Shown: positions 1-64,000 of the stretch, one piece after another | How positions within the stretch are numbered: position 1 is the first letter of the stretch | How the letters are laid out: each line of letters starts with the position of its first letter | DNA from: Hyphococcus luteus | Lineage (GTDB): Bacteria; Pseudomonadota; Alphaproteobacteria; Caulobacterales; Parvularculaceae | Reading direction: 5' to 3' | Length of the DNA: 64,000 nt | Assembly: GCF_002943565.1 (NCBI RefSeq) | Contig: NZ_PJCH01000005.1 | Coordinates: 434,001 to 498,000, forward strand | Program-made: the position numbers and the translations under genes | Notes under the pieces: generated by a model | The model's database searches: none | What the model was told of the DNA's origin: nothing | Seen by the model: the letters and a program-made list of their open reading frames with translations, nothing else

Positions 1-1
1 T

Positions 2-580
2 CCCGCCGCCATAATCGCCGGCGCGCTTTACGCCCGCCTTGCTGAAACCGCGCCCAATTTAAGCCTCGCCATCCATCCCTGGCGAAGCGCAGGGGCGGCG
101 CTCGACGCGCTCGAAGCCGGAACAAGCGATCTCGCCGTCTCGGCGATCCCCGAGCCCGGCAAACATCTGCGTCGGGAGGAATTGCTGCGCGAACATTATG
201 TCGTCGCCATGCGGCGGGAGCATCCGGCTGCAGGAGATTTCAGTCTTGCGCGCTGGCTAGCTTTTCCGCATCTCGTCATTTCCGCCGAAGGCCGGATGCA
301 TGGCGCGCTCGACGAGGCGCTGGCGCGCCGCAAGCTTGAGCGCCATATCGGCGCGTCGGTTCCAAGCTTCACGCTGGCGGCGGACATTGTTCTGAAAACG
401 GATCTTATCGGGATGCTGCCAAGCCGCGCAGTTCCCTTTGAACAGCGAAACGAGTTTGCCGTCTTCGATCCGCCCATCCCCGTCGACGGTTTCGCGCTGC
501 ATCTTGCCTGGCACGCCCGCCGCGATCAGGACCTAGCGACACAGCATGTTGGCGCTTTGATCCGGAAACTTTTGCAATAA
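2..580 (+). CDS. LysR-type transcriptional regulator, C-terminal part (cut by window edge)
   Basis: The reading frame is open from the first bases, so only about 192 C-terminal residues are visible and the start and helix-turn-helix lie outside the window. The visible part looks like a LysR substrate-binding domain: an early 'LEAGTSDLAV' strand, then a 'LREHYVVAMRREHP' segment typical of the hinge between the two lobes, then 'FALHLAWHARRDQD' near the C-terminus, where LysR proteins often carry a W-H-x-R motif. An effector-binding regulator is inferred; the effector cannot be read. It converges on the PQQ dehydrogenase gene, so it is not the divergent LysR arrangement with that gene. Confidence 0.8.
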   Translation, partial: PAAIIAGALYARLAETAPNLSLAIHPWRSAGAALDALEAGTSDLAVSAIPEPGKHLRREELLREHYVVAMRREHPAAGDFSLARWLAFPHLVISAEGRMHGALDEALARRKLERHIGASVPSFTLAADIVLKTDLIGMLPSRAVPFEQRNEFAVFDPPIPVDGFALHLAWHARRDQDLATQHVGALIRKLLQ

Positions 581-797
581 AGCTGCTAACCCGCTGTAGG
601 CCGCCCAGCCAATCCGGAAAGCGCCCGTCGCCTCGTTCACGCCGGCCAGTCGGGGGAGAGCGGACAGAGAAAAACAAGGCGGCGGACAAGTCATCGGCGG
701 AGGCAAAAGGAGAGCAAACTCCGCCGAAAGCGGGCAGACGAGAACGGCCTTTCAACGCGCTTTTTCGAGCCCCAAAATGGCGAGCTCTTATTTATAG

Positions 798-830
798 ATC
801 AATCATATAATATTGATTTAATGTATCAAT
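798..830. promoter_or_regulatory. AT-rich cluster of alternating ATCAAT/ATTGAT half-sites
   Basis: In the 275-bp spacer between the convergent LysR and PQQ dehydrogenase genes, positions 785-845 are strikingly AT-rich. They contain ATCAAT (798-803), ATTGAT (812-817) and ATCAAT (825-830), which form two overlapping dyads. Read on the minus strand, TTGATA followed 16 bases later by TATGAT resembles a sigma-70 promoter pointing left. Both neighbouring genes end here, so the role is unclear: a regulator site, an antisense promoter or a remnant of transferred DNA. The rest of 581-797 shows nothing recognisable. Confidence 0.3.
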
Positions 831-855
831 TTTTTCGATTTTCTGAACTCAAGGC

Positions 856-2874
856 TCAGTTCGGCAAGGCAAAAGCGATCAGTTCGTCCCCCGGCGGCGC
901 ATCGACGCCGGAATAGCCGCCGGCGAAGATCGCCACATATTGGCGCCCCCGCCAGGAGTAGGACATGGGAGTCGCAACGCCGGCGGCGGGAAGCCGGCTC
1001 CGCCATAGTTCCTCGCCGGTCGCAATGTCGAAAGCGCGCAGATAATAATCGAGCGTGCCGCCGATAAAGACGAGCCCGCCCGCCGTGACCATCGGTCCGC
1101 CGAGGGTCGGTGTGCCGATTTTCGCTTTGACGAGGCCGCCGGACAGATCTTCGACCGTCCCCAGAGTCTTGCGCCAGACAATCTCGCCTTTCGCGAGATC
1201 CACTGCGGCGAGGACGCCCCAGGGCGGCGGCGTGCAGGGAAGATCGAGCGGCGACAGCAATATCTCGCGGCGCATGCCGTAGGGCGCGCCGGTTTGCGGC
1301 GAGATCTCCGCATCATGCAGGGTCTCGCGCGTCGCCTCGACCTTGTCCGCCGGAATGAGCTGAACCAGATGAGCGAGGTTCGACATGTTGACGACGAGAA
1401 GGTTGCGGCGCTGGTCATAAGCGGCCGAGCCCCAGTTTCCGCCGCCGCCGGTGAACGGCAGGAACAGGGTTCCCTCAAGCGACGGCGGGGTGAACAGGCC
1501 CTCATGGCGCAACGCGCGGATCGCCTTCGCGCAGGCCCGCTTGTCGAACCAGGTGAGCCCGAACGCGTCTTTCGCATCGACCGTGTTCGGCACCAGCGGC
1601 GGCGGCGCGACCGGAAAGGGCTGGGTCGGCGACAGGACTTCGCCGGGAACGGCGCCGTCTTGCGGCACGGGACGCTCCTCGACCGGCAGGAACGGTTCGC
1701 CGGTGTCGCGGTCGAGCACGAAGACGAAGCCCGTCTTCGTCGTCTGCGCGACGACGTCATGGCGCTCGCCGTCCCGCCAAACCGTGTAGAGCCCCGGCTG
1801 CGAAGGCAGATCGTAGTCCCAGACATCGTGATGCACGGTCTGGAAAGACCAGACGACCTCGCCGGTCGAAGCGTCGAGGGCGACGACGGAGTCGGCGTAG
1901 CGATTGTCGCCGGGGCGAAGCCCGCCGAAAAAATCAGGGGACGGACTTGATGTCGGCACAAAGAGAAGATTGCGCGCCGCGTCGTATGACATCGGCGCCC
2001 AGGCGTTGGCGTGGCCTTCGACCGGCGGTTGCGCGCCTTGCCAGTCGCCGGCGTTGACGGCGCCGGCCGCGCGGGGGATCGGATCGAAGGTCCAGCGCAG
2101 AGCGCCGGTGCGCACATCATAAGCGCGCACGGTTCCTCTCGGCGCCGCGACGCGTGAATTGTCGCCGATGGAAGAGCCGACGACGACGACGTCGCCGGCG
2201 ACGGTCGGCGCCGAGGTGATCTGGAATTCGCCCGGCCAGACGAGGCTCATGCCGGGATCGATATGAACCGTTCCGCCGGCGCCGAAGCTCGCGCAGGGTT
2301 CGCCCGTCTTCGCATCCACCGCATTCAGCCGGTAATCGTTGGTCGCGCCGAATATCCGCGCCGCGCAAGGGCCTTGCGCGCCCGCGTCTTTCCAATAGGC
2401 GACGCCGCGGCAGACATACTGATTGCCCGGATGCTGTTTGAGATCCGCCTTGGCGTCAAAGCGCCAGCGCTGTTTCCCCGTGCCGGGATCGACGGCGATG
2501 ATGTCGTTGAAGGGCGTGCAGAAGACGAGACTGTCCTCGACCAGGATCGGCGTCGTTTCCCCGGCGCTGCGTTTGATCGCTTCCGGCTTCGAAAGGAGAT
2601 CGCCGGTGGAATAGCGCCAGGCGATTTCAAGCTCCCCGACATTGTCTGGCGTGATGGCGCTTGCCGCGGCGTAGCGCGAGCCGCCGGCGTCGGCGCCGTA
2701 ATAGGCCCAGCCTTGCGTCTCCGGCGCCGGATTGGACGCAGCGGCGACGCCGTCAATGTCGAGACTGTGATCGCCGCCAAGGCGCCAGATCATCGACCCG
2801 CCGAGGATGGCCGCGACGAGCGCAACCAGCGCCGCCGCAAACACCCCCGCAATGATTTTGACGACGCGCCTCAC
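856..2874 (-). CDS. Membrane-anchored PQQ-dependent dehydrogenase, glucose dehydrogenase (Gcd) type
   Basis: This is a 672-residue quinoprotein. A single N-terminal hydrophobic segment (about residues 8-30) should anchor it in the inner membrane with the catalytic beta-propeller in the periplasm; E. coli Gcd (796 residues) has five such segments. Propeller motifs of the PQQ family repeat through the chain. 'HHDVWDYDLPSQP' holds the catalytic Asp of Gcd, and 'QTTKTGFVFVLDRDTGEPF' holds the PQQ-contacting Lys. Such enzymes oxidise aldoses or alcohols and pass electrons to ubiquinone. No pqq biosynthesis genes are in the window, so the cofactor must come from elsewhere. Substrate is unproven. 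Its 3' end faces the LysR gene. Confidence 0.9.
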   Translation of the reverse strand: MRRVVKIIAGVFAAALVALVAAILGGSMIWRLGGDHSLDIDGVAAASNPAPETQGWAYYGADAGGSRYAAASAITPDNVGELEIAWRYSTGDLLSKPEAIKRSAGETTPILVEDSLVFCTPFNDIIAVDPGTGKQRWRFDAKADLKQHPGNQYVCRGVAYWKDAGAQGPCAARIFGATNDYRLNAVDAKTGEPCASFGAGGTVHIDPGMSLVWPGEFQITSAPTVAGDVVVVGSSIGDNSRVAAPRGTVRAYDVRTGALRWTFDPIPRAAGAVNAGDWQGAQPPVEGHANAWAPMSYDAARNLLFVPTSSPSPDFFGGLRPGDNRYADSVVALDASTGEVVWSFQTVHHDVWDYDLPSQPGLYTVWRDGERHDVVAQTTKTGFVFVLDRDTGEPFLPVEERPVPQDGAVPGEVLSPTQPFPVAPPPLVPNTVDAKDAFGLTWFDKRACAKAIRALRHEGLFTPPSLEGTLFLPFTGGGGNWGSAAYDQRRNLLVVNMSNLAHLVQLIPADKVEATRETLHDAEISPQTGAPYGMRREILLSPLDLPCTPPPWGVLAAVDLAKGEIVWRKTLGTVEDLSGGLVKAKIGTPTLGGPMVTAGGLVFIGGTLDYYLRAFDIATGEELWRSRLPAAGVATPMSYSWRGRQYVAIFAGGYSGVDAPPGDELIAFALPN

Positions 2875-2972
2875 AGACGTGTTTCCTGAAAGTCCGGCCC
2901 CCGTCGGATGAGGCTACCAGCTTCGGCCCGTCACGGCGAGGCCGGTTCGCAGCGCTTGGGTCCCGGCGCCTG

Positions 2973-4004
2973 TCAGGAAAGCGCCATTGGCGACAACGGC
3001 CCCGACCCGGCGCCGGTTTTTTCAAGCGCCTGGGCGATCTCCGCGAGATCTTCGGCGTCAAGCTCGAGCGTCGCCGCATCGATCCAGCCGTCGATCTGTT
3101 TCGGCCCGCGGGCGCCGACAATGGCGCCGGTGACGCCGGGCCAGGCCAGCGTCCAGCCGACGGCGACCGCCGCGACCGTCGCATCGCGGCGTTTCGCGAT
3201 GGGCTTCAAGCTTTCGGCGAACGCAAGATTGCGCTCGAGCGCGTCGCCGGAAAACTCCGGATTGCGCGAACGCCAGTCGTTTTCCGGCAGGGCTTTCGCC
3301 CGCTCTTTGCTGAAATGACCGGTCAGGAGCCCCGACTGCATGGGGCTGTAGACGATGACGCCGGTTTCGTGATCGGCGCACCAGGGCAGTTCTTTTTCCG
3401 CCGCGCCGCGCCGGATCGCCGAGAAAGGCGGCTGCAGCGTGTCCACATGGCCGATCTTTTCCGCCGCCTCCAATTGCTCGGCGCTGTGGTTGGAAAGGCC
3501 CGCCGCGCGGATTTTGCCTTCGTTTTTGAGCTCAAGGAGCGCGCCCCAATAGTCCTCGAGCGGGGTTCCGTCTTTCGGCGGCCAGTGCATCTGGCAAAGG
3601 TCGATGCGCTCCACCCCGAGACGCGCGAGCGACGCCTCGACCTCGCGGCGGATGCTGTCGGGTTTGCCGGCCATCTGCGGCGGCGCTTTTCGGTCGTTTT
3701 CGTCCCAGACCAATCCGCATTTCGTGAAAACATAAGGGCGCATCTCGGCGGGAAGCTCGGCCAGCGCCTTGCCGACGATTTCTTCGGAATGACCGAGGCC
3801 GTAGACGGGGGCGGTGTCGATCCAGTTGACGCCGCGCTCGGCCGCGCGCCGGATCGCCGCGAGCGAGTCCTTATCGTCCTGCGCGCCCCAGCCGGCGATC
3901 CAGTCGCCGCCGCCGATGGCCCAGGCGCCGAAACCGACGCGGGTGACGTTCATGCCGGTGCGGCCGAGAGGACGGGTCGGCAGGGGGGCATCGCGATCTG
4001 ACAT
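2973..4004 (-). CDS. Aldo/keto reductase
   Basis: A 343-residue NADPH-dependent oxidoreductase with a TIM-barrel fold. The AKR tetrad is visible: Asp and Tyr in 'DTAPVYG', Lys in 'YVFTKCG' and His in 'QMHWP'. The cofactor-phosphate region appears as 'GAIVGARGPKQ'. I chose the ATG at 4004 because a perfect AGGAGG (minus strand, 4011-4016) sits six bases upstream; an in-frame ATG at 4055 would add 17 poorly conserved residues and has no such site. The substrate cannot be assigned from sequence. It lies about 100 bp upstream of the PQQ dehydrogenase gene on the same strand, so the two may be co-transcribed. Confidence 0.9.
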   Translation of the reverse strand: MSDRDAPLPTRPLGRTGMNVTRVGFGAWAIGGGDWIAGWGAQDDKDSLAAIRRAAERGVNWIDTAPVYGLGHSEEIVGKALAELPAEMRPYVFTKCGLVWDENDRKAPPQMAGKPDSIRREVEASLARLGVERIDLCQMHWPPKDGTPLEDYWGALLELKNEGKIRAAGLSNHSAEQLEAAEKIGHVDTLQPPFSAIRRGAAEKELPWCADHETGVIVYSPMQSGLLTGHFSKERAKALPENDWRSRNPEFSGDALERNLAFAESLKPIAKRRDATVAAVAVGWTLAWPGVTGAIVGARGPKQIDGWIDAATLELDAEDLAEIAQALEKTGAGSGPLSPMALS

Positions 4005-4164
4005 GGAAAACCTCCTGAAAACGCAAGCCTCATATGGAGCCCGGCCGGCGCGCATTCAAATCGATAATAACGATGGGGCCGCGCTTGCTTATATTTTGCT
4101 GCAGCCATGCTGCGCAAAAATCCGTGCTCATTTGCGCTGCATGCGCGGTCCTATCGGGAGGCGA

Positions 4165-4728
4165 TCAGGCGTCTGCCGCGGCGGCCTCGGCGCGCGCCTC
4201 TTCGGCGTCGGCGTCGGCCTCTTCAGCGATCTTGTCGAGATCGACCGTGTCGTCGGCCTTCTTCGTCTCCTCGGCCTCGTCCGCGGCGTCGACGGCGTCA
4301 TCGAGGATGTCTTTTGCCGCTTCCTTCTCGCCGCGCTCGAGGGCGGCCGTTTCTTTCTTCGCGTCTTCCTGATTGGCCTTTTCGACCTCGTCGGCAAGGG
4401 CCGATTCCGCCTTCAGGAGGCCGTTTAATTTATGGGCGCCCGACACGATCCCCGCCACGTCGACCTTCGCCAGCGCCTCTTCGAACGACGCGCCGGTTTC
4501 GACAAGATCCATGGCGACTTCGATCTGTTTGTCGGTGAGGGACTTGGCCTGTTTGATCTTGAAGAGCTCATAGCCTTCCGGCTCGGGCTTCGCATTGCCG
4601 GAAACATCGACGATCACCGCGGGCGCGCCGGCGGGAGCGCCGGGCCGGCCGCTCGCGGCCGGCGCGAAAGCGGCGCGCGACTGGCCGATCAAGGCCGAAG
4701 CGATATTCGCGCTGTTGATTCCGATCAT
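4165..4728 (-). CDS. Hypothetical acidic protein with coiled-coil C-terminus
   Basis: 187 residues, family not recognised. Residues 1-50 are Ala/Gly/Pro-rich, residues 50-105 form a compact, apparently helical region ('KQAKSLTDKQIEVAMDLVE'), and from residue 107 the chain is almost entirely Glu, Asp, Ala and Lys in a heptad-like pattern. There is no signal peptide or membrane segment, so a soluble, very acidic, partly disordered protein is expected. Codon use matches the neighbours. It lies downstream of trpB on the same strand, where many alphaproteobacteria carry trpA. The gene looks real from its start and third-position GC, but no function is proposed. Confidence 0.6.
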   Translation of the reverse strand: MIGINSANIASALIGQSRAAFAPAASGRPGAPAGAPAVIVDVSGNAKPEPEGYELFKIKQAKSLTDKQIEVAMDLVETGASFEEALAKVDVAGIVSGAHKLNGLLKAESALADEVEKANQEDAKKETAALERGEKEAAKDILDDAVDAADEAEETKKADDTVDLDKIAEEADADAEEARAEAAAADA

Positions 4729-4823
4729 GCCGGGCCCCGAGAGCGGTTTCAGACCGCGGCGAGACTAGGCGTTCTTGCTTTCTGACCCTTGAAACGGATC
4801 GGCGGCATTTTATCGACCCGCGC

Positions 4824-6071
4824 TTAGTCCGCCCCGAGCGCGTCCATCACCGAGAAGATGTCCTTGTCGCCGCGCCCGCACATATTGAGGAGGAGGATCT
4901 GGTCGCGATCCATTTCCGCCGCCTTGTCTAGGGCGCGGGCGAGCGCATGGGAGGGCTCGAGCGCCGGGATGATGCCTTCAAGCTTGGCGCAGAGCTGGAA
5001 CATCTCGAGCGCCTCATCGTCGGTCGCCGAAACGTATTTCACCCGCCCCGTCTCATGCAGCCAGGAGTGCTCCGGACCGATGCCCGGGTAGTCAAGCCCG
5101 GCCGAGATCGAATGGGCGTCCTTGATCTGGCCATCCTCGTCCTGGAGCAGGTATGTCCGGTTGCCGTGAAGGACGCCGGGCCGTCCGCCGGTAAGACTGG
5201 CGGCATGCTTGTCAGTGTCGACGCCGAGCCCCGCCGCCTCGACCCCGATGATCTCCACATCCTTGTCGTCGAGGAACGGATGGAAGAGGCCGATGGCGTT
5301 CGAGCCGCCGCCGATGCAGGCCATGATGACATCGGGGAGGCGCCCTTCGGCCTCCATCATCTGCTCTTTCGCCTCGCGCCCGATCACCGATTGAAAATCG
5401 CGCACGAGTTCCGGATAGGGGTGCGGGCCCGCGGCCGTACCGATGATGTAAAAGGTTGAGTCCACATTGGTGACCCAGTCGCGCAGCGCGTCGTTCATGG
5501 CGTCTTTCAAGGTCGCCGTGCCCGACGTCACCGGTATGACTTCGGCGCCGAGAAGCTTCATGCGGAAGACATTGGGTTTTTGCCGCTCCACGTCCGTCGC
5601 GCCCATATAGACGACGCAAGGAAGGCCGAAGCGCGCGCAGACCGTCGCCGTCGCGACGCCATGTTGCCCGGCGCCGGTCTCGGCGATGATCCGGGTCTTG
5701 CCCATGCGCATGGCGAGGAGGATCTGGCCCATGCAGTTGTTGATCTTGTGCGCGCCGGTGTGGTTGAGCTCGTCGCGCTTGAAGTAAATTTTCGCGCCCT
5801 TTTTACCGGCCCTACCTGACTTTTCGTCAGCCATACTGCGGACATGGCTGGTTAACCGCTCGGCGTAATAGAGCGGCGACGGGCGGCCCACATAGTGCTT
5901 CAGGTAGTACTCAAGCTCCGACTGGAAGGAGGGGTCGTTCTTGGCGCCTTCATATTCCTTCTCCAGCTTCAGAACGAGCGGCATCAGGGTCTCGGCGACA
6001 AAGCGCCCGCCATAAATGCCGAAGCGGCCTTCTTCGTCGGGTCCGGTGCGGTAGGAGTTGAGCTGGGTCAC
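4824..6071 (-). CDS. trpB: Tryptophan synthase beta chain
   Basis: 415 residues, the usual length. It condenses indole with L-serine to give L-tryptophan, using PLP, normally in an alpha2beta2 complex with TrpA. The PLP-lysine motif '[13 protein letters not shown]' and the phosphate-binding '[10 protein letters not shown]' are present, as are the N-terminal '[15 protein letters not shown]' and a C-terminal '[11 protein letters not shown]'. Translation appears to start at a GTG (6069-6071). About 13 residues near '[19 protein letters not shown]' look like a small basic insertion. trpA is not downstream, and trpF lies 2 kb upstream beyond two exported-protein genes, so the common trpF-trpB-trpA order is broken here. 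Confidence 0.97.
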
Positions 6072-6104
6072 GGTGTTGGGTCCATTGAATATCAGGTGAA
6101 GTCA

Positions 6105-6250
6105 GCCCTCACCCGAAACGGCTTGCGCCGTTCCGACCTCTCCCAAAGGGAGAGGTAAAATGCAAGCTTCTCGAAACCGCTGCCTCTCCCTTGGGAGAGG
6201 TCAAATTCGCCCCTTCGAGACGCCGCCTTCGGCGGCTCCTCAGGATGAAG
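6105..6250. repeat. Cluster of three palindromic intergenic repeats
   Basis: Between the histidine-phosphatase-like gene and trpB are several hairpins. CCTCTCCC-aaa-GGGAGAGG lies at 6137-6155, a second similar hairpin at 6183-6200, and a CTTCGAGACG...CAGGATGAAG element at 6213-6250 whose centre is a GCCGCCTTCGGCGGC stem. The last is related to the repeat at 16851-16940. Such palindromes are common between alphaproteobacterial genes. This one could act as an RNA-level hairpin between two co-directional genes. Confidence 0.7.
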
Positions 6251-6274
6251 GCGAATTTGGGTGAGCGGGACGCC

Positions 6275-6907
6275 CTACTCCACCGCCGGCTTCGCCTCCG
6301 GATAGCGGATCAGGAGATCGACGCGGGCGATGGGTTGCCAGTCGCTGGGGTGAACCAGCCAGGCGACGCCGGAGGGCACGACCTTTTCGCGGCCCCGCGT
6401 CGTCGCGCCGTAAAGCGGCGCGATATTGGAGTGGCTGGAGAGGATGATGTTGGTCCCGGGATGGGCGGCGAGCTCCGCCGCCACCTTGGCCTTCATGGCG
6501 GCGACGTCCGCCGGTTTTTCGCTGATCTGCGAGGGATCGGGCTCCACCGGCGCGCCGGACGCGGCGAGCGCCGCCGTGTCCCAGGAGCGGCACATGGGGC
6601 TCGTATAAGCCTTTAAAATCGGGACTCCTTCCGCTTTCAAAACAGCGCCCATGGCCCGCGCCTGAAAGAACCCTTCCGCATCGAGCCCGCGCCCCGGCGC
6701 AAGGCGGCACCCTTCGGAGAGGCCGACGAAACTCGTCTGGTCCTCCGGCGAATTCGCGTGGCGCATGACGATGACATAACCGCCGCGTTTTAAGGCCTCG
6801 AAAGCGACGGACGCCGCCGCCTCGTTCTCGCGCGGGGGCGGGTTCGTCACGCAGCCGCCCAAACATGCCGCGGCCAGCGCCGCGCCCCAAAACCGTCTCG
6901 CCATCAT
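6275..6907 (-). CDS. Histidine phosphatase superfamily lipoprotein
   Basis: 210 residues. The N-terminus is a lipoprotein signal with lipobox 'CLGGC' (Cys about residue 19), so it should be membrane-anchored and periplasmic. The phosphatase signature is 'VIVMRHANSPED', an RHA/N form of the usual RHG; a second catalytic His is in 'NIILSSHSNIAPL'. The middle carries 'LDAEGFFQARAMG' and 'AYTSPMCRSWDTA', as in SixA/phosphoglycerate-mutase relatives. The substrate is unknown. AGGAGAG on the minus strand precedes tandem ATG codons at 6907/6904. It is 9 bp downstream of another lipoprotein gene and probably forms one transcript with it. Confidence 0.8.
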   Translation of the reverse strand: MMARRFWGAALAAACLGGCVTNPPPRENEAAASVAFEALKRGGYVIVMRHANSPEDQTSFVGLSEGCRLAPGRGLDAEGFFQARAMGAVLKAEGVPILKAYTSPMCRSWDTAALAASGAPVEPDPSQISEKPADVAAMKAKVAAELAAHPGTNIILSSHSNIAPLYGATTRGREKVVPSGVAWLVHPSDWQPIARVDLLIRYPEAKPAVE

Positions 6908-6916
6908 CTTTCTCTC

Positions 6917-7951
6917 CTAGCGGCCGCTGAAGGACACAGTCTGGGCCGCGTTTGTATGGGCGTCCACTTCAAGCAGCGTGAGCGCGTGAATGGTGGTCGC
7001 CATCATTTCCACAAGGGACAGTCCCGCATCCTGGTCGATCAGCCCGGTCGTATAGGTCAGCCGCGCCTTCACATGCCAGGGGCCTGTCTTGTTGAGCCAG
7101 ACCGCCGTCTTGTAGCTCTCGCCGTCGATGGGCTGGGTGATGAAGCCCGCCGCCAGCGTTTCGCCCTCGATCGCCGAAGGCGCGCCCTCGCGCTCGGCGG
7201 TGGCGACCATCACCGGGGCCTCTTTCTTGAAGGGAAGCTCTTGCACCATCAGGCTCAGTGCGGCGCCGAAATGATCCTCCAGGCTGACATCGGGCCATCT
7301 GGAGGCATAGAGCGTATAGAAGACGCCCGGCTCGGAAATGAGATAATTGCAGGCCGTGTCGAGCCCGTTCTCATCGAAGAGAGTGACGCCCTTCAGCGGG
7401 ACGGGGAGCTTTTCGATAGACTCCCCGTCATCCCCGAGGGTCAGCATCTCGATGACCTTCGGACAGCGCATGCCCGAATAATCGTGGATCAGCTCGGACG
7501 GCGTCTCGCGCCAGCCGCCCTTCGCCGCCGAGGGGGCCATGCTGTTCTGAACGAGCACGCTCTCGACAGGCGCCGTCGCACGCGCCGCATTGCGCAACTT
7601 GGCGTCCGGATCGGCGGGCGCGGTTTTGTTGAATTGGGCTTCGTGGGCGACGGCCGGATCGGAAGCCTCGCCAAGCGCGGCGCGATGAAAGGGCGGGATC
7701 GCGCGATAATCGATCGGCGCCGCATCGGACCCGAGGGAGGCCAGCACCGCGCGCCGCGCCGCGCCCATATCGCGGGGAAGATAGCCTGCGGCGGCGTGAT
7801 TGGGGGCGTGATCGGCGGCGTAACCCGCGCTGCTGGAGGCCTGTTTCGGGGCCGTATCGCTCGCGCAGGCGGCGAGCGCCAACGCCGCGAAGGCCGCGCC
7901 GAAACATCTCGCGCCGCCAATCGCCTTATCATGAAAAAGCTTTTCGCCCAC
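6917..7951 (-). CDS. Hypothetical lipoprotein
   Basis: 344 residues, family not recognised. The N-terminus has a hydrophobic stretch and lipobox 'ALAAC' (Cys about residue 29), which predicts a lipid-anchored envelope protein. After an Ala-rich disordered linker, the C-terminal 200 residues look globular: 'IHDYSGMRCPKVIEML', then alternating strands ending 'TTGLIDQDAGLSLVEMMAT'. It starts at GTG 7951. It is immediately upstream of the histidine-phosphatase lipoprotein (9 bp gap), suggesting a shared envelope-related role, and both sit between trpF and trpB. No function is claimed. Confidence 0.7.
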   Translation of the reverse strand: MGEKLFHDKAIGGARCFGAAFAALALAACASDTAPKQASSSAGYAADHAPNHAAAGYLPRDMGAARRAVLASLGSDAAPIDYRAIPPFHRAALGEASDPAVAHEAQFNKTAPADPDAKLRNAARATAPVESVLVQNSMAPSAAKGGWRETPSELIHDYSGMRCPKVIEMLTLGDDGESIEKLPVPLKGVTLFDENGLDTACNYLISEPGVFYTLYASRWPDVSLEDHFGAALSLMVQELPFKKEAPVMVATAEREGAPSAIEGETLAAGFITQPIDGESYKTAVWLNKTGPWHVKARLTYTTGLIDQDAGLSLVEMMATTIHALTLLEVDAHTNAAQTVSFSGR

Positions 7952-8101
7952 CGGTCATTCCCCGCTTGCCGCCGACATCCCCGCTTTCAAGCCTAGCGAA
8001 AATAAAGGATGCGGTCGATGCGCAAAGGCGAAGCGGTTTTATCGGTGAAAATGCTGCGCTTTATGCTGCGCAAAAAACCGCAACATAAGGAGTCTTTCAG
8101 C

Positions 8102-8773
8102 CTATCCTTTTGAAGCCGAGATGAAGGCTTTGACCAGTGCGTCGTCTTTCTTGCCCGGCGCGCTTTCGACGCCGGAAGAAACATCGACGCCAAGGAAGGC
8201 CTCGCGGCTCTTCTGCCCCTTCACGGCCTCGCCGACATTCTCCGGCGTCAGCCCGCCGGCGACAATATAAGGCGTCTCGCCTTCGTAAGCGGAGAGCAGC
8301 GTCCAGTCGAAACTGACGCCGTTGCCGCCCGGCTGGCCCGCCCCCGGGGGCGGCTTGGCGTCGAACAGGATGATGTCCGCCGCCTCTTCATAATCGGACG
8401 CGTCGCTGACATCGCCCTTGCCGGTCACCGGTATGGCCTTGATCACCTCGACCCCGAATTCGAGCCCTAATTCGCTGCACCGCTCGGGACTTTCATGGCC
8501 GTGGAACTGGAAATGGGTGAGAAGCGGCGCAGCTTCGGAGAGTTCTTTTTCGCCGGCGTCGACGAAGAGGCCCACAAGGCGCGGCATCGCAAAGCCCTCG
8601 TCGAACGCCGCCTGTTTGAGATCGAGAATGATCTCTTCGGCGGCTTCGGGCGTCACGAAACGCGGGGATTTGCGGAAGAAAACAAAGCCGAGGAAATCCG
8701 CGCCGGCGCGGGCCGCGTCGATCGCGGTCGCCGCATCCTTCACCCCGCAGATTTTGACGAGAGGTCCGCTCAT
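8102..8773 (-). CDS. trpF: Phosphoribosylanthranilate isomerase
   Basis: 223 residues, full length. It performs the Amadori rearrangement of phosphoribosylanthranilate to CdRP in tryptophan synthesis. The N-terminal 'VKICGVKDAATAIDAARAG' carries the catalytic Cys; 'LGVDVSSGVESAPGKKD' near the C-terminus carries the catalytic Asp and phosphate loop. 'ILFDAKPPPGAGQPGG' and 'YIVAGGLTPENV' are also classical. It begins 9 bp after the end of lapA, so both are probably on one transcript from the ihfB side. A phosphate-loop 'GGNG' is present. No sign of damage. Confidence 0.96.
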   Translation of the reverse strand: MSGPLVKICGVKDAATAIDAARAGADFLGFVFFRKSPRFVTPEAAEEIILDLKQAAFDEGFAMPRLVGLFVDAGEKELSEAAPLLTHFQFHGHESPERCSELGLEFGVEVIKAIPVTGKGDVSDASDYEEAADIILFDAKPPPGAGQPGGNGVSFDWTLLSAYEGETPYIVAGGLTPENVGEAVKGQKSREAFLGVDVSSGVESAPGKKDDALVKAFISASKG

Positions 8774-8782
8774 GACATCACA

Positions 8783-9151
8783 TCAAACGCTCATCGCTTC
8801 GAGCTTGGGCGGGTCTTCTTGCGTCTCTTTCCCGTGCGGCGCTTCGCGCTCGCGCTTCGCGGTCAGCGCGGCGAGCTCTTTTCTGAGCGCCTTCAGCTCC
8901 CGGCGATTGTCGCGGGCCTGGGCGCGCGCCTCGCGGGTCGAGAGCCACTGGCCCGCCGCGCCGAGCGCCACCCCGATGAAAAGCATGCCCATGAGCCAGA
9001 ACCACAAAGGCAGGGCCGGGGTCGACAGGGCCGGGTTTTCCGGACGGATGGGATCGAGGCTGATCGGCACCAGGGTGCGGTTCGCCACGAGGAACAGGAC
9101 CGCCACGATGAGGACGGGGATCCAGATAATGCGGAACAGCCATTTCTTCAT
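8783..9151 (-). CDS. LapA family (DUF1049) inner-membrane protein
   Basis: 122 residues. Two membrane segments (about residues 5-22 and 47-67) are separated by a short loop with 'ANRTLVPISLDPI', and a basic coiled coil ('EARAQARDNRRELKALRKEL') follows. This is the LapA/YciS layout. In enterobacteria the family partners LapB in controlling LpxC and lipopolysaccharide synthesis; LapB is not in this window, so that role is only inferred. I chose the ATG at 9151 because it begins 'MKKWLFRI', as expected before a membrane segment. It lies between ihfB and trpF, an order often seen in alphaproteobacteria. Confidence 0.85.
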   Translation of the reverse strand: MKKWLFRIIWIPVLIVAVLFLVANRTLVPISLDPIRPENPALSTPALPLWFWLMGMLFIGVALGAAGQWLSTREARAQARDNRRELKALRKELAALTAKREREAPHGKETQEDPPKLEAMSV

Positions 9152-9204
9152 GATCGCATTGTCGCCGAAAGCGCCGTCATCCCGCAAGCCAGATCAGAGC
9201 GTCT

Positions 9205-9534
9205 TCATTCGCCGGGCCCCGGCTGCGGCTGGGAGTCGGCCTGTGAAAACCGGCCCGCCCCATTGAGGCGGTCGCGCAGCTCCTTGCCGGCCTTGAAAAA
9301 CGGCGCCCATTTCTCCTCAATATGCACCGCCTCGCCCGACCGCGGGTTGCGCCCCACGCGCGAAGGACGATGCTTCACCGAAAACGCGCCAAAGCCCCTG
9401 AGCTCCACGCGGTCGCCGCGCGCCAGCCCATCGGAGATTTCCTGAAACACGATAGACACGATCCGCTCGATGTCCCGATGAAACAGGTTCGGGTTTTCGT
9501 CGGCGAGTTTTTGCACCAATTCCGACTTGATCAT
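9205..9534 (-). CDS. ihfB: Integration host factor subunit beta
   Basis: 109 residues. A DNA-bending histone-like protein that forms a heterodimer with IHF alpha and acts in transcription, replication and recombination. The start '[15 protein letters not shown]', the core '[26 protein letters not shown]' region (key residues RGFG, R-x-x-R-NP, with the intercalating Pro in 'RNPRSGE') and '[13 protein letters not shown]' are diagnostic. The ATG at 9534 was preferred over an upstream ATG at 9618 because the conserved N-terminus begins there. A disordered Gln/Pro tail of about 15 residues follows the canonical fold. Confidence 0.95.
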
Positions 9535-9659
9535 AACGGGACCCCTTTTCCCGGAGAGCATTGAAAACGCAGCGAAATTCAACCGGTTAACACTGTCAAA
9601 GGACGGATGCGGCGTCAAGGCGCTTTTCGCAGAGCATTCAAGGGATTAAGCCCTTTTTT

Positions 9660-10439
9660 ATGGGACAGAGCGGCGATCAGGAAACCTCTTTCGGCTTTCG
9701 CACCGTGAAAACGGGCGAGAAGGCGCGCCTCGTGCGCTCGGTCTTCGACAGCGTGGCGTCGAAATACGACCTGATGAACGACCTCATGTCCGGGGGCGTC
9801 CACCGCATCTGGAAATCGGTGATGCTCGACCGCATCGCGCCCATGCCGGGCGAAGCGTTGATCGACGTCGCGGGCGGGACCGGCGACATCGCGGCGGGAT
9901 TTTTAAAACGCGCCGACGAGCGCCCTTCGGCGGGAACGAAACCGCCGGCGACGGCCGTCGTCTGCGACATCAATTATGAGATGCTGAAAGCCGGCGAAGC
10001 GCGCGCCGACATGGCGCGCTATGGCGAGCGCCTGACCCGCGTGACGGGCGACGCGGAAGATCTTCCGTTCCCGGATAAATCCTTCGACGCCTATACGATC
10101 GCCTTCGGCATCCGCAATGTCACCGACATGGAGGCGGCGCTCCGCGAAGCCTGGCGCGTGTTGAAACCGGGCGGGCGTTTCTTCTGTCTTGAGTTTTCGC
10201 ATATGGCGACGGAAGGCTTGCAGAAAATTTACGACGCCTATTCCTTCAACGTCATCCCGAAGCTCGGCGAGATGGTCGCCGATGACCGCGAGTCCTATCA
10301 GTACTTGGTCGAATCCATTCGCCGCTTTCCCGCGCAGGAGGCCTTCGCCGCAAAAATCCGCGCCGCCGGTTTCGCGCGCGTGAAATATGAAAACCTCACT
10401 GCGGGGGTGGCGGCCATCCATTCCGGCTGGCGGGTTTAG
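9660..10439 (+). CDS. ubiE: Demethylmenaquinone/ubiquinone C-methyltransferase UbiE
   Basis: 259 residues. A SAM-dependent C-methyltransferase in ubiquinone (and menaquinone) synthesis. SAM motif I is '[17 protein letters not shown]'; the UbiE signatures '[17 protein letters not shown]' and '[17 protein letters not shown]' follow, and the C-terminus '[15 protein letters not shown]' is typical. It is eight bases upstream of ubiB and on the same strand, so the two respiratory-quinone genes are almost certainly one transcript. No strong ribosome-binding site precedes the ATG. The gene is divergent from ihfB with about 125 bp between starts. Confidence 0.97.
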
Positions 10440-10447
10440 GCGCGCGC

Positions 10448-11980
10448 ATGATTTCCGCCCTTGCCGATTATGGACGCCTTCTCCGCGCCGGCTGGACGCT
10501 GTCGCGCCGGGACGCGCTTGTGCCGCGGGAGTTCGCCTATCTCGCCCCGGCGCCGGTCCGGGCCTTCGGCGCGCTCTCGCGCCTCGGCGCGAAAGGCAGG
10601 GACGAGCGGCCGGGCGAGCGTCTCGCCCACGCCTTCGAAAAGCTCGGCCCCGCCTATGTGAAGCTCGGCCAGTTCATGGCGACGCGCCCCGACATTATCG
10701 GCTTCGACATGGCCGCCGATCTCGGCCGTCTTCAGGACAAGATGCCGCCTTTCTCCGAGGCCGAGGCGCGCCGGGAAATCGAAACCGCGTTCGGCAAGCC
10801 GGCGGACGCGCTTTACGACGGCTTCACCGCGCCCATCGCCGCGGCGTCGATCGCGCAGGCGCACAAGGCGCAGCTGAAAGACGGGCGCAAGGTCGCGGTC
10901 AAAGTCCTCCGCCCCCGGATCGAACAAAAGGCGGGCGATGAATTCCGCGCTTTCGGGCGCGCCGCCCGCGCCGTCGAGGCGGTCTCGAAAACCGCGCGGC
11001 GCATGGAGCCGGTGAAATTCGTCGAAACCTTGAAAGCCGCCGCCGCCATCGAGCTCGATTTGCGCATGGAGGCGGGCGCGGCGTCGGAACTCGCCGAAGA
11101 TCTCGCCGACGAACCGAAAGTGCGCATCCCCGAAGTCATCTGGCCCTTGACCGCCAAGCGCATCCTCACCATCGAATGGATCGACGGCACGCCCTTGGGC
11201 GATGTCGCGGCGCTCGACAAACGCGGCGTCGACCGCCAGGCGCTCGCCCGGCTCGTCATTCATGTGTTTTTAAAACAGGCGCTTCATACGGGCTTTTTCC
11301 ACGCCGACATGCATCAGGGAAATCTCATCGTCGACAATGAAGGCCGCCTCGGGCTCGTCGATTTCGGGATCATGGGCCGGCTTGACGAGAACACCCGCAA
11401 TGTCTTCGCCGAGATCATCTACGGCTTCATCACGCGCGATTACGCGCGCACCGCGGACGTGCATTTCGCCGCCGGCTATGTGCCGCCGGGCCATTCGCGC
11501 GAAGCCTTCGCCCAGGCCCTGCGCGCCGTGGGCGAACCTTTACAGGGACGCAATGCGGCGCAAGTCGACATGTCCCGCGTGTTGCAGCAGCTCTTCGACG
11601 TCACCGCGCTCTTCGACATGCATCTGCGCCCCGAACTCGTCCTCCTCCAGCGCACCATGGTGACGGTGGAAGGGGTCGCGCGCCTCCTCGACCCGGAGAT
11701 CGACATGTGGGCCGCGGCGACGCCCGTGGTGAAGGAGTATGTGAACAAGGCGATCGGCCCCATGGCCCAGGCGGAAAAGCTGAAGGCCGCGGCGATAAAA
11801 GCGGTCGAGCTCGCGCCAAAGCTCCCCGACTATATAGAAACGCTGCACCGGGCGGCGGAAAAAATTGCGGCGGAAGAGGCGAAAGCGGACGAAAAGGCCG
11901 CCGCGCGCGGCGCGGGCCTCGCCCTCTGGACGCTTGCGGGCGCCGCGCTCCTCATCGCCGCCGCGCTCCTCATTCAGTAA
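10448..11980 (+). CDS. ubiB: Ubiquinone biosynthesis protein kinase-like UbiB
   Basis: 510 residues. An atypical kinase/ATPase of the ADCK/UbiB family needed for ubiquinone production at the inner membrane. The family hallmark 'KLGQFMATRPDI' (KxGQ) precedes the kinase-like fold; 'IAAASIAQAHKAQL' replaces a Gly-rich loop with the Ala-rich form; 'FFHADMHQGNLIV' and 'GLVDFGIMGRL' are the catalytic-loop and DFG-like segments. The C-terminus ends with a hydrophobic Ala/Leu membrane segment ('LWTLAGAALLIAAALLI'). It directly follows ubiE. Confidence 0.95.
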   Translation: MISALADYGRLLRAGWTLSRRDALVPREFAYLAPAPVRAFGALSRLGAKGRDERPGERLAHAFEKLGPAYVKLGQFMATRPDIIGFDMAADLGRLQDKMPPFSEAEARREIETAFGKPADALYDGFTAPIAAASIAQAHKAQLKDGRKVAVKVLRPRIEQKAGDEFRAFGRAARAVEAVSKTARRMEPVKFVETLKAAAAIELDLRMEAGAASELAEDLADEPKVRIPEVIWPLTAKRILTIEWIDGTPLGDVAALDKRGVDRQALARLVIHVFLKQALHTGFFHADMHQGNLIVDNEGRLGLVDFGIMGRLDENTRNVFAEIIYGFITRDYARTADVHFAAGYVPPGHSREAFAQALRAVGEPLQGRNAAQVDMSRVLQQLFDVTALFDMHLRPELVLLQRTMVTVEGVARLLDPEIDMWAAATPVVKEYVNKAIGPMAQAEKLKAAAIKAVELAPKLPDYIETLHRAAEKIAAEEAKADEKAAARGAGLALWTLAGAALLIAAALLIQ

Positions 11981-12055
11981 AATTGAATCGATTCCGGTTA
12001 CCGATTTTTCGGAGCTCTCACCGATCTTTAATCAAATTATCGGGAGGGCTCCCTC

Positions 12056-12661
12056 ATGTTCGGATTGAAATTCGGCGGCGCCAGGAAACAGGAAGCGGCG
12101 CCGCAAGGGGAAACTGTCACCGCACGGCTCAATGCGAAGCTCCAGCCCATCGACCGCGGCGATTATTACGAAGACCCGCTGACCGAAACGCTCGAAAAGG
12201 CCGGGCTCGGCGAAGTGACGGGCGGCGGCACGCAGCTTTCCGAAGAGCCCTGCGGGATCGAATTCTGCGATCTTGAAATCCGCATGAACGAGGTCACCGA
12301 AGAAGGCCTCGCCATGGTCATCAAGCGCCTCAACGATCTCGGCGCGCCTAAGGGCTCGCGCCTGATCATCGAATCCACCGGCAAGGAGATTCCGTTCGGC
12401 GTCGCCGAAGGCCTTGCGGTTTATCTCAACGGAACCGAGCTTGAAGACGAGGTCTACCGCACCTGCGACGTCAATTTCGTCATCGACGAATTCGACCGGC
12501 TGCTCGCCGGCAAGGGCGCTTTTCGCGGCTATTGGGAAGGCGACCGGGAGACCGCGCTTTTCTGCTACGGCGCGTCCTTCACGGAGATGAAAACCGCGCT
12601 TGCGGATTTTCTCGCCGACTATCCCCTTTGCGAGAAGGCCCGGGTCGAGCAGATCGCGTGA
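12056..12661 (+). CDS. Conserved hypothetical protein
   Basis: 201 residues, function unknown. No signal peptide or membrane segment, so cytoplasmic. It has a well-defined mixed alpha/beta look: 'ITARLNAK'-like start, 'EVTGGGTQLSEEP', then 'CDLEIRMNEVTEEGLAMVI', 'GLAVYLNGTELEDEVY' and a C-terminal 'LADYPLCEKARVEQIA'. GGGAGG at about 12042-12047 precedes the ATG with good spacing. It sits between ubiB and coaBC on the same strand, only 31 bp before coaBC. Three acidic or Cys-containing strands suggest a compact binding protein, but I do not assign a function. Confidence 0.7.
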   Translation: MFGLKFGGARKQEAAPQGETVTARLNAKLQPIDRGDYYEDPLTETLEKAGLGEVTGGGTQLSEEPCGIEFCDLEIRMNEVTEEGLAMVIKRLNDLGAPKGSRLIIESTGKEIPFGVAEGLAVYLNGTELEDEVYRTCDVNFVIDEFDRLLAGKGAFRGYWEGDRETALFCYGASFTEMKTALADFLADYPLCEKARVEQIA

Positions 12662-12692
12662 CTTTAAGGGGCCGAGGCCTTATTTAAGGCCC

Positions 12693-13922
12693 ATGAACGA
12701 AAGACGCATTCTTCTGATCATCGGCGGCGGCATCGCCGCCTATAAAAGCCTCGAGCTGATCCGCGAGCTCGCCCGCCGCGGCGTGAAAACCAGCGCCATC
12801 CTGACCAAGGCGGGCGCGGAATTCATCACGCCCCTGTCGGTCTCCTCCCTCACCGGCGAAAAGTGCTTCACCGATCTCTTCGACCTCACCGACGAAGCGG
12901 AAATGGGCCATATCGAGCTGTCGCGCTCGGCGGGCCTCGTGGTCGCCGCTCCGGCGACGGCGGACCTCATGGCTAAGGCGGCGAACGGGCTTGCGAACGA
13001 CCTCGCCTCCACCGCGCTCCTCGCCACCGACAAGCCGGTGATGATGGCGCCGGCCATGAACGTCAAAATGTGGGAGCATGCGGCGACGCAGCGCAATCTC
13101 GAAACCTTGAAGGGCGACGGCGCGATGATCGTCGGACCGGAAAAAGGCGACATGGCCTGCGGCGAATATGGCGAAGGCCGCATGGCCGAGCCCGCCGACA
13201 TCGCCGACGAGATCGAGGCGTTTTTCCTGAAAGACGCCGCCGGACCTCTTTCGCACCGGCGCGTGCTCGTCACCGCCGGGCCGACGGTGGAGCCTATCGA
13301 CCCGGTGCGCTTCATCGCCAACCGGTCATCGGGCAAGCAGGGCTACGCCATCGCCGCGGCGCTCCGCAATCTCGGCGCCGACGTGACCCTCGTCACCGGC
13401 CCCACCAACGAAAAACCGCCGGCGGGGATCAATGTCGTACGTGTGCAGACGGCCCGCGAAATGATGAGCGCCAGCGAGGCGGCCCTGCCTTTCGACTGCG
13501 CTGTATGCTGCGCCGCCGTCGCCGATTACCGCCCGGAGATTGAAACGCCGCACAAGATCAAGAAAGAGCGCGGCGGGCTCACCGATATTCCGCTGACGGA
13601 AAATCCGGATATTTTGAAAACCCTGTCGAAAATGACCGAAGGCCGCCCGCGCCTTGTTATCGGTTTTGCGGCGGAGACCGACGACGTGCTCGGCCACGCC
13701 GAAGCCAAACGCAACCGCAAGGGCTGCGACTGGATCGTCGCCAATGACGTCTCGCCCGGCGAGCACTGCGCCATGGGCGGCGAGCGCAACACCGTCATCC
13801 TCATCACCGAGGACGGCGACGAGGAATGGCCGGAAATGTCCAAGGGGGAGGTCGCGCGCAAACTCGCCGACCGCATCGCCGGCGCGCTGAAAGGCCCGGC
13901 CCTCGTCAAAGCGGCGGAATAG
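12693..13922 (+). CDS. coaBC: Bifunctional phosphopantothenoylcysteine decarboxylase / phosphopantothenate-cysteine ligase
   Basis: 409 residues. It joins cysteine to 4'-phosphopantothenate and decarboxylates the product, two steps of coenzyme A synthesis. The N-terminal CoaC half is a flavoprotein: 'GGGIAAYKSLELIREL', 'GHIELSRSAGLVVAAPAT', and the catalytic 'PAMNVKMWEH'. The C-terminal CoaB half starts about residue 190 with 'RRVLVTAGPTVEPIDPVRF', 'NRSSGKQGYAIA' and 'HKIKKERGG'. The ATG at 12693 gives the canonical 'MNERRILLIIGGG' start; a farther in-frame ATG at 12600 overlaps the previous gene. Cytoplasmic. Confidence 0.97.
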   Translation: MNERRILLIIGGGIAAYKSLELIRELARRGVKTSAILTKAGAEFITPLSVSSLTGEKCFTDLFDLTDEAEMGHIELSRSAGLVVAAPATADLMAKAANGLANDLASTALLATDKPVMMAPAMNVKMWEHAATQRNLETLKGDGAMIVGPEKGDMACGEYGEGRMAEPADIADEIEAFFLKDAAGPLSHRRVLVTAGPTVEPIDPVRFIANRSSGKQGYAIAAALRNLGADVTLVTGPTNEKPPAGINVVRVQTAREMMSASEAALPFDCAVCCAAVADYRPEIETPHKIKKERGGLTDIPLTENPDILKTLSKMTEGRPRLVIGFAAETDDVLGHAEAKRNRKGCDWIVANDVSPGEHCAMGGERNTVILITEDGDEEWPEMSKGEVARKLADRIAGALKGPALVKAAE

Positions 13923-13933
13923 GAGCGAGCCCC

Positions 13934-14302
13934 TTGGAAGTCGCGATCATCGTCCCGCTCATCGTCTTTGCGAGCATCGTCCTCATAGTCGGCACGCCGT
14001 TTTACTTTCACCACCGCAACCGGCGGGTGATTTACGAGGCGATCAAGACGAGCGTCGAGAAAACCGGCGAGGCCGATCCGAAACTGATCGCCGCCATCAC
14101 GACGGACGCCATCGGCCCCAACGCCGATCTGCGCCGCGGCCTTCTGCTCGTCTCGCTCGGCGCGGCGCTCGCCGTTATCGGCGCGCTTTCCGAAGCCGAT
14201 ATGATCGGCGCGCCCTTGTGGACCGTGGGGCTCCTGCCCGGCCTGCCGGGCCTTGCCTATATCGTCTTCCACTTCTTCGTTCCGCGCGAAGCCACGGTCT
14301 GA
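13934..14302 (+). CDS. Small membrane protein, DUF6249-like
   Basis: 122 residues. Translation most likely begins at TTG 13934, because AGGAG lies at 13921-13925 with eight bases between, and this yields 'MEVAIIVPLIVFASIVLIV', a clean N-terminal membrane segment. A basic cytoplasmic stretch ('RNRRVIYEAIKTSVEKTGE') follows, then two more hydrophobic segments near residues 60-80 and 95-115. That architecture resembles DUF6249 membrane proteins of unknown function. It begins just 11 bp after coaBC and reads toward pnuC. Confidence 0.75.
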   Translation: MEVAIIVPLIVFASIVLIVGTPFYFHHRNRRVIYEAIKTSVEKTGEADPKLIAAITTDAIGPNADLRRGLLLVSLGAALAVIGALSEADMIGAPLWTVGLLPGLPGLAYIVFHFFVPREATV

Positions 14303-14365
14303 CGTCATGACGCGGGGGGAGTTTGCGTTCATGCGCCGGCCCGACGACATGCGCGCGGGGACGTG

Positions 14366-14980
14366 ATGGAAAGCGTTTTCGCGTTTCTTCACGCCATGAT
14401 CGGCGAACGGCCCGTAGAGATCGCCGCGTTCTTTCTCGGGCTGGCAAACATCATCCTGCTGGTGCGCCGCTCGATCTGGAACTATCCGTTCGGGATTGTC
14501 ATGGTCTCGCTTTACGGCTGGATCTTCTATGGCGAGAAGCTCTATTCCGACGTGCTCCTGCAGATCTTCTTTTTCGTGGTGCAGATTTACGGCTGGGCCC
14601 ACTGGATGGGCCGGCGCGACGAAGCGGGCCGCGTCATCGTCACGGCGCTCGGCGGGCGGGCCGCCCTCGCCTATGCGCTCGCCGCGCTCGCGGGCGTTGC
14701 GGCGCTCGGCGGCTTCATGGCGACTTACACCGACGCGAGCTTTCCCTTCTGGGACGCTTCGGTGGCGGTCCTTTCCGTCATCGCGCAGATCCTCCTCGCC
14801 CGCAGGCGGCTTGAGAACTGGCTTGTCTGGGTCGGGGTGGACGCCCTTGCGATCGGGCTTTACTGGACGAAGGGACTTTATCCCACCGCGGCGCTTTACA
14901 CCCTGTTTCTCGTGATCGCCGCCATCGGATATGTGAACTGGCGGCGCGCCTTTGCGCGCGGCGAAGCGATTGAAGAATGA
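14366..14980 (+). CDS. pnuC: Nicotinamide riboside transporter PnuC
   Basis: 204 residues with about seven membrane segments. PnuC proteins are facilitated-diffusion carriers that bring nicotinamide riboside into the cell, where a kinase traps it as NMN. The family core 'SIWNYPFGIVMVSLYGWIF' and 'LLQIFFFVVQIYGWAHW' with its W-x-x-W pattern is present, and 'WLVWVGVDALAIGLYWTKG' is the C-terminal signature. A GTG three bases upstream (14363) is an equally possible start. The next gene, 10 bp away, is a NadR-type kinase, which supports the assignment. Confidence 0.93.
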   Translation: MESVFAFLHAMIGERPVEIAAFFLGLANIILLVRRSIWNYPFGIVMVSLYGWIFYGEKLYSDVLLQIFFFVVQIYGWAHWMGRRDEAGRVIVTALGGRAALAYALAALAGVAALGGFMATYTDASFPFWDASVAVLSVIAQILLARRRLENWLVWVGVDALAIGLYWTKGLYPTAALYTLFLVIAAIGYVNWRRAFARGEAIEE

Positions 14981-14990
14981 AGGGCCGTAA

Positions 14991-15548
14991 GTGAGCTTGA
15001 AGACCCAGAAACGCCTGACGCTCCTTGGCCCTGAAAGCGTCGGCAAGACGACGCTGGGCGAACGGCTCGCCAGGCGCTTCGACACAAGGCTGGTGCGCGA
15101 ATATGGCCGCACCTATGACGAACAATATATGCAGACGCGCTTTAAACAGGGCAAAGGCTGGCGCGAGCAGGACTTTCTCACCATCGCCGAGACCCATGCG
15201 GCCATGCGCCAGGCGCTGGGCCCCCTCGCCGGCCCTCTCCTCATCGAGGACACCGACGAATTGATGACTTCCGTCTGGGCGGAATATCTTCTCGGCGCGC
15301 CGTCGGCGAAACTGGAATCCATGGCCCGCGCCAATCTCGCCGATCATTACATCCTGATGACGCCGGAAACGCCGTGGACGGACGACGGCGTCCGATACGC
15401 CGGCCGGCGCGACCAGCGCGACTGGTTCTTCGAGGCCGCAAAAAAACGCCTCGACGATTGGGGCGCCAGCTACACCGTGATCACCGGCGCCGACTGGGAC
15501 GACCGGGAGAGGCAGGCGATGGAGATTGCGGAAGGGATGATCTCTTAA
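14991..15548 (+). CDS. NadR-type ribosylnicotinamide kinase (AAA ATPase)
   Basis: 185 residues, corresponding to the C-terminal kinase domain of E. coli NadR without the regulator and adenylyltransferase domains. The P-loop 'LTLLGPESVGKTTLGERL' is the NadR form, and 'LVREYGRTY' and 'YILMTPETPWTDDGVRY' follow, as in NR kinases that phosphorylate nicotinamide riboside to NMN. It starts at GTG 14991, 10 bp after pnuC, so importer and kinase form a salvage module for NAD synthesis. A phosphorylated product would next need adenylylation; whether NadD in this window can use NMN is not known. Confidence 0.88.
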   Translation: MSLKTQKRLTLLGPESVGKTTLGERLARRFDTRLVREYGRTYDEQYMQTRFKQGKGWREQDFLTIAETHAAMRQALGPLAGPLLIEDTDELMTSVWAEYLLGAPSAKLESMARANLADHYILMTPETPWTDDGVRYAGRRDQRDWFFEAAKKRLDDWGASYTVITGADWDDRERQAMEIAEGMIS

Positions 15549-15555
15549 CCCCCGC

Positions 15556-15639
15556 CGCTCATCCCCGCGAAGGCGGGGATCCATGTTGCAAGCTCAAAAT
15601 TCTATTTTCTGGATTCCCGCTTGCGCGGGAATGAGCGGA
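15556..15639. repeat. Inverted pair of palindromic repeats, copy 1
   Basis: Two facing hairpins: CCGCTCATCCCCGCGAAGG... at 15556-15583 and the mirror TGGATTCCCGC...GGGAATGAGCGG at 15611-15639. A near-identical pair stands at 49416-49561. The CTCATTCCCGCGAAAGCGGGAATCCA-type palindrome is a common interspersed element in proteobacteria. Here it lies directly after the NadR-type kinase stop codon and could fold into a transcript-ending or stabilising structure. Confidence 0.8.
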
Positions 15640-15776
15640 GTTTTTTGCTTTTTACCCTCACTCCAATAACGCGAACCCTACCCTCGGCTTTCATCACATC
15701 CGATGAATTCCGGCCGGAATCCCGCATTCGGTGCGGAGTTATCCACGCCTTTCCCGGCGGCCTTATCATCCTTCAT

Positions 15777-15872
15777 TGTCATCCCGGGGCTGACGAAGTC
15801 AGAACCCGGGATCCGTTATGGGTCCCGCATCTCGCGCAGCCATATTTCATATTGCAGCGCGTGGGGATGACA
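15777..15872. repeat. 96-bp repeat with TGTCATCCC terminal inverted ends
   Basis: The block starts TGTCATCCCGGGG and ends GTGGGGATGACA, giving 9-base inverted ends, with internal CCCGGGATCC and GGGTCCCGC segments that can pair. It belongs to the cluster of repeats that fills the roughly 590 bp between the NadR-type kinase and the pseudouridine synthase gene. I see no second copy in this window. The rest of the spacer (15640-15776) holds nothing that I can identify. Confidence 0.6.
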
Positions 15873-15906
15873 GAGGGAAAGGAAGGTTCGCCCCATGAAA
15901 CACGCC

Positions 15907-16004
15907 GTGGAACATTTTACGCAAATAGCGCCAAATCGGCCTGAAAGCCAGGAAAGACGCCATTTCAAAAGAAGGAGACATGGAAATACGCAAAATTGTT
16001 TCAC
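15907..16004 (-). repeat. 98-bp MITE-like element, copy A
   Basis: The ends are GTGGAACATTTTACGCA (15907) and, on the other strand, GTGAAACAATTTTGCGT (16004), imperfect terminal inverted repeats. Read on the minus strand it aligns along its whole length with 31249-31347, roughly 85% identical by eye, sharing the segments GCGTATTTCCAT, CTCCTTCTTTT and GCGTAAAA. It is too short to encode a transposase. In both places it lies next to a double-hairpin repeat (here 16049-16122) in the same order and orientation. Confidence 0.75.
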
Positions 16005-16048
16005 GGGATAAGGAGCGTGCATGGGAAGCGTTTTGATTCATCGGTCTT

Positions 16049-16122
16049 CGACTCCCCACGCTTTAAGCGTGGGGTCCAGAAGACCCGCACTCTGGACGCC
16101 ACGGTCAAGCCGTGGCGAGTCG
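16049..16122 (-). repeat. Cloverleaf-like double-hairpin repeat, copy A
   Basis: An outer stem CGACTC/GAGTCG encloses two hairpins: CCCCACGC-tttaag-CGTGGGG and GCCACGG-tcaag-CCGTGGC. Between them GTCCAG and CTGGAC can pair as a third stem. Near-identical copies are at 31138-31213 and 62186-62262. The loops and stems show compensating preservation of pairing, so the structure seems to be what is kept. Confidence 0.85.
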
Positions 16123-16138
16123 CAAAAGGAGGGCGCGC

Positions 16139-16828
16139 CTAAACATCGACGCCAAGTTCTTTCAGCTTCTCCGCCATGGCGTCCGGCGGCGGCGCTTCGA
16201 CCGTCACCGGCTCCTTGTTTTTCGAAATGGGAACGACAAGACGGCGGGCGTGCAGCATCATCGGCCCCGCGCGCTCTTCCGGCGATAACTCCCCATACTG
16301 AGGATCGCCGAGGATCGGCGCGCCGATGGAGGCGAGATGAACGCGGATCTGATGGGTGCGGCCCGTCTTCGGTTTCGCCTCGATGAACGCGAACCCGTCT
16401 TTTTGTTTGAGCGTTCTGTAGGTGGTGACCGCGCTTTGTCCGTCTTCCGCAATCACCACGCGCCAGCCGGAACCGCGCGTTTCCTTCTTCAAGGGCGCAT
16501 CGATAGTCCCCGAGAGTTTTTCGGGGACGCCTTTGGTCACCGCCCAATAGGTCTTTTCGACCTGGCCCTCGGAGAAGAGTTTGCCGAGCTTTCTCAAAGC
16601 CTTGGGATGACGCCCCAGAACCAGGCAGCCGGAGGTGTCGCGGTCGAGCCGGTGGGCGAGCGCGGGAAGCCGCGGCAGGCCGAAGCGCAGCGCGTCGAAA
16701 TAATTCTCGAGATTCTCGCCGCCGCCGGGTCCGCCATGAACTGGCAGCCCCGCAGGCTTGTCGATGACGAGCATCAGCCCGTCGCGATAGAGAAGACGGT
16801 CGAGGAGAAAGTCCGGCGGATAGGCCAT
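16139..16828 (-). CDS. RluA-family 23S rRNA/tRNA pseudouridine synthase
   Basis: 229 residues. It isomerises uridine to pseudouridine in structured RNA. The catalytic Asp is in 'LAHRLDRDTSGCLVLGR' and the RluA family also shows 'VIDKPAGLPVHGG' and 'PKTGRTHQIRVHLASIG'. There is no N-terminal S4 domain, which fits the shorter RluA/RluC-like subgroup; the exact RNA target cannot be told. Cytoplasmic. It is separated from rppH by a palindromic repeat and may be transcribed with it. Confidence 0.92.
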   Translation of the reverse strand: MAYPPDFLLDRLLYRDGLMLVIDKPAGLPVHGGPGGGENLENYFDALRFGLPRLPALAHRLDRDTSGCLVLGRHPKALRKLGKLFSEGQVEKTYWAVTKGVPEKLSGTIDAPLKKETRGSGWRVVIAEDGQSAVTTYRTLKQKDGFAFIEAKPKTGRTHQIRVHLASIGAPILGDPQYGELSPEERAGPMMLHARRLVVPISKNKEPVTVEAPPPDAMAEKLKELGVDV

Positions 16829-16850
16829 TCAAGCGCCGGCGCGCTTCGTC

Positions 16851-16940
16851 CTTCGAGACGCAAAAAATCCTTCATCCTGAGGGCGCGCATGACATGCGCG
16901 CGTCTCGAAGGAGAAGGATTTTTCGCTCCTCAGGATGAAG
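16851..16940. repeat. CTTCGAGACG / CAGGATGAAG palindromic repeat
   Basis: CTTCGAGACG (16851-16860) is answered by CGTCTCGAAG (16901-16910), and TTCATCCTGAGG by CTCCTCAGGATGAAG (ending 16940). The GCGCGCATGACATGCGCGC centre is itself a palindrome. The same end sequences occur at 6213-6250 around a different centre. It fills the gap between rppH and the pseudouridine synthase gene. Confidence 0.75.
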
Positions 16941-16955
16941 CGCTCCATGTTTATC

Positions 16956-17465
16956 TTACCCCTTGCTGCGGAGAAAATCGCGCAGGGGCGCGAACCCCCG
17001 CACCAGGTCTTCATAAACCTTGCGCTTGAACGGCACGATAAGGTCCGGCGCCTCTTCAAGTTCGCCCCAGCGCCAGTCGTCGAATTCCTGGTAATCGTCC
17101 GCCTCGAGATCGATTTCGCTTTCCTCGCCGGTGAACAGCATCGCCGCCCATTTCTGGCGCTGGCCTTTCCAGTTTTTCTTTTTGTAGCCGGGGGGAAAAG
17201 CGTAGGCGAGCCAGCCCGGCGTCACGCAAAGAAGCTTTGCGGAGGCAACCCCCGTCTCCTCCTTCAGCTCGCGGAAGGCCGCGGCGGCGACGTCTTCTTC
17301 CGCATCGATGCCCCCTTGCGGCATCTGCCAGCGATATTGATCGCGCTCCTCGCCGAGATCGGCGAAATCGCCCACGCGCCGGCCGAACCAGACCTGACCC
17401 TGCCGGTTAAACAGGCAAACGCCCACATTGGGGCGGAAACGGCTGAGGAGGTCTTTCTGGCTCAT
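16956..17465 (-). CDS. rppH: RNA pyrophosphohydrolase RppH
   Basis: 169 residues. A Nudix enzyme that removes pyrophosphate from the 5' end of RNA and so starts RNA decay. The Nudix box runs from 'QGGIDAEEDVAAAAFREL' to 'KEETGV' (G-x5-E-x7-RE-x2-EE-x-G), preceded by 'QYRWQMP' as in RppH. The N-terminal 'RPNVGVCLFNRQGQVWFGRR' and C-terminal 'YQEFDDWRWGELEEAPDLIVPFKR' regions are characteristic. It stands downstream of the yibQ-like gene, 42 bp away, in the usual alphaproteobacterial ctpA-yibQ-rppH order. Confidence 0.95.
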   Translation of the reverse strand: MSQKDLLSRFRPNVGVCLFNRQGQVWFGRRVGDFADLGEERDQYRWQMPQGGIDAEEDVAAAAFRELKEETGVASAKLLCVTPGWLAYAFPPGYKKKNWKGQRQKWAAMLFTGEESEIDLEADDYQEFDDWRWGELEEAPDLIVPFKRKVYEDLVRGFAPLRDFLRSKG

Positions 17466-17507
17466 GGGGGCTCGCAGAAGGGCTGGCGGGAAACGCGCCC
17501 TCCGGCT

Positions 17508-18758
17508 TTAGCGGGACGCGGCGGCGGTCCGCAAGAGCGCGGAGGCGGGCGCCTTTTCAAAGCCCTTGCGCTCAAGCGTTCGCGTCCACTCGGCGAGCGC
17601 CTCGATGGTCGCGGCGTAGGCGTAAGTCTTGCCGAGGGCCTGGCCGTCGCGTTCGGCGATCTTTTCGAGCTGGCGGAGTTCGCGCTCCACCGCGCGCAGA
17701 TCGGCGTCGTCCGCCGCGGCCGGGATCATGCGCGACACGCTGGCCATGGCGAGGCCGGTTTCCGCGCCCGCGCGGCCCGCCGCGCCGGTGTCGTCGATAT
17801 AGCCGACGCCGGCTTCTCTCAGACGCTTCAGGACCGGCGCAATGGCGTCCGCGTCGGCGGAGAATTTGGCGCCGAGATAGTTGGTGGCCGCGAAATAGGC
17901 GCCGAACCGGGCCATGAGCCAGTCGAGGCGCTGCAGGTTTTCCGCTTCGGAGCGCGAGGTCAAAAGCGCCGCCGCCCCGAGCGCTTTCACATTGGCGCCG
18001 TAGCCTTCCATGGGCAATTCGATCAGCACTTCATGGCCGGCCTGGCGCGCCTTCTTCGTCCAGAAGTCGAGATTCTTGGCGTAAGGCGCGAAGGACAGCG
18101 AAACCTCCGGGGGCAGATCGTCGATCGCCCGTTCGGTCACCGTCGCGTTAAGGCCGAGCCCGCCGACAATGACAGCGATGCGCGGGAGGGAGCGGTCGCC
18201 GTCGAAGGGCCGCGCATAATAGCGCAGCGCCTTGCGTCCGTCGGGCGCGATGCGCGGCGTCCGGCCGAGCGCGGTCGTGCGCAACAGCGCCGCATCGGCG
18301 TCGGGGATCGGGCGCACATGCGGCGTCAGCGACGCGGCCCTGGGCGCTGTGGCTTCTTTTTTCTTTCCGCCGGGAATGGTGATGACGATGTCGCCGGACG
18401 CGACATTCTCATCGTCCTCGCCGGGCGCGTCTTGGTTTTCCGCGAAGAAGTCGTTGGCGCCGGGATAGATGAGCTCGAGGCTGTCCTCGGCGTCTTCGCC
18501 CGCCATCATCTCCGGTTTGTCGGGCGCGTCCGCAGGTTCATTCTGCGCGACCGGCGCGGCGATGCGCTCCTCGCTGCCGGGCGCACGGGCGAGGCGCTCC
18601 ACAGCGTCGACAGGCAGCGCGATGCGCTGAGCCCCCTCGCCGCTATTGGCGGCGTGAATGAAATACCCAGCAGCGCCCGCCAGAATGACGAAGGCGCAGC
18701 CCCAGGCCAAAGCGAGGCGGCTCAAAACCGGCGGTCTCAATTTTCTGCGGCGGGGCAT
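17508..18758 (-). CDS. Divergent polysaccharide deacetylase family protein (YibQ-like)
   Basis: 416 residues. An N-terminal membrane segment (about 15-33) follows basic residues, so the protein should be anchored with its bulk in the periplasm. Residues 35-175 are Asp/Glu/Pro-rich and look disordered. From about 185 the divergent polysaccharide-deacetylase fold begins: 'RIAVIVGGLGLNATVTERAI', 'VSLSFAPYAKNLDFWTKKAR', 'GHEVLIELPMEGYG' and 'ATNYLGAKFSADADAI'. The family is linked to envelope metabolism; its activity has not been firmly shown. Its place between ctpA and rppH is the usual alphaproteobacterial one. Confidence 0.88.
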   Translation of the reverse strand: MPRRRKLRPPVLSRLALAWGCAFVILAGAAGYFIHAANSGEGAQRIALPVDAVERLARAPGSEERIAAPVAQNEPADAPDKPEMMAGEDAEDSLELIYPGANDFFAENQDAPGEDDENVASGDIVITIPGGKKKEATAPRAASLTPHVRPIPDADAALLRTTALGRTPRIAPDGRKALRYYARPFDGDRSLPRIAVIVGGLGLNATVTERAIDDLPPEVSLSFAPYAKNLDFWTKKARQAGHEVLIELPMEGYGANVKALGAAALLTSRSEAENLQRLDWLMARFGAYFAATNYLGAKFSADADAIAPVLKRLREAGVGYIDDTGAAGRAGAETGLAMASVSRMIPAAADDADLRAVERELRQLEKIAERDGQALGKTYAYAATIEALAEWTRTLERKGFEKAPASALLRTAAASR

Positions 18759-18857
18759 CCCGTTTCGCCTGCTTGTCGCTCACGCGTTCAACGCCGCGCG
18801 CTCATCAGGGCGCGGCTTTCCGGCCTGCAATGTACGAAAAACAGAGTTAACCAAATG

Positions 18858-18888
18858 AAAACGGGCCCCCAAACGGAGCCCGTTTTCC
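18858..18888 (-). terminator. Possible rho-independent terminator after ctpA
   Basis: The inverted repeat AAAACGGGC...GCCCGTTTT lies 24 bp downstream of the ctpA stop codon. Read on the minus strand the stem is followed by TTTTCATTT. It could act in either direction, but only the minus-strand gene needs it here. Confidence 0.6.
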
Positions 18889-18911
18889 AAGAATTCTCTC
18901 AGCGCGGTCGC

Positions 18912-20336
18912 TTAATGGGCCCGCGCCGCGCCGGCGTCGGCCAGCGCCTGCCTGTAGGCGGTGGCGTCGGCGAGGATTTCAAGCGCCCTGTCGAGCTGGC
19001 AATCCTCGGGGGTTTCGCCGTCTTCCTTATAAGAGCACAGGAACGGTTCGACCTTCGGCGCTTCGGCTTCGACAGCTTCTTCGTCAGCCTCGTCCTCAGC
19101 GACGTCGAGCGCGTTCGGCAGGTCCTTCTCCCCCGGCCGTTTGGCGACTTCGTCCTGTCCCGGATAGATCACCGGCATGGCGATGTCCGGATCGATGCCG
19201 TGCGCCTGAATAGAGCGGCCCGACGGCGTATAATAACGCTGGGTCGTCAGGCGCAGCGCCCCTTGAAGGCCGTTCTGCAAGGGGATCACCGTCTGCACCG
19301 AGCCCTTGCCGAAAGAGCGCGTGCCGAGCAAGAGCGCGCGGTTGCGGTCCTGCAGGGCGCCGGCGACGATCTCCGAGGCGGACGCCGAGCCGCCATTGAT
19401 CAGGACGATCATCGGCTTGCCGTGAAACTTGTCGCCGGAGGTGCCCATCTCGCGCATGGAATCGCGCGGACGCCGGCCGCGGGTGGAGACGATCTCCCCG
19501 CCATCGAGGAAGGTGTCGGAAACCGCCACCGCCTGATCGAGAAGCCCGCCCGGATTCCAGCGCAGATCGAGGATGAGGCCTTTCGGGCCGCCCGGAATCT
19601 CTTCCTCGAAGCTTTTCAGCGCTTTTTCGATGCCGTCGTCGGTCTGTTCGCTGAAGGTCGAAATCCGGATATAGCCGAAATCGCCCTCGACGCGCGACTT
19701 GACCGATTCCACCGTCACGATGTCGCGCACAATGGTGAGATCGAAAGGCTCCTTGTTGCGGTCGCGGACGACGGCGATGTCGACTTTGGTGCCTTTTTCG
19801 CCCTTCAGTTTCGAAATCGCCTCGTCGATGGACATGCCCATGACGTCCTCGCCGTTGATTTCGACGATGAGGTCGTCGGTCTGCATGCCGGCGCGGGCGG
19901 CGGGCGTGTCGTCGATCGGCGCGACGACTTTCACATAACCCTTGTCGGGGCCTTCATTGTCCATCACGACCTGAATGCCGAGACCGGCGAAGGAGCCGCG
20001 GGTCTGCTCCTGCATGGTGCGGTAGTCTTCGGCGGTCAGATAGCTCGAATGGGGATCGAGCGTGTCGAGCATGCCGTCGATGGCACCCTTGATGAGATCG
20101 GAATCGTCCGGGTCGGCCACATAGTTTTCATGCACCTGCTCGAAGACTTCGCCGAACAGGTCGAGCTGGCGGAAGGTGTCCGCCGAGATCGAAGCGCGCG
20201 CGAAAACGGCGCTCGAAAGCGCGCCGAAAACGAGCGCGCCGCCGCAGGCGGCCGCGACCAGCGCGCCGCCGGAATAACGTCTGCCGCCCGACTTCGTCGT
20301 TGAGGAGCGGAGGGCGGATTTGGGGCTTTTGACCAT
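18912..20336 (-). CDS. ctpA: C-terminal processing protease, S41 family
   Basis: 474 residues. A periplasmic serine protease with a Ser-Lys dyad that trims C-termini of envelope proteins. Order: N-terminal membrane/signal segment (about 23-45), a helical region with 'VHENYVADPDD' and 'GAIDGMLDTLDPHSSYL', a PDZ domain (about 95-175, 'GLGIQVVMDNEGP' and 'PAARAGMQTDDLIVEI'), then the S41 core with catalytic Ser in 'GGSASASEIVAGAL' and Lys in 'TRSFGKGSVQT'. A Glu/Asp-rich tail follows residue 415. It lies 33 bp downstream of envC. Confidence 0.96.
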   Translation of the reverse strand: MVKSPKSALRSSTTKSGGRRYSGGALVAAACGGALVFGALSSAVFARASISADTFRQLDLFGEVFEQVHENYVADPDDSDLIKGAIDGMLDTLDPHSSYLTAEDYRTMQEQTRGSFAGLGIQVVMDNEGPDKGYVKVVAPIDDTPAARAGMQTDDLIVEINGEDVMGMSIDEAISKLKGEKGTKVDIAVVRDRNKEPFDLTIVRDIVTVESVKSRVEGDFGYIRISTFSEQTDDGIEKALKSFEEEIPGGPKGLILDLRWNPGGLLDQAVAVSDTFLDGGEIVSTRGRRPRDSMREMGTSGDKFHGKPMIVLINGGSASASEIVAGALQDRNRALLLGTRSFGKGSVQTVIPLQNGLQGALRLTTQRYYTPSGRSIQAHGIDPDIAMPVIYPGQDEVAKRPGEKDLPNALDVAEDEADEEAVEAEAPKVEPFLCSYKEDGETPEDCQLDRALEILADATAYRQALADAGAARAH

Positions 20337-20369
20337 CAGTAATCTACACCTTGCATTTCGCGCCCGACC

Positions 20370-21590
20370 TTACATCAGGCTGTCCATAGTCTTGCGCGAG
20401 AGCCACAACGCGGGGTTAACAGGCTCTCCGTTTTTGCGGATCTCCAGATCCAGCGACGCGCCCCCGCCGGCCATTTGCGCCACCGGCTCCCCGGCGGTGA
20501 TGCGCTGGTGCTCGCTCACCAGAATGCGGCCGACGCCAATCAATAATATATGGTAGCCTTCGCCAACGTCCAGAACGATCATATTCCCCACAAGCCCCCA
20601 ATTTTGCGCAAAAGCCACCCGTCCTTCAAACGGGGCCGTCACAATGGCTTGATCGCGCACGGAAAATCGCAATCCCTCGAAAACGCCGCCATCGGGCTTC
20701 GGCTTGCCGAAACGTCCCGTTAACCGTCCTGCGACAGGCGCGCGCAGGGCCCCGAGGGCGTCGCTGAAGGCTTTGGCGGTCAGCACGGGATCGGGCGGGA
20801 CCCGCTTGATGCTGGGCAGGTTGGGCGTCGAGGAGACCGCAGCCGGCGCCTCTTTCGGGGGCGGGGGTTTAAGGCGCGGGGTGATGGAATGGGCAAGCCG
20901 CGTGAGGCGCTCGATCACCTCACGCAGATTCGACGCCTGGGCGGCGATGCGCGCCGTCTCGCGCTGGGCGGAAGCGGCGAGCGCTTCGGCGACGTCGCGC
21001 TCCTTTTCCTTCTGCGCCATCAGGTCGGCGAGGACGTCGCGGCGGCCCGCAAGCTTTTCATTCTCGGCGGCGTAACTCGCCCGGTCCTCTGAAAGCTCTT
21101 CGGCGAGCTCGGACAGGCGCTCGATGGCGGCGCGCAGGCGCGCCGCGCGCGCCTCCACCTCGGGCGCCGCATCGGAAAGCAGCATCGCCGCGCGCGCCGC
21201 CTTGTTGGCGTCTTCGGGCGAGACCAGGAGGGCCGGCGGGCGGGACAGCTCGAGCGACTGCAGCGCCGCAAGCACTTCGGAGAGATTGGCGCTCTCCTTT
21301 TTAAGCGCCGTTTCGGCTTCGGCCTTTTCCACTTCAAGATCGTCGATCGAATCTTCGAGATCGGCGATCCTGCGCTCGGACTCCTGAATGGAGTTCGCGG
21401 TTTCAATAAGGCTGTTCCTGAGCGCGGCGACTTCGCGCTGTTTCGCCGCCGCCTCGTTCTTGAGACGCTTTTCCTCCTTGGCGCGTTCTTTCAGCTGTTG
21501 CTCGACTTTCTCAAGGTCGTTCGGATCCACATCCTGCGCGGCGGCGGAGGACGACAGCAAAAGCGCCAGCAAGAGAAATCGCCAGGTCAT
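20370..21590 (-). CDS. envC: Murein hydrolase activator EnvC family protein (degenerate LytM)
   Basis: 406 residues. A cleavable signal peptide (1-18), a long coiled coil (about 20-250, Glu/Lys/Arg/Ala heptads), and a C-terminal LytM/M23 fold (about 290-400). The zinc ligands of active M23 peptidases are not visible: the H-x-x-x-D position reads 'GLRFSVRDQ', and the H-x-H position reads 'ILLIGVG'. That is the pattern of EnvC-type proteins that switch on cell-wall amidases at division rather than cut peptidoglycan themselves. Its place upstream of ctpA, 33 bp away, is conserved in alphaproteobacteria. The partner amidase is not here. Confidence 0.9.
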   Translation of the reverse strand: MTWRFLLLALLLSSSAAAQDVDPNDLEKVEQQLKERAKEEKRLKNEAAAKQREVAALRNSLIETANSIQESERRIADLEDSIDDLEVEKAEAETALKKESANLSEVLAALQSLELSRPPALLVSPEDANKAARAAMLLSDAAPEVEARAARLRAAIERLSELAEELSEDRASYAAENEKLAGRRDVLADLMAQKEKERDVAEALAASAQRETARIAAQASNLREVIERLTRLAHSITPRLKPPPPKEAPAAVSSTPNLPSIKRVPPDPVLTAKAFSDALGALRAPVAGRLTGRFGKPKPDGGVFEGLRFSVRDQAIVTAPFEGRVAFAQNWGLVGNMIVLDVGEGYHILLIGVGRILVSEHQRITAGEPVAQMAGGGASLDLEIRKNGEPVNPALWLSRKTMDSLM

Positions 21591-21602
21591 GAGCGGCGCC
21601 TC

Positions 21603-22085
21603 TTAAGAGCGATGATAAGGATGGCCGGAAAGGATCGTCATGGCCCTGTATAGTTGCTCCGCCAACATCGCCCTGACAAGCATATGCGGCCAGGTTGCGG
21701 CGCCGAAAGAGACAAGCCGCGCCGCCCGCGACCGCACGTCATCGCCGTGCCCGTCTGCGCCGCCGATTAAAAACGCCGCCGACGCGGCGCCGTCATCTCG
21801 CATGCGCTCAAAGACCCTCGCAAATTTTTCGCTGGAAAGATTTTCCCCACGCTCGTCGAGCGCGATCACGACGGCGCCCTCCGGGACGGTTTTCAACAGG
21901 AGTTCGCCTTCGCGTTTCTTAAGGGCCGCGCCGGACAGGGATTTGGGCGCATCCAGTTCGCTCAGCGCGAAGTCGGAAAAGCCGATGCGCCGGCCGAAGC
22001 CCTGGGCGCGGTCGAGATAATCCCCGACCAGCGCCGCTTCGGGACCGCCGCGCTTTTTTCCGATGGCGGCGATCTCAATCCGCAT
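21603..22085 (-). CDS. rlmH: 23S rRNA pseudouridine(1915)-N3-methyltransferase RlmH
   Basis: 160 residues, the usual length. A SPOUT-class methyltransferase that methylates pseudouridine 1915 in helix 69 of 23S rRNA. The SAM-binding knot is near the C-terminus: 'AAFLIGGADGHGDDVRSRA', and 'WPHMLVRAMLAEQLYRAMTIL' is the family end, finishing with 'GHPYHRS'. It is 15 bp after rsfS and 12 bp before envC, in the standard order, so one transcript is likely. Confidence 0.97.
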   Translation of the reverse strand: MRIEIAAIGKKRGGPEAALVGDYLDRAQGFGRRIGFSDFALSELDAPKSLSGAALKKREGELLLKTVPEGAVVIALDERGENLSSEKFARVFERMRDDGAASAAFLIGGADGHGDDVRSRAARLVSFGAATWPHMLVRAMLAEQLYRAMTILSGHPYHRS

Positions 22086-22100
22086 GTCTTGCCGGGGCGC

Positions 22101-22475
22101 TTACGCGTCCGCTTTTGCGGGCGCGTGGGCGGCTTCGGACCAGACGCGCTCAAGATTGTAGAAGTCCCGAACTTCCGGCCGGAAAAGATGGACGATGACG
22201 TCCTCGGCGTCGATCAGCACCCAGTCGCAGGTTGTCGCGCCTTCGACGCGGACGCGGCCGAGCCCCGCCTCTTTGAGGCGGCGCATCACCTTGTCGGCCA
22301 TCGCGCCCACATGGCGCTGAGAGCGCCCGGAGGCGATGACCATGGCGTCGGCGATGTCGGATTTCCCCTGAAGGGAAATGGTCACGACATTCTCCGCCTT
22401 GTCGTCATCAAGCTCTTCAAGGATGAGAGAGAGAATTTTCCGGCTGCGTTCCTCCGGGGACAAATGCGAGAGCAA
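22101..22475 (-). CDS. rsfS: Ribosome silencing factor RsfS
   Basis: 124 residues. It binds L14 on the 50S subunit and blocks subunit joining when nutrients are low. The family core 'AENVVTISLQGKSDIADAMVIASGRSQRHV' (positions ISL, KS-x-ADAM, ASGRS) and 'TCDWVLIDAEDVIVHLFRPEVRDFYNLERVW' are diagnostic. I place the start at TTG 22475, because AAGGAG (22484-22489) is eight bases upstream and the conserved domain begins soon after. An ATG at 22664 would add 63 non-conserved residues. nadD lies upstream, rlmH downstream. Confidence 0.92.
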   Translation of the reverse strand: MLSHLSPEERSRKILSLILEELDDDKAENVVTISLQGKSDIADAMVIASGRSQRHVGAMADKVMRRLKEAGLGRVRVEGATTCDWVLIDAEDVIVHLFRPEVRDFYNLERVWSEAAHAPAKADA

Positions 22476-22665
22476 ACTCCCGTCTCCTTCAGCCCCCGAC
22501 TGTTCCGGTCCTGTGTGATCCGGAACGAGCCCTAATGCGGCCTTTCCCGCGGCCGCGGCGCCATGCTGTGCGTTCAGCTCCAGTCTCCATACGCTGCGCG
22601 GGGCACGTTTCCCGCATTTCCAAATATAGGGCCGTTCCGGGGGCGCTCCAACCGGGAGCGTCAAA

Positions 22666-24261
22666 TTATTTGTTGCTTAAAAGGCACGCCGCGAACCAGC
22701 CCTTTGGGTCGGTCCAGGCTTTTTCGAGCCGCCAGGGGGTCTCCTTAACCAGATCCTCGATTTTTTCGAGGGTGAATTTGTGAGAGTTTTCCGTATGCAG
22801 GGTCTCCCCCTCGGCGAAGGAAAACGCCTTGCCGTCGATGACGATCTCGGTCGGCCGGACCGCGCGCAGATGCATCTCGATCCGGTCTTCCGCGTCATTA
22901 TAAAAAGCGTAATGCTCGAAATCGCCGATATTGAGCCGCGCATCGAGCTCGGCCTTCATCCGTGTCAGGAGATTCATGTTGAAGGCCGCCGTCACGCCTT
23001 CCGCGTCGTTATATGCCGCTTCGAGAATCTTTTTGTCCTTGACGAGGTCGACGCCGAGGAGGAACTGCGCGCCTTCACCCAGCGTGTCCGACGCTCTTTT
23101 CAAAAACGCCTCCGCCGCATCGCGCGACATGTTGCCGAGCGTCGAACCCGGAAAATATCCAAGCCAGTGGTTCGGCTCGGGAAGCACGTTTTTGGGGAGT
23201 TCAATCGGCGAATGAAAATCGGCGCAGATCGCCGCCACCGGAACCGGCAGCACATCCGCCATGGAGACCGCCGCTTCGAGCAGATATTCCCGGGAAATAT
23301 CCATCGCCACATAGGCGGCGGGCTTTTCCAAACCGTTCACCAGCCATTCGATCTTCTCGCTCGACCCGGACCCGTATTCGAAAATCGCCGCGCCCGGCCC
23401 GACCGCGCCGGTGATCTCGGCGGCGTTGTCCTCGAACACGGCCTTTTCCGTTCGCGTCGGATAATACTCCTCAACCTCGGTAATCCGGTCGAACAGCTGA
23501 GAGCCGTATTCGTCATAGAAATATTTCGGTGAAATCGATTTCGGGCTTTTGGACAGCCCTTCAATCGCATCGGCGTGAAAGTCTCCCTGATCGGGATGCA
23601 GATCGAGGAAAAAGGCAAGCGCGCCGCAAGGCGCGATAAGGTCGTCGTCGCGGTCTATGGTCTGTGAGTGCTGGATCTTTCTGCTCCTTATCGCAGTTGA
23701 GGAAATCGAGTTGTCCGTGTCCTGAAAGAACACCCAGACAGGCGGTTCGGTTGCGCAAAGGTCCGTCGCTTTATCGGAATCTATCCGATAAGACGAAAGC
23801 GCCTCAGCCGCTTCGCTTTCAAGCGCCTCGGTTTCATGGCCGGGCCGGTTGAAAACGGCCATGGGAACGGCCTCGGCGATATGGCGCCAGTCGCGCCAGC
23901 GGTGAAAATTTTCAAGCCCGTCCGCGCCCATGAGCCAGACAAAGTCGGCGTTCGGATTGAGCGCTTTCAAGGCGTCGATGGTGTCGGCGGTGTAGGTCAG
24001 CCCCTTGCGGCGTTCGAAATCGCTAACGACAATGTCGGGATGATGGCTCACCGCCCGGGCGAGCCGCAGACGGTCTTCATAATCCGCATAGCTGCCGGGA
24101 TCTTTCAGCGGATTGCCCGGCGTCACCAGCCACCAGACGGCGTCGAGGCCGAGGCGCTCGAGCGCAGCGAGGGAAATCTCGCGATGACCCTGATGCGGGG
24201 GATTGAAGGAGCCGCCCAAAAGCCCGATGCGGCGGCGTTCTATGGCATTGCTGGACGGCAA
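22666..24261 (-). CDS. NadD-EgtD fusion: NaMN adenylyltransferase joined to a histidine-methyltransferase-type domain
   Basis: 531 residues in one open frame. Residues 1-195 are a complete NadD: 'GGSFNPPHQGH' (16-26) with the (H/T)xGH nucleotide-binding motif, 'VSDFERRKGLTYTADTI', 'FVWLMGADGLENFHRWRDW' and the C-terminal 'ISSTAIR' (186-192). It adenylylates nicotinate mononucleotide. Residues about 226-531 match EgtD-type SAM-dependent methyltransferases: 'KYFYDEYGSQLF' (246), 'EEYYPTRTE' (264), SAM loop 'FEYGSGSSEK', 'GYFPGSTLGNM', and a terminal E-x-S motif ('TENSHKF', Glu491/Ser493) that in mycobacterial EgtD contacts histidine. It probably starts at TTG 24261 behind GGGGGAG. No egtB is seen. 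A Shine-Dalgarno-like AAGGAG (23684-23689) sits exactly at the junction. Context (obgE, rsfS) is that of an ordinary nadD. Confidence 0.9.
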   Translation of the reverse strand: MPSSNAIERRRIGLLGGSFNPPHQGHREISLAALERLGLDAVWWLVTPGNPLKDPGSYADYEDRLRLARAVSHHPDIVVSDFERRKGLTYTADTIDALKALNPNADFVWLMGADGLENFHRWRDWRHIAEAVPMAVFNRPGHETEALESEAAEALSSYRIDSDKATDLCATEPPVWVFFQDTDNSISSTAIRSRKIQHSQTIDRDDDLIAPCGALAFFLDLHPDQGDFHADAIEGLSKSPKSISPKYFYDEYGSQLFDRITEVEEYYPTRTEKAVFEDNAAEITGAVGPGAAIFEYGSGSSEKIEWLVNGLEKPAAYVAMDISREYLLEAAVSMADVLPVPVAAICADFHSPIELPKNVLPEPNHWLGYFPGSTLGNMSRDAAEAFLKRASDTLGEGAQFLLGVDLVKDKKILEAAYNDAEGVTAAFNMNLLTRMKAELDARLNIGDFEHYAFYNDAEDRIEMHLRAVRPTEIVIDGKAFSFAEGETLHTENSHKFTLEKIEDLVKETPWRLEKAWTDPKGWFAACLLSNK

Positions 24262-24367
24262 GCAGACTCCCCCGCTCCTGACGGCGCGCTTTACTTAGAG
24301 GCTGAGCCCGGGGATTCCAACCGGAGAAAATATCAAAGCTTCGTTAGTTAATGACGAAAGATGGGGA

Positions 24368-25447
<1,080 letters not shown>

Positions 25448-25584
25448 CTACACGCCCGGTCCCGCCGGGCCAACCGGATTCCTCAAATGCCCGGTTCTCA
25501 AATGACTGTGACGCAGACGTGCCTTTTGCGTCCGGGGCCCGTATATGAACCGCCGCCCCATCCGTGACGCAAAGGAAAACCCCG

Positions 25585-26685
25585 ATGGCCGACGCGCGCA
25601 TTCTCTTCGATCCCATCAATCTCAATGGCTTCGCCCTCAAAAACCGCATCGTCATGGCGCCGATGACGCGCAGCTTTTCGCCGGGCCATGTTCCGGGCGA
25701 GGATGTCGCCGCCTATTACCGCCGCCGGGCCGAAGGCGGCGTCGGCCTCATCCTTTCCGAAGGCGTTTCCGTCAATACGACCACCGCCACGGGCACGCCG
25801 AATGTCCCGAATATCGTCACCGACGAGGCGAAAGCCGGATGGAAGCGCGTCATCGACGGCGTGCACGCCGCCGGCGGCAAGATGGGCCTGCAGCTCTGGC
25901 ATGAAGGGGCCATCCGCGATCCTTCGAAAACCGAACATCCGGACATTCCCTCCTGGTCGCCGTCCGGCTTCAAGATGAAAGGCAAACCGCTCTGGGAGCC
26001 CATGAGCGAAGCCGAGATCGAAACGGCGATCACCGAATTCGTCGACGCCGCCGTCGCGACCAAGGAGCTCGGCTTCGACTGCGCCGAAATTCACGGCGCT
26101 CACTCTTATCTCATCGACGGCTTTTTCTGGGCCGAGACCAATCTCAGAACCGACCAATGGGGCGGCGACTGGAAAGGCCGCACGCGCTTCGCGTCTGAAA
26201 TCATCCGCCGGACGCGGGAAAAAGTCGGGCCGGATTTCCCGCTGATTATCCGCCTGTCGCAATGGAAGCAGCAGGATTACGCTGCCAAGGTCGCGGCGAG
26301 CCCCGAAGAGATGGCGCAATGGCTGACGCCTTTGGTCGAAGCGGGCGTCGATATTTTTCACATGTCCCAGCGCCGTTTCTGGGAGCCGTCATTCGACGGC
26401 TCGAGCCTCAATGACGCCGGCTGGGCGAAAAAGCTCACCGGCAAGCCGTCGATCTCGGTGGGCTCGGTCGGGCTCTCCGGCGAGTTCACCGCCGCCTTTG
26501 GCGGCGAAAGCTCGGAACCTGAAAGCCTCGACCGCCTGATTGAAATGATGGCGCGCGAGGAGTTCGACCTCATCGCCGTCGGCCGCGCCTTGTTGCAGGA
26601 TCCGGAATGGGCGCTCAAAGTCCGCGAGGCGCGCACAGACGATTTGAAGACCTTCACCAAAGAGGCGCTCGCGACGCTTTCCTAA
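25585..26685 (+). CDS. NADH:flavin oxidoreductase, old yellow enzyme family
   Basis: 366 residues. An FMN-dependent TIM-barrel enzyme that reduces activated alkenes. Motifs: 'NRIVMAPMTRSFS' (FMN binding), 'GLQLWHEGAIRD', 'CAEIHGAHSYLIDGFF' with the substrate-binding H-x-x-H/N-type pair, 'IIRLSQW' and 'AVGRALLQDPEW'. I start at ATG 25585 behind AAGGA (25573-25577), rather than the GTG at 25564. The enzyme's natural substrate is not evident. It is divergent from obgE and is followed 15 bp later by a glutathione S-transferase gene, which hints at a shared role in handling electrophiles. Confidence 0.93.
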   Translation: MADARILFDPINLNGFALKNRIVMAPMTRSFSPGHVPGEDVAAYYRRRAEGGVGLILSEGVSVNTTTATGTPNVPNIVTDEAKAGWKRVIDGVHAAGGKMGLQLWHEGAIRDPSKTEHPDIPSWSPSGFKMKGKPLWEPMSEAEIETAITEFVDAAVATKELGFDCAEIHGAHSYLIDGFFWAETNLRTDQWGGDWKGRTRFASEIIRRTREKVGPDFPLIIRLSQWKQQDYAAKVAASPEEMAQWLTPLVEAGVDIFHMSQRRFWEPSFDGSSLNDAGWAKKLTGKPSISVGSVGLSGEFTAAFGGESSEPESLDRLIEMMAREEFDLIAVGRALLQDPEWALKVREARTDDLKTFTKEALATLS

Positions 26686-26700
26686 AAGAAAGGCCCGGCC

Positions 26701-27384
26701 ATGATTATCGTCCATCATCTCGAAAACTCCCGCTCGCAGCGCATTCTCTGGCTGCTCGAAGAGCTGGGGCTTCCTTACGAGGTCAAGCGCTATAACCGCG
26801 ACAAGACCACCAATCTGGCGCCGGCTGAGCTGAAAGCCGTTCACCCCCTCGGCAAATCGCCGGTGCTGGAGGACGAAGGCGAAGTCTTCGCCGAAACCGG
26901 CGCCATCATCGATCATGTACTCGATCAGTATGCGGAGGGGAAACTGCGTCCGCCGCGCGGCACGCGCGAATTCGAACGTTATCGCTACTGGATGTATGCG
27001 GCGGAAGGAAGCTACATGCCGCCGCTGGTGTTCACGCTTTTCCTTAATCGCATGGAGACCGCGCCTATGCCTTTCTTTGCGCGGCCTATTGCAAAGAAAC
27101 TCGTCAAGGCGGTGCGCGACGGTTATCTCGATCACACCATGAAAGCGCAATATGATTATCTCGAAGCTGCGCTTGCTGATGCGCCCTGGCTTGCGGGCGG
27201 CGACATCACCGCCGCCGACATCATCATGAGCTTCCCCGCAGAGGCGTTTTCGGCCCGCGGCTCCAAAAATCAAAATGGGGGCGATTATCCAAACATCGCC
27301 GCCTATCTGATGCGCTTTCAGGCGCGGGACGCCTACAAACGCGCGCTGGAGCGCGGCGGGCCTTACGCGCTTCTCAGAGCCTGA
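26701..27384 (+). CDS. Glutathione S-transferase family protein
   Basis: 227 residues. The N-terminal thioredoxin fold (1-80) begins 'MIIVHHLENSRSQRILWLL' with the Ser/Arg active-site region, and 'VHPLGKSPVLEDEGEVFAET' carries the cis-Pro and the glutathione gamma-glutamyl contact (ET). An all-helical C-domain follows from about residue 90, with 'APWLAGGDITAADIIMSFP' as in the GST superfamily. Substrates are unknown. It is very close to the old-yellow-enzyme gene and likely co-transcribed. Confidence 0.93.
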   Translation: MIIVHHLENSRSQRILWLLEELGLPYEVKRYNRDKTTNLAPAELKAVHPLGKSPVLEDEGEVFAETGAIIDHVLDQYAEGKLRPPRGTREFERYRYWMYAAEGSYMPPLVFTLFLNRMETAPMPFFARPIAKKLVKAVRDGYLDHTMKAQYDYLEAALADAPWLAGGDITAADIIMSFPAEAFSARGSKNQNGGDYPNIAAYLMRFQARDAYKRALERGGPYALLRA

Positions 27385-27612
27385 CCCCATAACCAGCCCA
27401 CTCATTCGGAGAGAAGAAGATCAGACGCTCTCATCATCAAAACGATGTGTTTCCGGCTCTGCTCTTTAAGAGCAAGAGCTCGGACGGCATCGGGTTCTGG
27501 CTGACGAACGTCTGTCCATCCGTTTCATCAGGGATCTGCACGTCCTGAACAGGGCTCTTGGATAACGAATTCGTGCGCGCCCGCCACGCCTGCGCCATAA
27601 TCGGGACTTTCT

Positions 27613-27640
27613 TTGGACGCCGGCGTTACCTAGATAGGAT
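27613..27640 (+). promoter_or_regulatory. Possible sigma-70-type promoter of lolA
   Basis: TTGGAC (27613-27618) and TAGGAT (27635-27640) are 16 bases apart and about 25 bases upstream of the lolA start codon. The rest of the spacer 27385-27612 holds only a hairpin around GCTCT...AGAGC (27457-27480) and nothing else that I can identify. Confidence 0.3.
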
Positions 27641-27664
27641 GCCGAAAAGCCGGAGTTTTACGCC

Positions 27665-28483
27665 ATGAGCCTTGCGGTGATGTCCGCCCTTTCGCTGATC
27701 TGCCTCGACGCGGCCGCAACGGCGCGCGCGCCGCTGCCGGCTCCGCCGACTGAAGCGACAATGGCGGCTGCGTCGGTTGCCATGGCCGCCGCGACTGCAC
27801 AGACGGAAAGCGCCGCGCCCGAGACAACGCTCGAAACGACGGCGCCGGAAACGACAAAAGTTGACGCCGAACCGGCGCCGCTTCCCGAGGCGCAGGATCT
27901 TGCCGTCGAGGGCGTCGCCGGCGACCCGCTCGTCTTCGCGGAAGAAAGCGACAAAGCCGTCGCCGACAAGCTCATCGCCTATATCGAGAATATCGACACG
28001 CTGCAGGGCGACTTCACGCAAGTCGCGCCGTCAGGCGCGGTGTCGGAAGGCAAGTTTTACCTGCGCCGCCCGGGTCTGTTGCGCTTCGAATACGAACCGC
28101 CGCAGCCGCTCTTGATCGTCGCCAATGGCGGCATGGTCTATGTGCATGACGACGCGCTCGACACCACCGATTCCTATCCGGTGGGGAAAACGCCGCTGAA
28201 ATTTCTGCTCGGCAAAAAGATCGACCGCGACGACGCGAAGATTGTCGCGGTCGATCGCGGCGTCGACAATGTCGCCGTCACATTCGCGTCAGAAGACGAA
28301 GAGACCGAAGGCGACCTCACCCTGATCGCGAGCGCGCCGGATCTTGTTTTGCGGCGCTGGATCGTCCGCGATCTCCAGGGCGGGATCACCGTCGTCACGC
28401 TGGACAACATTGTCGCAGGCAAGCGCCTCGCCAACCGGCTTTTCGCCGCGCCCGAAGCGGGCGGCCGGTTTCTGGACAGATAA
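27665..28483 (+). CDS. lolA: Outer-membrane lipoprotein carrier protein LolA
   Basis: 272 residues. LolA takes lipoproteins released by LolCDE and carries them through the periplasm. The family core starts about residue 98: 'LIAYIENIDTLQGDFTQV', 'GKFYLRRPGLLRFEYEPPQP' and 'LIVANGGMVYVHDDALDT' match. The C-terminal part 'KFLLGKKIDRDDAKIVAV' and the final 'NRLFAAPEAGGRFLDR' are less conserved. An N-terminal signal peptide is followed by about 60 residues of Ala/Thr/Glu/Pro low complexity ('TTLETTAPETT'), longer than in E. coli LolA. Confidence 0.88.
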   Translation: MSLAVMSALSLICLDAAATARAPLPAPPTEATMAAASVAMAAATAQTESAAPETTLETTAPETTKVDAEPAPLPEAQDLAVEGVAGDPLVFAEESDKAVADKLIAYIENIDTLQGDFTQVAPSGAVSEGKFYLRRPGLLRFEYEPPQPLLIVANGGMVYVHDDALDTTDSYPVGKTPLKFLLGKKIDRDDAKIVAVDRGVDNVAVTFASEDEETEGDLTLIASAPDLVLRRWIVRDLQGGITVVTLDNIVAGKRLANRLFAAPEAGGRFLDR

Positions 28484-28585
28484 AGGGCTTGCCGGGACCG
28501 CCTTGCCATTTTGTAACAGTGTCACACGCAAGTTTTTTTTCGCGTTCCTATTGAAAAAACGCCTCCTGATGCGTTAATGTAACAG

Positions 28586-28733
28586 TACGCGATAGGCATC
28601 AAAGGTTGGGCCGGCGTTGCCCCCCCGCTTGCAGGCCCGACAGAGCCGGTCGCGTCGCCGGAATATCCCCTCCCGGCGTAGGCGCAACAGCGCAGCTTGG
28701 CGTCCGATCTTAACAGGTCGGACGCCTTTTTCT
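28586..28733 (+). ncRNA. Candidate small RNA ending in a strong terminator
   Basis: A sigma-70-like box pair lies upstream (TTGAAA at 28551-28556, TAATGT at 28575-28580, 18-base spacer). About 150 bases of strongly structured sequence follow, with stems GTTGGGCC/GGCCCGAC and CGCCGG/CCGGCG, ending in a terminator at 28699-28731. There is no convincing open frame. It does not match the 4.5S RNA core motif as I know it. An extended lolA 3' untranslated region is the alternative. Confidence 0.35.
28699..28731 (+). terminator. Rho-independent terminator
   Basis: An 11-bp stem GGCGTCCGATC/GGTCGGACGCC (one G-U pair) with a six-base TTAACA loop is followed by TTTTTC. It ends transcripts coming from lolA or from a small RNA between 28586 and this point. 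Confidence 0.85.
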
Positions 28734-28788
28734 TGCCCCCTAGTTCTCGCATGCTCGGATCGCTACATGCCGGGGGAAAGGATTTTCC

Positions 28789-29385
28789 ATGGACGACACC
28801 GAACTCGAAGCGCTGGAGCGCGAATTGCCCGGCCTCGCCCGGCTCTCCCGTTTCGCCCGCTCCCTCGACCGCATTCCCTGGTTCGCCAATATCGGCGAGG
28901 GACTGACCCCCGGGGCGAAAGCGGCGGCGGACGACTATTGCGCCGGGCTCGGCTTTCCCGACGCCGAGATCGCCATGCTCCTCGATTGGGAGGATGCGGC
29001 GGCGGTCGCCGAGAGCCTCGACTGGCAGAGCCCCGCCTGGGAGGCCGAAGAGTCCCTGCGCGCCGATCTCACCGGCCGTGCGCTCGATCTGTTGTCCGAG
29101 GACGCCCTCAGGATCGGCATGGCGCTGATCGCGGAAAAGGTCTCGGAGCCCGCCAAGGACGCGGTGGAGGAGCTTTCCTATCTCAGCGATCTCGACGACG
29201 AGCAGATCAAAACCTTATGCGTCGGCGCGGCGGTGCAGGCGGCGAACGGCGCCGCCCTCGCCTTGATCGCCGCCGCCGACACGGACTTCGAAGCCGAAAA
29301 CCACCCGCTGGCGGCGAAGTTCCGCCTGTTCGAATTCGGCCGCTGGCCGGTCTCGATCACCGGCTCGTCCTTCAACCTGTTCTAA
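28789..29385 (+). CDS. Hypothetical cytoplasmic protein
   Basis: 198 residues, family not recognised. It is rich in Ala, Leu, Asp and Glu and seems fully helical, with pairs of short repeated helices such as 'LARLSRFARSLDRIPWF' and 'KDAVEELSYLSDLDDEQIK'. There is no signal peptide; the region 'AAVQAANGAALALIAAAD' is mildly hydrophobic. Its last 14 bases overlap the 3' end of the opposite-strand TauE-like gene. No function is proposed. Confidence 0.7.
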   Translation: MDDTELEALERELPGLARLSRFARSLDRIPWFANIGEGLTPGAKAAADDYCAGLGFPDAEIAMLLDWEDAAAVAESLDWQSPAWEAEESLRADLTGRALDLLSEDALRIGMALIAEKVSEPAKDAVEELSYLSDLDDEQIKTLCVGAAVQAANGAALALIAAADTDFEAENHPLAAKFRLFEFGRWPVSITGSSFNLF

Positions 29386-30142
29386 AATCCATCAGGGCGG
29401 CCACAAGCAGATAAACGGCGATGGTCGTCAGGATGATCTTGAAGCCGCGCCGGAAGGTCGCCTCCGGCATGGCGCGCAAGTAGTGCGTGCCCGCATAGGT
29501 GCCGGCGAAGCCCGAGACGAGGATCGCCGCGATCAGCCAGGCCCAGTCCCCATAGGCGAAACCCAAAAGCCCGAACGCGGCGATCTTGAAGACATGCTGG
29601 ATCACCATGGCGGCGGCGTGCGTGGCCACAAGATTGAGCCGTTTGAGCCCCGTGACGGAGAGCATCGCCGCGACGAGTGGCCCCGTCGCCCCGAAAAACA
29701 TGGTGAGGACCCCAGTCACGACGCCGGTGATGAAAAACGTCCAGGGGCCGGGGGCGAAGCCTTTCAGCTTCGGGCCCCAGAGCGACCAGATGACGAACAT
29801 GCCGACCCCGCCGCGCAGGAGCCAGACCGGCGTCTCCATGGCGAGCCGCCCGCCGATCGCCGCCCCGATGAGCCCGCCGAGGCTGAACCACAGGACGATG
29901 CGCCAGACCACCTCTTTCCTCTGGAGATAGAAACGCCCGCCATTGGCCCCGGCCTGCGCCGCCCCGTGGACCGGCACCACCGCCGCAGCGGGGAAAACCG
30001 TGCTCATGATGGCGAGGAGCGCCAGCCCGCCGCCGAGCCCGAAAGCCGCAGTAATCGCCGCGGTGAAGAAACTGGCGAAGACCACGAGGCCGGCCGCCCA
30101 GAGCGGCGCGGCCTCTGGTAAAATTCCGGCGAACGCGTCCAT
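29372..30142 (-). CDS. Sulfite exporter TauE/SafE family membrane protein
   Basis: 256 residues and about eight membrane segments, in two similar halves as in the TauE/SafE family. Each half carries the family's Gly-rich helix: 'FGLGGGLALLAIMSTVFPA' and 'FFGATGPLVAAMLSVTGLK'. These proteins export organosulfonates, sulfite or related anions; the substrate here is unknown. I start at ATG 30142, behind GGAG, since a 35-residue upstream extension looks non-membrane and unconserved. It converges on the hypothetical gene ending at 29385 with 14 bp overlap. Confidence 0.88.
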   Translation of the reverse strand: MDAFAGILPEAAPLWAAGLVVFASFFTAAITAAFGLGGGLALLAIMSTVFPAAAVVPVHGAAQAGANGGRFYLQRKEVVWRIVLWFSLGGLIGAAIGGRLAMETPVWLLRGGVGMFVIWSLWGPKLKGFAPGPWTFFITGVVTGVLTMFFGATGPLVAAMLSVTGLKRLNLVATHAAAMVIQHVFKIAAFGLLGFAYGDWAWLIAAILVSGFAGTYAGTHYLRAMPEATFRRGFKIILTTIAVYLLVAALMDFRTG

Positions 30143-30282
30143 CGCCGCCGCTCCTACGCCGCGCCGGCTCTCCCGGCAATCGCCCCCGCGCCCAAAACCC
30201 GGCTTGACGGTCCCGCGCCCGGACCCTATGCGAGCCTTGTCTTTCACCCTCCTTTCCTCCCGGCCAGCGAGTTCAGCTTCCC

Positions 30283-31086
30283 ATGAAAATCACCACCTGG
30301 AACATCAACTCCGTCCGTCTACGGATTGATCAGGTCACGCGATTTCTGAAGGAGGAAGCCCCCGACGTCTTATGCCTTCAGGAAATCAAATGCCTTGAAG
30401 ACAACTTTCCGTCGAAAGCGCTTGTTGCGGCCGGCTACGAACACCACGCCGTGTCGGGACAGGCGGGCTATCACGGCGTCGCCATCGTTTCGAAACTGCC
30501 GCTGAAGAATGTCGAAAAGCGCGGCTTTTGCGAAAAAGGCGATTGCCGCCATATCGCCGCGAGCCTGCCCGGCGGCTATCGCGTGCATAATTTCTACGTG
30601 CCGGCCGGCGGCGACGAACCGGATCCGAAAAAGAACGACAAATTCGCCCACAAGCTCGACTTTCTGGACGAGATGGCGGGCTGGTTTTCAGAACTCGGGC
30701 CGCGCTCGAAAGCGATCCTTGTGGGCGACCTTAACGTGGCGCCCTGCGAAAACGATGTCTGGTCGCACAAGCAACTCCTGAAAGTCGTCTCGCACACGCC
30801 GGTCGAGGTGGAGCGTCTCGCGAAAGTCATCGACGCCCATGGCTGGATCGACGTCGCCCGCGAACTTATTCCCGAGCCGGAAAAGCTTTACACCTGGTGG
30901 TCTTATCGCGCGAAGGACTGGCGCGCCTCGAACCGCGGCCGCCGGCTCGACCATATCTGGGTCAGCCCCGCCTTGAAAAAAGCGGCGCTTGGAAAAGGCC
31001 GCGACGCCTATCGCATCCACGATGACGCCAGAGGCTGGGAGCGCCCGTCGGATCATGCGCCGGTCTCGCTGACTTTCGACCTTTGA
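30283..31086 (+). CDS. xth: Exodeoxyribonuclease III
   Basis: 267 residues. An AP endonuclease and 3'-5' exonuclease of base-excision repair. The metal and catalytic motifs are in order: 'TWNINSVRLRIDQV', 'LCLQEIKCLED' (metal Glu), 'LVGDLNVAPCENDVW' (Asp-Asn), 'RRLDHIWVS' and the terminal 'PSDHAPVSL'. The length is as in E. coli XthA. The gene is followed by a 439-bp spacer carrying two linked repeats. Confidence 0.96.
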   Translation: MKITTWNINSVRLRIDQVTRFLKEEAPDVLCLQEIKCLEDNFPSKALVAAGYEHHAVSGQAGYHGVAIVSKLPLKNVEKRGFCEKGDCRHIAASLPGGYRVHNFYVPAGGDEPDPKKNDKFAHKLDFLDEMAGWFSELGPRSKAILVGDLNVAPCENDVWSHKQLLKVVSHTPVEVERLAKVIDAHGWIDVARELIPEPEKLYTWWSYRAKDWRASNRGRRLDHIWVSPALKKAALGKGRDAYRIHDDARGWERPSDHAPVSLTFDL

Positions 31087-31137
31087 GCAGAAGAGCGCTG
31101 ACCCGCAGGGACCTCCCTGTCATGGCCTATCCTTGTG

Positions 31138-31213
31138 CGACTCGCCACGGCTCGACCGTGGCGTCCAGAAGATTGGGGGCCGCTGGACCCCACGCTTAAA
31201 GCGTGGGGAGTCG
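31138..31213 (+). repeat. Cloverleaf-like double-hairpin repeat, copy B
   Basis: The outer CGACTC/GAGTCG stem, hairpins GCCACGG-ctcga-CCGTGGC and CCCCACGC-ttaaa-GCGTGGGG, and the GTCCAG/CTGGAC inner stem match the copies at 16049-16122 (opposite orientation) and 62186-62262. It lies 50 bp after xth. The 98-99 bp MITE-like element follows 35 bp later. Confidence 0.85.
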
Positions 31214-31248
31214 AAAACGGGCGGCCAGGGTTTGCGGCGCGCGCTGCC

Positions 31249-31347
31249 GTGAAACAATTTGCGTATTTCCATTTTCTCCTTCTTTTAAAACGGCGTCATT
31301 CAAGGCTTTCAGACGAGTTTGGCGCCATTTGCGTAAAAATGTTTCAC
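31249..31347 (+). repeat. 99-bp MITE-like element, copy B
   Basis: Ends GTGAAACAATTTGCGTA and TGCGTAAAAATGTTTCAC form imperfect terminal inverted repeats. It aligns over its whole length with the reverse complement of 15907-16004. Downstream, up to the aminotransferase gene (31526), I see only an AT-rich stretch at 31452-31475 and no gene. Confidence 0.75.
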
Positions 31348-31525
31348 GCGAGAACGCCTTGCTTTCCGCTGTCCTTAGCGCAGGCCCGCGTCAAGGCTCT
31401 CAAGGGACAACCCTTGAGAACACAATAAAGCCTTCGCAGACCCTGCGGACGAAATTTAATTTATTAAATTCTATCCCCGCTTTGGCGTCCGGCTTTATGC
31501 TGGCGCCCGCCGCCGCCGCTCGCCG

Positions 31526-32635
31526 TCAGACAAAGGGCGCAAGCGCGGCGGTGAGCGCGTCAATGTCGTTTTCGTCATTATAAAGATGAACCGAGACGCG
31601 CACCGCGCCGAGGCGCGTGTCGTGGGCGACGCCCGCTTCGGCGAGCGCCGCCGCCGCCGCATCGTAATCGCGCACGCGGATCAACGCAGCGGAGCCGCGC
31701 GCGCCCGCTTTCGCGCTCGACAACACCGCCTCGTCCGGCAGCGCATCGAACAGCCGCGACAGCAACGCCTGGTTATGAGCGTAGATCGCCTCGACGCCAT
31801 GGGCGTTGATGATCTCATGCGCGGCGCGCGCGCCGGCGAAAGGTGCGATCGAGGGCGTGCCGCCCGTAAAGCGCGCCGCGCCCGGCGCATAGTCGAAATG
31901 ATGAATGTCGAATTCGAACGGGTCGGCGTGGGAGAACCAGCCCACATCGAGGGGCGCGCATTCATTTGCAGTTTCAGGATCGGCCCAGAGATAAGCCGCG
32001 CCCGCCCCGCCGCACAGATATTTCAGCGACGTCCCCACGGCGAAATCCGGGCGCCAGTCATTGAGCTTGAGGGGAACCGTTCCCGCCCCTTGCGCGGCGT
32101 CGATCAGCGAATATACGCCCGCCGCGCGCGCCCTTTTTGAAATCTCCGCAATCGGGGCGAACACGGAGGAATTCGAATAAACCAGCATGGGGACGACCAT
32201 CTGCACGTCGCCGGCGAAAGCCCTTTCCCACGCATCCGGATCGGCGAGCGCCTCGCCGCCAGGCAGAAACTCAAGCTCATAGCCATGACGCGCCCCTTGC
32301 GCCAGCGCAAAGCCGACCGTCGGGAAAGCGTCTTCGGTCAGGACGATTTTGTTACGGCCCGGGCGTTCCGGCAGCGAGAAAAGAATTTTCGCAACGCCGG
32401 CCGACACATTCGTTTGCGGACAGATGTCTTTCGCATCGGCGCCGATGACCGGCGCCAGTCCTGTTTTGAAACGTTCGAGCGTATCGAACCATGGCCCCCA
32501 GACATTGAAGCCTTCGGTGCGCCAGGGCTGAGCGTAGCCTTCGGCGAGCGCCGCGTCATAGCCTTTGGGCTGCGCGCCGACGGAATGAGAGAGGAAGTAA
32601 TGCTTCCCCGGCAGGTGAAACTTGTCCTTGTCCAT
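31526..32635 (-). CDS. Class V aminotransferase, kynureninase-like PLP enzyme
   Basis: 369 residues. A PLP-dependent fold-type I enzyme. The Schiff-base Lys is in 'VGTSLKYLCGGAGAAYLW'; 'SLIDAAQGAGTVPL' holds the conserved Asp, and 'PQTNVSAGVAKILFSL' the phosphate site. The start 'FHLPGKHYFLSHSVGAQPKG' resembles kynureninases and isopenicillin-N-epimerase-type enzymes. The substrate is not certain. It overlaps the universal stress protein gene's stop region almost directly (start 32635, stop 32637), which suggests joint transcription. Confidence 0.85.
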   Translation of the reverse strand: MDKDKFHLPGKHYFLSHSVGAQPKGYDAALAEGYAQPWRTEGFNVWGPWFDTLERFKTGLAPVIGADAKDICPQTNVSAGVAKILFSLPERPGRNKIVLTEDAFPTVGFALAQGARHGYELEFLPGGEALADPDAWERAFAGDVQMVVPMLVYSNSSVFAPIAEISKRARAAGVYSLIDAAQGAGTVPLKLNDWRPDFAVGTSLKYLCGGAGAAYLWADPETANECAPLDVGWFSHADPFEFDIHHFDYAPGAARFTGGTPSIAPFAGARAAHEIINAHGVEAIYAHNQALLSRLFDALPDEAVLSSAKAGARGSAALIRVRDYDAAAAALAEAGVAHDTRLGAVRVSVHLYNDENDIDALTAALAPFV

Positions 32636-32636
32636 T

Positions 32637-33134
32637 TTATCCTGTGAGGCGTCTTAGCTCGTCACGCGTCATGGCCCCGGGCACCACCGTCACCGGGATC
32701 GGCCGGCCGCCGAGATAAGCGGGCTTTTTCGCCAGCGAGGCGACCAAAGGACCCGGCCCTTCCGCTTTCGCCGAAGCGCCAAGCACGAGAATCGAAATCA
32801 GGGGGTCCTCCTCGATCAGCCTGCTGATCTCATCGACCACTTCGCCTTCGCGAATGAGCGTTTCGGGATCCTCGCCCGATTGGGCTTTCACCTCCGCGGC
32901 GAATTCATGCAAGAGGGTTTCGGCCTTCTCTTCCGCTTCGGCGCGCATGGTTTCCGCCACTGTCGCCCAATGGCCGAATTCCGGCGGCTCGATAATGGCG
33001 AGGAGCGCCACCTTCGCATTGGAGCGCTTGGCGCGCCGGCCGGCGAAAAACGCCGCCAGGCGCGCCTCGGGCGCGTCCGACGCGATCACCAGGAATTTTA
33101 TCCGGTCGCCATTTGCCGAAGAGGTCTCGCTCAT
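32637..33134 (-). CDS. Universal stress protein (UspA) family protein
   Basis: 165 residues. A single Usp domain: 'KFLVIASDAPEARLAAFF' at the start, 'KVALLAIIEP', 'LISILVLGASAKAEGPGPLVASLA' with a degenerate ATP-loop, ending 'IPVTVVPGAM'. The classical G-x2-G-x9-G(S/T) site is only partly kept, so nucleotide binding is uncertain. The ATG at 33134 (MSETSS) was chosen over 33152. It sits directly upstream of the aminotransferase gene. Confidence 0.8.
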   Translation of the reverse strand: MSETSSANGDRIKFLVIASDAPEARLAAFFAGRRAKRSNAKVALLAIIEPPEFGHWATVAETMRAEAEEKAETLLHEFAAEVKAQSGEDPETLIREGEVVDEISRLIEEDPLISILVLGASAKAEGPGPLVASLAKKPAYLGGRPIPVTVVPGAMTRDELRRLTG

Positions 33135-33235
33135 GGGCTCACCATGCCCCATAACGCCGCCATCCGTCTACTTGAGCGCCATACCTTGACCGGGCATGCC
33201 GGCGGGGCTAGGCGCAGCGAGAAAAGGGAGCGCCC

Positions 33236-33760
33236 ATGCGCGGTTATTTCGGGATCGGATCGGAACGCATATCGAAGGCGATGAATCTCGGCGCCGTCCT
33301 CAGAACCGCGCACGCCTTCGATGCGAGCTTCGTCTTCACCGTGAACGCCCATCACAACGCCCGCGAGGTCAATCTCGCCGACACGTCCAAGAGCGGGACG
33401 CATGTGCCGCTTTACGAATGGGACAGCCTCGAGGAGATGCGCCTGCCCAAGGGCTGTGTCCTTGTGGGGGTCGAACTCGACGAGACCGCCGTCGACCTGC
33501 CGAGCTTCCGCCACCCGCTGAACGCCGCCTATTTTCTGGGCCCGGAAAAGGGCAGCCTGTCGCCGGAGGCGGCGGCGCTGTGCACGCATCTTGTGAAAAT
33601 TCCGACGCGCTTTTGCGTCAATCTGTCCGTCGCCGCCGCCCTCGTCATGTATGACCGCACGGTCTCCATGGGCGGCTATGCGCCGCGCCCGGTTTCCGCT
33701 GGCGGTCCGGTCATGGCGCCGCCCCCGCACGCCGAATGGCGCAAGCCCCGAAGGCGTTGA
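33236..33760 (+). CDS. RNA methyltransferase, TrmH/SpoU family
   Basis: 174 residues. A small SPOUT methyltransferase that 2'-O-methylates RNA. The three family motifs are in order: motif 1 'KAMNLGAVLRTAHAFDA', motif 2 'AAYFLGPEKGSLSPEAA' and motif 3 'CVNLSVAAALVMYDR'. GGGAG precedes the ATG by eight bases. It has no N-terminal extension, which resembles the small TrmL-like group, but the target RNA cannot be told. A strong terminator follows at 33772-33798. Confidence 0.88.
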   Translation: MRGYFGIGSERISKAMNLGAVLRTAHAFDASFVFTVNAHHNAREVNLADTSKSGTHVPLYEWDSLEEMRLPKGCVLVGVELDETAVDLPSFRHPLNAAYFLGPEKGSLSPEAAALCTHLVKIPTRFCVNLSVAAALVMYDRTVSMGGYAPRPVSAGGPVMAPPPHAEWRKPRRR

Positions 33761-33771
33761 ACAAAAGAAAA

Positions 33772-33798
33772 ACGCCGCCGGAGACCGGCGGCGTTTTT
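33772..33798 (+). terminator. Rho-independent terminator
   Basis: ACGCCGCCGG/CCGGCGGCGT with an AGA loop is followed by TTTTT on the plus strand and preceded by AAAAA, so it can act on both the SpoU gene and the converging MarR gene. Confidence 0.85.
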
Positions 33799-33820
33799 CC
33801 TGACTGAAAGACAGCCCCGC

Positions 33821-34384
33821 TTAACGGCGACGTGTCTTGCGCTTGGCCTTTTTCTTGGCGGTCTTGCGCTTGGCGGCTTTCTTCGCCGGGGCTTTTTTCT
33901 TGGCGGTTTTCTTTTTGGTCGCCTTTTTCTTCGCCGGGGCGGCGGCGCCGTCGGCCATCTTGTCGAGGGCTTCGGCATAGGCGCGCAGCGCCTTCATGAA
34001 GGCCGCCTGCTGGGTTTTCGGCAGGACCGCAAGCGCGGCGTTTTCAGCCCGCGCCACCTTGGCGTTGGCGGCGTTAAGCATGCGCTTGCCGGCGGCGGTG
34101 ATCGAGACGGCGTTGGCGCGGGCGTCTTCCTTGGTGCGCTTGCGCGACAGGAGGCCCTTTTTCATCATCCGCGCGATCATGTCGGCGAGCGTCGAGCGGT
34201 CGATGCCCGTATGCTGGACGAGGTCGGTCTGGCTCAGCCCGTCATTGGCGGCGACCACATGCAGCACTTCATATTGCCGCGGGGTCGGGCCGGAAGCGCC
34301 AACTTCGGTCGAATAAAGGTCATGGGCGTATTGCTGCGCGCGGCGCAGAAGATGGCCCGGGGAGTTCTTGAGAGAGTAAGCCAT
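33821..34384 (-). CDS. MarR-type regulator with a lysine-rich histone-H1-like tail
   Basis: 187 residues. A winged-helix MarR domain covers about 10-145: 'PTPRQYEVLHVVAANDGLSQ', the recognition helix 'GIDRSTLADMIARMMKKGLL' and the wing 'RKRTKEDARANAVSI'. From residue 151 to 187 the chain is nearly all Lys, Ala, Thr and Arg ('KKKATKKKTAKKKAPAKKAA'), like bacterial H1-type DNA-coating proteins. Such a tail probably raises general DNA affinity. The target genes are unknown; the regulator is divergent from a Nudix gene across a 363-bp spacer. Confidence 0.9.
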   Translation of the reverse strand: MAYSLKNSPGHLLRRAQQYAHDLYSTEVGASGPTPRQYEVLHVVAANDGLSQTDLVQHTGIDRSTLADMIARMMKKGLLSRKRTKEDARANAVSITAAGKRMLNAANAKVARAENAALAVLPKTQQAAFMKALRAYAEALDKMADGAAAPAKKKATKKKTAKKKAPAKKAAKRKTAKKKAKRKTRRR

Positions 34385-34747
34385 TTTATTCTCCGTTCTT
34401 GGCTCTTGATGGGTGATTTGACCGCCAAAGAGCCGCTTGCTGCGGCTTTAGGTCAACAGAAAGTCCGTTTACGGCTAATATCGCGGAGGAGCAGCGGAAA
34501 CGGCGTGCGGCGTTCTGCGCGAGATCAGAAAACAGGACGTTTTGCATGAGTCTCATGGCTGTGTAAATTGGCCGCTCGTTCATTCGCGCTTTAATCAAGG
34601 CGCTTCCCGCAACAAGCAGCGAAAGGCGTGTCTTGAGAAATGCATATCGCGCATCATTGATTAAATTGCAACCGTGTCCGCTGCGATAAATAGGCTTTAG
34701 GCGGATATTCAGCGGACTGTGATCAACTTTTTGTCAGGATAGAAACA
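34385..34747. other. 363-bp divergent spacer, partly AT-rich
   Basis: This separates the start of the MarR-type gene from the start of the Nudix gene. GGAG stands just before the MarR ATG. On the plus strand, 34650-34740 is AT-rich with TTGCAA (34667) and GATAAATAG downstream, a weak promoter-like pattern. I see no gene or repeat here. MarR regulators often bind such spacers to control themselves, which would be an inference here. Confidence 0.3.
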
Positions 34748-35278
34748 ATGGCGAAGCCGACACAACCCCCGCATTTCAAAAGAGAGATTCCGCCCGGGGA
34801 CAATATGGAGCGCTCCGTATGCGCCACATGCGGGTTTGTGGACTATGAGAACCCGAAAATCGTCGTGGGATCGGTGGCGACGTGGGAAGGTAAAATTTTG
34901 TTATGCAAACGCGCCATCGAACCCCGGCTCGGGTTCTGGACCCTGCCCGCGGGCTTTCTGGAGCAGCATGAATCGGCCGAGGACGGCGCGGCCCGCGAAG
35001 CCTATGAAGAGGCCACGGCCTCTATAGAGATCGAACGCCTTCTGGCGGTCTATTCGATCCTGCGGATTTCGCAGGTGCAGCTCATGTTCCGTGCGCGCCT
35101 TTTGTCGCCGGAAATCGCCGCAGGCCCCGAAAGCGAGGCCGTGGGGCTTTATGACTGGGATGAGATACCATGGGCGGACCTTGCTTTCCCGAGCGTCAAC
35201 TGGGCGCTCCGGCATTATAGCGAGACGAAAGACCGCAGCGACTTTCCGCCCTTCTCCAACCCCGTGGAGGGGCTTTAG
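34748..35278 (+). CDS. Nudix hydrolase with N-terminal zinc ribbon
   Basis: 176 residues. A short zinc-ribbon-like start ('SVCATCGFVDYENPKIVVG', only one C-x2-C pair kept) precedes a Nudix fold. The Nudix box runs from 'GFLEQHESAEDGAAREAYEE' (G-x5-E-x7-RE-x2-EE). ADP-ribose or nucleotide-sugar pyrophosphatases share this layout, but the substrate is not assigned. AGGAT lies seven bases before the ATG. The stop overlaps the 3' end of ispZ by four bases (convergent genes). Confidence 0.88.
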   Translation: MAKPTQPPHFKREIPPGDNMERSVCATCGFVDYENPKIVVGSVATWEGKILLCKRAIEPRLGFWTLPAGFLEQHESAEDGAAREAYEEATASIEIERLLAVYSILRISQVQLMFRARLLSPEIAAGPESEAVGLYDWDEIPWADLAFPSVNWALRHYSETKDRSDFPPFSNPVEGL

Positions 35279-36012
35279 GTTTCCGCCTTTTCGTCTTCCG
35301 GCGTCTTTTCTTCCGGCGCCGGGGTCGCGCTGTCCTCTTCCTCAGGCATGTGTCTGGCGATGAGCGGCGCCTGGAAGGCGGTGAAGACGAGACTGACCAG
35401 TGTAAAGCCGAAGACCTTGAGATTAACCCAAGCGCCTTCGCCGGAACAGGCGGCGGCGCCAGTGAGATCGCAATCGCGCATCAGCCAGCGCCAGGCGATT
35501 TCATTGGCGACAGCCAGCGCGAAAAAGAAGATCGCATAGCGCTTGGTCAGCACCCGCCAGGCGTCGTCGGGCAGGTGAAGCGCGCCGTCGAACACGATCT
35601 TCAGGAAGTTCTGCCGGCTGAAGAGCCCCGCCGCCAGCACCGCCGAGAACAGCGCATAGACGATGGTCGGCTTCATGTAGAAAAACGTCTTGTTGTGAAG
35701 GATCAGCGTCAAGGAGCCGAGCACCCCGACAATGACGCCGGTGACGAGCAGCATGGGCGCAACCCGGCGCTCCTTCCAGACCGAATAGATGAAGGCGATG
35801 AGAAAGGCCGGCATGAAAAGGCCGACCGCGAGATACATCTCCTCGCCGTCAGCGATGGTCCAGTCGCGCCCGACAATCTTGCCGGCGAGCGGGGCGATGC
35901 GCTGGCCCAGAAAATAAGCGACCATGAACACCAGCAGCGGGCCCATATCGACCGCGAATTTAGCGCCGCCGGAGAGTTTCTGCCCTTTGGCCGTTTCTTC
36001 TGATACCGTCAT
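35275..36012 (-). CDS. Septation protein IspZ/YciB family
   Basis: 245 residues with about six membrane segments. YciB/IspZ proteins are inner-membrane proteins linked to septation and envelope integrity. 'KFAVDMGPLLVFMVAYFLG' and 'KPTIVYALFSAVLAAGLF' match the family, and 'VANEIAWRW' is its most conserved piece. A loop with two Cys ('CDLTGAAACSGEGAW') and an acidic C-terminal tail are extra. I start at ATG 36012, one base after the ftsY stop. ftsY-ispZ is the usual alphaproteobacterial order. Confidence 0.92.
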   Translation of the reverse strand: MTVSEETAKGQKLSGGAKFAVDMGPLLVFMVAYFLGQRIAPLAGKIVGRDWTIADGEEMYLAVGLFMPAFLIAFIYSVWKERRVAPMLLVTGVIVGVLGSLTLILHNKTFFYMKPTIVYALFSAVLAAGLFSRQNFLKIVFDGALHLPDDAWRVLTKRYAIFFFALAVANEIAWRWLMRDCDLTGAAACSGEGAWVNLKVFGFTLVSLVFTAFQAPLIARHMPEEEDSATPAPEEKTPEDEKAET

Positions 36013-36013
36013 T

Positions 36014-37192
36014 TTACGCCTTTTCGTTTTCGGGAACCGCTGTATCCGCGACGCCGGCAAGCGCCGCGGCGAACTCACCCGCATTGAATTCCTGTAAATC
36101 CTCGACGCCCTCGCCGACCCCTATGAAATGGATCGGCAGCTTGAACTTGTCGGCGAGCGCCACAAGGACCCCGCCCCGCGCCGTGCCGTCGAGCTTGGTC
36201 ATGACGAGGCCGGTGACCCCTGCGATCTCGGTGAAGACTTTCGCCTGGCTGATGGCGTTCTGACCCACCGTGGCGTCGAGGGTGAGGATCACATTATGGG
36301 GCGCCGTCTCGTCGAGCTTTTTGACGACGCGCACGATCTTGGCGAGCTCTTCCATCAGCTCTTTGCGGTTCTGGAGCCGGCCCGCCGTGTCGATCATCAA
36401 AATGTCCGCGCCTTTTTCCTGCGCCTCCTTGACCGCATCGAAGGCGAGCCCCGCGGCGTCGGCGCCGGTGGGGCGGGAGACGACAGGGGCGCCGGTGCGT
36501 TCGCCCCAGACCTGGAGCTGCTCGATGGCGGCGGCGCGGAAGGTGTCGCCGGCGGCCAGCATCACCGACTTGCCCTCATCGGCGAATTTCTTCGCCAGCT
36601 TGCCGATGGTGGTCGTCTTGCCGGCGCCGTTGACCCCGACCATCAGGAGGACCTGGGGTTTCTTCGCGCCGTCGATGACGAGCGGCTGTTCCAGCGGGGC
36701 CAGCGTCGCCGCCACTTCTTTCGCAAGCGCGGCGCGCACCTCCTCGGCGGTGATGTCCTTGTCGTATTTCTCCCCGGCGAGCGCCTCCGTGATCCGGGTG
36801 GCGGCCGGGACGCCGAGATCGGCGGTGATGAGGAGGTCCGTCAGCTCCTCCAGCATCTCGTCGTCAAGCTTGCGCTTGGTGAAGATCGCGGCGACGCCTT
36901 CGGTCAGCTTGCTCGAGGATTTCGACAGCCCGTCGCGCAAGCGGGACAGCCAGCCCTTTTTCTTTTCGGGCTTTGCTTCCGGTTCGGGTTCCGGCTCAGA
37001 CTCCGGTTTGGGCGGGGGCTCAGGCGCCACGGCGACGGAGTCCGGCGCCGCTTCTTCAGCGGGCGCTTCGGGCGCAAGGTCCTCGGACGTCTCAGCCTCT
37101 TCGAGCGCCTCAGCTTCCTCGGGCGGAGGGGCGGCCTCTTCCTCCTCCGGTTTTTTCTTCCCGAACAAACCTGACAAAAATTTATTGGCCAC
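36014..37192 (-). CDS. ftsY: Signal recognition particle receptor FtsY
   Basis: 392 residues. It docks ribosome-SRP complexes at the membrane. An acidic Glu/Pro-rich A-domain (about 10-80) leads to the helical N domain and the GTPase G domain: P-loop 'MVGVNGAGKTTTIGKLA', 'AAGDTFRAAAIEQL', 'DTAGRLQNRKELM' and 'TKLDGTARGGVL', ending 'FIGVGEGVEDLQEF'. I take GTG 37192 ('ANKFLSGLF') with GAGGG upstream; an ATG at 37294 would overlap a small plus-strand reading frame. mtaB is upstream, ispZ downstream. Confidence 0.95.
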   Translation of the reverse strand: MANKFLSGLFGKKKPEEEEAAPPPEEAEALEEAETSEDLAPEAPAEEAAPDSVAVAPEPPPKPESEPEPEPEAKPEKKKGWLSRLRDGLSKSSSKLTEGVAAIFTKRKLDDEMLEELTDLLITADLGVPAATRITEALAGEKYDKDITAEEVRAALAKEVAATLAPLEQPLVIDGAKKPQVLLMVGVNGAGKTTTIGKLAKKFADEGKSVMLAAGDTFRAAAIEQLQVWGERTGAPVVSRPTGADAAGLAFDAVKEAQEKGADILMIDTAGRLQNRKELMEELAKIVRVVKKLDETAPHNVILTLDATVGQNAISQAKVFTEIAGVTGLVMTKLDGTARGGVLVALADKFKLPIHFIGVGEGVEDLQEFNAGEFAAALAGVADTAVPENEKA

Positions 37193-37280
37193 GACGCGTC
37201 CGACCCTCTTTAAAAAGTTTCTGTACGGAATTATTATAGAGGCGCGGCTGGACTTCTCCACGCCGCTTATGGAGACCCCT

Positions 37281-37382
37281 ATGGCGAACGCCAAACCTCA
37301 AGCCAAACCCGCCGACAAGAAACCGCAAACCAAACCTGCGGGCAAACCTGCGCCGAAACCGGCCGGCAAATCCGGCAAGTAA
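37281..37382 (+). CDS. Possible 33-residue Lys/Pro/Ala-rich basic peptide
   Basis: A short frame encodes 'MANAKPQAKPADKKPQTK' and then more K-P-A repeats. GGAG (37271-37274) is six bases before ATG 37281. The TTATTATAG at 37230 is a plausible -10 box, and a strong terminator stands at 37506-37531. Low-complexity peptides like this exist as small chromosomal genes but also arise by chance in GC-rich DNA, so the call stays tentative. It would be transcribed away from ftsY. Confidence 0.4.
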   Translation: MANAKPQAKPADKKPQTKPAGKPAPKPAGKSGK

Positions 37383-37407
37383 CGGATTGCATCGTCTGGA
37401 GCGCCGG

Positions 37408-37434
37408 GCGAAAAAGTGGAATCCGGTTTTTCGC
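37408..37434. repeat. GCGAAAAAGTGG...GGTTTTTCGC hairpin repeat
   Basis: GCGAAAAA pairs with TTTTTCGC around a short loop. It resembles a palindromic element scattered widely in alphaproteobacteria (of the GCGAAAA...TTTTCGC kind). A second hairpin, CAGCATCGGGC/GCCCGATGCTG, lies at 37463-37498. Both sit between the small peptide frame and mtaB. Confidence 0.55.
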
Positions 37435-37505
37435 ATAACCGGCGCGACAACTGAAGACTCCACAGCATCGGGCGGCGAAACGCAATTGCCCGATGCTGTT
37501 GAAAG

Positions 37506-37531
37506 AGCCGCCCCCAAAGGGCGGCTTTTTT
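37506..37531 (+). terminator. Rho-independent terminator
   Basis: AGCCGCCC/GGGCGGCT with a CCAAA loop is followed by TTTTT on the plus strand. It lies 28 bp beyond the mtaB stop, so it may also end leftward transcription, but the T run is on the plus strand. Confidence 0.75.
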
Positions 37532-37558
37532 CGTTAAAAATGTCCGCTTCCGGCAGGC

Positions 37559-38833
37559 TCACAGGCACGCTCCGACAAGCCCGTCGCCTTCGCGGCCCGT
37601 GACCGTGACTTTAACGACCTCGCCGACTGCTGCGGCGGCGCCCTCCACGCGCACAGGCGCGAAATTGCCGAGCCGGGCGCGACCGCCGCTTTCCTGAATG
37701 GCGTCTTCCCGGCGCCCCACAAGCCCGTCGAGAAACCCATGCAGCGCCGCCTCGCCCTTTTCGCGCAACCGCGCGGCGCGGGCTTTCACCTCGGCGCGCG
37801 GCAATTGCGGCATGCGCGCCGCCGGCGTTCCCTGACGCGGCGAGAACGGGAAGACATGGAGGTAGGAAAGCCCGGCCTCGTCGACGATGTCGAGGCTACG
37901 CTGAAACATCTCTTCGGTCTCGGTCGGAAAGCCCGCAATGATGTCGGCGCCGAAAGCCACATCCGGCCGGCGCGCGCGCACCGCCGCGCAAAGGCCGATC
38001 GCCTGCTCCCGGCTGTGGCGGCGCTTCATGCGTTTCAGGATGAGATTGTCCCCGGCCTGTAAGGAAAGGTGAAGGTAAGGCGCGACGCGCTCGTCGCCCG
38101 TAATGCGCTCAAACAGTTCATCGTCGATCTCCGCGCCGTCGATGGAAGACAGGCGCAGGCGGTAAAGATCGGGAACCGCATCGAGAAGCGCGGCGACGAG
38201 ACTCCCCAGTTTTGGCGCGCCGTCGAGGTCGGCGCCGTAAGAGGTGATGTCAACGCCGGTCAGCACCAGCTCGCGATGGCCGTGATCCACAAGCCGTCGC
38301 GCCTGATCGATCACCTGATCGATGGGCGCCGAGCGCGCATTGCCGCGCCCGTAAGGAATGATGCAGAAGGTGCAGCGGTGATCGCAACCGTTCTGAATCT
38401 GCAGGAAGGCGCGGGCGCGGTCGCCATAGCCGTCGATCATGTGGCCGGCGGTGTCGCGCGCCGACATGATGTCGTTAACGCGGATGATGTCGTCATCATC
38501 CGGAGCGGGCGCAGCGTCAGCCAGCGCCGCCCACTGCGCGGTGTCGAGCTTTTCCTGATTGCCGATCACCGCGGAGACTTCATCCATCGCGGCGAACCCG
38601 CCGGGCTCTGTCTGCGCGGCGCAGCCGGTGACGATGATGCGCGCCTCAGGGCGTTCGCGTTTCAGCTTGCGGATGCGCTGGCGCGCCGAGCGGACGGCTT
38701 CGTTGGTCACCGCGCAGGTGTTGACCACCACCGCGTCGCGGCAGCCCGCGCCGTCGGCGAGACGGCGCATGGTTTCGCTTTCGGCCGCGTTCAGCCGGCA
38801 GCCAAAGGTGATGATCTCGGCAGGGTCCGCCAT
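37559..38833 (-). CDS. mtaB: tRNA t6A37 methylthiotransferase MtaB
   Basis: 424 residues. A radical-SAM enzyme that adds a methylthio group to t6A37 of tRNA. It has the UPF0004 N-terminal domain ('ITFGCRLNAAESETMRRLA', 'VVNTCAVTNEAVRSARQ', with two of the three cluster Cys visible), the radical-SAM triad 'GCDHRCTFCIIPYGRG' (C-x3-C-x2-C), and a C-terminal TRAM-like domain from about 365. Lacks the MiaB-type start, which supports MtaB. It is upstream of ftsY on the same strand. Confidence 0.94.
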   Translation of the reverse strand: MADPAEIITFGCRLNAAESETMRRLADGAGCRDAVVVNTCAVTNEAVRSARQRIRKLKRERPEARIIVTGCAAQTEPGGFAAMDEVSAVIGNQEKLDTAQWAALADAAPAPDDDDIIRVNDIMSARDTAGHMIDGYGDRARAFLQIQNGCDHRCTFCIIPYGRGNARSAPIDQVIDQARRLVDHGHRELVLTGVDITSYGADLDGAPKLGSLVAALLDAVPDLYRLRLSSIDGAEIDDELFERITGDERVAPYLHLSLQAGDNLILKRMKRRHSREQAIGLCAAVRARRPDVAFGADIIAGFPTETEEMFQRSLDIVDEAGLSYLHVFPFSPRQGTPAARMPQLPRAEVKARAARLREKGEAALHGFLDGLVGRREDAIQESGGRARLGNFAPVRVEGAAAAVGEVVKVTVTGREGDGLVGACL

Positions 38834-38886
38834 GGCGCGCTATTTGGGGCATCTGCGCCCAAGGCACAAGGCGCGATGCGTTTGGA

Positions 38887-39339
38887 TCAGGTGGCCACGG
38901 CCCCGTCGGCCCCGGTCCTTTCGCCCGAGGCGCCGGTCCGAACGGCCCCCTTTTCACCAGCCTCGCTATCGCCGGCTCCGTTTCGGTCAGCCAGCGCGGC
39001 GTCGCGCAGGCAGCGCATCACCTGATAGAAATCGTGGCGGTCAACGCAGTCATTGAGTTCGCCGGCGCTCGTGAAACCCGGCTTGCTCGCCAGCGCTTCT
39101 TTCAGGATGGCCGCGGCTTCCGCGCTGGAGAGCTGGCCCGAGACCGCAAGCTGGGCGATGTAATAGGCGCGCTTTAAAGGGGTCGTCGCCTCTTCGGGCT
39201 TTAAGGCGTCCTTGAGGCGAAGAATATGCGCGTTTTCGGTTTTGACCCTGAGCCGCGTGTTGCGCTCCCCGTTTTCGACAAGAACGCCGTTGATCATCAG
39301 CTCTTCATGAGGACGCAGTTTCAGGATCAGCCCGCCCAT
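38887..39339 (-). CDS. flbT: Flagellar biosynthesis repressor FlbT
   Basis: 150 residues. FlbT controls flagellin mRNA stability in Caulobacter and relatives. The start 'GGLILKLRPHEELMINGVL' and 'RAYYIAQLAVSGQLSSAEA' are typical. The last 25 residues are Gly/Ala/Asp-rich and look disordered, longer than I would expect. No flaF or flagellin gene is next to it; lptG is upstream with 155 bp between, in which only an A/T-rich stretch near 39408-39436 is notable. A polar-flagellated or formerly flagellated organism is suggested. Confidence 0.9.
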   Translation of the reverse strand: MGGLILKLRPHEELMINGVLVENGERNTRLRVKTENAHILRLKDALKPEEATTPLKRAYYIAQLAVSGQLSSAEAAAILKEALASKPGFTSAGELNDCVDRHDFYQVMRCLRDAALADRNGAGDSEAGEKGAVRTGASGERTGADGAVAT

Positions 39340-39494
39340 AAGTCTCTCTCACCCGCTATCCGCCGCACGATAATCACGCCTTGCGGTTTTCGCAACCGCA
39401 GATTGCACTATATACAACTATAACGAGAAAATTTATGACCCCTTAAGAGGCGGCGACGAACGGCGGCAAGCACAGGCGGGCCGCGCTTTTCATG

Positions 39495-40583
39495 TCAGTT
39501 TTCCATGGAGAGAATGATGGAAAAGCCGACGACCATGAAGATCGCGAGCGGGAAAAAGGCGCCGATGATCGCCGGCACGACGCCGAGCGCGCCGAGCGCA
39601 AGCGCGAGATTTTCAGCGACGAAATAGCCGAAGCCGAGCGCCGCCCCGGTGACCGCGCGCGCCAGAAGCACGCCCTGGCGGTGAACCCCGAAGCCGGCGA
39701 TAGCCCCGAGCAGCGGCATGACGAGCGTCGCCATGGGTTTGGAAAAGCGGCTCAAAAGCTGGGTCATGGGCCCCCTTGTGTCGGCCCGGTCCTGCCCCAG
39801 CTGGCGGATCTGAGCGGCGAGCTCCGGCAGGCTGGTCTGTTCCGGCTCCAGGGTCATGGCGAACAGGAGTTCAGGGTCGAGGCTGTTGGTCCAGATCAGT
39901 TCCGCCGCATAACTCGCCTCCTGGGTCAGCGCGTCGAGCGTGCGCACCGCGTAAAGCCGCCAGGCGCCGTCCTCGAAACGGGCCGCCCGCGCTTCGATTG
40001 TTTTGGAGATGAGGCCGTCACTCAGATCGACGATGCTGACGCCGGTGAGCATGACCGCGTCATCGAGACGCGCGGCGCTCGCCGCCGAAATGAACTCGCC
40101 GTCATAGGTGATGCGAATGTCCGTGCGCGTCTCGCTTTCGGGCGGCAGCCCGGCGGCGTAGTCGTTCACTTCCCAGTAATCGAGCTCTTCCGAGGCGCCC
40201 ACCACGACGAGTTCATGGAAAACGAAATGCGACAGCGCAATCAGCGCGCAGACAAAACCGAGCGGGAACAGAACGCGATGCACCGACATGCCGGCGGCGC
40301 GCATCACCGTGATCTCGCTCGTATGGCTAAGGCCCGCCAGCGTCAGAACGACGCCCAAAAGCGCGGCGAACGGCGTGAACTGGCTGATGATCTGCGGCGC
40401 GCGCAGGGAGACGTAACGCACCATGGAATCGACCCCGGCGCCTTCCGCGGAGAGGATGTCGCTCGACCGGTTCAGAAGATCGAGCATCTGCAAAATGATG
40501 ACGAAAAAAATGAGCAGGCCCGCGAAGCGGAGCAAAAACATCCGCCCGACATAATGCGTGAAAATATTGCGTGCGAAAATCAT
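39495..40583 (-). CDS. lptG: LPS export ABC transporter permease LptG
   Basis: 362 residues with six membrane segments and a large periplasmic domain (about 130-250). With LptF and LptB it extracts lipopolysaccharide from the inner membrane. Key segments: the N-terminal helix 'YVGRMFLLRFAGLLIFFVI', the helix pair 'FTPFAALLGVVLTLAGLSHTSEITVMRAAG' (residues L-x-L-SHTSE), and the C-terminal 'LVMPLLGAIAGFG' and 'GYFVAENLALALGALG'. Starts at ATG 40583, four bases inside lptF's end (ATGA overlap). Confidence 0.94.
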   Translation of the reverse strand: MIFARNIFTHYVGRMFLLRFAGLLIFFVIILQMLDLLNRSSDILSAEGAGVDSMVRYVSLRAPQIISQFTPFAALLGVVLTLAGLSHTSEITVMRAAGMSVHRVLFPLGFVCALIALSHFVFHELVVVGASEELDYWEVNDYAAGLPPESETRTDIRITYDGEFISAASAARLDDAVMLTGVSIVDLSDGLISKTIEARAARFEDGAWRLYAVRTLDALTQEASYAAELIWTNSLDPELLFAMTLEPEQTSLPELAAQIRQLGQDRADTRGPMTQLLSRFSKPMATLVMPLLGAIAGFGVHRQGVLLARAVTGAALGFGYFVAENLALALGALGVVPAIIGAFFPLAIFMVVGFSIILSMEN

Positions 40584-41758
40584 TCAGCCGCGTCCGCCGC
40601 CGGCGCAGCGATGCGCACCGTTTCTTCCGTTCGCCGCGACATGACCTTCGCGGAGCGGGCCTGATCGATCGATCCGCTGTAAAGAAAGGCGGAGAGGAGA
40701 ACGAAGATGAAGAACACGCCCCACATGCTGACGAGCGGCGACAACTCGCCTTTCGCCGCGACGACCATGCCCCATTCCTCCAGGATCTCGTGATAGACGA
40801 TGAGGATCGCGACGCCCACGACCGGCTTTAAATTTGAGGCGCGCCGGCGCCCCGTCACGCCCATGGCGACGCCGAGGATCGGCAACACCAGAAAGGTCAG
40901 GGGATGCAGGATGCGCCAGTGCAGGCCGGCTTTGTAATCACTATAGAGCTCGGCAGTTGGCGGTTCAGCGCGCAGATATCGCACAATCTCATTGATGGTC
41001 GCCTCGCGCTCGTCGCCGCCGCGGTCGCGGAAGACGCCAATCGCCGGCAGGTCGAGTTCGAGGTCGAAACTGTCGGAGTCGAGCGTATCGATTTTGTCGC
41101 CAAGGGCGTTGATGAAAACCTGGCGTCCGTCCTGAAGTTTTAAAAGGAGCGAACTGATTTCCGGCGTTGTCGAGATGGAGCCGTAACGCGCGGTGATGAT
41201 CGTCTTGCCGCCGTCGCTCGCTTCACGCTCAAGATAGATGTCGCGCGCCTCGCGCGTTTCGGCGTTGATTTCGCCGAGCCGAATGGTGACGCCGTCGCTG
41301 ATCTCGACAAACTCGCCGGCCGGGATCTTGATGCCGAGCGCGCCGGAAGTCACGTCGAAACGGATCTCCTGATATTTATAGCGCGCGAAAGGCTGGACAT
41401 AGGCGACGAGGAGAAAGTCGAGCGCCATCAAAAGGACGATGAGCATGTAGACCGGGCGCATCAGCCGTCCGAAAGAGGCGCCGGAAGAGCTCAAGGCGTC
41501 GAGCTCCGACGACATGGAGAGATTGCGGAAGGCCAGCATGATCCCAAGGAAAGCCCCAAGCGGCAGGGCGAGCCCGAAATAATGGGGCACCAGATTGGCG
41601 AGCATGCGCCACACGACGTCCACCGGCCCCTGCTCGGCCAGGACGAAATCGAACAGCCGCAGCATGTGCTCCATCAGGAGCAGCATCCCCGCCACGCACA
41701 GCGCCAGGATCAAAGGCGTGGCGACAGCGCGCAGGATATAGCGGTCAATAAGATGCAT
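40580..41758 (-). CDS. lptF: LPS export ABC transporter permease LptF
   Basis: 392 residues. The second LPS permease, same fold as LptG. It begins 'MHLIDRYILRAVATPLILA' and has 'PHYFGLALPLGAFLGIMLAF', 'SSELDALSSSGASFGRLM' and the terminal helices 'HPLTFLVLPILGVAMGVTG'. I start at ATG 41758, which gives the canonical beginning; an upstream ATG at 41821 adds 21 basic residues of poor quality. lptG overlaps by four bases. Confidence 0.94.
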   Translation of the reverse strand: MHLIDRYILRAVATPLILALCVAGMLLLMEHMLRLFDFVLAEQGPVDVVWRMLANLVPHYFGLALPLGAFLGIMLAFRNLSMSSELDALSSSGASFGRLMRPVYMLIVLLMALDFLLVAYVQPFARYKYQEIRFDVTSGALGIKIPAGEFVEISDGVTIRLGEINAETREARDIYLEREASDGGKTIITARYGSISTTPEISSLLLKLQDGRQVFINALGDKIDTLDSDSFDLELDLPAIGVFRDRGGDEREATINEIVRYLRAEPPTAELYSDYKAGLHWRILHPLTFLVLPILGVAMGVTGRRRASNLKPVVGVAILIVYHEILEEWGMVVAAKGELSPLVSMWGVFFIFVLLSAFLYSGSIDQARSAKVMSRRTEETVRIAAPAADAAE

Positions 41759-41878
41759 GAACGGGAACGCACCTGTGAAAAGGCGAACAAGACGGCGCGC
41801 GGGAAGCGCCGCCGGAAACACGGTCTGTAGCGAATTCCGCGCCGTTTCGGAAGGCGATCCTGAAAAAACCGCCGTTTT

Positions 41879-42856
41879 TCAAGCCCTGACCGCCTCCGGC
41901 GGGGCGGGGCGGTATTCGGTGCGGGCAAGATGGGCGGTGGCGAAGAACATGGCGATGTTGAAAACTTGAGAAAGCCCCGCCTCGGCGACCAGCATGCCCG
42001 CCACCGCCGCCTCCGGCGCGCCGACGATCGGGGCGAGGCTCAGAGCCGCGCCGAGATAGACGATGTCCTGGTTGGGCAGGAAAGGCACGCGGCTGAGGAC
42101 CAGCTGCATGGCGATGAAGGTCATCCAGGCCATGACCGGCGCGCCGGGGAGCGCGGAGGCGTACATCGCCGCATGGAGGAGGATGATCAGCGCCTGGCGC
42201 CCGCTGTGAACGCCGATGAGCTTGGGCATCACGCCCTTCGGCAGCGCCATGAGCTTGTCCCGGAAAATCATGACGAGGAGCGACAGCGTGCCGGCGGAAA
42301 GAAAAGCGAGGGCGAACAGCCAGCCGGCGCCGGGAAACGCGTCGAGCCCCGCCTTGAGGCCGCCGGTCGCGGCGAGGGCCAGGATCAAGATCACCGTTGC
42401 GGCGTTCGAGGCGAAGGCGGAGAGAAGGTTGTTGTCCTTGACGCCGACGAGAATTTTCTTGTGCGGCAAAGCGAGGCGCCGGCGCGCCCAGATCGTCAGG
42501 AAAGCTTCGCCGGAATAGCCCATGACCGCGAAATTATAAACGCGCTTTCTGATGAAGACGAAGAAGTGGCGCACCAGCGACTGCGACCAGACGATCTCGT
42601 AAATGGCGAGCTCGGATATGGGCAGCGCCAGAAACCGCAAAAGAAAGAAAAGATAAAACCAGGGCGAAGACGGCAGGGCGCCGATCACCTCGCGCCAGCC
42701 GAGATGGGTGAGCTTGTAGACGAGATACGCGACGATGCCGGCGAGCAGCGCGTATTGAATAACTTTCAACGCCTTTTGAACGTCTTCGCGCTCACGCAAG
42801 CGCCGCCAGCGATCGCGCGCCCTCGCGCCTGCGGATTTGAGCAAGGGAACGATCAT
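41879..42856 (-). CDS. Multi-pass membrane protein, UPF0104/flippase-like
   Basis: 325 residues, with about eight membrane segments after a basic N-terminal stretch. Weak similarity to the LPG-synthase transmembrane family (UPF0104) is suggested by 'GYSGEAFLTIWARRRLALP', 'SRVPFLPNQDIVYLGAALS' and 'VGAPEAAVAGMLVAEAGLS'. Function unknown. It lies 17 bp downstream of the glycosyltransferase gene, so the pair may make or move a glycolipid; that is an inference. Confidence 0.75.
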   Translation of the reverse strand: MIVPLLKSAGARARDRWRRLREREDVQKALKVIQYALLAGIVAYLVYKLTHLGWREVIGALPSSPWFYLFFLLRFLALPISELAIYEIVWSQSLVRHFFVFIRKRVYNFAVMGYSGEAFLTIWARRRLALPHKKILVGVKDNNLLSAFASNAATVILILALAATGGLKAGLDAFPGAGWLFALAFLSAGTLSLLVMIFRDKLMALPKGVMPKLIGVHSGRQALIILLHAAMYASALPGAPVMAWMTFIAMQLVLSRVPFLPNQDIVYLGAALSLAPIVGAPEAAVAGMLVAEAGLSQVFNIAMFFATAHLARTEYRPAPPEAVRA

Positions 42857-42873
42857 TGCCGGGGGGTTGCGTT

Positions 42874-44088
42874 TCAGGCCGCGTGGCGGCGCGAGGCCGC
42901 TGCGGGACGGGCGTGACGCCGGGAGGGCTGAAACTGGTCGAGCGCTTCGTAATAATGCCCCACCAGCTCGGCGAGCACCGCGTCCCAGGAAAACCGCCCG
43001 CTCTTTTCGCGCGCGGCTCGCCCGTAATGCTGGCGCAGGGCCTTGTCGCCCGCCAGCTGCGCCAGCTTGTCGGCAAAGCCCGCCGCATTGGACTCGGCGA
43101 GATAGCCGGTGACGCCATCTTCGATGAGCGACCGGCTGCCGGCCGCCGCCGCCCCGATGGAGGGAAGGCCCGAGGCCATGGCTTCGAGCGTCACATTGCC
43201 GAAGGTTTCGGTGATCGACGGATTGAAGAATATATCGGCGCTGGCGTAGGCGCGGGCGAGCTCTTCGCCCTGCAGATAACCGGTGAAAACGCCGTCCGGC
43301 AGGAGCTGCGAAAAGTTTTCGCGCTCCGGCCCGTCGCCGACGATCAGGGCTTTCAGATTGGGCGTTGACGCTCTCGCCTGCTGGAAGGCGTCGACGAAAA
43401 TGTCGATGCCTTTTTCAAGGACGAGACGCCCCACAAAGGCGGCGACCACATCATCCGTCCGGAAACCGTTCGCCTCGCGCCAGGCCATGTCGCGGCGCGC
43501 CGGATTGAAAAGATCGCCGTCGACGCCGCGCGTCCATAGGCGGATGTCCTCGCCGATGCCGTCGCGCTCAAGCTCATCGACCATGGAATGGGACGGCGCG
43601 TAAACATGTTCGCAGCGGCTGTAGAAATAGCGCATATAGCGGGTCAGGTATTTTTCGAGCCAGCCCAGATTGTAATAGCGCGGATAGGTGTCGAAGCGCG
43701 TATGGAACGAGGCCACCGCCGGCACGCCGAATTTGCGCGCGTAATTCAAGGCGCCGAAGCCGGTATAGTCGGGCGCCGCGATATGGACGATGTCGGGCCG
43801 GAAACTGTCGAGGGCGCGTTTGCATTTCCCGTGAAGGCCGAGCCCGAAGCGATATTCGCTGCGCTTGCCGGGGAGGGCGAAAGAAGGAACGGAAATCAGC
43901 GTGCCGGAATGCTTGAAGGCCGGCGTGTCGTTGGTCGGCGCAAAAACCAGCGCCTCGTGCCCTTCGCGCTCGAGATAGGCGACAAGCGAATTGAGGGCGC
44001 GCACCGGCCCGTCCATCACATAATTATAATTGCCGGAGAATAGAGCAACGCGCAGCTTGCGGTCTGTTCTCGAAAAGGACGCGCTCAT
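42874..44088 (-). CDS. Glycosyltransferase family 4 protein
   Basis: 404 residues. A GT-B-fold, retaining glycosyltransferase. The N-lobe has 'RVALFSGNYNYVMDGPVRAL' and 'PDIVHIAAPDYTGFGALNYA'; the C-lobe carries 'VVAAFVGRLVLEKGIDIFV', 'LIVGDGPERENF' and the donor-binding E-x7-E 'ITETFGNVTLEAMASGLPSI'. It resembles mannosyl/glucosyl-transferases of lipid glycosylation. The start is ATG 44088; a TTG at 44100 is possible. Downstream (17 bp) is a multi-pass membrane protein. The donor and acceptor are unknown. Confidence 0.92.
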   Translation of the reverse strand: MSASFSRTDRKLRVALFSGNYNYVMDGPVRALNSLVAYLEREGHEALVFAPTNDTPAFKHSGTLISVPSFALPGKRSEYRFGLGLHGKCKRALDSFRPDIVHIAAPDYTGFGALNYARKFGVPAVASFHTRFDTYPRYYNLGWLEKYLTRYMRYFYSRCEHVYAPSHSMVDELERDGIGEDIRLWTRGVDGDLFNPARRDMAWREANGFRTDDVVAAFVGRLVLEKGIDIFVDAFQQARASTPNLKALIVGDGPERENFSQLLPDGVFTGYLQGEELARAYASADIFFNPSITETFGNVTLEAMASGLPSIGAAAAGSRSLIEDGVTGYLAESNAAGFADKLAQLAGDKALRQHYGRAAREKSGRFSWDAVLAELVGHYYEALDQFQPSRRHARPAAASRRHAA

Positions 44089-44255
44089 CGCTTCGCTCAA
44101 TACTGCTTTCCGACTATTCCTGGCCTGCCAGTCTGACTTGGGGCGCTGAGCCCGGGGCGAGAGAAACGCCGCCCCCTCTGGAGCGCGAAAAGAGCACTAT
44201 CGGCGCCAATGATCAACTCCTCGCGAGCGCCGAAACAGCGCGCCCGGCGCCCGTT

Positions 44256-45200
44256 TTAAGCGTCGCGCTGGCCCTCGATCCAGTCGATGAAAAGGGCGGA
44301 GATGTCGGCCCCGCCAAAACGGCGCACCTCTTGCACGCCGGTGGGCGACGTGACGTTTATTTCCGTCAGATAATCGCCGATGACGTCGATCCCGGCGAAA
44401 ACCAGACCCCGCTCGGCCAACACCGGACCGATCCGGTCGCAGATTTCCTGATCCCGCTCGTTCATCTCCGCCGCTTCGGCGCGCCCGCCCACATGCATGT
44501 TGGAGCGCGTCTCGCCCTTGGCGGGCACCCGGTTGATCGCCCCCACCGCCTCGCCATCGAGCAGGATGATGCGCTTGTCGCCCTTTTTCACGTCGGGCAG
44601 GAATTTCTGAATGATCGCGGGCTCTTCATACGCTTCGGCGAAAAGCTCCAGAAGCGCGTTGAAATTGCCGTCGTCGCTCGACAGCTTGAAGACGCCGGCG
44701 CCGCCATTGCCGTAAAGCGGTTTGACGATGACGTCGCCGTGCTGTTCCCGGAAGGCGCGCATCGCCGCTTCGTCGCGGGTGATGAGCGTCGGCGGCGTCA
44801 GATCCGCAAATTCGGTGACGAAGAGTTTTTCCGGCGCGTCGCGGATCGAGCGCGGATTGTTCAGCACAAGGACATCCGGGACGAGACGTTCGAGAATCTG
44901 CGCCGCCGTGATGTAAGCCATGTTGAAAGGCGGGTCCTGGCGCACCAGCACCACATCCACGCCGCGAAGATCGATCACCTCCGGCGCGGCGAGTTTCACA
45001 TGCTCGCCCTGATCGCGCTTTAAATGCTCGACCTTGCGCGCGCGCGCCCTGACAGAGCCGCCGTCGAGCTGCAGCATTTGCGGCTGATAGACCCAGATTT
45101 CGTGGCCGCGCCCGAAAGCTTCAAGAGCCATGTCAAAAGAGGTGTCGGCGTCGACGTCGACCGCCTCGATAGGGTCCATCTGAATGGCGATCTTCATCAT
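44256..45200 (-). CDS. gshB: Glutathione synthetase
   Basis: 314 residues, normal length. It joins gamma-glutamylcysteine and glycine with ATP. It is an ATP-grasp enzyme: 'IAIQMDPIEAVDVDADTS' at the start, 'LVRQDPPFNMAYITA', 'VIVKPLYGNGGAGVFKL' (ATP-grasp loop), 'LLDGEAVGAINRVPAKGETR' and 'VIGDYLTEINVTSPTGVQE' with the Mg ligands. gshB-BON lipoprotein-yraN-rsmI is a common alphaproteobacterial order. A glutathione user, the GST, is at 26701-27384. Confidence 0.97.
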   Translation of the reverse strand: MMKIAIQMDPIEAVDVDADTSFDMALEAFGRGHEIWVYQPQMLQLDGGSVRARARKVEHLKRDQGEHVKLAAPEVIDLRGVDVVLVRQDPPFNMAYITAAQILERLVPDVLVLNNPRSIRDAPEKLFVTEFADLTPPTLITRDEAAMRAFREQHGDVIVKPLYGNGGAGVFKLSSDDGNFNALLELFAEAYEEPAIIQKFLPDVKKGDKRIILLDGEAVGAINRVPAKGETRSNMHVGGRAEAAEMNERDQEICDRIGPVLAERGLVFAGIDVIGDYLTEINVTSPTGVQEVRRFGGADISALFIDWIEGQRDA

Positions 45201-45224
45201 AAAGCCTGTCCTGAATAAGGGCGT

Positions 45225-45764
45225 CTAAAGCTTTGCCGGGGCGGGAAGCGCGACATGGCTGACGACCTTTTCCACCCCCGCGACGGTTCGCGCAAGCTCC
45301 AGCGCGCGGTCAAGTTCGGCCTCGCTGCGGGCGACGCCGAGAAGATAGACGACGGCGCCGGAAACCGCGATCTTGTAATGGGAGCCGACGACGTCCTTAT
45401 CGGTCATCAGCTTCAGCCGCAGAGCGTTGTCGATGCGCGCGTCTTCAAAGCCCTGCCCCATGGAGGTGCCGTCGCCGATGAAAACTTCGTCGATCACTTC
45501 TTTGACATTCTCCGCTTTCCAGGCGTTCTCGATGAGTTTTTCCCGGCCGGCTTCGGTCGGCATGGTGCCGGTGAGCAGGAGCCGGCCCTCGTAAAGCGTG
45601 ATGTCGACATCGCCATAGTCATGCGTGCGGTCGGAAAAGAGCACGCTTTTCAATTCAGCGTTGCCGGAAAGGTCGGCGAAGCTGTCGTCGAGATTGCGGC
45701 TCGAGGCGCAGGCGGACAGCAAAAGCGCGGCGGCCAGAACCGTGAGACGGATGACGGATTTCAT
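45225..45764 (-). CDS. BON-domain lipoprotein
   Basis: 179 residues. A lipoprotein signal with lipobox 'LLSAC' (Cys about residue 18) and two BON domains follow: one near residues 55-115 ('DVDITLYEGRLLLTGTMPTE') and one near 120-179 ('YKIAVSGAVVYLLGVARSE'). Proteins such as DolP and OsmY share this layout and act in outer-membrane integrity. I start at ATG 45764, behind a good AAGGAG. It lies between yraN and gshB. Confidence 0.9.
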   Translation of the reverse strand: MKSVIRLTVLAAALLLSACASSRNLDDSFADLSGNAELKSVLFSDRTHDYGDVDITLYEGRLLLTGTMPTEAGREKLIENAWKAENVKEVIDEVFIGDGTSMGQGFEDARIDNALRLKLMTDKDVVGSHYKIAVSGAVVYLLGVARSEAELDRALELARTVAGVEKVVSHVALPAPAKL

Positions 45765-45863
45765 GTGGAGACTCCTTTGCGCGCGGGGCCGGTTTTCTTC
45801 GCGGGCGAACCTTTTTCTATCCATTGTTTCGCCTCCGAAGAAAACCGGCCCGCGCCTCAATAT

Positions 45864-46241
45864 TCATTCACCTTCGCGCCAGGCGTCCGGCTTGTGGCGC
45901 ACCCGAAGCCCCGAGACCGCAAGGATATCGTAACGCATGACGCACTCTGCAAGATGGGCCCGGCGCGCGAGAAAAAGCCCCGCCGCCCGCTCGATGCGCC
46001 GGCGCGCGGACGCCGTCACCGCCTCCACCGCCTGATCGGCGGTCCCCCGCGCTTTCACCTTGGCGAAGACAAGGAGGGGTCCCCGTTTCGCGATCAGATC
46101 GATTTCCCCGGCAGGCGTCTTGAAGCGCCTTTCGAGGATCGCAAAGCCTTTCAGCATAAGCGTGAGAGAGGCCAGAAACTCCGCCCGGCGCCCGCCCCGC
46201 TCGGCCCTGCGCCGGCGGTCGGTCTCTGCGCCCGGCGTCAC
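45864..46241 (-). CDS. YraN family (UPF0102) protein with altered active-site motif
   Basis: 125 residues. YraN proteins are restriction-endonuclease-like and of uncertain function. The expected 'GEIDLIA-x-RG-x2-LVFVEVKAR' motif reads 'GEIDLIAKRGPLLVFAKVKAR' here: Asp48 and Lys63 remain, but the usual Glu is Lys61 (codon AAG, 46059-46061), so the D-E-K nuclease triad is broken. Otherwise the chain is intact. It overlaps rsmI by four bases, as in many relatives. Confidence 0.9.
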   Translation of the reverse strand: MTPGAETDRRRRAERGGRRAEFLASLTLMLKGFAILERRFKTPAGEIDLIAKRGPLLVFAKVKARGTADQAVEAVTASARRRIERAAGLFLARRAHLAECVMRYDILAVSGLRVRHKPDAWREGE

Positions 46242-47083
46242 CTCCCGTCCTTGAGGGCGAGGGCGCGGGCGTAAGCCGCCTTGCGCGGGACCAACAGCGT
46301 TTCGGCGGCCGCGGCCGCAGCCTCCTTGACGCTCATGGTCTGAAGGGCGGTTTCGAGAAAAGCGTCGATATCTGCATCTCCGGCTTCTCGGCTTTCCGGC
46401 GGAAAGACGAGAATGACGATTTCGCCTTTGGCCGGCGTCTCTTCATAAAGCGCGGCCAAGTCGGCAAGCGTTGCTTCGCGGAACTCCTCATGCAGCTTCG
46501 TCAGCTCGCGGGCGACGACGGCGCGCCTTTTGCCGAACGCTTCCGCCATCGCCGAAAGCGCGCCCGCAAGACGCGGCGCGGTTTCATAAAAAACCAGCGT
46601 CGCATCGACCGGCGCCAGCGCCGCCAGCGCTTTTGCGCGCGCACCCGGTTTCGGCGGCAAAAAGCCCGCAAAGAAAAACCGGTCGCTTGGCGCCCCCGCG
46701 GCGGAAAGCGCCGCGACGCCGGCATTGGCGCCAGGCACGGGGAAAACGGCGATCCCGGCGTCCCGCGCCTCGCGCACCAGCTTGTAGCCGGGATCGGAGA
46801 TCAGCGGCGTGCCCGCATCGCTGACGAGCGCGATCACCGCGCCGTCTTGCAGTTTTTTAAGAATGCCCGGCCGGGCCCTCGCCGCATTGTGCTCATGATA
46901 GGGCGCGCGCGGGGTCTCTATCCCGTAAGCGCTCATCAGCTTCGCCGTCTGGCGGGTGTCCTCGCACAGGATGAGATCGGCTTTCTTGAGGATTTCCACC
47001 GCGCGATAGGTCATGTCGGCGAGATTGCCGATGGGCGTCGCCGTCACATAAAGGCCAGGTTCCGGGTGTATGGCAGAGGCCAA
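46238..47083 (-). CDS. rsmI: 16S rRNA (cytidine(1402)-2'-O)-methyltransferase RsmI
   Basis: 281 residues. It methylates C1402 in the ribosomal P-site region. The tetrapyrrole-methylase fold is clear: 'LYVTATPIGNLADMTYRAV', 'LILCEDTRQTAKLM', 'ALVSDAGTPLISDPGYKLV' and 'AVFPVPGANAGVAALSAAG'. The start is probably TTG 47083. No strong ribosome-binding site is seen. It is divergent from the LpoA-like gene. Confidence 0.96.
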   Translation of the reverse strand: MASAIHPEPGLYVTATPIGNLADMTYRAVEILKKADLILCEDTRQTAKLMSAYGIETPRAPYHEHNAARARPGILKKLQDGAVIALVSDAGTPLISDPGYKLVREARDAGIAVFPVPGANAGVAALSAAGAPSDRFFFAGFLPPKPGARAKALAALAPVDATLVFYETAPRLAGALSAMAEAFGKRRAVVARELTKLHEEFREATLADLAALYEETPAKGEIVILVFPPESREAGDADIDAFLETALQTMSVKEAAAAAAETLLVPRKAAYARALALKDGR

Positions 47084-47267
47084 GGTCTTGTTCGTCCTAG
47101 GGTTCGTTGACTTTAGCCATGAACGGCGGGAACGGCGGCGTCAATCGCCCCCTCTATTACCAAGTTCTGGCCGTTTACGCCGCTCCCGGCGGCGGCTAGT
47201 CTCGCGGCCCATCCTTGGGGCACTCGGGCCAAGGAACATCAGGGCCAAAACGAAGGACGTTGAGCGC

Positions 47268-48626
47268 ATGCGGTTTTTCCTCACCCCGACCTTGAAAGCC
47301 TTGCTCGCCTTGCTGGCGGCGGCCGCGCTTGCGGCCTGCGAAACAGGCGCGCCGAGCCGGCCTTCCGCCGGACCGGTGATCTCCAGCGACGAGCCGCTTC
47401 CGCCCTCTCCTCTGGAGGAAGGCGAAGGCGTTTTCGAGGAAGCCGAGCGCTATGACCGCCGTGCTTTCGTGCGCCCGCCCCATATGGAGGGCGAGGAGCC
47501 GGTGCGGGTCGGGCTTCTCCTGCCCTTTTCCGCCAAGAGCGAAGCCGCCCGCCGGGTCGCCTCGTCTATGTTCGACGCCGCCCAGCTCGCTGTCTTCGAC
47601 GCCGGCGAGAAGAACTTTCTCCTGATCCCCAAAGACACCCGCGGCGAGGCCGAAGGCGCCGCCGCCGCCGCCCGTTCCGCGCTTTCCGACGGGGCGGAGA
47701 TCATTCTCGGGCCGCTGTTTGCGGATTCGGTCGAGGCCGCCGCCAATGTGACGCGCGCCGCCTCGACGCCGATGATCGCCTTTTCATCCGACCTCACCGC
47801 GGCGGGCGACGGCGTCTTCCTTCTTTCCTTTCCGCCGGAACTCGAGATCGCCCGGGTCACCGAATATGCGATGTCGCAGGAAATGACGCGCTTCGGCGTG
47901 CTCGCGCCCATGACCAAATATGGCGACCGCGTCTCCGGCGCCTTCGCCGAGGAAGTCTTCGCGCGGGGCGGCGTCATCGTGCATGAGGAACGCTACCAGC
48001 AAGAGCCCGACGCCATGCTCGCGCCGGCCAAGCGCCTCGCCAAATATTCCCAGCAAATCATTCCCGAGGAAATGCGCCACGGCTATGAGGGCGACCGCTC
48101 AGAGCCGCTGCCCGAAGACGCCAGCACCGAAGCCGGCTACACGCAGGGCTATCAGGCGGTGCTGATGCCGGAACAGGGCACGCTGCTCCGCGCCCTGGCG
48201 CCGCTCCTGCCCTACTACAATGTGGACATCAACCGGGTGAAAATTCTCGGCGTTTCGACCTGGAACAATCCGCGCCTGACGCGCGAGCCGGCGCTGCGCG
48301 GCGGCTGGTTTGCGGCGCCCGATCCGACCATCACCGCGAATTTCGAAAAGCATTTCAACGACGCCTTCGGCGCCAACCCGCCGCGGCTCGCCTCGCTCGC
48401 TTATGACGCGACGCTGCTTTCGGCGCGGCTCGCCGCAAACCACCGCCGCCGCGACCGTTTCGACGCGGAGTCCATCGCCGATCCCAACGGCTATTTCGGC
48501 GCGGACGGGCTCTTCCGGCTCAACCCGGACGGCACGGTGGACCGCGGCCTCGCCATTCTTGAAATCCAGCCCGGCGGCATTCAGGTCATCGACCCGGCGC
48601 CGCGCAGCTTCTCGCCAGCCTACTAA
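47268..48626 (+). CDS. Penicillin-binding protein activator (LpoA-like) lipoprotein
   Basis: 452 residues. Lipobox 'LAAC' after a hydrophobic stretch (Cys about 24), an acidic linker, then a periplasmic-binding-protein fold like the C-terminal domain of LpoA: 'VRVGLLLPFSAKSEAARRVA', 'GAEIILGPLFADSVEAAANV', 'MIAFSSDLTAAGDGVFLLSF'. LpoA activates PBP1A in E. coli; here that role is inferred. I start at ATG 47268 since the region before it, up to 47070, overlaps rsmI's start. It is divergent from rsmI, the normal arrangement. Confidence 0.88.
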   Translation: MRFFLTPTLKALLALLAAAALAACETGAPSRPSAGPVISSDEPLPPSPLEEGEGVFEEAERYDRRAFVRPPHMEGEEPVRVGLLLPFSAKSEAARRVASSMFDAAQLAVFDAGEKNFLLIPKDTRGEAEGAAAAARSALSDGAEIILGPLFADSVEAAANVTRAASTPMIAFSSDLTAAGDGVFLLSFPPELEIARVTEYAMSQEMTRFGVLAPMTKYGDRVSGAFAEEVFARGGVIVHEERYQQEPDAMLAPAKRLAKYSQQIIPEEMRHGYEGDRSEPLPEDASTEAGYTQGYQAVLMPEQGTLLRALAPLLPYYNVDINRVKILGVSTWNNPRLTREPALRGGWFAAPDPTITANFEKHFNDAFGANPPRLASLAYDATLLSARLAANHRRRDRFDAESIADPNGYFGADGLFRLNPDGTVDRGLAILEIQPGGIQVIDPAPRSFSPAY

Positions 48627-48669
48627 ATCCGTTTTCAACAAGAAGAATAATCCGCAAAGGGAGCTTTTC

Positions 48670-49410
48670 TTGGTCCGCGTTCTTTCCCGCCCCACCCTAT
48701 CAGCTTTGGCGCCGGCGCTTGCCGCGCTTTTCCTTGCAGGCCCCGCCGCCGCCGAACCGGCGCTGGAGCATGAAACGGCGCCGCTGCTGATCGCCGCCGC
48801 TGAAAAAGCCAAAGCCAACGCCGGCAATCTCTACGCCTTCACCGTGGAGCACTGGTCGAGCAATGGCGAGAAGGAAGCCCTCGTCACACTGCATTACGAT
48901 CCGCGCCTTGACGAAGGCGCGCGCTGGCAGGTGCTGTCGCCGGCGGAAGACAACCTCGACAAGGCGGCGAAGAAAACGCTTTCCAAGCTGCGCAAGGCGG
49001 AGATGGACGGCAATCCGGTGCTCTATGACAAGCTCGACGAAATGATCGAGGCCGCGGAGTTCGTGGAGGAAGACGAGACGCAGGCGGTCTATGTGGCGCA
49101 GGTCGATGAGGACGAGTTCCCGAAAGACGCGCTCGAGGTTTACATCACGCTTAACAAGCCCGGCGCCTATGTCTCGAAGATCGAGGTGCGCTCGAAAAAA
49201 GCGTTCAAGCCCATGGCCATCGCCAAGGTGGAGCATCTCGTCGAAAGCCGCCGCTTCGCGCCGCCTGAAGGCGACGGCCCGGCCTTCATCGCGTCAACGC
49301 AGGGCCTCGTCGAAGGCGAGGCGATGTTCCGGCATTTCGAACAGCACACCCGCCAGACCTTTTCCGACATCGAAAAAGTCGGCGTCGCAGAAGAGGCGGC
49401 GGGGGAGTAA
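48670..49410 (+). CDS. Hypothetical exported protein
   Basis: 246 residues. A signal peptide ('RPTLSALAPALAALFLAGPAAAEP') is followed by a soluble domain with 'NLYAFTVEHWSSNGEKEALV' and 'GAYVSKIEVRSKKAFKPMAIA'. Family not recognised; it could be a periplasmic or surface protein. Translation probably begins at TTG 48670, six bases after AAGGGAG (48657-48663). It lies 43 bp after the LpoA-like gene on the same strand. Repeats follow. Confidence 0.75.
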   Translation: MVRVLSRPTLSALAPALAALFLAGPAAAEPALEHETAPLLIAAAEKAKANAGNLYAFTVEHWSSNGEKEALVTLHYDPRLDEGARWQVLSPAEDNLDKAAKKTLSKLRKAEMDGNPVLYDKLDEMIEAAEFVEEDETQAVYVAQVDEDEFPKDALEVYITLNKPGAYVSKIEVRSKKAFKPMAIAKVEHLVESRRFAPPEGDGPAFIASTQGLVEGEAMFRHFEQHTRQTFSDIEKVGVAEEAAGE

Positions 49411-49415
49411 ATTAG

Positions 49416-49561
49416 CCGCTCATTCCCGCGAAAGCGGGAATCCACACATAAATTGAGCTTTAGGAGCGGTGAATGCAATTCCTTGATGGGAGCGCTGAAG
49501 CGCGCCTTTGGGCGCTTGAGCGGCGGCTCTTATGGATTCCCGCTTTCGCGGGAATGAGCGG
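49416..49561. repeat. Inverted pair of palindromic repeats, copy 2
   Basis: CCGCTCATTCCCGCGAAAGC...GGGAATCCA at 49416-49444 is mirrored by TGGATTCCCGC...GGGAATGAGCGG at 49533-49561. It is the same inverted-pair design as 15556-15639 with a longer centre, which itself holds a GCGCTTGAG/GCGCGCC-rich hairpin (49490-49525). Confidence 0.8.
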
Positions 49562-49579
49562 AGAGTGTAAGCGCAAACC

Positions 49580-49780
49580 ATGCAGAAATTCCTCATCACC
49601 ACCGGGATCATCCTCTTGGTCACGGGGCTGTTCTGGCCGCTGATTTCGAAGCTCGGATTGGGTCGCCTGCCCGGCGACATCCGCATCGAGCGCGAAGGCT
49701 TCGTGTTCTATTTCCCGCTCACGACGATGGTCATCATCTCAATTGTCCTGACGCTGATTTTCAGGTTTTGGGGGAAGTGA
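49580..49780 (+). CDS. DUF2905 family small membrane protein
   Basis: 66 residues. Two membrane segments (about 3-22 and 42-62) flank a short loop with 'LGRLPGDIRIEREGFVFYFP', the core of DUF2905. Function unknown. It follows a repeat pair and ends 20 bp before the stop of the convergent low-GC lipoprotein gene. Confidence 0.9.
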   Translation: MQKFLITTGIILLVTGLFWPLISKLGLGRLPGDIRIEREGFVFYFPLTTMVIISIVLTLIFRFWGK

Positions 49781-49800
49781 CCTTTAACGCTTGAATCAGT

Positions 49801-50472
49801 CTAGTGCTGAAATAGCGGCCGTTTTACGTTCTTTACGACACCGTCTGACGATATGCGCATTAGACTTGAAAACCGGTTGTAATATGGCTCGCAAATAGCC
49901 TCTGAGGCACCTGCCTCTTCAGCCGTCACTAAGCCATATTGTTTTTGCCAATCTGTATCAAAAGCTTTTTCATCCAAGAAGCCCGCAAAACAAAACCGTT
50001 CCAAGGCTTTTTCTTTTTTGCTGCGCAAAAGCGCCGCCTTCGATTGCATCAAAGCGGCGTCCCCAAGCGTCATCGATCCACGAGGAGCATCAAAGGCGTT
50101 GAGGAAAAACTCGTCCAACAGGCGATCGGCGCGGGCCTCATTGCCGGCCGATAAAAATTGAATCGCCGCCAAAGAGAGAATGCTCGGATACAGCCTGTCT
50201 TCGCCGGCAGCCTTATATCTTTTGGCAAGGAGCTCAGCCGCCCTGGCGGCTTGGCGCATCTCATGCTTAGTGCAGTTAGGCAACGCTATGGACGCAGCCT
50301 CAAGCGAGGTCTTCTCTTCACATGAACGCCTTTCGCTAGACGAAAGCGATGCCTCATCATTGCAACCAAGCGGATTTTCATATGCGTAGAGGTCGCCCTC
50401 GCTTTTTCCGCAACTGGGCGAGACCAAACAAGCGATGACTACGAATGTCGCAAGCCATGGCTCTGGTCTCAT
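49801..50472 (-). CDS. Hypothetical Cys-rich lipoprotein of atypical composition
   Basis: 223 residues, family not recognised. It starts with a signal and lipobox 'VSPSCGKSEG' (Cys about 21) and has several further Cys ('LGCNDEAS', 'RRSCEEKTS', 'LPNCTKHEM', 'RFCFAGFLDE'). Codon use is richer in A/T than in neighbours, for instance many TTT, ATT and GCA codons, hinting at separate origin or weak selection. It sits between DUF2905 and dut, and its start is just before dut's end on the same strand (3 bp). Confidence 0.6.
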   Translation of the reverse strand: MRPEPWLATFVVIACLVSPSCGKSEGDLYAYENPLGCNDEASLSSSERRSCEEKTSLEAASIALPNCTKHEMRQAARAAELLAKRYKAAGEDRLYPSILSLAAIQFLSAGNEARADRLLDEFFLNAFDAPRGSMTLGDAALMQSKAALLRSKKEKALERFCFAGFLDEKAFDTDWQKQYGLVTAEEAGASEAICEPYYNRFSSLMRISSDGVVKNVKRPLFQH

Positions 50473-50475
50473 TGG

Positions 50476-50958
50476 TCAAACCCCTGTCGACCCAAACCCG
50501 CCGGTCCCGCGCGCGGTGTCGTCAAGCTCATCGACTTCCTCGAACGCCGCCTGGAACACCGGCGCGAAGACCATCTGGCCGATGCGGTCGCCGCGCTGGA
50601 TGGTGAAGTCTTCGCTGCCGTGATTGATCAGGATCACCTTCAATTCGCCGCGATAGTCGGCGTCGATTGTGCCCGGCGCGTTGACGCAAGAAACGCCGTG
50701 TTTCGCCGCCAATCCGGAGCGCGGGCGCATCTGCGCCTCCCAGCCCGGCGGCAGGGCTATGGCGATGCCCGTCGGCGTCATATGGCGCTCGCCGGGTTTT
50801 AAGATGACGGGCTCGGTCACCGCCGCGCGCACGTCGCAGCCGGCCGCGAGCGCCGTTTCATAGCGCGGCAGCTCGAGCCCCTTTGCATGAGGCAGGCGTT
50901 TCACCTGCACTTTGAGCATCGCCGTTTCAGGATGGGATTTCAGCGCGGTCGCGGACAT
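50476..50958 (-). CDS. dut: dUTP diphosphatase
   Basis: 160 residues. It hydrolyses dUTP, keeping uracil out of DNA. The trimeric dUTPase motifs appear in order: '[10 protein letters not shown]' (I), '[13 protein letters not shown]' (II), '[17 protein letters not shown]' (III), '[15 protein letters not shown]' (IV) and the P-loop-like '[11 protein letters not shown]' (V). I start at ATG 50958, six bases after GAGGAG, rather than 50976. Confidence 0.96.
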
Positions 50959-51049
50959 GGAATTCTCCTCACTCATCCAGACCGATTATCGCCTGACTCG
51001 CCCGCATTTGTTTCCCCAATTTATCCCCGCCATTTTCCCGAGAGTTTTC

Positions 51050-51076
51050 CCAAAAGAAAAGGGCGCCGAAGCGCCC
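51050..51076 (-). terminator. Rho-independent terminator after atpC
   Basis: On the minus strand GGGCGC-TTCG-GCGCCC is followed by TTTTCTTTT. It lies 26 bp beyond the atpC stop and should end the F1 operon transcript. Confidence 0.85.
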
Positions 51077-51101
51077 CTTGAACTCCTGAATGATGCAACG
51101 C

Positions 51102-51497
51102 CTAGAGCGCGGCCTGAAGCTCTTTCAGGCGGTCGAGAGACTGTTGCGCGGCGAGTTTTTTCTCGTCCGTGTCGGCGTCGGCGAGGTCTTCCTCGGCGTC
51201 CTTCACCTTCTGGGCGATCGCCGCCGCATCGAGGTCTTCGGCCTTCATCGCCTCTTCGGCGAGGAGGGTGAGGCCCGCCGGGGAAATCTCCGCGAAACCG
51301 CCGCGCACGAAGATGCGGGCTTCGTCGGACCCGGTGCGGATGCGCACCATGCCCGGCGCCAGCGTCGTCATCAGCGGCGAATGGTTCGGCAACACGCCGA
51401 GCCAGCCTTCCGTCCCCGGAATGTCGACCTGGTCGACATCCGCGGACATCAGCTCTTTCTCCGGAGAGACGAGGTTGAAGTGAAGTTTATCGGCCAT
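51102..51497 (-). CDS. atpC: ATP synthase F1 epsilon subunit
   Basis: 131 residues. It regulates and couples rotation in F1. The N-terminal beta-sandwich begins 'LHFNLVSPEKELMSADVDQV', 'GTEGWLGVLPNHSPLMTTLAPG' is the family centre, and 'IFVRGGFAEISPAGLTLLAEEA' ends the sandwich. The C-terminal helices are short. Last gene of the F1 cluster, six bases after atpD; a terminator follows. Confidence 0.97.
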   Translation of the reverse strand: MADKLHFNLVSPEKELMSADVDQVDIPGTEGWLGVLPNHSPLMTTLAPGMVRIRTGSDEARIFVRGGFAEISPAGLTLLAEEAMKAEDLDAAAIAQKVKDAEEDLADADTDEKKLAAQQSLDRLKELQAAL

Positions 51498-51503
51498 ATC
51501 CCG

Positions 51504-53283
<1,780 letters not shown>

Positions 53284-54165
53284 TTAAAGGGCCTCAGCGC
53301 CGGAGATGATTTCAATCAGCTCTTTCGTAATCTGGGCCTGACGCGCGCGGTTATATTGCAGCGTCAGATCGTCGATCATTTCCCCGGCGTTGCGGGTCGC
53401 GTTGTCCATGGCGGTCATGGATGCGGCCTGCTCCGAGGCGACGTTCTCGAGAAGCGCGCGGAAGATCTGCACCGCCACGTAGCGCGGCAGGAGCGCGCGC
53501 AGAATTTCGGTCTCGTCGGGCTCGTAATCGTAGATCGCGCCTTTGAGGTCCGGCGTCTCGACGCCTTCCGGGGCTTCGGCCGGAATGACTTGCTGCGCGG
53601 TCGGGATCTGCGTGACGACATTCTTGAACTTGCCGTAAAACAGCGTCGCGACGTCAAACTCGCCGTCCTCGAACATGGAGAGGACTTTTTCGGCAATCTC
53701 GTGCGCCTGTTCGAAACCAACCTGTCTGATCTCGACGAAATTCGTCTTCCAGACGACGAGGTCGCCGTAAAGGCGCTTCAGCATATCGTCGCCCTTGCGG
53801 CCGACGGTGACGATCTTGACGGTTTTGCCCTCGCCCTGAAGCCGGGCGATGGCCTCGCGCGCCTTCCTGACGATGGACGAGTTGAAGCCGCCGCAAAGCC
53901 CCTTGTCCGCCGTCGCGACGATCAGGAGATGCGTTTCGTCCTTGCCGGTCCCCGAAAGCAGCTTCGGTGCGTTGGGATTTCCCTTGGCGCTCGCCGAGAG
54001 ATTGGCCAGCACCGCCTCCATCCGCTCCGTATACGGACGGGCCTGCGTGGCGCGCTCTTCAGCCCGGCGCAGTTTCGCCGCGGCGACCATCTGTTTCGCC
54101 TTGGTGATTTTCTGCGTCGACTTGACCGACGAGATCCGGTTTTTGAGGTCCTTCAAGGAGGGCAT
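53284..54165 (-). CDS. atpG: ATP synthase F1 gamma subunit
   Basis: 293 residues. The rotor shaft of F1. The coiled-coil N-terminus '[20 protein letters not shown]' and the C-terminal '[20 protein letters not shown]' with '[20 protein letters not shown]' are diagnostic, and '[20 protein letters not shown]' lies in the middle. It is 17 bp after atpA. A 346-bp gap follows before atpD. Confidence 0.97.
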
Positions 54166-54182
54166 TTACGTCGCCTTATTCC

Positions 54183-55712
<1,530 letters not shown>

Positions 55713-55717
55713 GAGCG

Positions 55718-56308
55718 TTAGGCCTTCTTCATTTCGGTCTTCAAACGATTGAGTTTGGTCTTAAGCGAAGCGTCGACCATGGTGGAGCCGATCTTGACCA
55801 CAAGACCGCCCAGCAAATCCGGGTCGACGCGGGTGTTGAGATTGACCGCCTTGCCGACCATGCGTTCGATCTCAAGGCGCAGGGCCTTGACCTGATCGTC
55901 GGTCATGGGGGCGGCGGTCGCGGCCTCGGCGCTCACTTCGCCGCGCTCGTCGGCGGCGAGGGCGCAGAAAGCGCGGATCATGTCTTCGAGCGCAAATAGG
56001 CGCCGGTTTTTGGCGACCAGCTTCAGAAAGTTGGCGGTCAGCGCGGAAAACCCCGCGCGTTCGCCAAGCGCCGTCATCGTGTTCACCTGTTCGGCCCGGT
56101 CATAGACGGGGCTCGCGAGAAAGCCCTGCAGATCGGGCGAGCCGTCGATCGCGGCGCGAAGGCTTTTCAATTCCTCTTCGACTTTTTCGATCGCGCCGGC
56201 GTCGCGGGCGAGATCGAAAAGCGCGGTCGCATAGCGGCCGGCGACGCCGGAAATCGGGGCGTGATCGGCTGACGCGCTGCTGCTGGCGGACGCTGTATTC
56301 GCAGACAC
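55718..56308 (-). CDS. atpH: ATP synthase delta subunit (OSCP)
   Basis: 196 residues. Stator link between F1 and the peripheral stalk. After about 20 Ser/Ala-rich residues comes '[20 protein letters not shown]', and the C-terminal '[27 protein letters not shown]' (motif V-DP-L-GG-V-KIGS-DASL). Starts at GTG 56308 with GAGGAG 12 bases upstream. First gene of the cluster; the 210-bp spacer before it (56309-56518) holds AT-rich promoter-like sequence near 56355-56375. F0 genes are not here. Confidence 0.95.
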
Positions 56309-56518
56309 GGTCGCTATTAGCTCCTCAAGGATACGGCGCCGCAGGGCCGCGACGCATAAGATATTGAATTTACATACGAAAAGAAGGCAACGCTCGGTTC
56401 CAAACGCGCCCTCTCCATAAGATCGCGCGAGGCGATAGCATGGGGCCCGCCGCGACGCAACAACCGCGTGTGCGGCGGAATGGCGAAAGCGCGACGCCTT
56501 ATGCTTTTTAGGCGTTTT

Positions 56519-57073
56519 CTAGAGGCTGAGCCCCAGGCGCAGACCCATCTGGTCGAGGCCTTCATTGTCCGAGCAAAGCCCGGCGTTGGAGATGTGATTC
56601 CAGTGGAAAGAGGCGCTGAGGCGGTCCGTCAGCCGGTAGCCGACATCGCCGGCGAGGCGGAACAGAACGCGGCAGCCGTAAAACACCGTGTTCGAGGCGC
56701 GGGCCATATCGACCGCCGGATCGTAACGGTCGGTTTCGCCATTATGGATCGCCGCGCCGACGCCGCCCGAAACGAACCAGCGCGAGGCGATGTCGATCGT
56801 CCAGTCGAGCCCGGCATAGGCCTGGCTGGTGGCGTCGCTGTCGGTTGCGATGGTCGCGCCGATAACCGGACGCGGCGCGCCGAGAACAGAAAGAAACCGG
56901 GGCGATGAAAAGACCGCCTCGCCGTTGAACGCGACGCCCTGCTCCTTGTCGGAACCGAAGCCGCAGCAGTCTTGTGCGTAAACGCCGGCGCGCAGCTCCT
57001 CAATGGGATCGGCGAAAGCCGCGCCCGAGGCCAGAACGGCGCATCCTGCGACAACGGCGAGAAGTTTTTTCAT
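56519..57073 (-). CDS. PagL-like outer-membrane acyloxyacyl hydrolase
   Basis: 184 residues. Signal peptide 1-21, then alternating strands of an eight-stranded barrel, the C-terminal 'FHWNHISNAGLCSDNEGLDQ' and terminal 'MGLRLGLSL'. PagL removes the 3-O-linked acyl chain of lipid A. The catalytic His-x-Ser is His160/Ser162; the residue 12 on, where Pseudomonas PagL has the acidic Glu, is Asp174. Lipid A modification is inferred. Confidence 0.8.
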   Translation of the reverse strand: MKKLLAVVAGCAVLASGAAFADPIEELRAGVYAQDCCGFGSDKEQGVAFNGEAVFSSPRFLSVLGAPRPVIGATIATDSDATSQAYAGLDWTIDIASRWFVSGGVGAAIHNGETDRYDPAVDMARASNTVFYGCRVLFRLAGDVGYRLTDRLSASFHWNHISNAGLCSDNEGLDQMGLRLGLSL

Positions 57074-57204
57074 GAAGCCCCCTTAACGACCCTGGACCGA
57101 TAGATTTGTTGCGTACTCAATCCAGGGTTGTGCAACCCCCGTGCCAAACTATGCGAGCCTGAGCCTAAGACGGTTCGCCCAGAAAAAGGAACTGGTGAAA
57201 GGAC

Positions 57205-59427
57205 CTAGAGAAAGGAATACGGATTGATGTCGACGCTCACCCGAACCGCGCCCGGGATCTTCACCGTTTTCAGCCAGTCGGCGAGATAGGCCTGCAAGTG
57301 CACGTTTTTGCGCGTTTTGACGAGAAGGCGCATGCGCGCCATGCCGCGCAGACGATAAATCGGGGCCCGCGCGGGGCCTAACACGTCAACCCCTTCCGCA
57401 TTCGGCGCCGCGGCGCGCAAGCGCCTGGCGGTCTCCTCAAGCGTTTTTTCTTCGAGGGAGCGCAAGGTAATCGCCGCCAGCCGGCCGTAAGGCGGAAAGC
57501 CGAGTTCGCTGCGCCCCGCCGCTTCCGCCGCGAGAAACGCGTCGCGATCCCCCGAGGCGAGCGCCGCGAGCACCGGCGCTTGCGGTTGATAGGTTTGCAG
57601 CAACGCCCGCCCCGGCTTTTCCGCGCGCCCCGCCCGGCCCGTCACCTGGCTTAAAAGCTGATAGGTGCGCTCCGCCGCCCGCAAATCGCCGCCGGCGAGC
57701 CCCAGATCCGCATCCACGACCCCGACCAGCGTGAGATTGGGAAAATGGTGGCCTTTCGCCGCCACCTGGGTCGCGATCAGAATGTCGATGTCGCCTTCGC
57801 GCATGGCGTCGAGCACCGCGCGCACGGACCCCGGGCCCGGCGCCGTATCGGAGGAGAGGACCGCAATCCGCGCCGCCGGCCAACGCTCTTTCGTCTCTTC
57901 CGCCACGCGCTCGACGCCGGGCCCGCAAGGCGCGAGCGAGTCGACCGCATTGCATATGGGGCATGCAGACGGTTTCGGCATGGAAAAGCCGGTGTGATGA
58001 CAGACGAGCCTGTTTTCGAAACGGTGCTCGACGAGCATCGTGTCCGAACCCGGCGCGGTCATTTTGTGGCCGCAGCGCCGGCACAGGGTTAGCGGCGCAT
58101 AGCCGCGGCGGTTGAGGAACAGGAGAGATTGTTCGCCTACGGACAAATTTTTCGAAACCGCATCGACCAGAACCGGCGACAGCCATTTGCCCGCTTCGGG
58201 CGGGTCTTCACGCATGTCGATCAGCGCAATGTCAGGCATCGCCGCGTCGGCGAAACGCGAGGACAGCCCCACCGCCTCGTACCGGCCTTCATCCACATTG
58301 ACGACGGTCTCAAGCGACGGCGTCGCCGACGCCAGCACCACGGGAAAGCCGCCGAGACTGCCCCGCGCGACGCTTAAGTCGCGGGCGTGATAGATGACCC
58401 CTTCTTCCTGTTTATAAGCGTTGTCGTGTTCTTCATCGACGACGATGAGCCGCAGCTTTTTGAAGGGCAGGAACAAGGCCGAGCGCGCGCCCACCACAAG
58501 CCGCGCCTGGCCTTCGGCGACGCGCCGCCAGGTGCGCCGACGCTGCGCGCCCGTCAGGTCCGAATGCCAGGGCGCGGGCGCGGCGCCGAAGCGTTCCTCA
58601 ACGCGGGAAAGAAAAGGCAAGGTCAACGCAATTTCCGGCAACAGGATCAACACCTGCGCTTCAGGATCTTTTTGGAGCGCGGCCGCGGCGGCTTCGAAAT
58701 AGACTTCCGTCTTGCCCGAGCCGGTGACGCCGTCGATGAGCACCGCCTTGTGCCCGCCTTCAGCGATCACATCGCCGATCATCTGCGCAGCGTATTGCTG
58801 GTCTTCGGAAAGAGCGTGGCCCGCACGGGTCAGATCGGGCTCGACGAAAGGCGGATCGGGATCGATTTCGACTTTTGCAAGCGCCCCCGCATCGGCGAGC
58901 CCGCGCACCACCCCTTCGCTGACGCCCGCCGCGCCCGCAAGCTCCGCCGCCGACAGGGGCGCTTCGCCTGCAGCGGCAAGCACGGCCTTGCGCTGGGAGG
59001 TTAACCGCAACCCGTCCGGCGCTTCCTGCCTTTTCACGAAAGCCGTCTGCATGCGCGGGCCTTCAAGCGCATCGGACACCCGCATCACCATGCGCAAGAC
59101 GGCGCCTTTCGGAAACATCGTATAGGCGGCGGCCCAGTCGACGAAGTCGACCACATCCCGCGACAAGGGCGGCGCATCGAAGACCGCCGAGATCGCTTTC
59201 ATTTTCTCGGGCGCAAGCGCGTCGCCCTCCGACGGCCAGACAACGCCCGTCACCTCGCGCGGCCCGAATGGCGCGGCCACAAAACCGCCTATGGGCGGCG
59301 CGGGCGCGGCGCACAGATAATCGTAGGCTTTCGGCAGCGGCAGCGGAAACAGGACGCTGATGCGGGCGGTTTCGCCCGTCTCCTCTTCCGGTTTCGCCTT
59401 TTCTTGTCTCGGTGACGCCTTATTCAT
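57205..59427 (-). CDS. priA: Primosomal protein N', replication restart helicase
   Basis: 740 residues. A 3'-5' helicase that reloads DnaB at stalled forks. Domain order: 3' DNA-binding domain with 'ARISVLFPLPLPKAYDYL', winged helix (about 155-220), helicase with Walker A 'GVTGSGKTEVYFEAAA', Walker B 'IVVDEEHDNAYKQEEG' and 'ATPSLETV', the zinc-binding 'CRRCGHK' and 'CPICN' region, and 'TQVAAKGHHFPNLTLVGV'. The ATG at 59427 was used; a TTG at 59475 could add 16 residues. Confidence 0.94.
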   Translation of the reverse strand: MNKASPRQEKAKPEEETGETARISVLFPLPLPKAYDYLCAAPAPPIGGFVAAPFGPREVTGVVWPSEGDALAPEKMKAISAVFDAPPLSRDVVDFVDWAAAYTMFPKGAVLRMVMRVSDALEGPRMQTAFVKRQEAPDGLRLTSQRKAVLAAAGEAPLSAAELAGAAGVSEGVVRGLADAGALAKVEIDPDPPFVEPDLTRAGHALSEDQQYAAQMIGDVIAEGGHKAVLIDGVTGSGKTEVYFEAAAAALQKDPEAQVLILLPEIALTLPFLSRVEERFGAAPAPWHSDLTGAQRRRTWRRVAEGQARLVVGARSALFLPFKKLRLIVVDEEHDNAYKQEEGVIYHARDLSVARGSLGGFPVVLASATPSLETVVNVDEGRYEAVGLSSRFADAAMPDIALIDMREDPPEAGKWLSPVLVDAVSKNLSVGEQSLLFLNRRGYAPLTLCRRCGHKMTAPGSDTMLVEHRFENRLVCHHTGFSMPKPSACPICNAVDSLAPCGPGVERVAEETKERWPAARIAVLSSDTAPGPGSVRAVLDAMREGDIDILIATQVAAKGHHFPNLTLVGVVDADLGLAGGDLRAAERTYQLLSQVTGRAGRAEKPGRALLQTYQPQAPVLAALASGDRDAFLAAEAAGRSELGFPPYGRLAAITLRSLEEKTLEETARRLRAAAPNAEGVDVLGPARAPIYRLRGMARMRLLVKTRKNVHLQAYLADWLKTVKIPGAVRVSVDINPYSFL

Positions 59428-59505
59428 CTGGCCGCGCTTGATCCCCAGAGCAGTTTCGGCTGAATTACGCGCCAAGTCCTAGCAGTCATTTTCAGGCGAA
59501 GCGCC

Positions 59506-60534
59506 ATGCGGCTCATCCTCTTGTCGATCCTTGTTTTCGTCGCCGGCGCCGGCGGCGCATCGGCGAAGTACAGCTTTTGCAACAAGTCAAGCTACGCGCT
59601 TTCCGCCGCGATCGGCTATGTGGACGGCGACCGGCTGGCGACGCGCGGCTGGTGGCGCCTGCGCCCCGGCCAGTGCAAGGTGGTTCTCACCGAACAAGCC
59701 AAGCCCGGAAAATACTTCGTTTATGCGGAAGCCATCCCCGGACACAAGGGGCCTTTGCGCACCTGGTCGGGCGACACGGCGCTTTGCGTTGAAAACAACG
59801 GCTTCTTCAATCTGCGAAACCAGGATGTGTGCCGCGGCGATCCCATGCGCCAGCGCAAATTCTTCAATGTCGAAGTCACCGAAGCGGCGGGCGGCAACTG
59901 GCAGACCGATTTCACCGAAGCCTCGACCTACACCGTCTATTCCGCCGAGGTCGCCGGCGTGCAGCGTCTTCTCTCCGACATCGGCATCGACGCGGGCGCC
60001 GTCGACGGCGCCATGGGCCGTGAAACCCAGCGCGCGCTCGCCAATTACCGCAAGGAAAAGGGCCTGCCCGAAGGCTATAATATCGACGACGAACTTATCG
60101 ACGCCTTGATCGAGGACGCCAACGCCCGCGAGGCAAAGCTCGGCTTTTTCTATTGCAACAAGACCGACAACGCCGTGTGGTCCGCGATCGCCGAACCCGA
60201 AGACGAAGAGAGCTACCGCTCCAAGGGCTGGTGGAAAATCGAGCCCGGCGATTGCGCCAAGATCATCAAGGGCTCCCTCGAAAAGGATCATTACTACGTC
60301 TACGGACTGATTGAAGCCCCGGCGGGCGACCGGTCCATCGCCGGCGGCGATAAAAGTTTCTGCGTGAACATCGTCATGTTCAATGCGGCAAACGATCTTT
60401 CCTGCGCCGATCAGGAGCTTGAGGAAGCCGAGTTCCGCCGCATCGAAATCGGTGGCGCGGAATCGGTCACCTTCGACTTCACGCCGGAGATGTTCGCCGC
60501 GCCCCCGCCCGAAGCGCCGGCGCAAACGCAGTAA
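59506..60534 (+). CDS. Exported DUF1036 protein with a central peptidoglycan-binding-like domain
   Basis: 342 residues. A signal peptide (1-20) is followed by a DUF1036 domain (about 21-135, start 'KYSFCNKSSYALSAAIGYVD', 'RGWWRLRPGQCKVV'), a helical peptidoglycan-binding type segment (about 147-205, 'VAGVQRLLSDIGIDAGAVDG', 'GRETQRALANYRKE') and a second DUF1036 domain (about 212-330, 'GFFYCNKTDNAVWSAIAE', 'KGWWKIEPGDCAKI'). Both copies keep the C-x-K, GWW and D/Q-C pattern. Periplasmic; role unknown. Confidence 0.88.
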   Translation: MRLILLSILVFVAGAGGASAKYSFCNKSSYALSAAIGYVDGDRLATRGWWRLRPGQCKVVLTEQAKPGKYFVYAEAIPGHKGPLRTWSGDTALCVENNGFFNLRNQDVCRGDPMRQRKFFNVEVTEAAGGNWQTDFTEASTYTVYSAEVAGVQRLLSDIGIDAGAVDGAMGRETQRALANYRKEKGLPEGYNIDDELIDALIEDANAREAKLGFFYCNKTDNAVWSAIAEPEDEESYRSKGWWKIEPGDCAKIIKGSLEKDHYYVYGLIEAPAGDRSIAGGDKSFCVNIVMFNAANDLSCADQELEEAEFRRIEIGGAESVTFDFTPEMFAAPPPEAPAQTQ

Positions 60535-60589
60535 TTCCATTCCACGCCGCCGAACATAGCAGTTCGGCGCGAGCTATGAAGGCGAGACC

Positions 60590-61306
60590 TTGGCCGAAGC
60601 GCGTCCCGATTTACGTCATGTCGAAAACTGGGTCTTCGACCTCGACAACACCCTTTACGCCGCCGAATGCCGCCTTTTCGCGCAGATCGACGCGCGCATG
60701 ACCAATTATATCCGCGAGCGCCTCGACCTCCCCCATGACGAGGCGCGGCGGCTGCAAAAGGCCTATTACGTCGAATACGGCACGACCATGAGCGGGCTCA
60801 TGAAGAAACACGATGTCTGCCCGGACGATTTCCTCGACTACGTCCATGACATCGACGTCAGCGTCATTCGCGAAAACAAGCCGCTCGCCGCAGCGCTCAG
60901 CGCCCTGCCGGGACGCAAATTCATTTTCACCAACGGCTCCGTGGCTCACGCGGAGAACGTCGCCGGGGCGCTCGGCGTTCTTTCCTGTTTCGACGAAATC
61001 TTCGACATCAAGGCGGCGGGCTATGCGCCAAAACCAAGGCCCGAGCCTTACGACAAATTCCTCGCCTCCCACGGCGTCGACCCCGGAACCGCGATCATGT
61101 TCGAGGACATCGTGCAAAATCTCGAAGCGCCGCACGCGCTCGGCATGACCACCGTGCTGGTTCATTCCGACGCCGCCTGGCTCGACGACGAGCCGCACGA
61201 AAAAAGGCCCGCCCGGCCGGGAGACTCCGGCGCCCATGTGCATTATGTAACCGACGACATCGCCGCCTTCCTGTCGGGCGCCGCGCTGACGGCGGCCCCG
61301 GAATAA
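60590..61306 (+). CDS. Pyrimidine 5'-nucleotidase (HAD superfamily)
   Basis: 238 residues. The HAD motif I is '[17 protein letters not shown]' (D-x-D), motif II '[15 protein letters not shown]', and motif III '[11 protein letters not shown]' with '[14 protein letters not shown]' as motif IV. The subfamily is the SDT1-like pyrimidine 5'-nucleotidase. It is probably started by TTG 60590. dapD follows 25 bp later on the same strand. Confidence 0.88.
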
Positions 61307-61331
61307 GACCCGAGAAAACAAAAGAGAGACC

Positions 61332-62168
61332 ATGACCGATACGACTTCGCTCGAAACCGTCATCAATGACGCCTGGGAAAACCGCGCCGACATCTCTTTC
61401 GAGACGCAAGGTGAAATCCGCGAGGCGGTGAACGCCGCGCTGGGATTGCTCGACAACGGCGAGGCGCGCGTCGCAGAGCCGCATAAAGGCGGCAATCTGA
61501 TCGACTGGCGGGTCAATCAATGGCTGAAAAAAGCGGTGCTCCTGTCTTTTCGCCTTAACGACAACCGCGTCATGGACGGCGCCAACGGGCCGTGGTTCGA
61601 CAAGGTCGATACGAAATTTTCCGGCTGGACCGATGAAGACTTCCGCAAAGGCGGTTTCCGCGTCGTCCCGCCGGCGGCCGTGCGCCGCGGGTCGTTCATT
61701 GCGCGCGGCGCCGTTTTGATGCCGTCCTATGTCAATCTCGGCGCCTATGTGGACGAAGGCGCGATGATCGACACCTGGGCGACGGTGGGATCGTGCGCGC
61801 AGATCGGCAAGAACTGCCATATCTCCGGCGGGGCCGGGATTGGCGGCGTGCTCGAACCCTTGCAGGCGAACCCGGTGATCATCGAGGATAATTGCTTCAT
61901 CGGCGCGCGCGCCGAAGTCGCCGAAGGCGTCATCGTGCGCGAAGGCTCGGTCCTGTCCATGGGGGTTTATCTCGGCGCCTCCACGAAAATCGTCAATCGC
62001 GAAACCGGCGACGTGAGCTATGGCGAAGTGCCGCCTTATTCGGTCGTCGTGTCGGGTTCGCTGCCGTCAGCCAAAGGCGGGCCCAATCTTTACTGCGCCG
62101 TCATCGTCAAACAGGTCGATGAAAAGACCCGCTCCAAAACATCCGTGAACGATCTTTTGCGGGACTAG
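61332..62168 (+). CDS. dapD: Tetrahydrodipicolinate N-succinyltransferase
   Basis: 278 residues. It uses succinyl-CoA to acylate tetrahydrodipicolinate in lysine and meso-diaminopimelate synthesis. The left-handed beta-helix hexapeptides are evident ('[20 protein letters not shown]', '[20 protein letters not shown]', '[20 protein letters not shown]'). GAGAG precedes the ATG. dapE, the deacylase of the same pathway, is 630 bp downstream. Confidence 0.97.
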
Positions 62169-62185
62169 CGCGATCTCAATATAGG

Positions 62186-62262
62186 CGCCTCGCCACGGCT
62201 CGACCGTGGCGTCCATGTTTTCCGGCGTCCACTGGACCCCACGCTTAAAGCGTGGGGAGTCG
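62186..62262 (+). repeat. Cloverleaf-like double-hairpin repeat, copy C
   Basis: GCCACGG-ctcga-CCGTGGC and CCCCACGC-ttaaa-GCGTGGGG hairpins with ACTGGAC and GAGTCG ends, the same family as 16049-16122 and 31138-31213. The left outer arm reads CGCCTC, so it pairs less well. No 98-99 bp element follows; the cupin gene's end is 20 bp away. Confidence 0.8.
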
Positions 62263-62281
62263 GAGAAGATAGATTGCGCGA

Positions 62282-62746
62282 TTAATAAGGCTCGCCGTTC
62301 TTGCGCAAGACCGTCCAGGCGCCGTTTTCCTTGACGACTTTCATGTCGACCTCCGGGTCGGTGTAGGTCGCGACTTCGTCGAGAGAGCGGGTTCCGACCT
62401 CCAGCAACACCACGTCGGCGTCCGACCGGTTGACCACCATATGACCGTTGGCGACGCCCGCCTTGAAGGTCGCGACATCGCCGGCTTTCAGCACGGTCTC
62501 GCCGTCATCCTCGACCAGCACCGCCTCGCCTTCGAGCATGTAGATGAACTCGTCCTCTTTCTGGTGCCAGTGCTGATGGGCCGACGCCGCGCCCGGCGCC
62601 AGGCGCGTGAGGTTCACGCCGAACTGATCGAGCCCGCCGAGATTGCCGAGAGCGATTTTCGAGCGGCCTTTGCAGTGGTCGGCGAGCTTGCCCGGGTAAA
62701 GACAGGATGTCCGCACCGGCGCGTTCGATAAATCGATCTTCGGCAT
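62282..62746 (-). CDS. Cupin-domain protein
   Basis: 154 residues. A single cupin domain: 'HQHWHQKEDEFIYMLEGEAV' holds the metal ligands H-x-H-x4-E in the first motif, and 'GHMVVNRSDADVVLLEVGTR' holds the second-motif His, giving a probable metal site. No signal peptide. It is read opposite to dapD and dapE and lies between them; nothing links it to lysine synthesis by sequence. It overlaps no gene; dapE starts 49 bp away. Confidence 0.9.
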   Translation of the reverse strand: MPKIDLSNAPVRTSCLYPGKLADHCKGRSKIALGNLGGLDQFGVNLTRLAPGAASAHQHWHQKEDEFIYMLEGEAVLVEDDGETVLKAGDVATFKAGVANGHMVVNRSDADVVLLEVGTRSLDEVATYTDPEVDMKVVKENGAWTVLRKNGEPY

Positions 62747-62795
62747 GAAGCGCCTCCCGCTTGTTTCGCCTCAAAGCCTAGTCTACCTCAGGCGC

Positions 62796-63962
62796 ATGAG
62801 TGAAATCGACAAGCTTGCGCATTCCCCGCTGGATCTCGCCCGAGAACTCATCCGCCGGCCCTCCATCACGCCGGCGGATGCGGGCGCGCTCGACGTGTTG
62901 CAAACGGCGCTCGCCAGCCTTGGCTTTCGCTGCACCCGCCTTCCCTTCGAAGACATCGACAATCTTTACGCCGAAATCGGCGAGGGGATCCCGCATCTTT
63001 GTTTCGCCGGGCACACCGATGTGGTGCCGCCGGGAGACGAAGCAGAATGGGCCGCGCCGCCTTTCGATGCGATTGTCAGCGAGGGCAAGCTCTGGGGCCG
63101 CGGCGCGTCGGACATGAAAGCCGCCATCGCCGCTTTCGCGAGCGCCGCCGCCCGCGCAGTGAAAGAGGGCAAGGTGAAAGGAAAGCTTTCTTTCCTCATC
63201 ACTGGCGACGAAGAAGGCAAAGGCGTCAACGGCACGGTCAAAGTGCTTGAATGGCTGCGCGAGCAAAACATCAAGATCGATCATTGCCTGGTGGGCGAGC
63301 CGTCGAACCCGGACGCCATGGGCGACATGATCAAGGTGGGACGGCGCGGCTCGATCAATTGCTGGCTTACGGTGACCGGCAAACAGGGCCATGTCGCCTA
63401 TCCCGATCGCGCGAAAAACCCGGTGCCGGCGCTGATGCGAAAGCTATTGCGGCTCTCCGAAACGCCGCTCGACGAAGGTTATGAACGTTTTCAACCGTCC
63501 AATCTGGAAGTCACCAATATTCACATCGGCAATGAGGCGCATAACGTCATCCCCGCCAAAGCGACGGCGCGCTTCAATGTCCGCTTTAATCCGAACTGGA
63601 CCGGGAAAAGCATCGAGGACTGGCTTAAAAGTCAGATCGAGCCCATCGCGAAAGAAACGAACGCCCGTTACACGCTCGATTGCGTCACCTCCGGCGAAGC
63701 GTTTTTGACGACCGACATGAAATTCATCGGCGTCCTTTCAGCTTGCGTCGAAGAGAAAACCGGCCGCAAGCCAGACCTTTCAACTACGGGCGGCACGTCC
63801 GATGCGCGCTTCATCAAGGACTATGCGCCGGTCGCCGAATTCGGCCTTGTGGGCGCCACTATGCACCAGGTGGATGAGCATGTGGCGGTAGGCGATATCG
63901 AATTGCTGGCCGACATCTACGAAGCGGTGATTGCGAGGTACTTCGAGACCTTCGCGCAATAA
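62796..63962 (+). CDS. dapE: Succinyl-diaminopimelate desuccinylase
   Basis: 388 residues. It removes succinate from N-succinyl-LL-diaminopimelate. A di-zinc M20 enzyme: 'CFAGHTDVVPPGDEAEW' (first His/Asp), 'GRGASDMKAAIAAF' (bridging Asp), 'LITGDEEGKGVNGT' (general-base Glu-Glu) and 'TTGGTSDARFI'. ATG 62796 gives the conserved 'HSPLDLARELIRRPSITPAD'. No strong ribosome-binding site is seen. The final 38 bp of the window hold no gene. Confidence 0.97.
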   Translation: MSEIDKLAHSPLDLARELIRRPSITPADAGALDVLQTALASLGFRCTRLPFEDIDNLYAEIGEGIPHLCFAGHTDVVPPGDEAEWAAPPFDAIVSEGKLWGRGASDMKAAIAAFASAAARAVKEGKVKGKLSFLITGDEEGKGVNGTVKVLEWLREQNIKIDHCLVGEPSNPDAMGDMIKVGRRGSINCWLTVTGKQGHVAYPDRAKNPVPALMRKLLRLSETPLDEGYERFQPSNLEVTNIHIGNEAHNVIPAKATARFNVRFNPNWTGKSIEDWLKSQIEPIAKETNARYTLDCVTSGEAFLTTDMKFIGVLSACVEEKTGRKPDLSTTGGTSDARFIKDYAPVAEFGLVGATMHQVDEHVAVGDIELLADIYEAVIARYFETFAQ

Positions 63963-64000
63963 GCAAACCACGAAAAAACTCTCAATGTGTCATCGCCGGC

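Follow-up and report, generated by a model that had tools for sequence, protein, structure and literature searches.

Most gene fusions bring together enzymes that act in a single pathway. The Egt1-type proteins of fungi and some bacteria, in which EgtD is fused to EgtB, are of this kind, the partner of EgtD being the enzyme that acts directly after it. Adenylyltransferases acting on NaMN or NMN are also found together with a second domain, as in NadR, in the NMNAT-Nudix proteins and in the long NadD model NF005519 (361 aa); to our knowledge, the added domain is of kinase, Nudix or HD type and belongs to nucleotide metabolism, and no histidine methyltransferase is known in this role. The window analysed here, a stretch of 64,000 nucleotides from the alphaproteobacterium Hyphococcus luteus, contains a gene that resembles both groups, in that an adenylyltransferase carries a second domain and EgtD serves as a module. 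It differs from the Egt1 type in that the partner of EgtD belongs to another pathway: an essential NAD enzyme is joined to an antioxidant-making methyltransferase. The EgtB module is missing from the polypeptide, which consists of NadD and EgtD only and thus does not have the Egt1-type architecture. The gene very probably encodes a bifunctional NadD/histidine methyltransferase that arose stepwise from a nadD–egtD operon pair. The sequence-only reading of this DNA knew of no such fusion, and neither the fusion nor the pairing of nadD with egtD was found described in the open-access papers searched.

The gene is a single frame of 531 codons on the minus strand, running from a TTG start at 24261 to a TAA stop at 22666–22668. 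On the plus strand, stops break the frame over 22666–24261. The neighbourhood is the canonical one of nadD, as had been recognized from the sequence, with the order obgE, nadD-egtD, rsfS, rlmH. The features are the following:

24368..25438, minus strand: obgE, upstream neighbour, from profile matches
22666..24261, minus strand: nadD-egtD fusion gene, 531 aa
23662..24240, minus strand: NadD (nicotinate-nucleotide adenylyltransferase) domain, residues 8–200, by NF000843; the AlphaFold domain matches NadD structures
23686..23706, minus strand: NadD motif ISSTAIR, residues 186–192, read from the translation
23626..23679, minus strand: disordered linker, residues 195–212, from pLDDT below 50 and codon scans
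22681..23580, minus strand: EgtD (L-histidine N-alpha-methyltransferase) domain, residues 228–527, by TIGR03438; top fold matches to M. smegmatis EgtD
22783..22791, minus strand: E491-N492-S493, containing the equivalents of Glu282 and Ser284 of mycobacterial EgtD, by alignment
22101..22664, minus strand: rsfS, downstream neighbour; its true start probably lies further inside the called frame, since the domain covers residues 79–175
21603..22085, minus strand: rlmH, next downstream gene, from profile matches

Both halves of the protein are whole domains. Pfam assigns CTP_transf_like to residues 14–194 (E 1.2e-21) and Methyltransf_33 to residues 229–529 (E 3.2e-100). The NCBIfam cut-offs are passed for NadD by NF000843 (251.3 bits against 240) and TIGR00482 (131 bits against 112.45), and for EgtD by the equivalog model TIGR03438 (358.6 bits against 290.9). 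The NadD motifs GGSFNPPHxGH and ISSTxIR are both present, with almost all of their columns invariant among 15 fused proteins, and the EgtD half carries FEYGSGSSEK together with the E491/S493 pair. This agrees with the sequence-only reading, which had described the NadD motifs (GGSFNPPHQGH, and ISSTAIR at 186–192) followed by a full-length EgtD-like domain in one frame. The N-terminal half therefore has the complete domain, the motifs and the obgE, rsfS and rlmH surroundings of known NadD, from which it differs by its extension with a linker and a methyltransferase domain. In the genome (4.92 Mb, 16 contigs, 99% complete) there is a single EgtD and a single NadD above cut-off, so that the fused gene holds the sole copy of each; no second NadD that could relieve the fused one passes the cut-off anywhere in the genome. 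As the only NadD above cut-off, the N-terminal half is presumably active.

The AlphaFold model shows two confident domains (mean pLDDT 87.8) separated by residues 195–212, which fall below 50; at a pTM of 0.60, the model does not fix how the domains lie relative to one another. In Foldseek searches EgtD structures come first, led by M. smegmatis EgtD, followed by NadD structures. The active site was mapped by phmmer alignment to mycobacterial EgtD. Gly86, Lys92, Asp113, Asp141, Phe142 and Gly161, which we take to be residues of the SAM site, correspond to G297, K303, D321, D348, F349 and G372. The histidine-site residues Tyr39, Tyr56, Asn166, Tyr206, Thr213, Met252, Glu282 and Ser284, whose roles in the mycobacterial enzyme have been described (PMC8593015), correspond to Y249, Y266, N377, Y417, T424, M463, E491 and S493. 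All 14 positions are kept, and they are invariant in the 15 fused proteins. In its whole domain, in the residues checked and in its fold, the C-terminal half is thus like known EgtD (TIGR03438; M. smegmatis, 4PIM/4UY5; M. tuberculosis, PMC8593015), but it lies C-terminal to NadD and has no start codon of its own.

No egtB had been noticed near the gene, and it had been supposed that the product might not be ergothioneine; a search of the rest of the genome had been proposed. That search finds egtB on another contig, C7 (TIGR03440, 571 bits, cut-off 360), head-to-head with the NAD kinase gene nadK (NF003406, 375 bits, cut-off 211); the arrangement is at L032, 1486–3647. The same head-to-head arrangement (L145–L165, L170, L175, L176) is found in the genus wherever the contig is long enough, and also in G029 and G035. 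In most cases, a class II aldolase-like gene lies behind egtB. Among 60 relatives, 43 bear egtD, and EgtB passes the cut-off in 40 of these and is present as pieces at contig ends in two, so that both genes co-occur in 42 of the 43 genomes when pieces are counted; the remaining one is an 84%-complete genome. EgtB exceeds the cut-off in none of the 17 relatives without egtD. The case for a role of the fused EgtD in ergothioneine synthesis is built mainly on this co-occurrence, which, together with the conserved histidine site, speaks against the earlier supposition. EgtC, a component of the ergothioneine pathway of the mycobacterial type, does not pass its cut-off in the genome (best match 22.6 bits against 218.65), and the later steps of ergothioneine synthesis are therefore no more than putative here. 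Both ergothioneine genes adjoin NAD(P) genes, which is striking, but it was noticed post hoc and involves few independent events.

The related genomes show how the two genes stand to one another. The sample comprised 28 genomes of one GTDB genus (Marinicaulis is now filed under Hyphococcus, Parvularculaceae, in the NCBI taxonomy), and a count of NadD-EgtD architectures, which the sequence-only reading had suggested, gives an unbroken frame in 15 of them, one of which is a single-contig assembly. The other 13 are unfused. Five have separate genes overlapping by 4 nt (GTGA or ATGA), with a GGAG- or AAGG-like site 10–13 nt before the egtD start in four and a weaker one in G024. In another four, the genes are separate at other short spacings, and in the last four both genes share a frame that is interrupted by a stop (TAG, TGA, TGA, TAA) a few residues past the NadD motif. 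Three loci (L012, L018 and L019, of G019, G001 and G023) have their in-frame stop at one and the same position behind NadD but with different codons (TAG, TAA, TGA), and no ribosome-binding site precedes the one start that is plausible for egtD there. In six of the 15 fused species, GGAG-11 nt-GTG/ATG is still present where egtD ancestrally began, so these could also make EgtD separately. In the clade of seven species that includes the window's, that start site is gone, and the place that reads V-T-D-L in the ancestral start reads D-D-D-L in the window. Since every stage of fusion (overlapping pair, relic-start fusion, obligate fusion) occurs in this one genus, the forces behind gene fusion become directly testable in it.

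A missed stop or an indel that joins two ordinary genes by sequencing or assembly error would also give a long frame, and the 13 congeners with unfused tandem genes could be taken to point that way. The sequence-only reading had named a stop or frameshift at the junction, or two-gene relatives, as signs of such an artefact. Two-gene relatives do exist, but residues 180–260 align without any indel between the window and the three relatives closest to it, and the frame is equally unbroken in a 92% identical sister species and in the one-contig genome, which makes the fusion derived and not an artefact. The open frame is shared by 15 independent species-level assemblies, and the start codon and ribosome-binding site that egtD ancestrally had are gone; the conserved frame already refutes an artefact, whose probability is close to nil. 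Purifying selection acts on all parts of the gene: dN/dS within the window's nearest relatives is 0.03–0.15 in NadD and EgtD, and 0.03–0.39 in the 20-codon linker, where sites are few. Among the window and its three nearest relatives alone, the values are 0.06–0.13 for NadD and 0.05–0.13 for residues 246–530, which make up most of EgtD. The proposal that EgtD is also or mainly a separate polypeptide, made from an internal start with the long frame incidental, finds its support in the six fused relatives with a relic start. In the window and its sister, codon scans find no in-frame ATG, GTG or TTG between residues 178 and 260, where a start would be needed, and as the active-site residue Tyr249 lies within this interval, EgtD has no possible canonical start of its own; a separate EgtD is accordingly very improbable. 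Initiation at a non-canonical codon (CTG 221, ATT/ATC) could in principle occur, and the fusion protein could be processed after translation. It is likewise improbable, to a similarly high degree, that the C-terminal domain, although of the EgtD family, methylates another substrate. A partner from NAD synthesis and an egtB that is not adjacent would fit such an enzyme, but the EgtD equivalog cut-off is passed while the EasF model stays well under its own (142.8 bits, cut-off 205.6), the equivalents of Met252, Glu282, Ser284, Tyr56, Asn166, Tyr206 and Thr213 are all kept, and EgtB co-occurs.

The fusion did not arise once only. A tree of NadD plus EgtD needs at least six changes between the fused and unfused states, and a five-gene tree (obgE, nadD, egtD, rsfS, rlmH) at least five, four of them inside the genus, fusions and splits not being told apart in either. 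Several deep forks of both trees, on which the order of states rests, are weakly supported, while the window's seven species form one group (support 91/98). A single clade of the 15 fused congeners, a group defined by the trait and not by the tree, is rejected by the AU test (lnL 198 worse, p-AU 2.6e-83), so that gain or loss of the fused state occurred several times. In one overlapping and one fused sequence compared by eye, GGAG and the start are equally far apart and the NadD frame is shifted by one base, from which we infer that a small indel in the tail of NadD, and not a lost stop, gave rise to some of the fusions. The sequences thus indicate that merger of NadD with its operon neighbour EgtD is recurrent in this group of marine-type alphaproteobacteria. 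Outside the order, no full-length single-frame fusion was found among 385 genomes of the class. Within the order (398 genomes), the other full-length matches contain one or two stops, and an egtD start is present after the stop in those that were translated. Two further candidates suggested by the lengths of open frames were rejected: in G400, a distant genome, a stop closes NadD and egtD begins at an ATG of its own, and in G295, of the same family, a stop is present. In G035 (L125/L031), of another genus, the NadD frame reads on across about 65 linker residues into EgtD as far as the contig end; the locus is probably one more fusion, and it may have an internal ATG.

The idea that EgtD was newly appended to NadD did not hold: egtD is an old operon neighbour of nadD, found in the order nadD-egtB-egtD-rsfS in many alphaproteobacterial families. 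In ten genomes, from families f14, f59, f95, f125, f127 and f170, the order is nadD-egtB-egtD with rsfS next; it is nadD-egtD-rsfS in three genomes of f8 and nadD-egtB-egtD in a MAG of the Rhodobiaceae. The four-gene order can be read across several families at L182–L191 and L044. These 13 nadD-linked genomes of the class (10 plus the 3 of f8) are among the 25 with the EgtD most like that of the window; in the next 51 by EgtD likeness, nadD and egtD are never close, the nearest pair lying about 13 kb apart (G520). Every EgtD of the sample that is linked to nadD and co-directional with it falls into a single clade (SH-aLRT 94, one change) in a tree that left out the unlinked members of the top 25. 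Maricaulaceae also have nadD and egtD in tandem, but split by a stop and a new ATG, and both there and in the window's genus egtB is absent from between them. The simplest reading of these gene orders is that egtBD was placed once between nadD and rsfS and inherited, and that egtB later went missing from between the two in several lineages.

The bifunctional protein would work as follows. Its N-terminal domain, the cell's only NadD, would convert nicotinate mononucleotide and ATP to deamido-NAD, while its C-terminal domain, the only EgtD, would carry out three SAM-dependent methylations from L-histidine to hercynine, to be used by the EgtB encoded elsewhere in the genome. Most likely, both products are made by domains that act independently, each folding on its own on either side of a flexible linker of about 18–30 residues. 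As NadD and EgtD share no substrate, no channelling is expected, and the effect of the fusion would be obligate co-translation at 1:1 dosage. The series of states suggests a path that would begin with egtB-egtD inside the nadD-rsfS operon of an alphaproteobacterial ancestor. Loss of egtB from between nadD and egtD would have been followed by their conversion into overlapping, translationally coupled genes, then by a change of reading frame in the dispensable NadD tail that joined both frames and, in the window's clade, by loss of the old egtD start.

Why the fusion exists is a separate question, and a selectively neutral origin is compatible with a bifunctional enzyme. The fusion may be a by-product of a short operon overlap, its linker tolerated and a link between NAD and ergothioneine not selected. 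From pathway knowledge the two enzymes have no substrate in common, the NadD tail past SSTxIR is short and variable in stand-alone genes too, fused, overlapping and separate states exist side by side in one genus, and an internal start that looks functional survives in several of the fused species. Against neutrality stand the repeated appearance (or loss) of the fused state, the persistence of the obligate form through seven species, and a nadD neighbourhood far older than the fusion. Whether the link was selected or merely tolerated is close to an even question, and the neutral account has roughly an even chance of being right. It is possible, though rather unlikely, that Alphaproteobacteria tie NAD(P) supply functionally to ergothioneine synthesis, with the fusion as the tightest form of a coupling by which two redox-protective molecules are held in step with each other. 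Such a tie is drawn from the retention of egtB-egtD in the nadD operon of many families, from the head-to-head egtB and nadK genes, and from the repeated merging of NadD with EgtD. The nadD-egtBD neighbourhood, which was not found in the open-access papers searched, points to a possible metabolic link between NAD and ergothioneine.

EgtD also occurs in other arrangements among these genomes. In other genera of the family (L140, L141, L167), a different EgtD lineage lies near nadD in divergent orientation, with a sugar-nucleotide epimerase-like gene between nadD and egtD at L140 and L141. In G037, G041, G053, G057 and other f3 genomes, EgtD and EgtB matches fall in single frames of about 730–880 aa, and the EgtD matches of G118 and G165 likewise lie in single open frames of this length, which suggests that all of these are EgtB-EgtD fusions.
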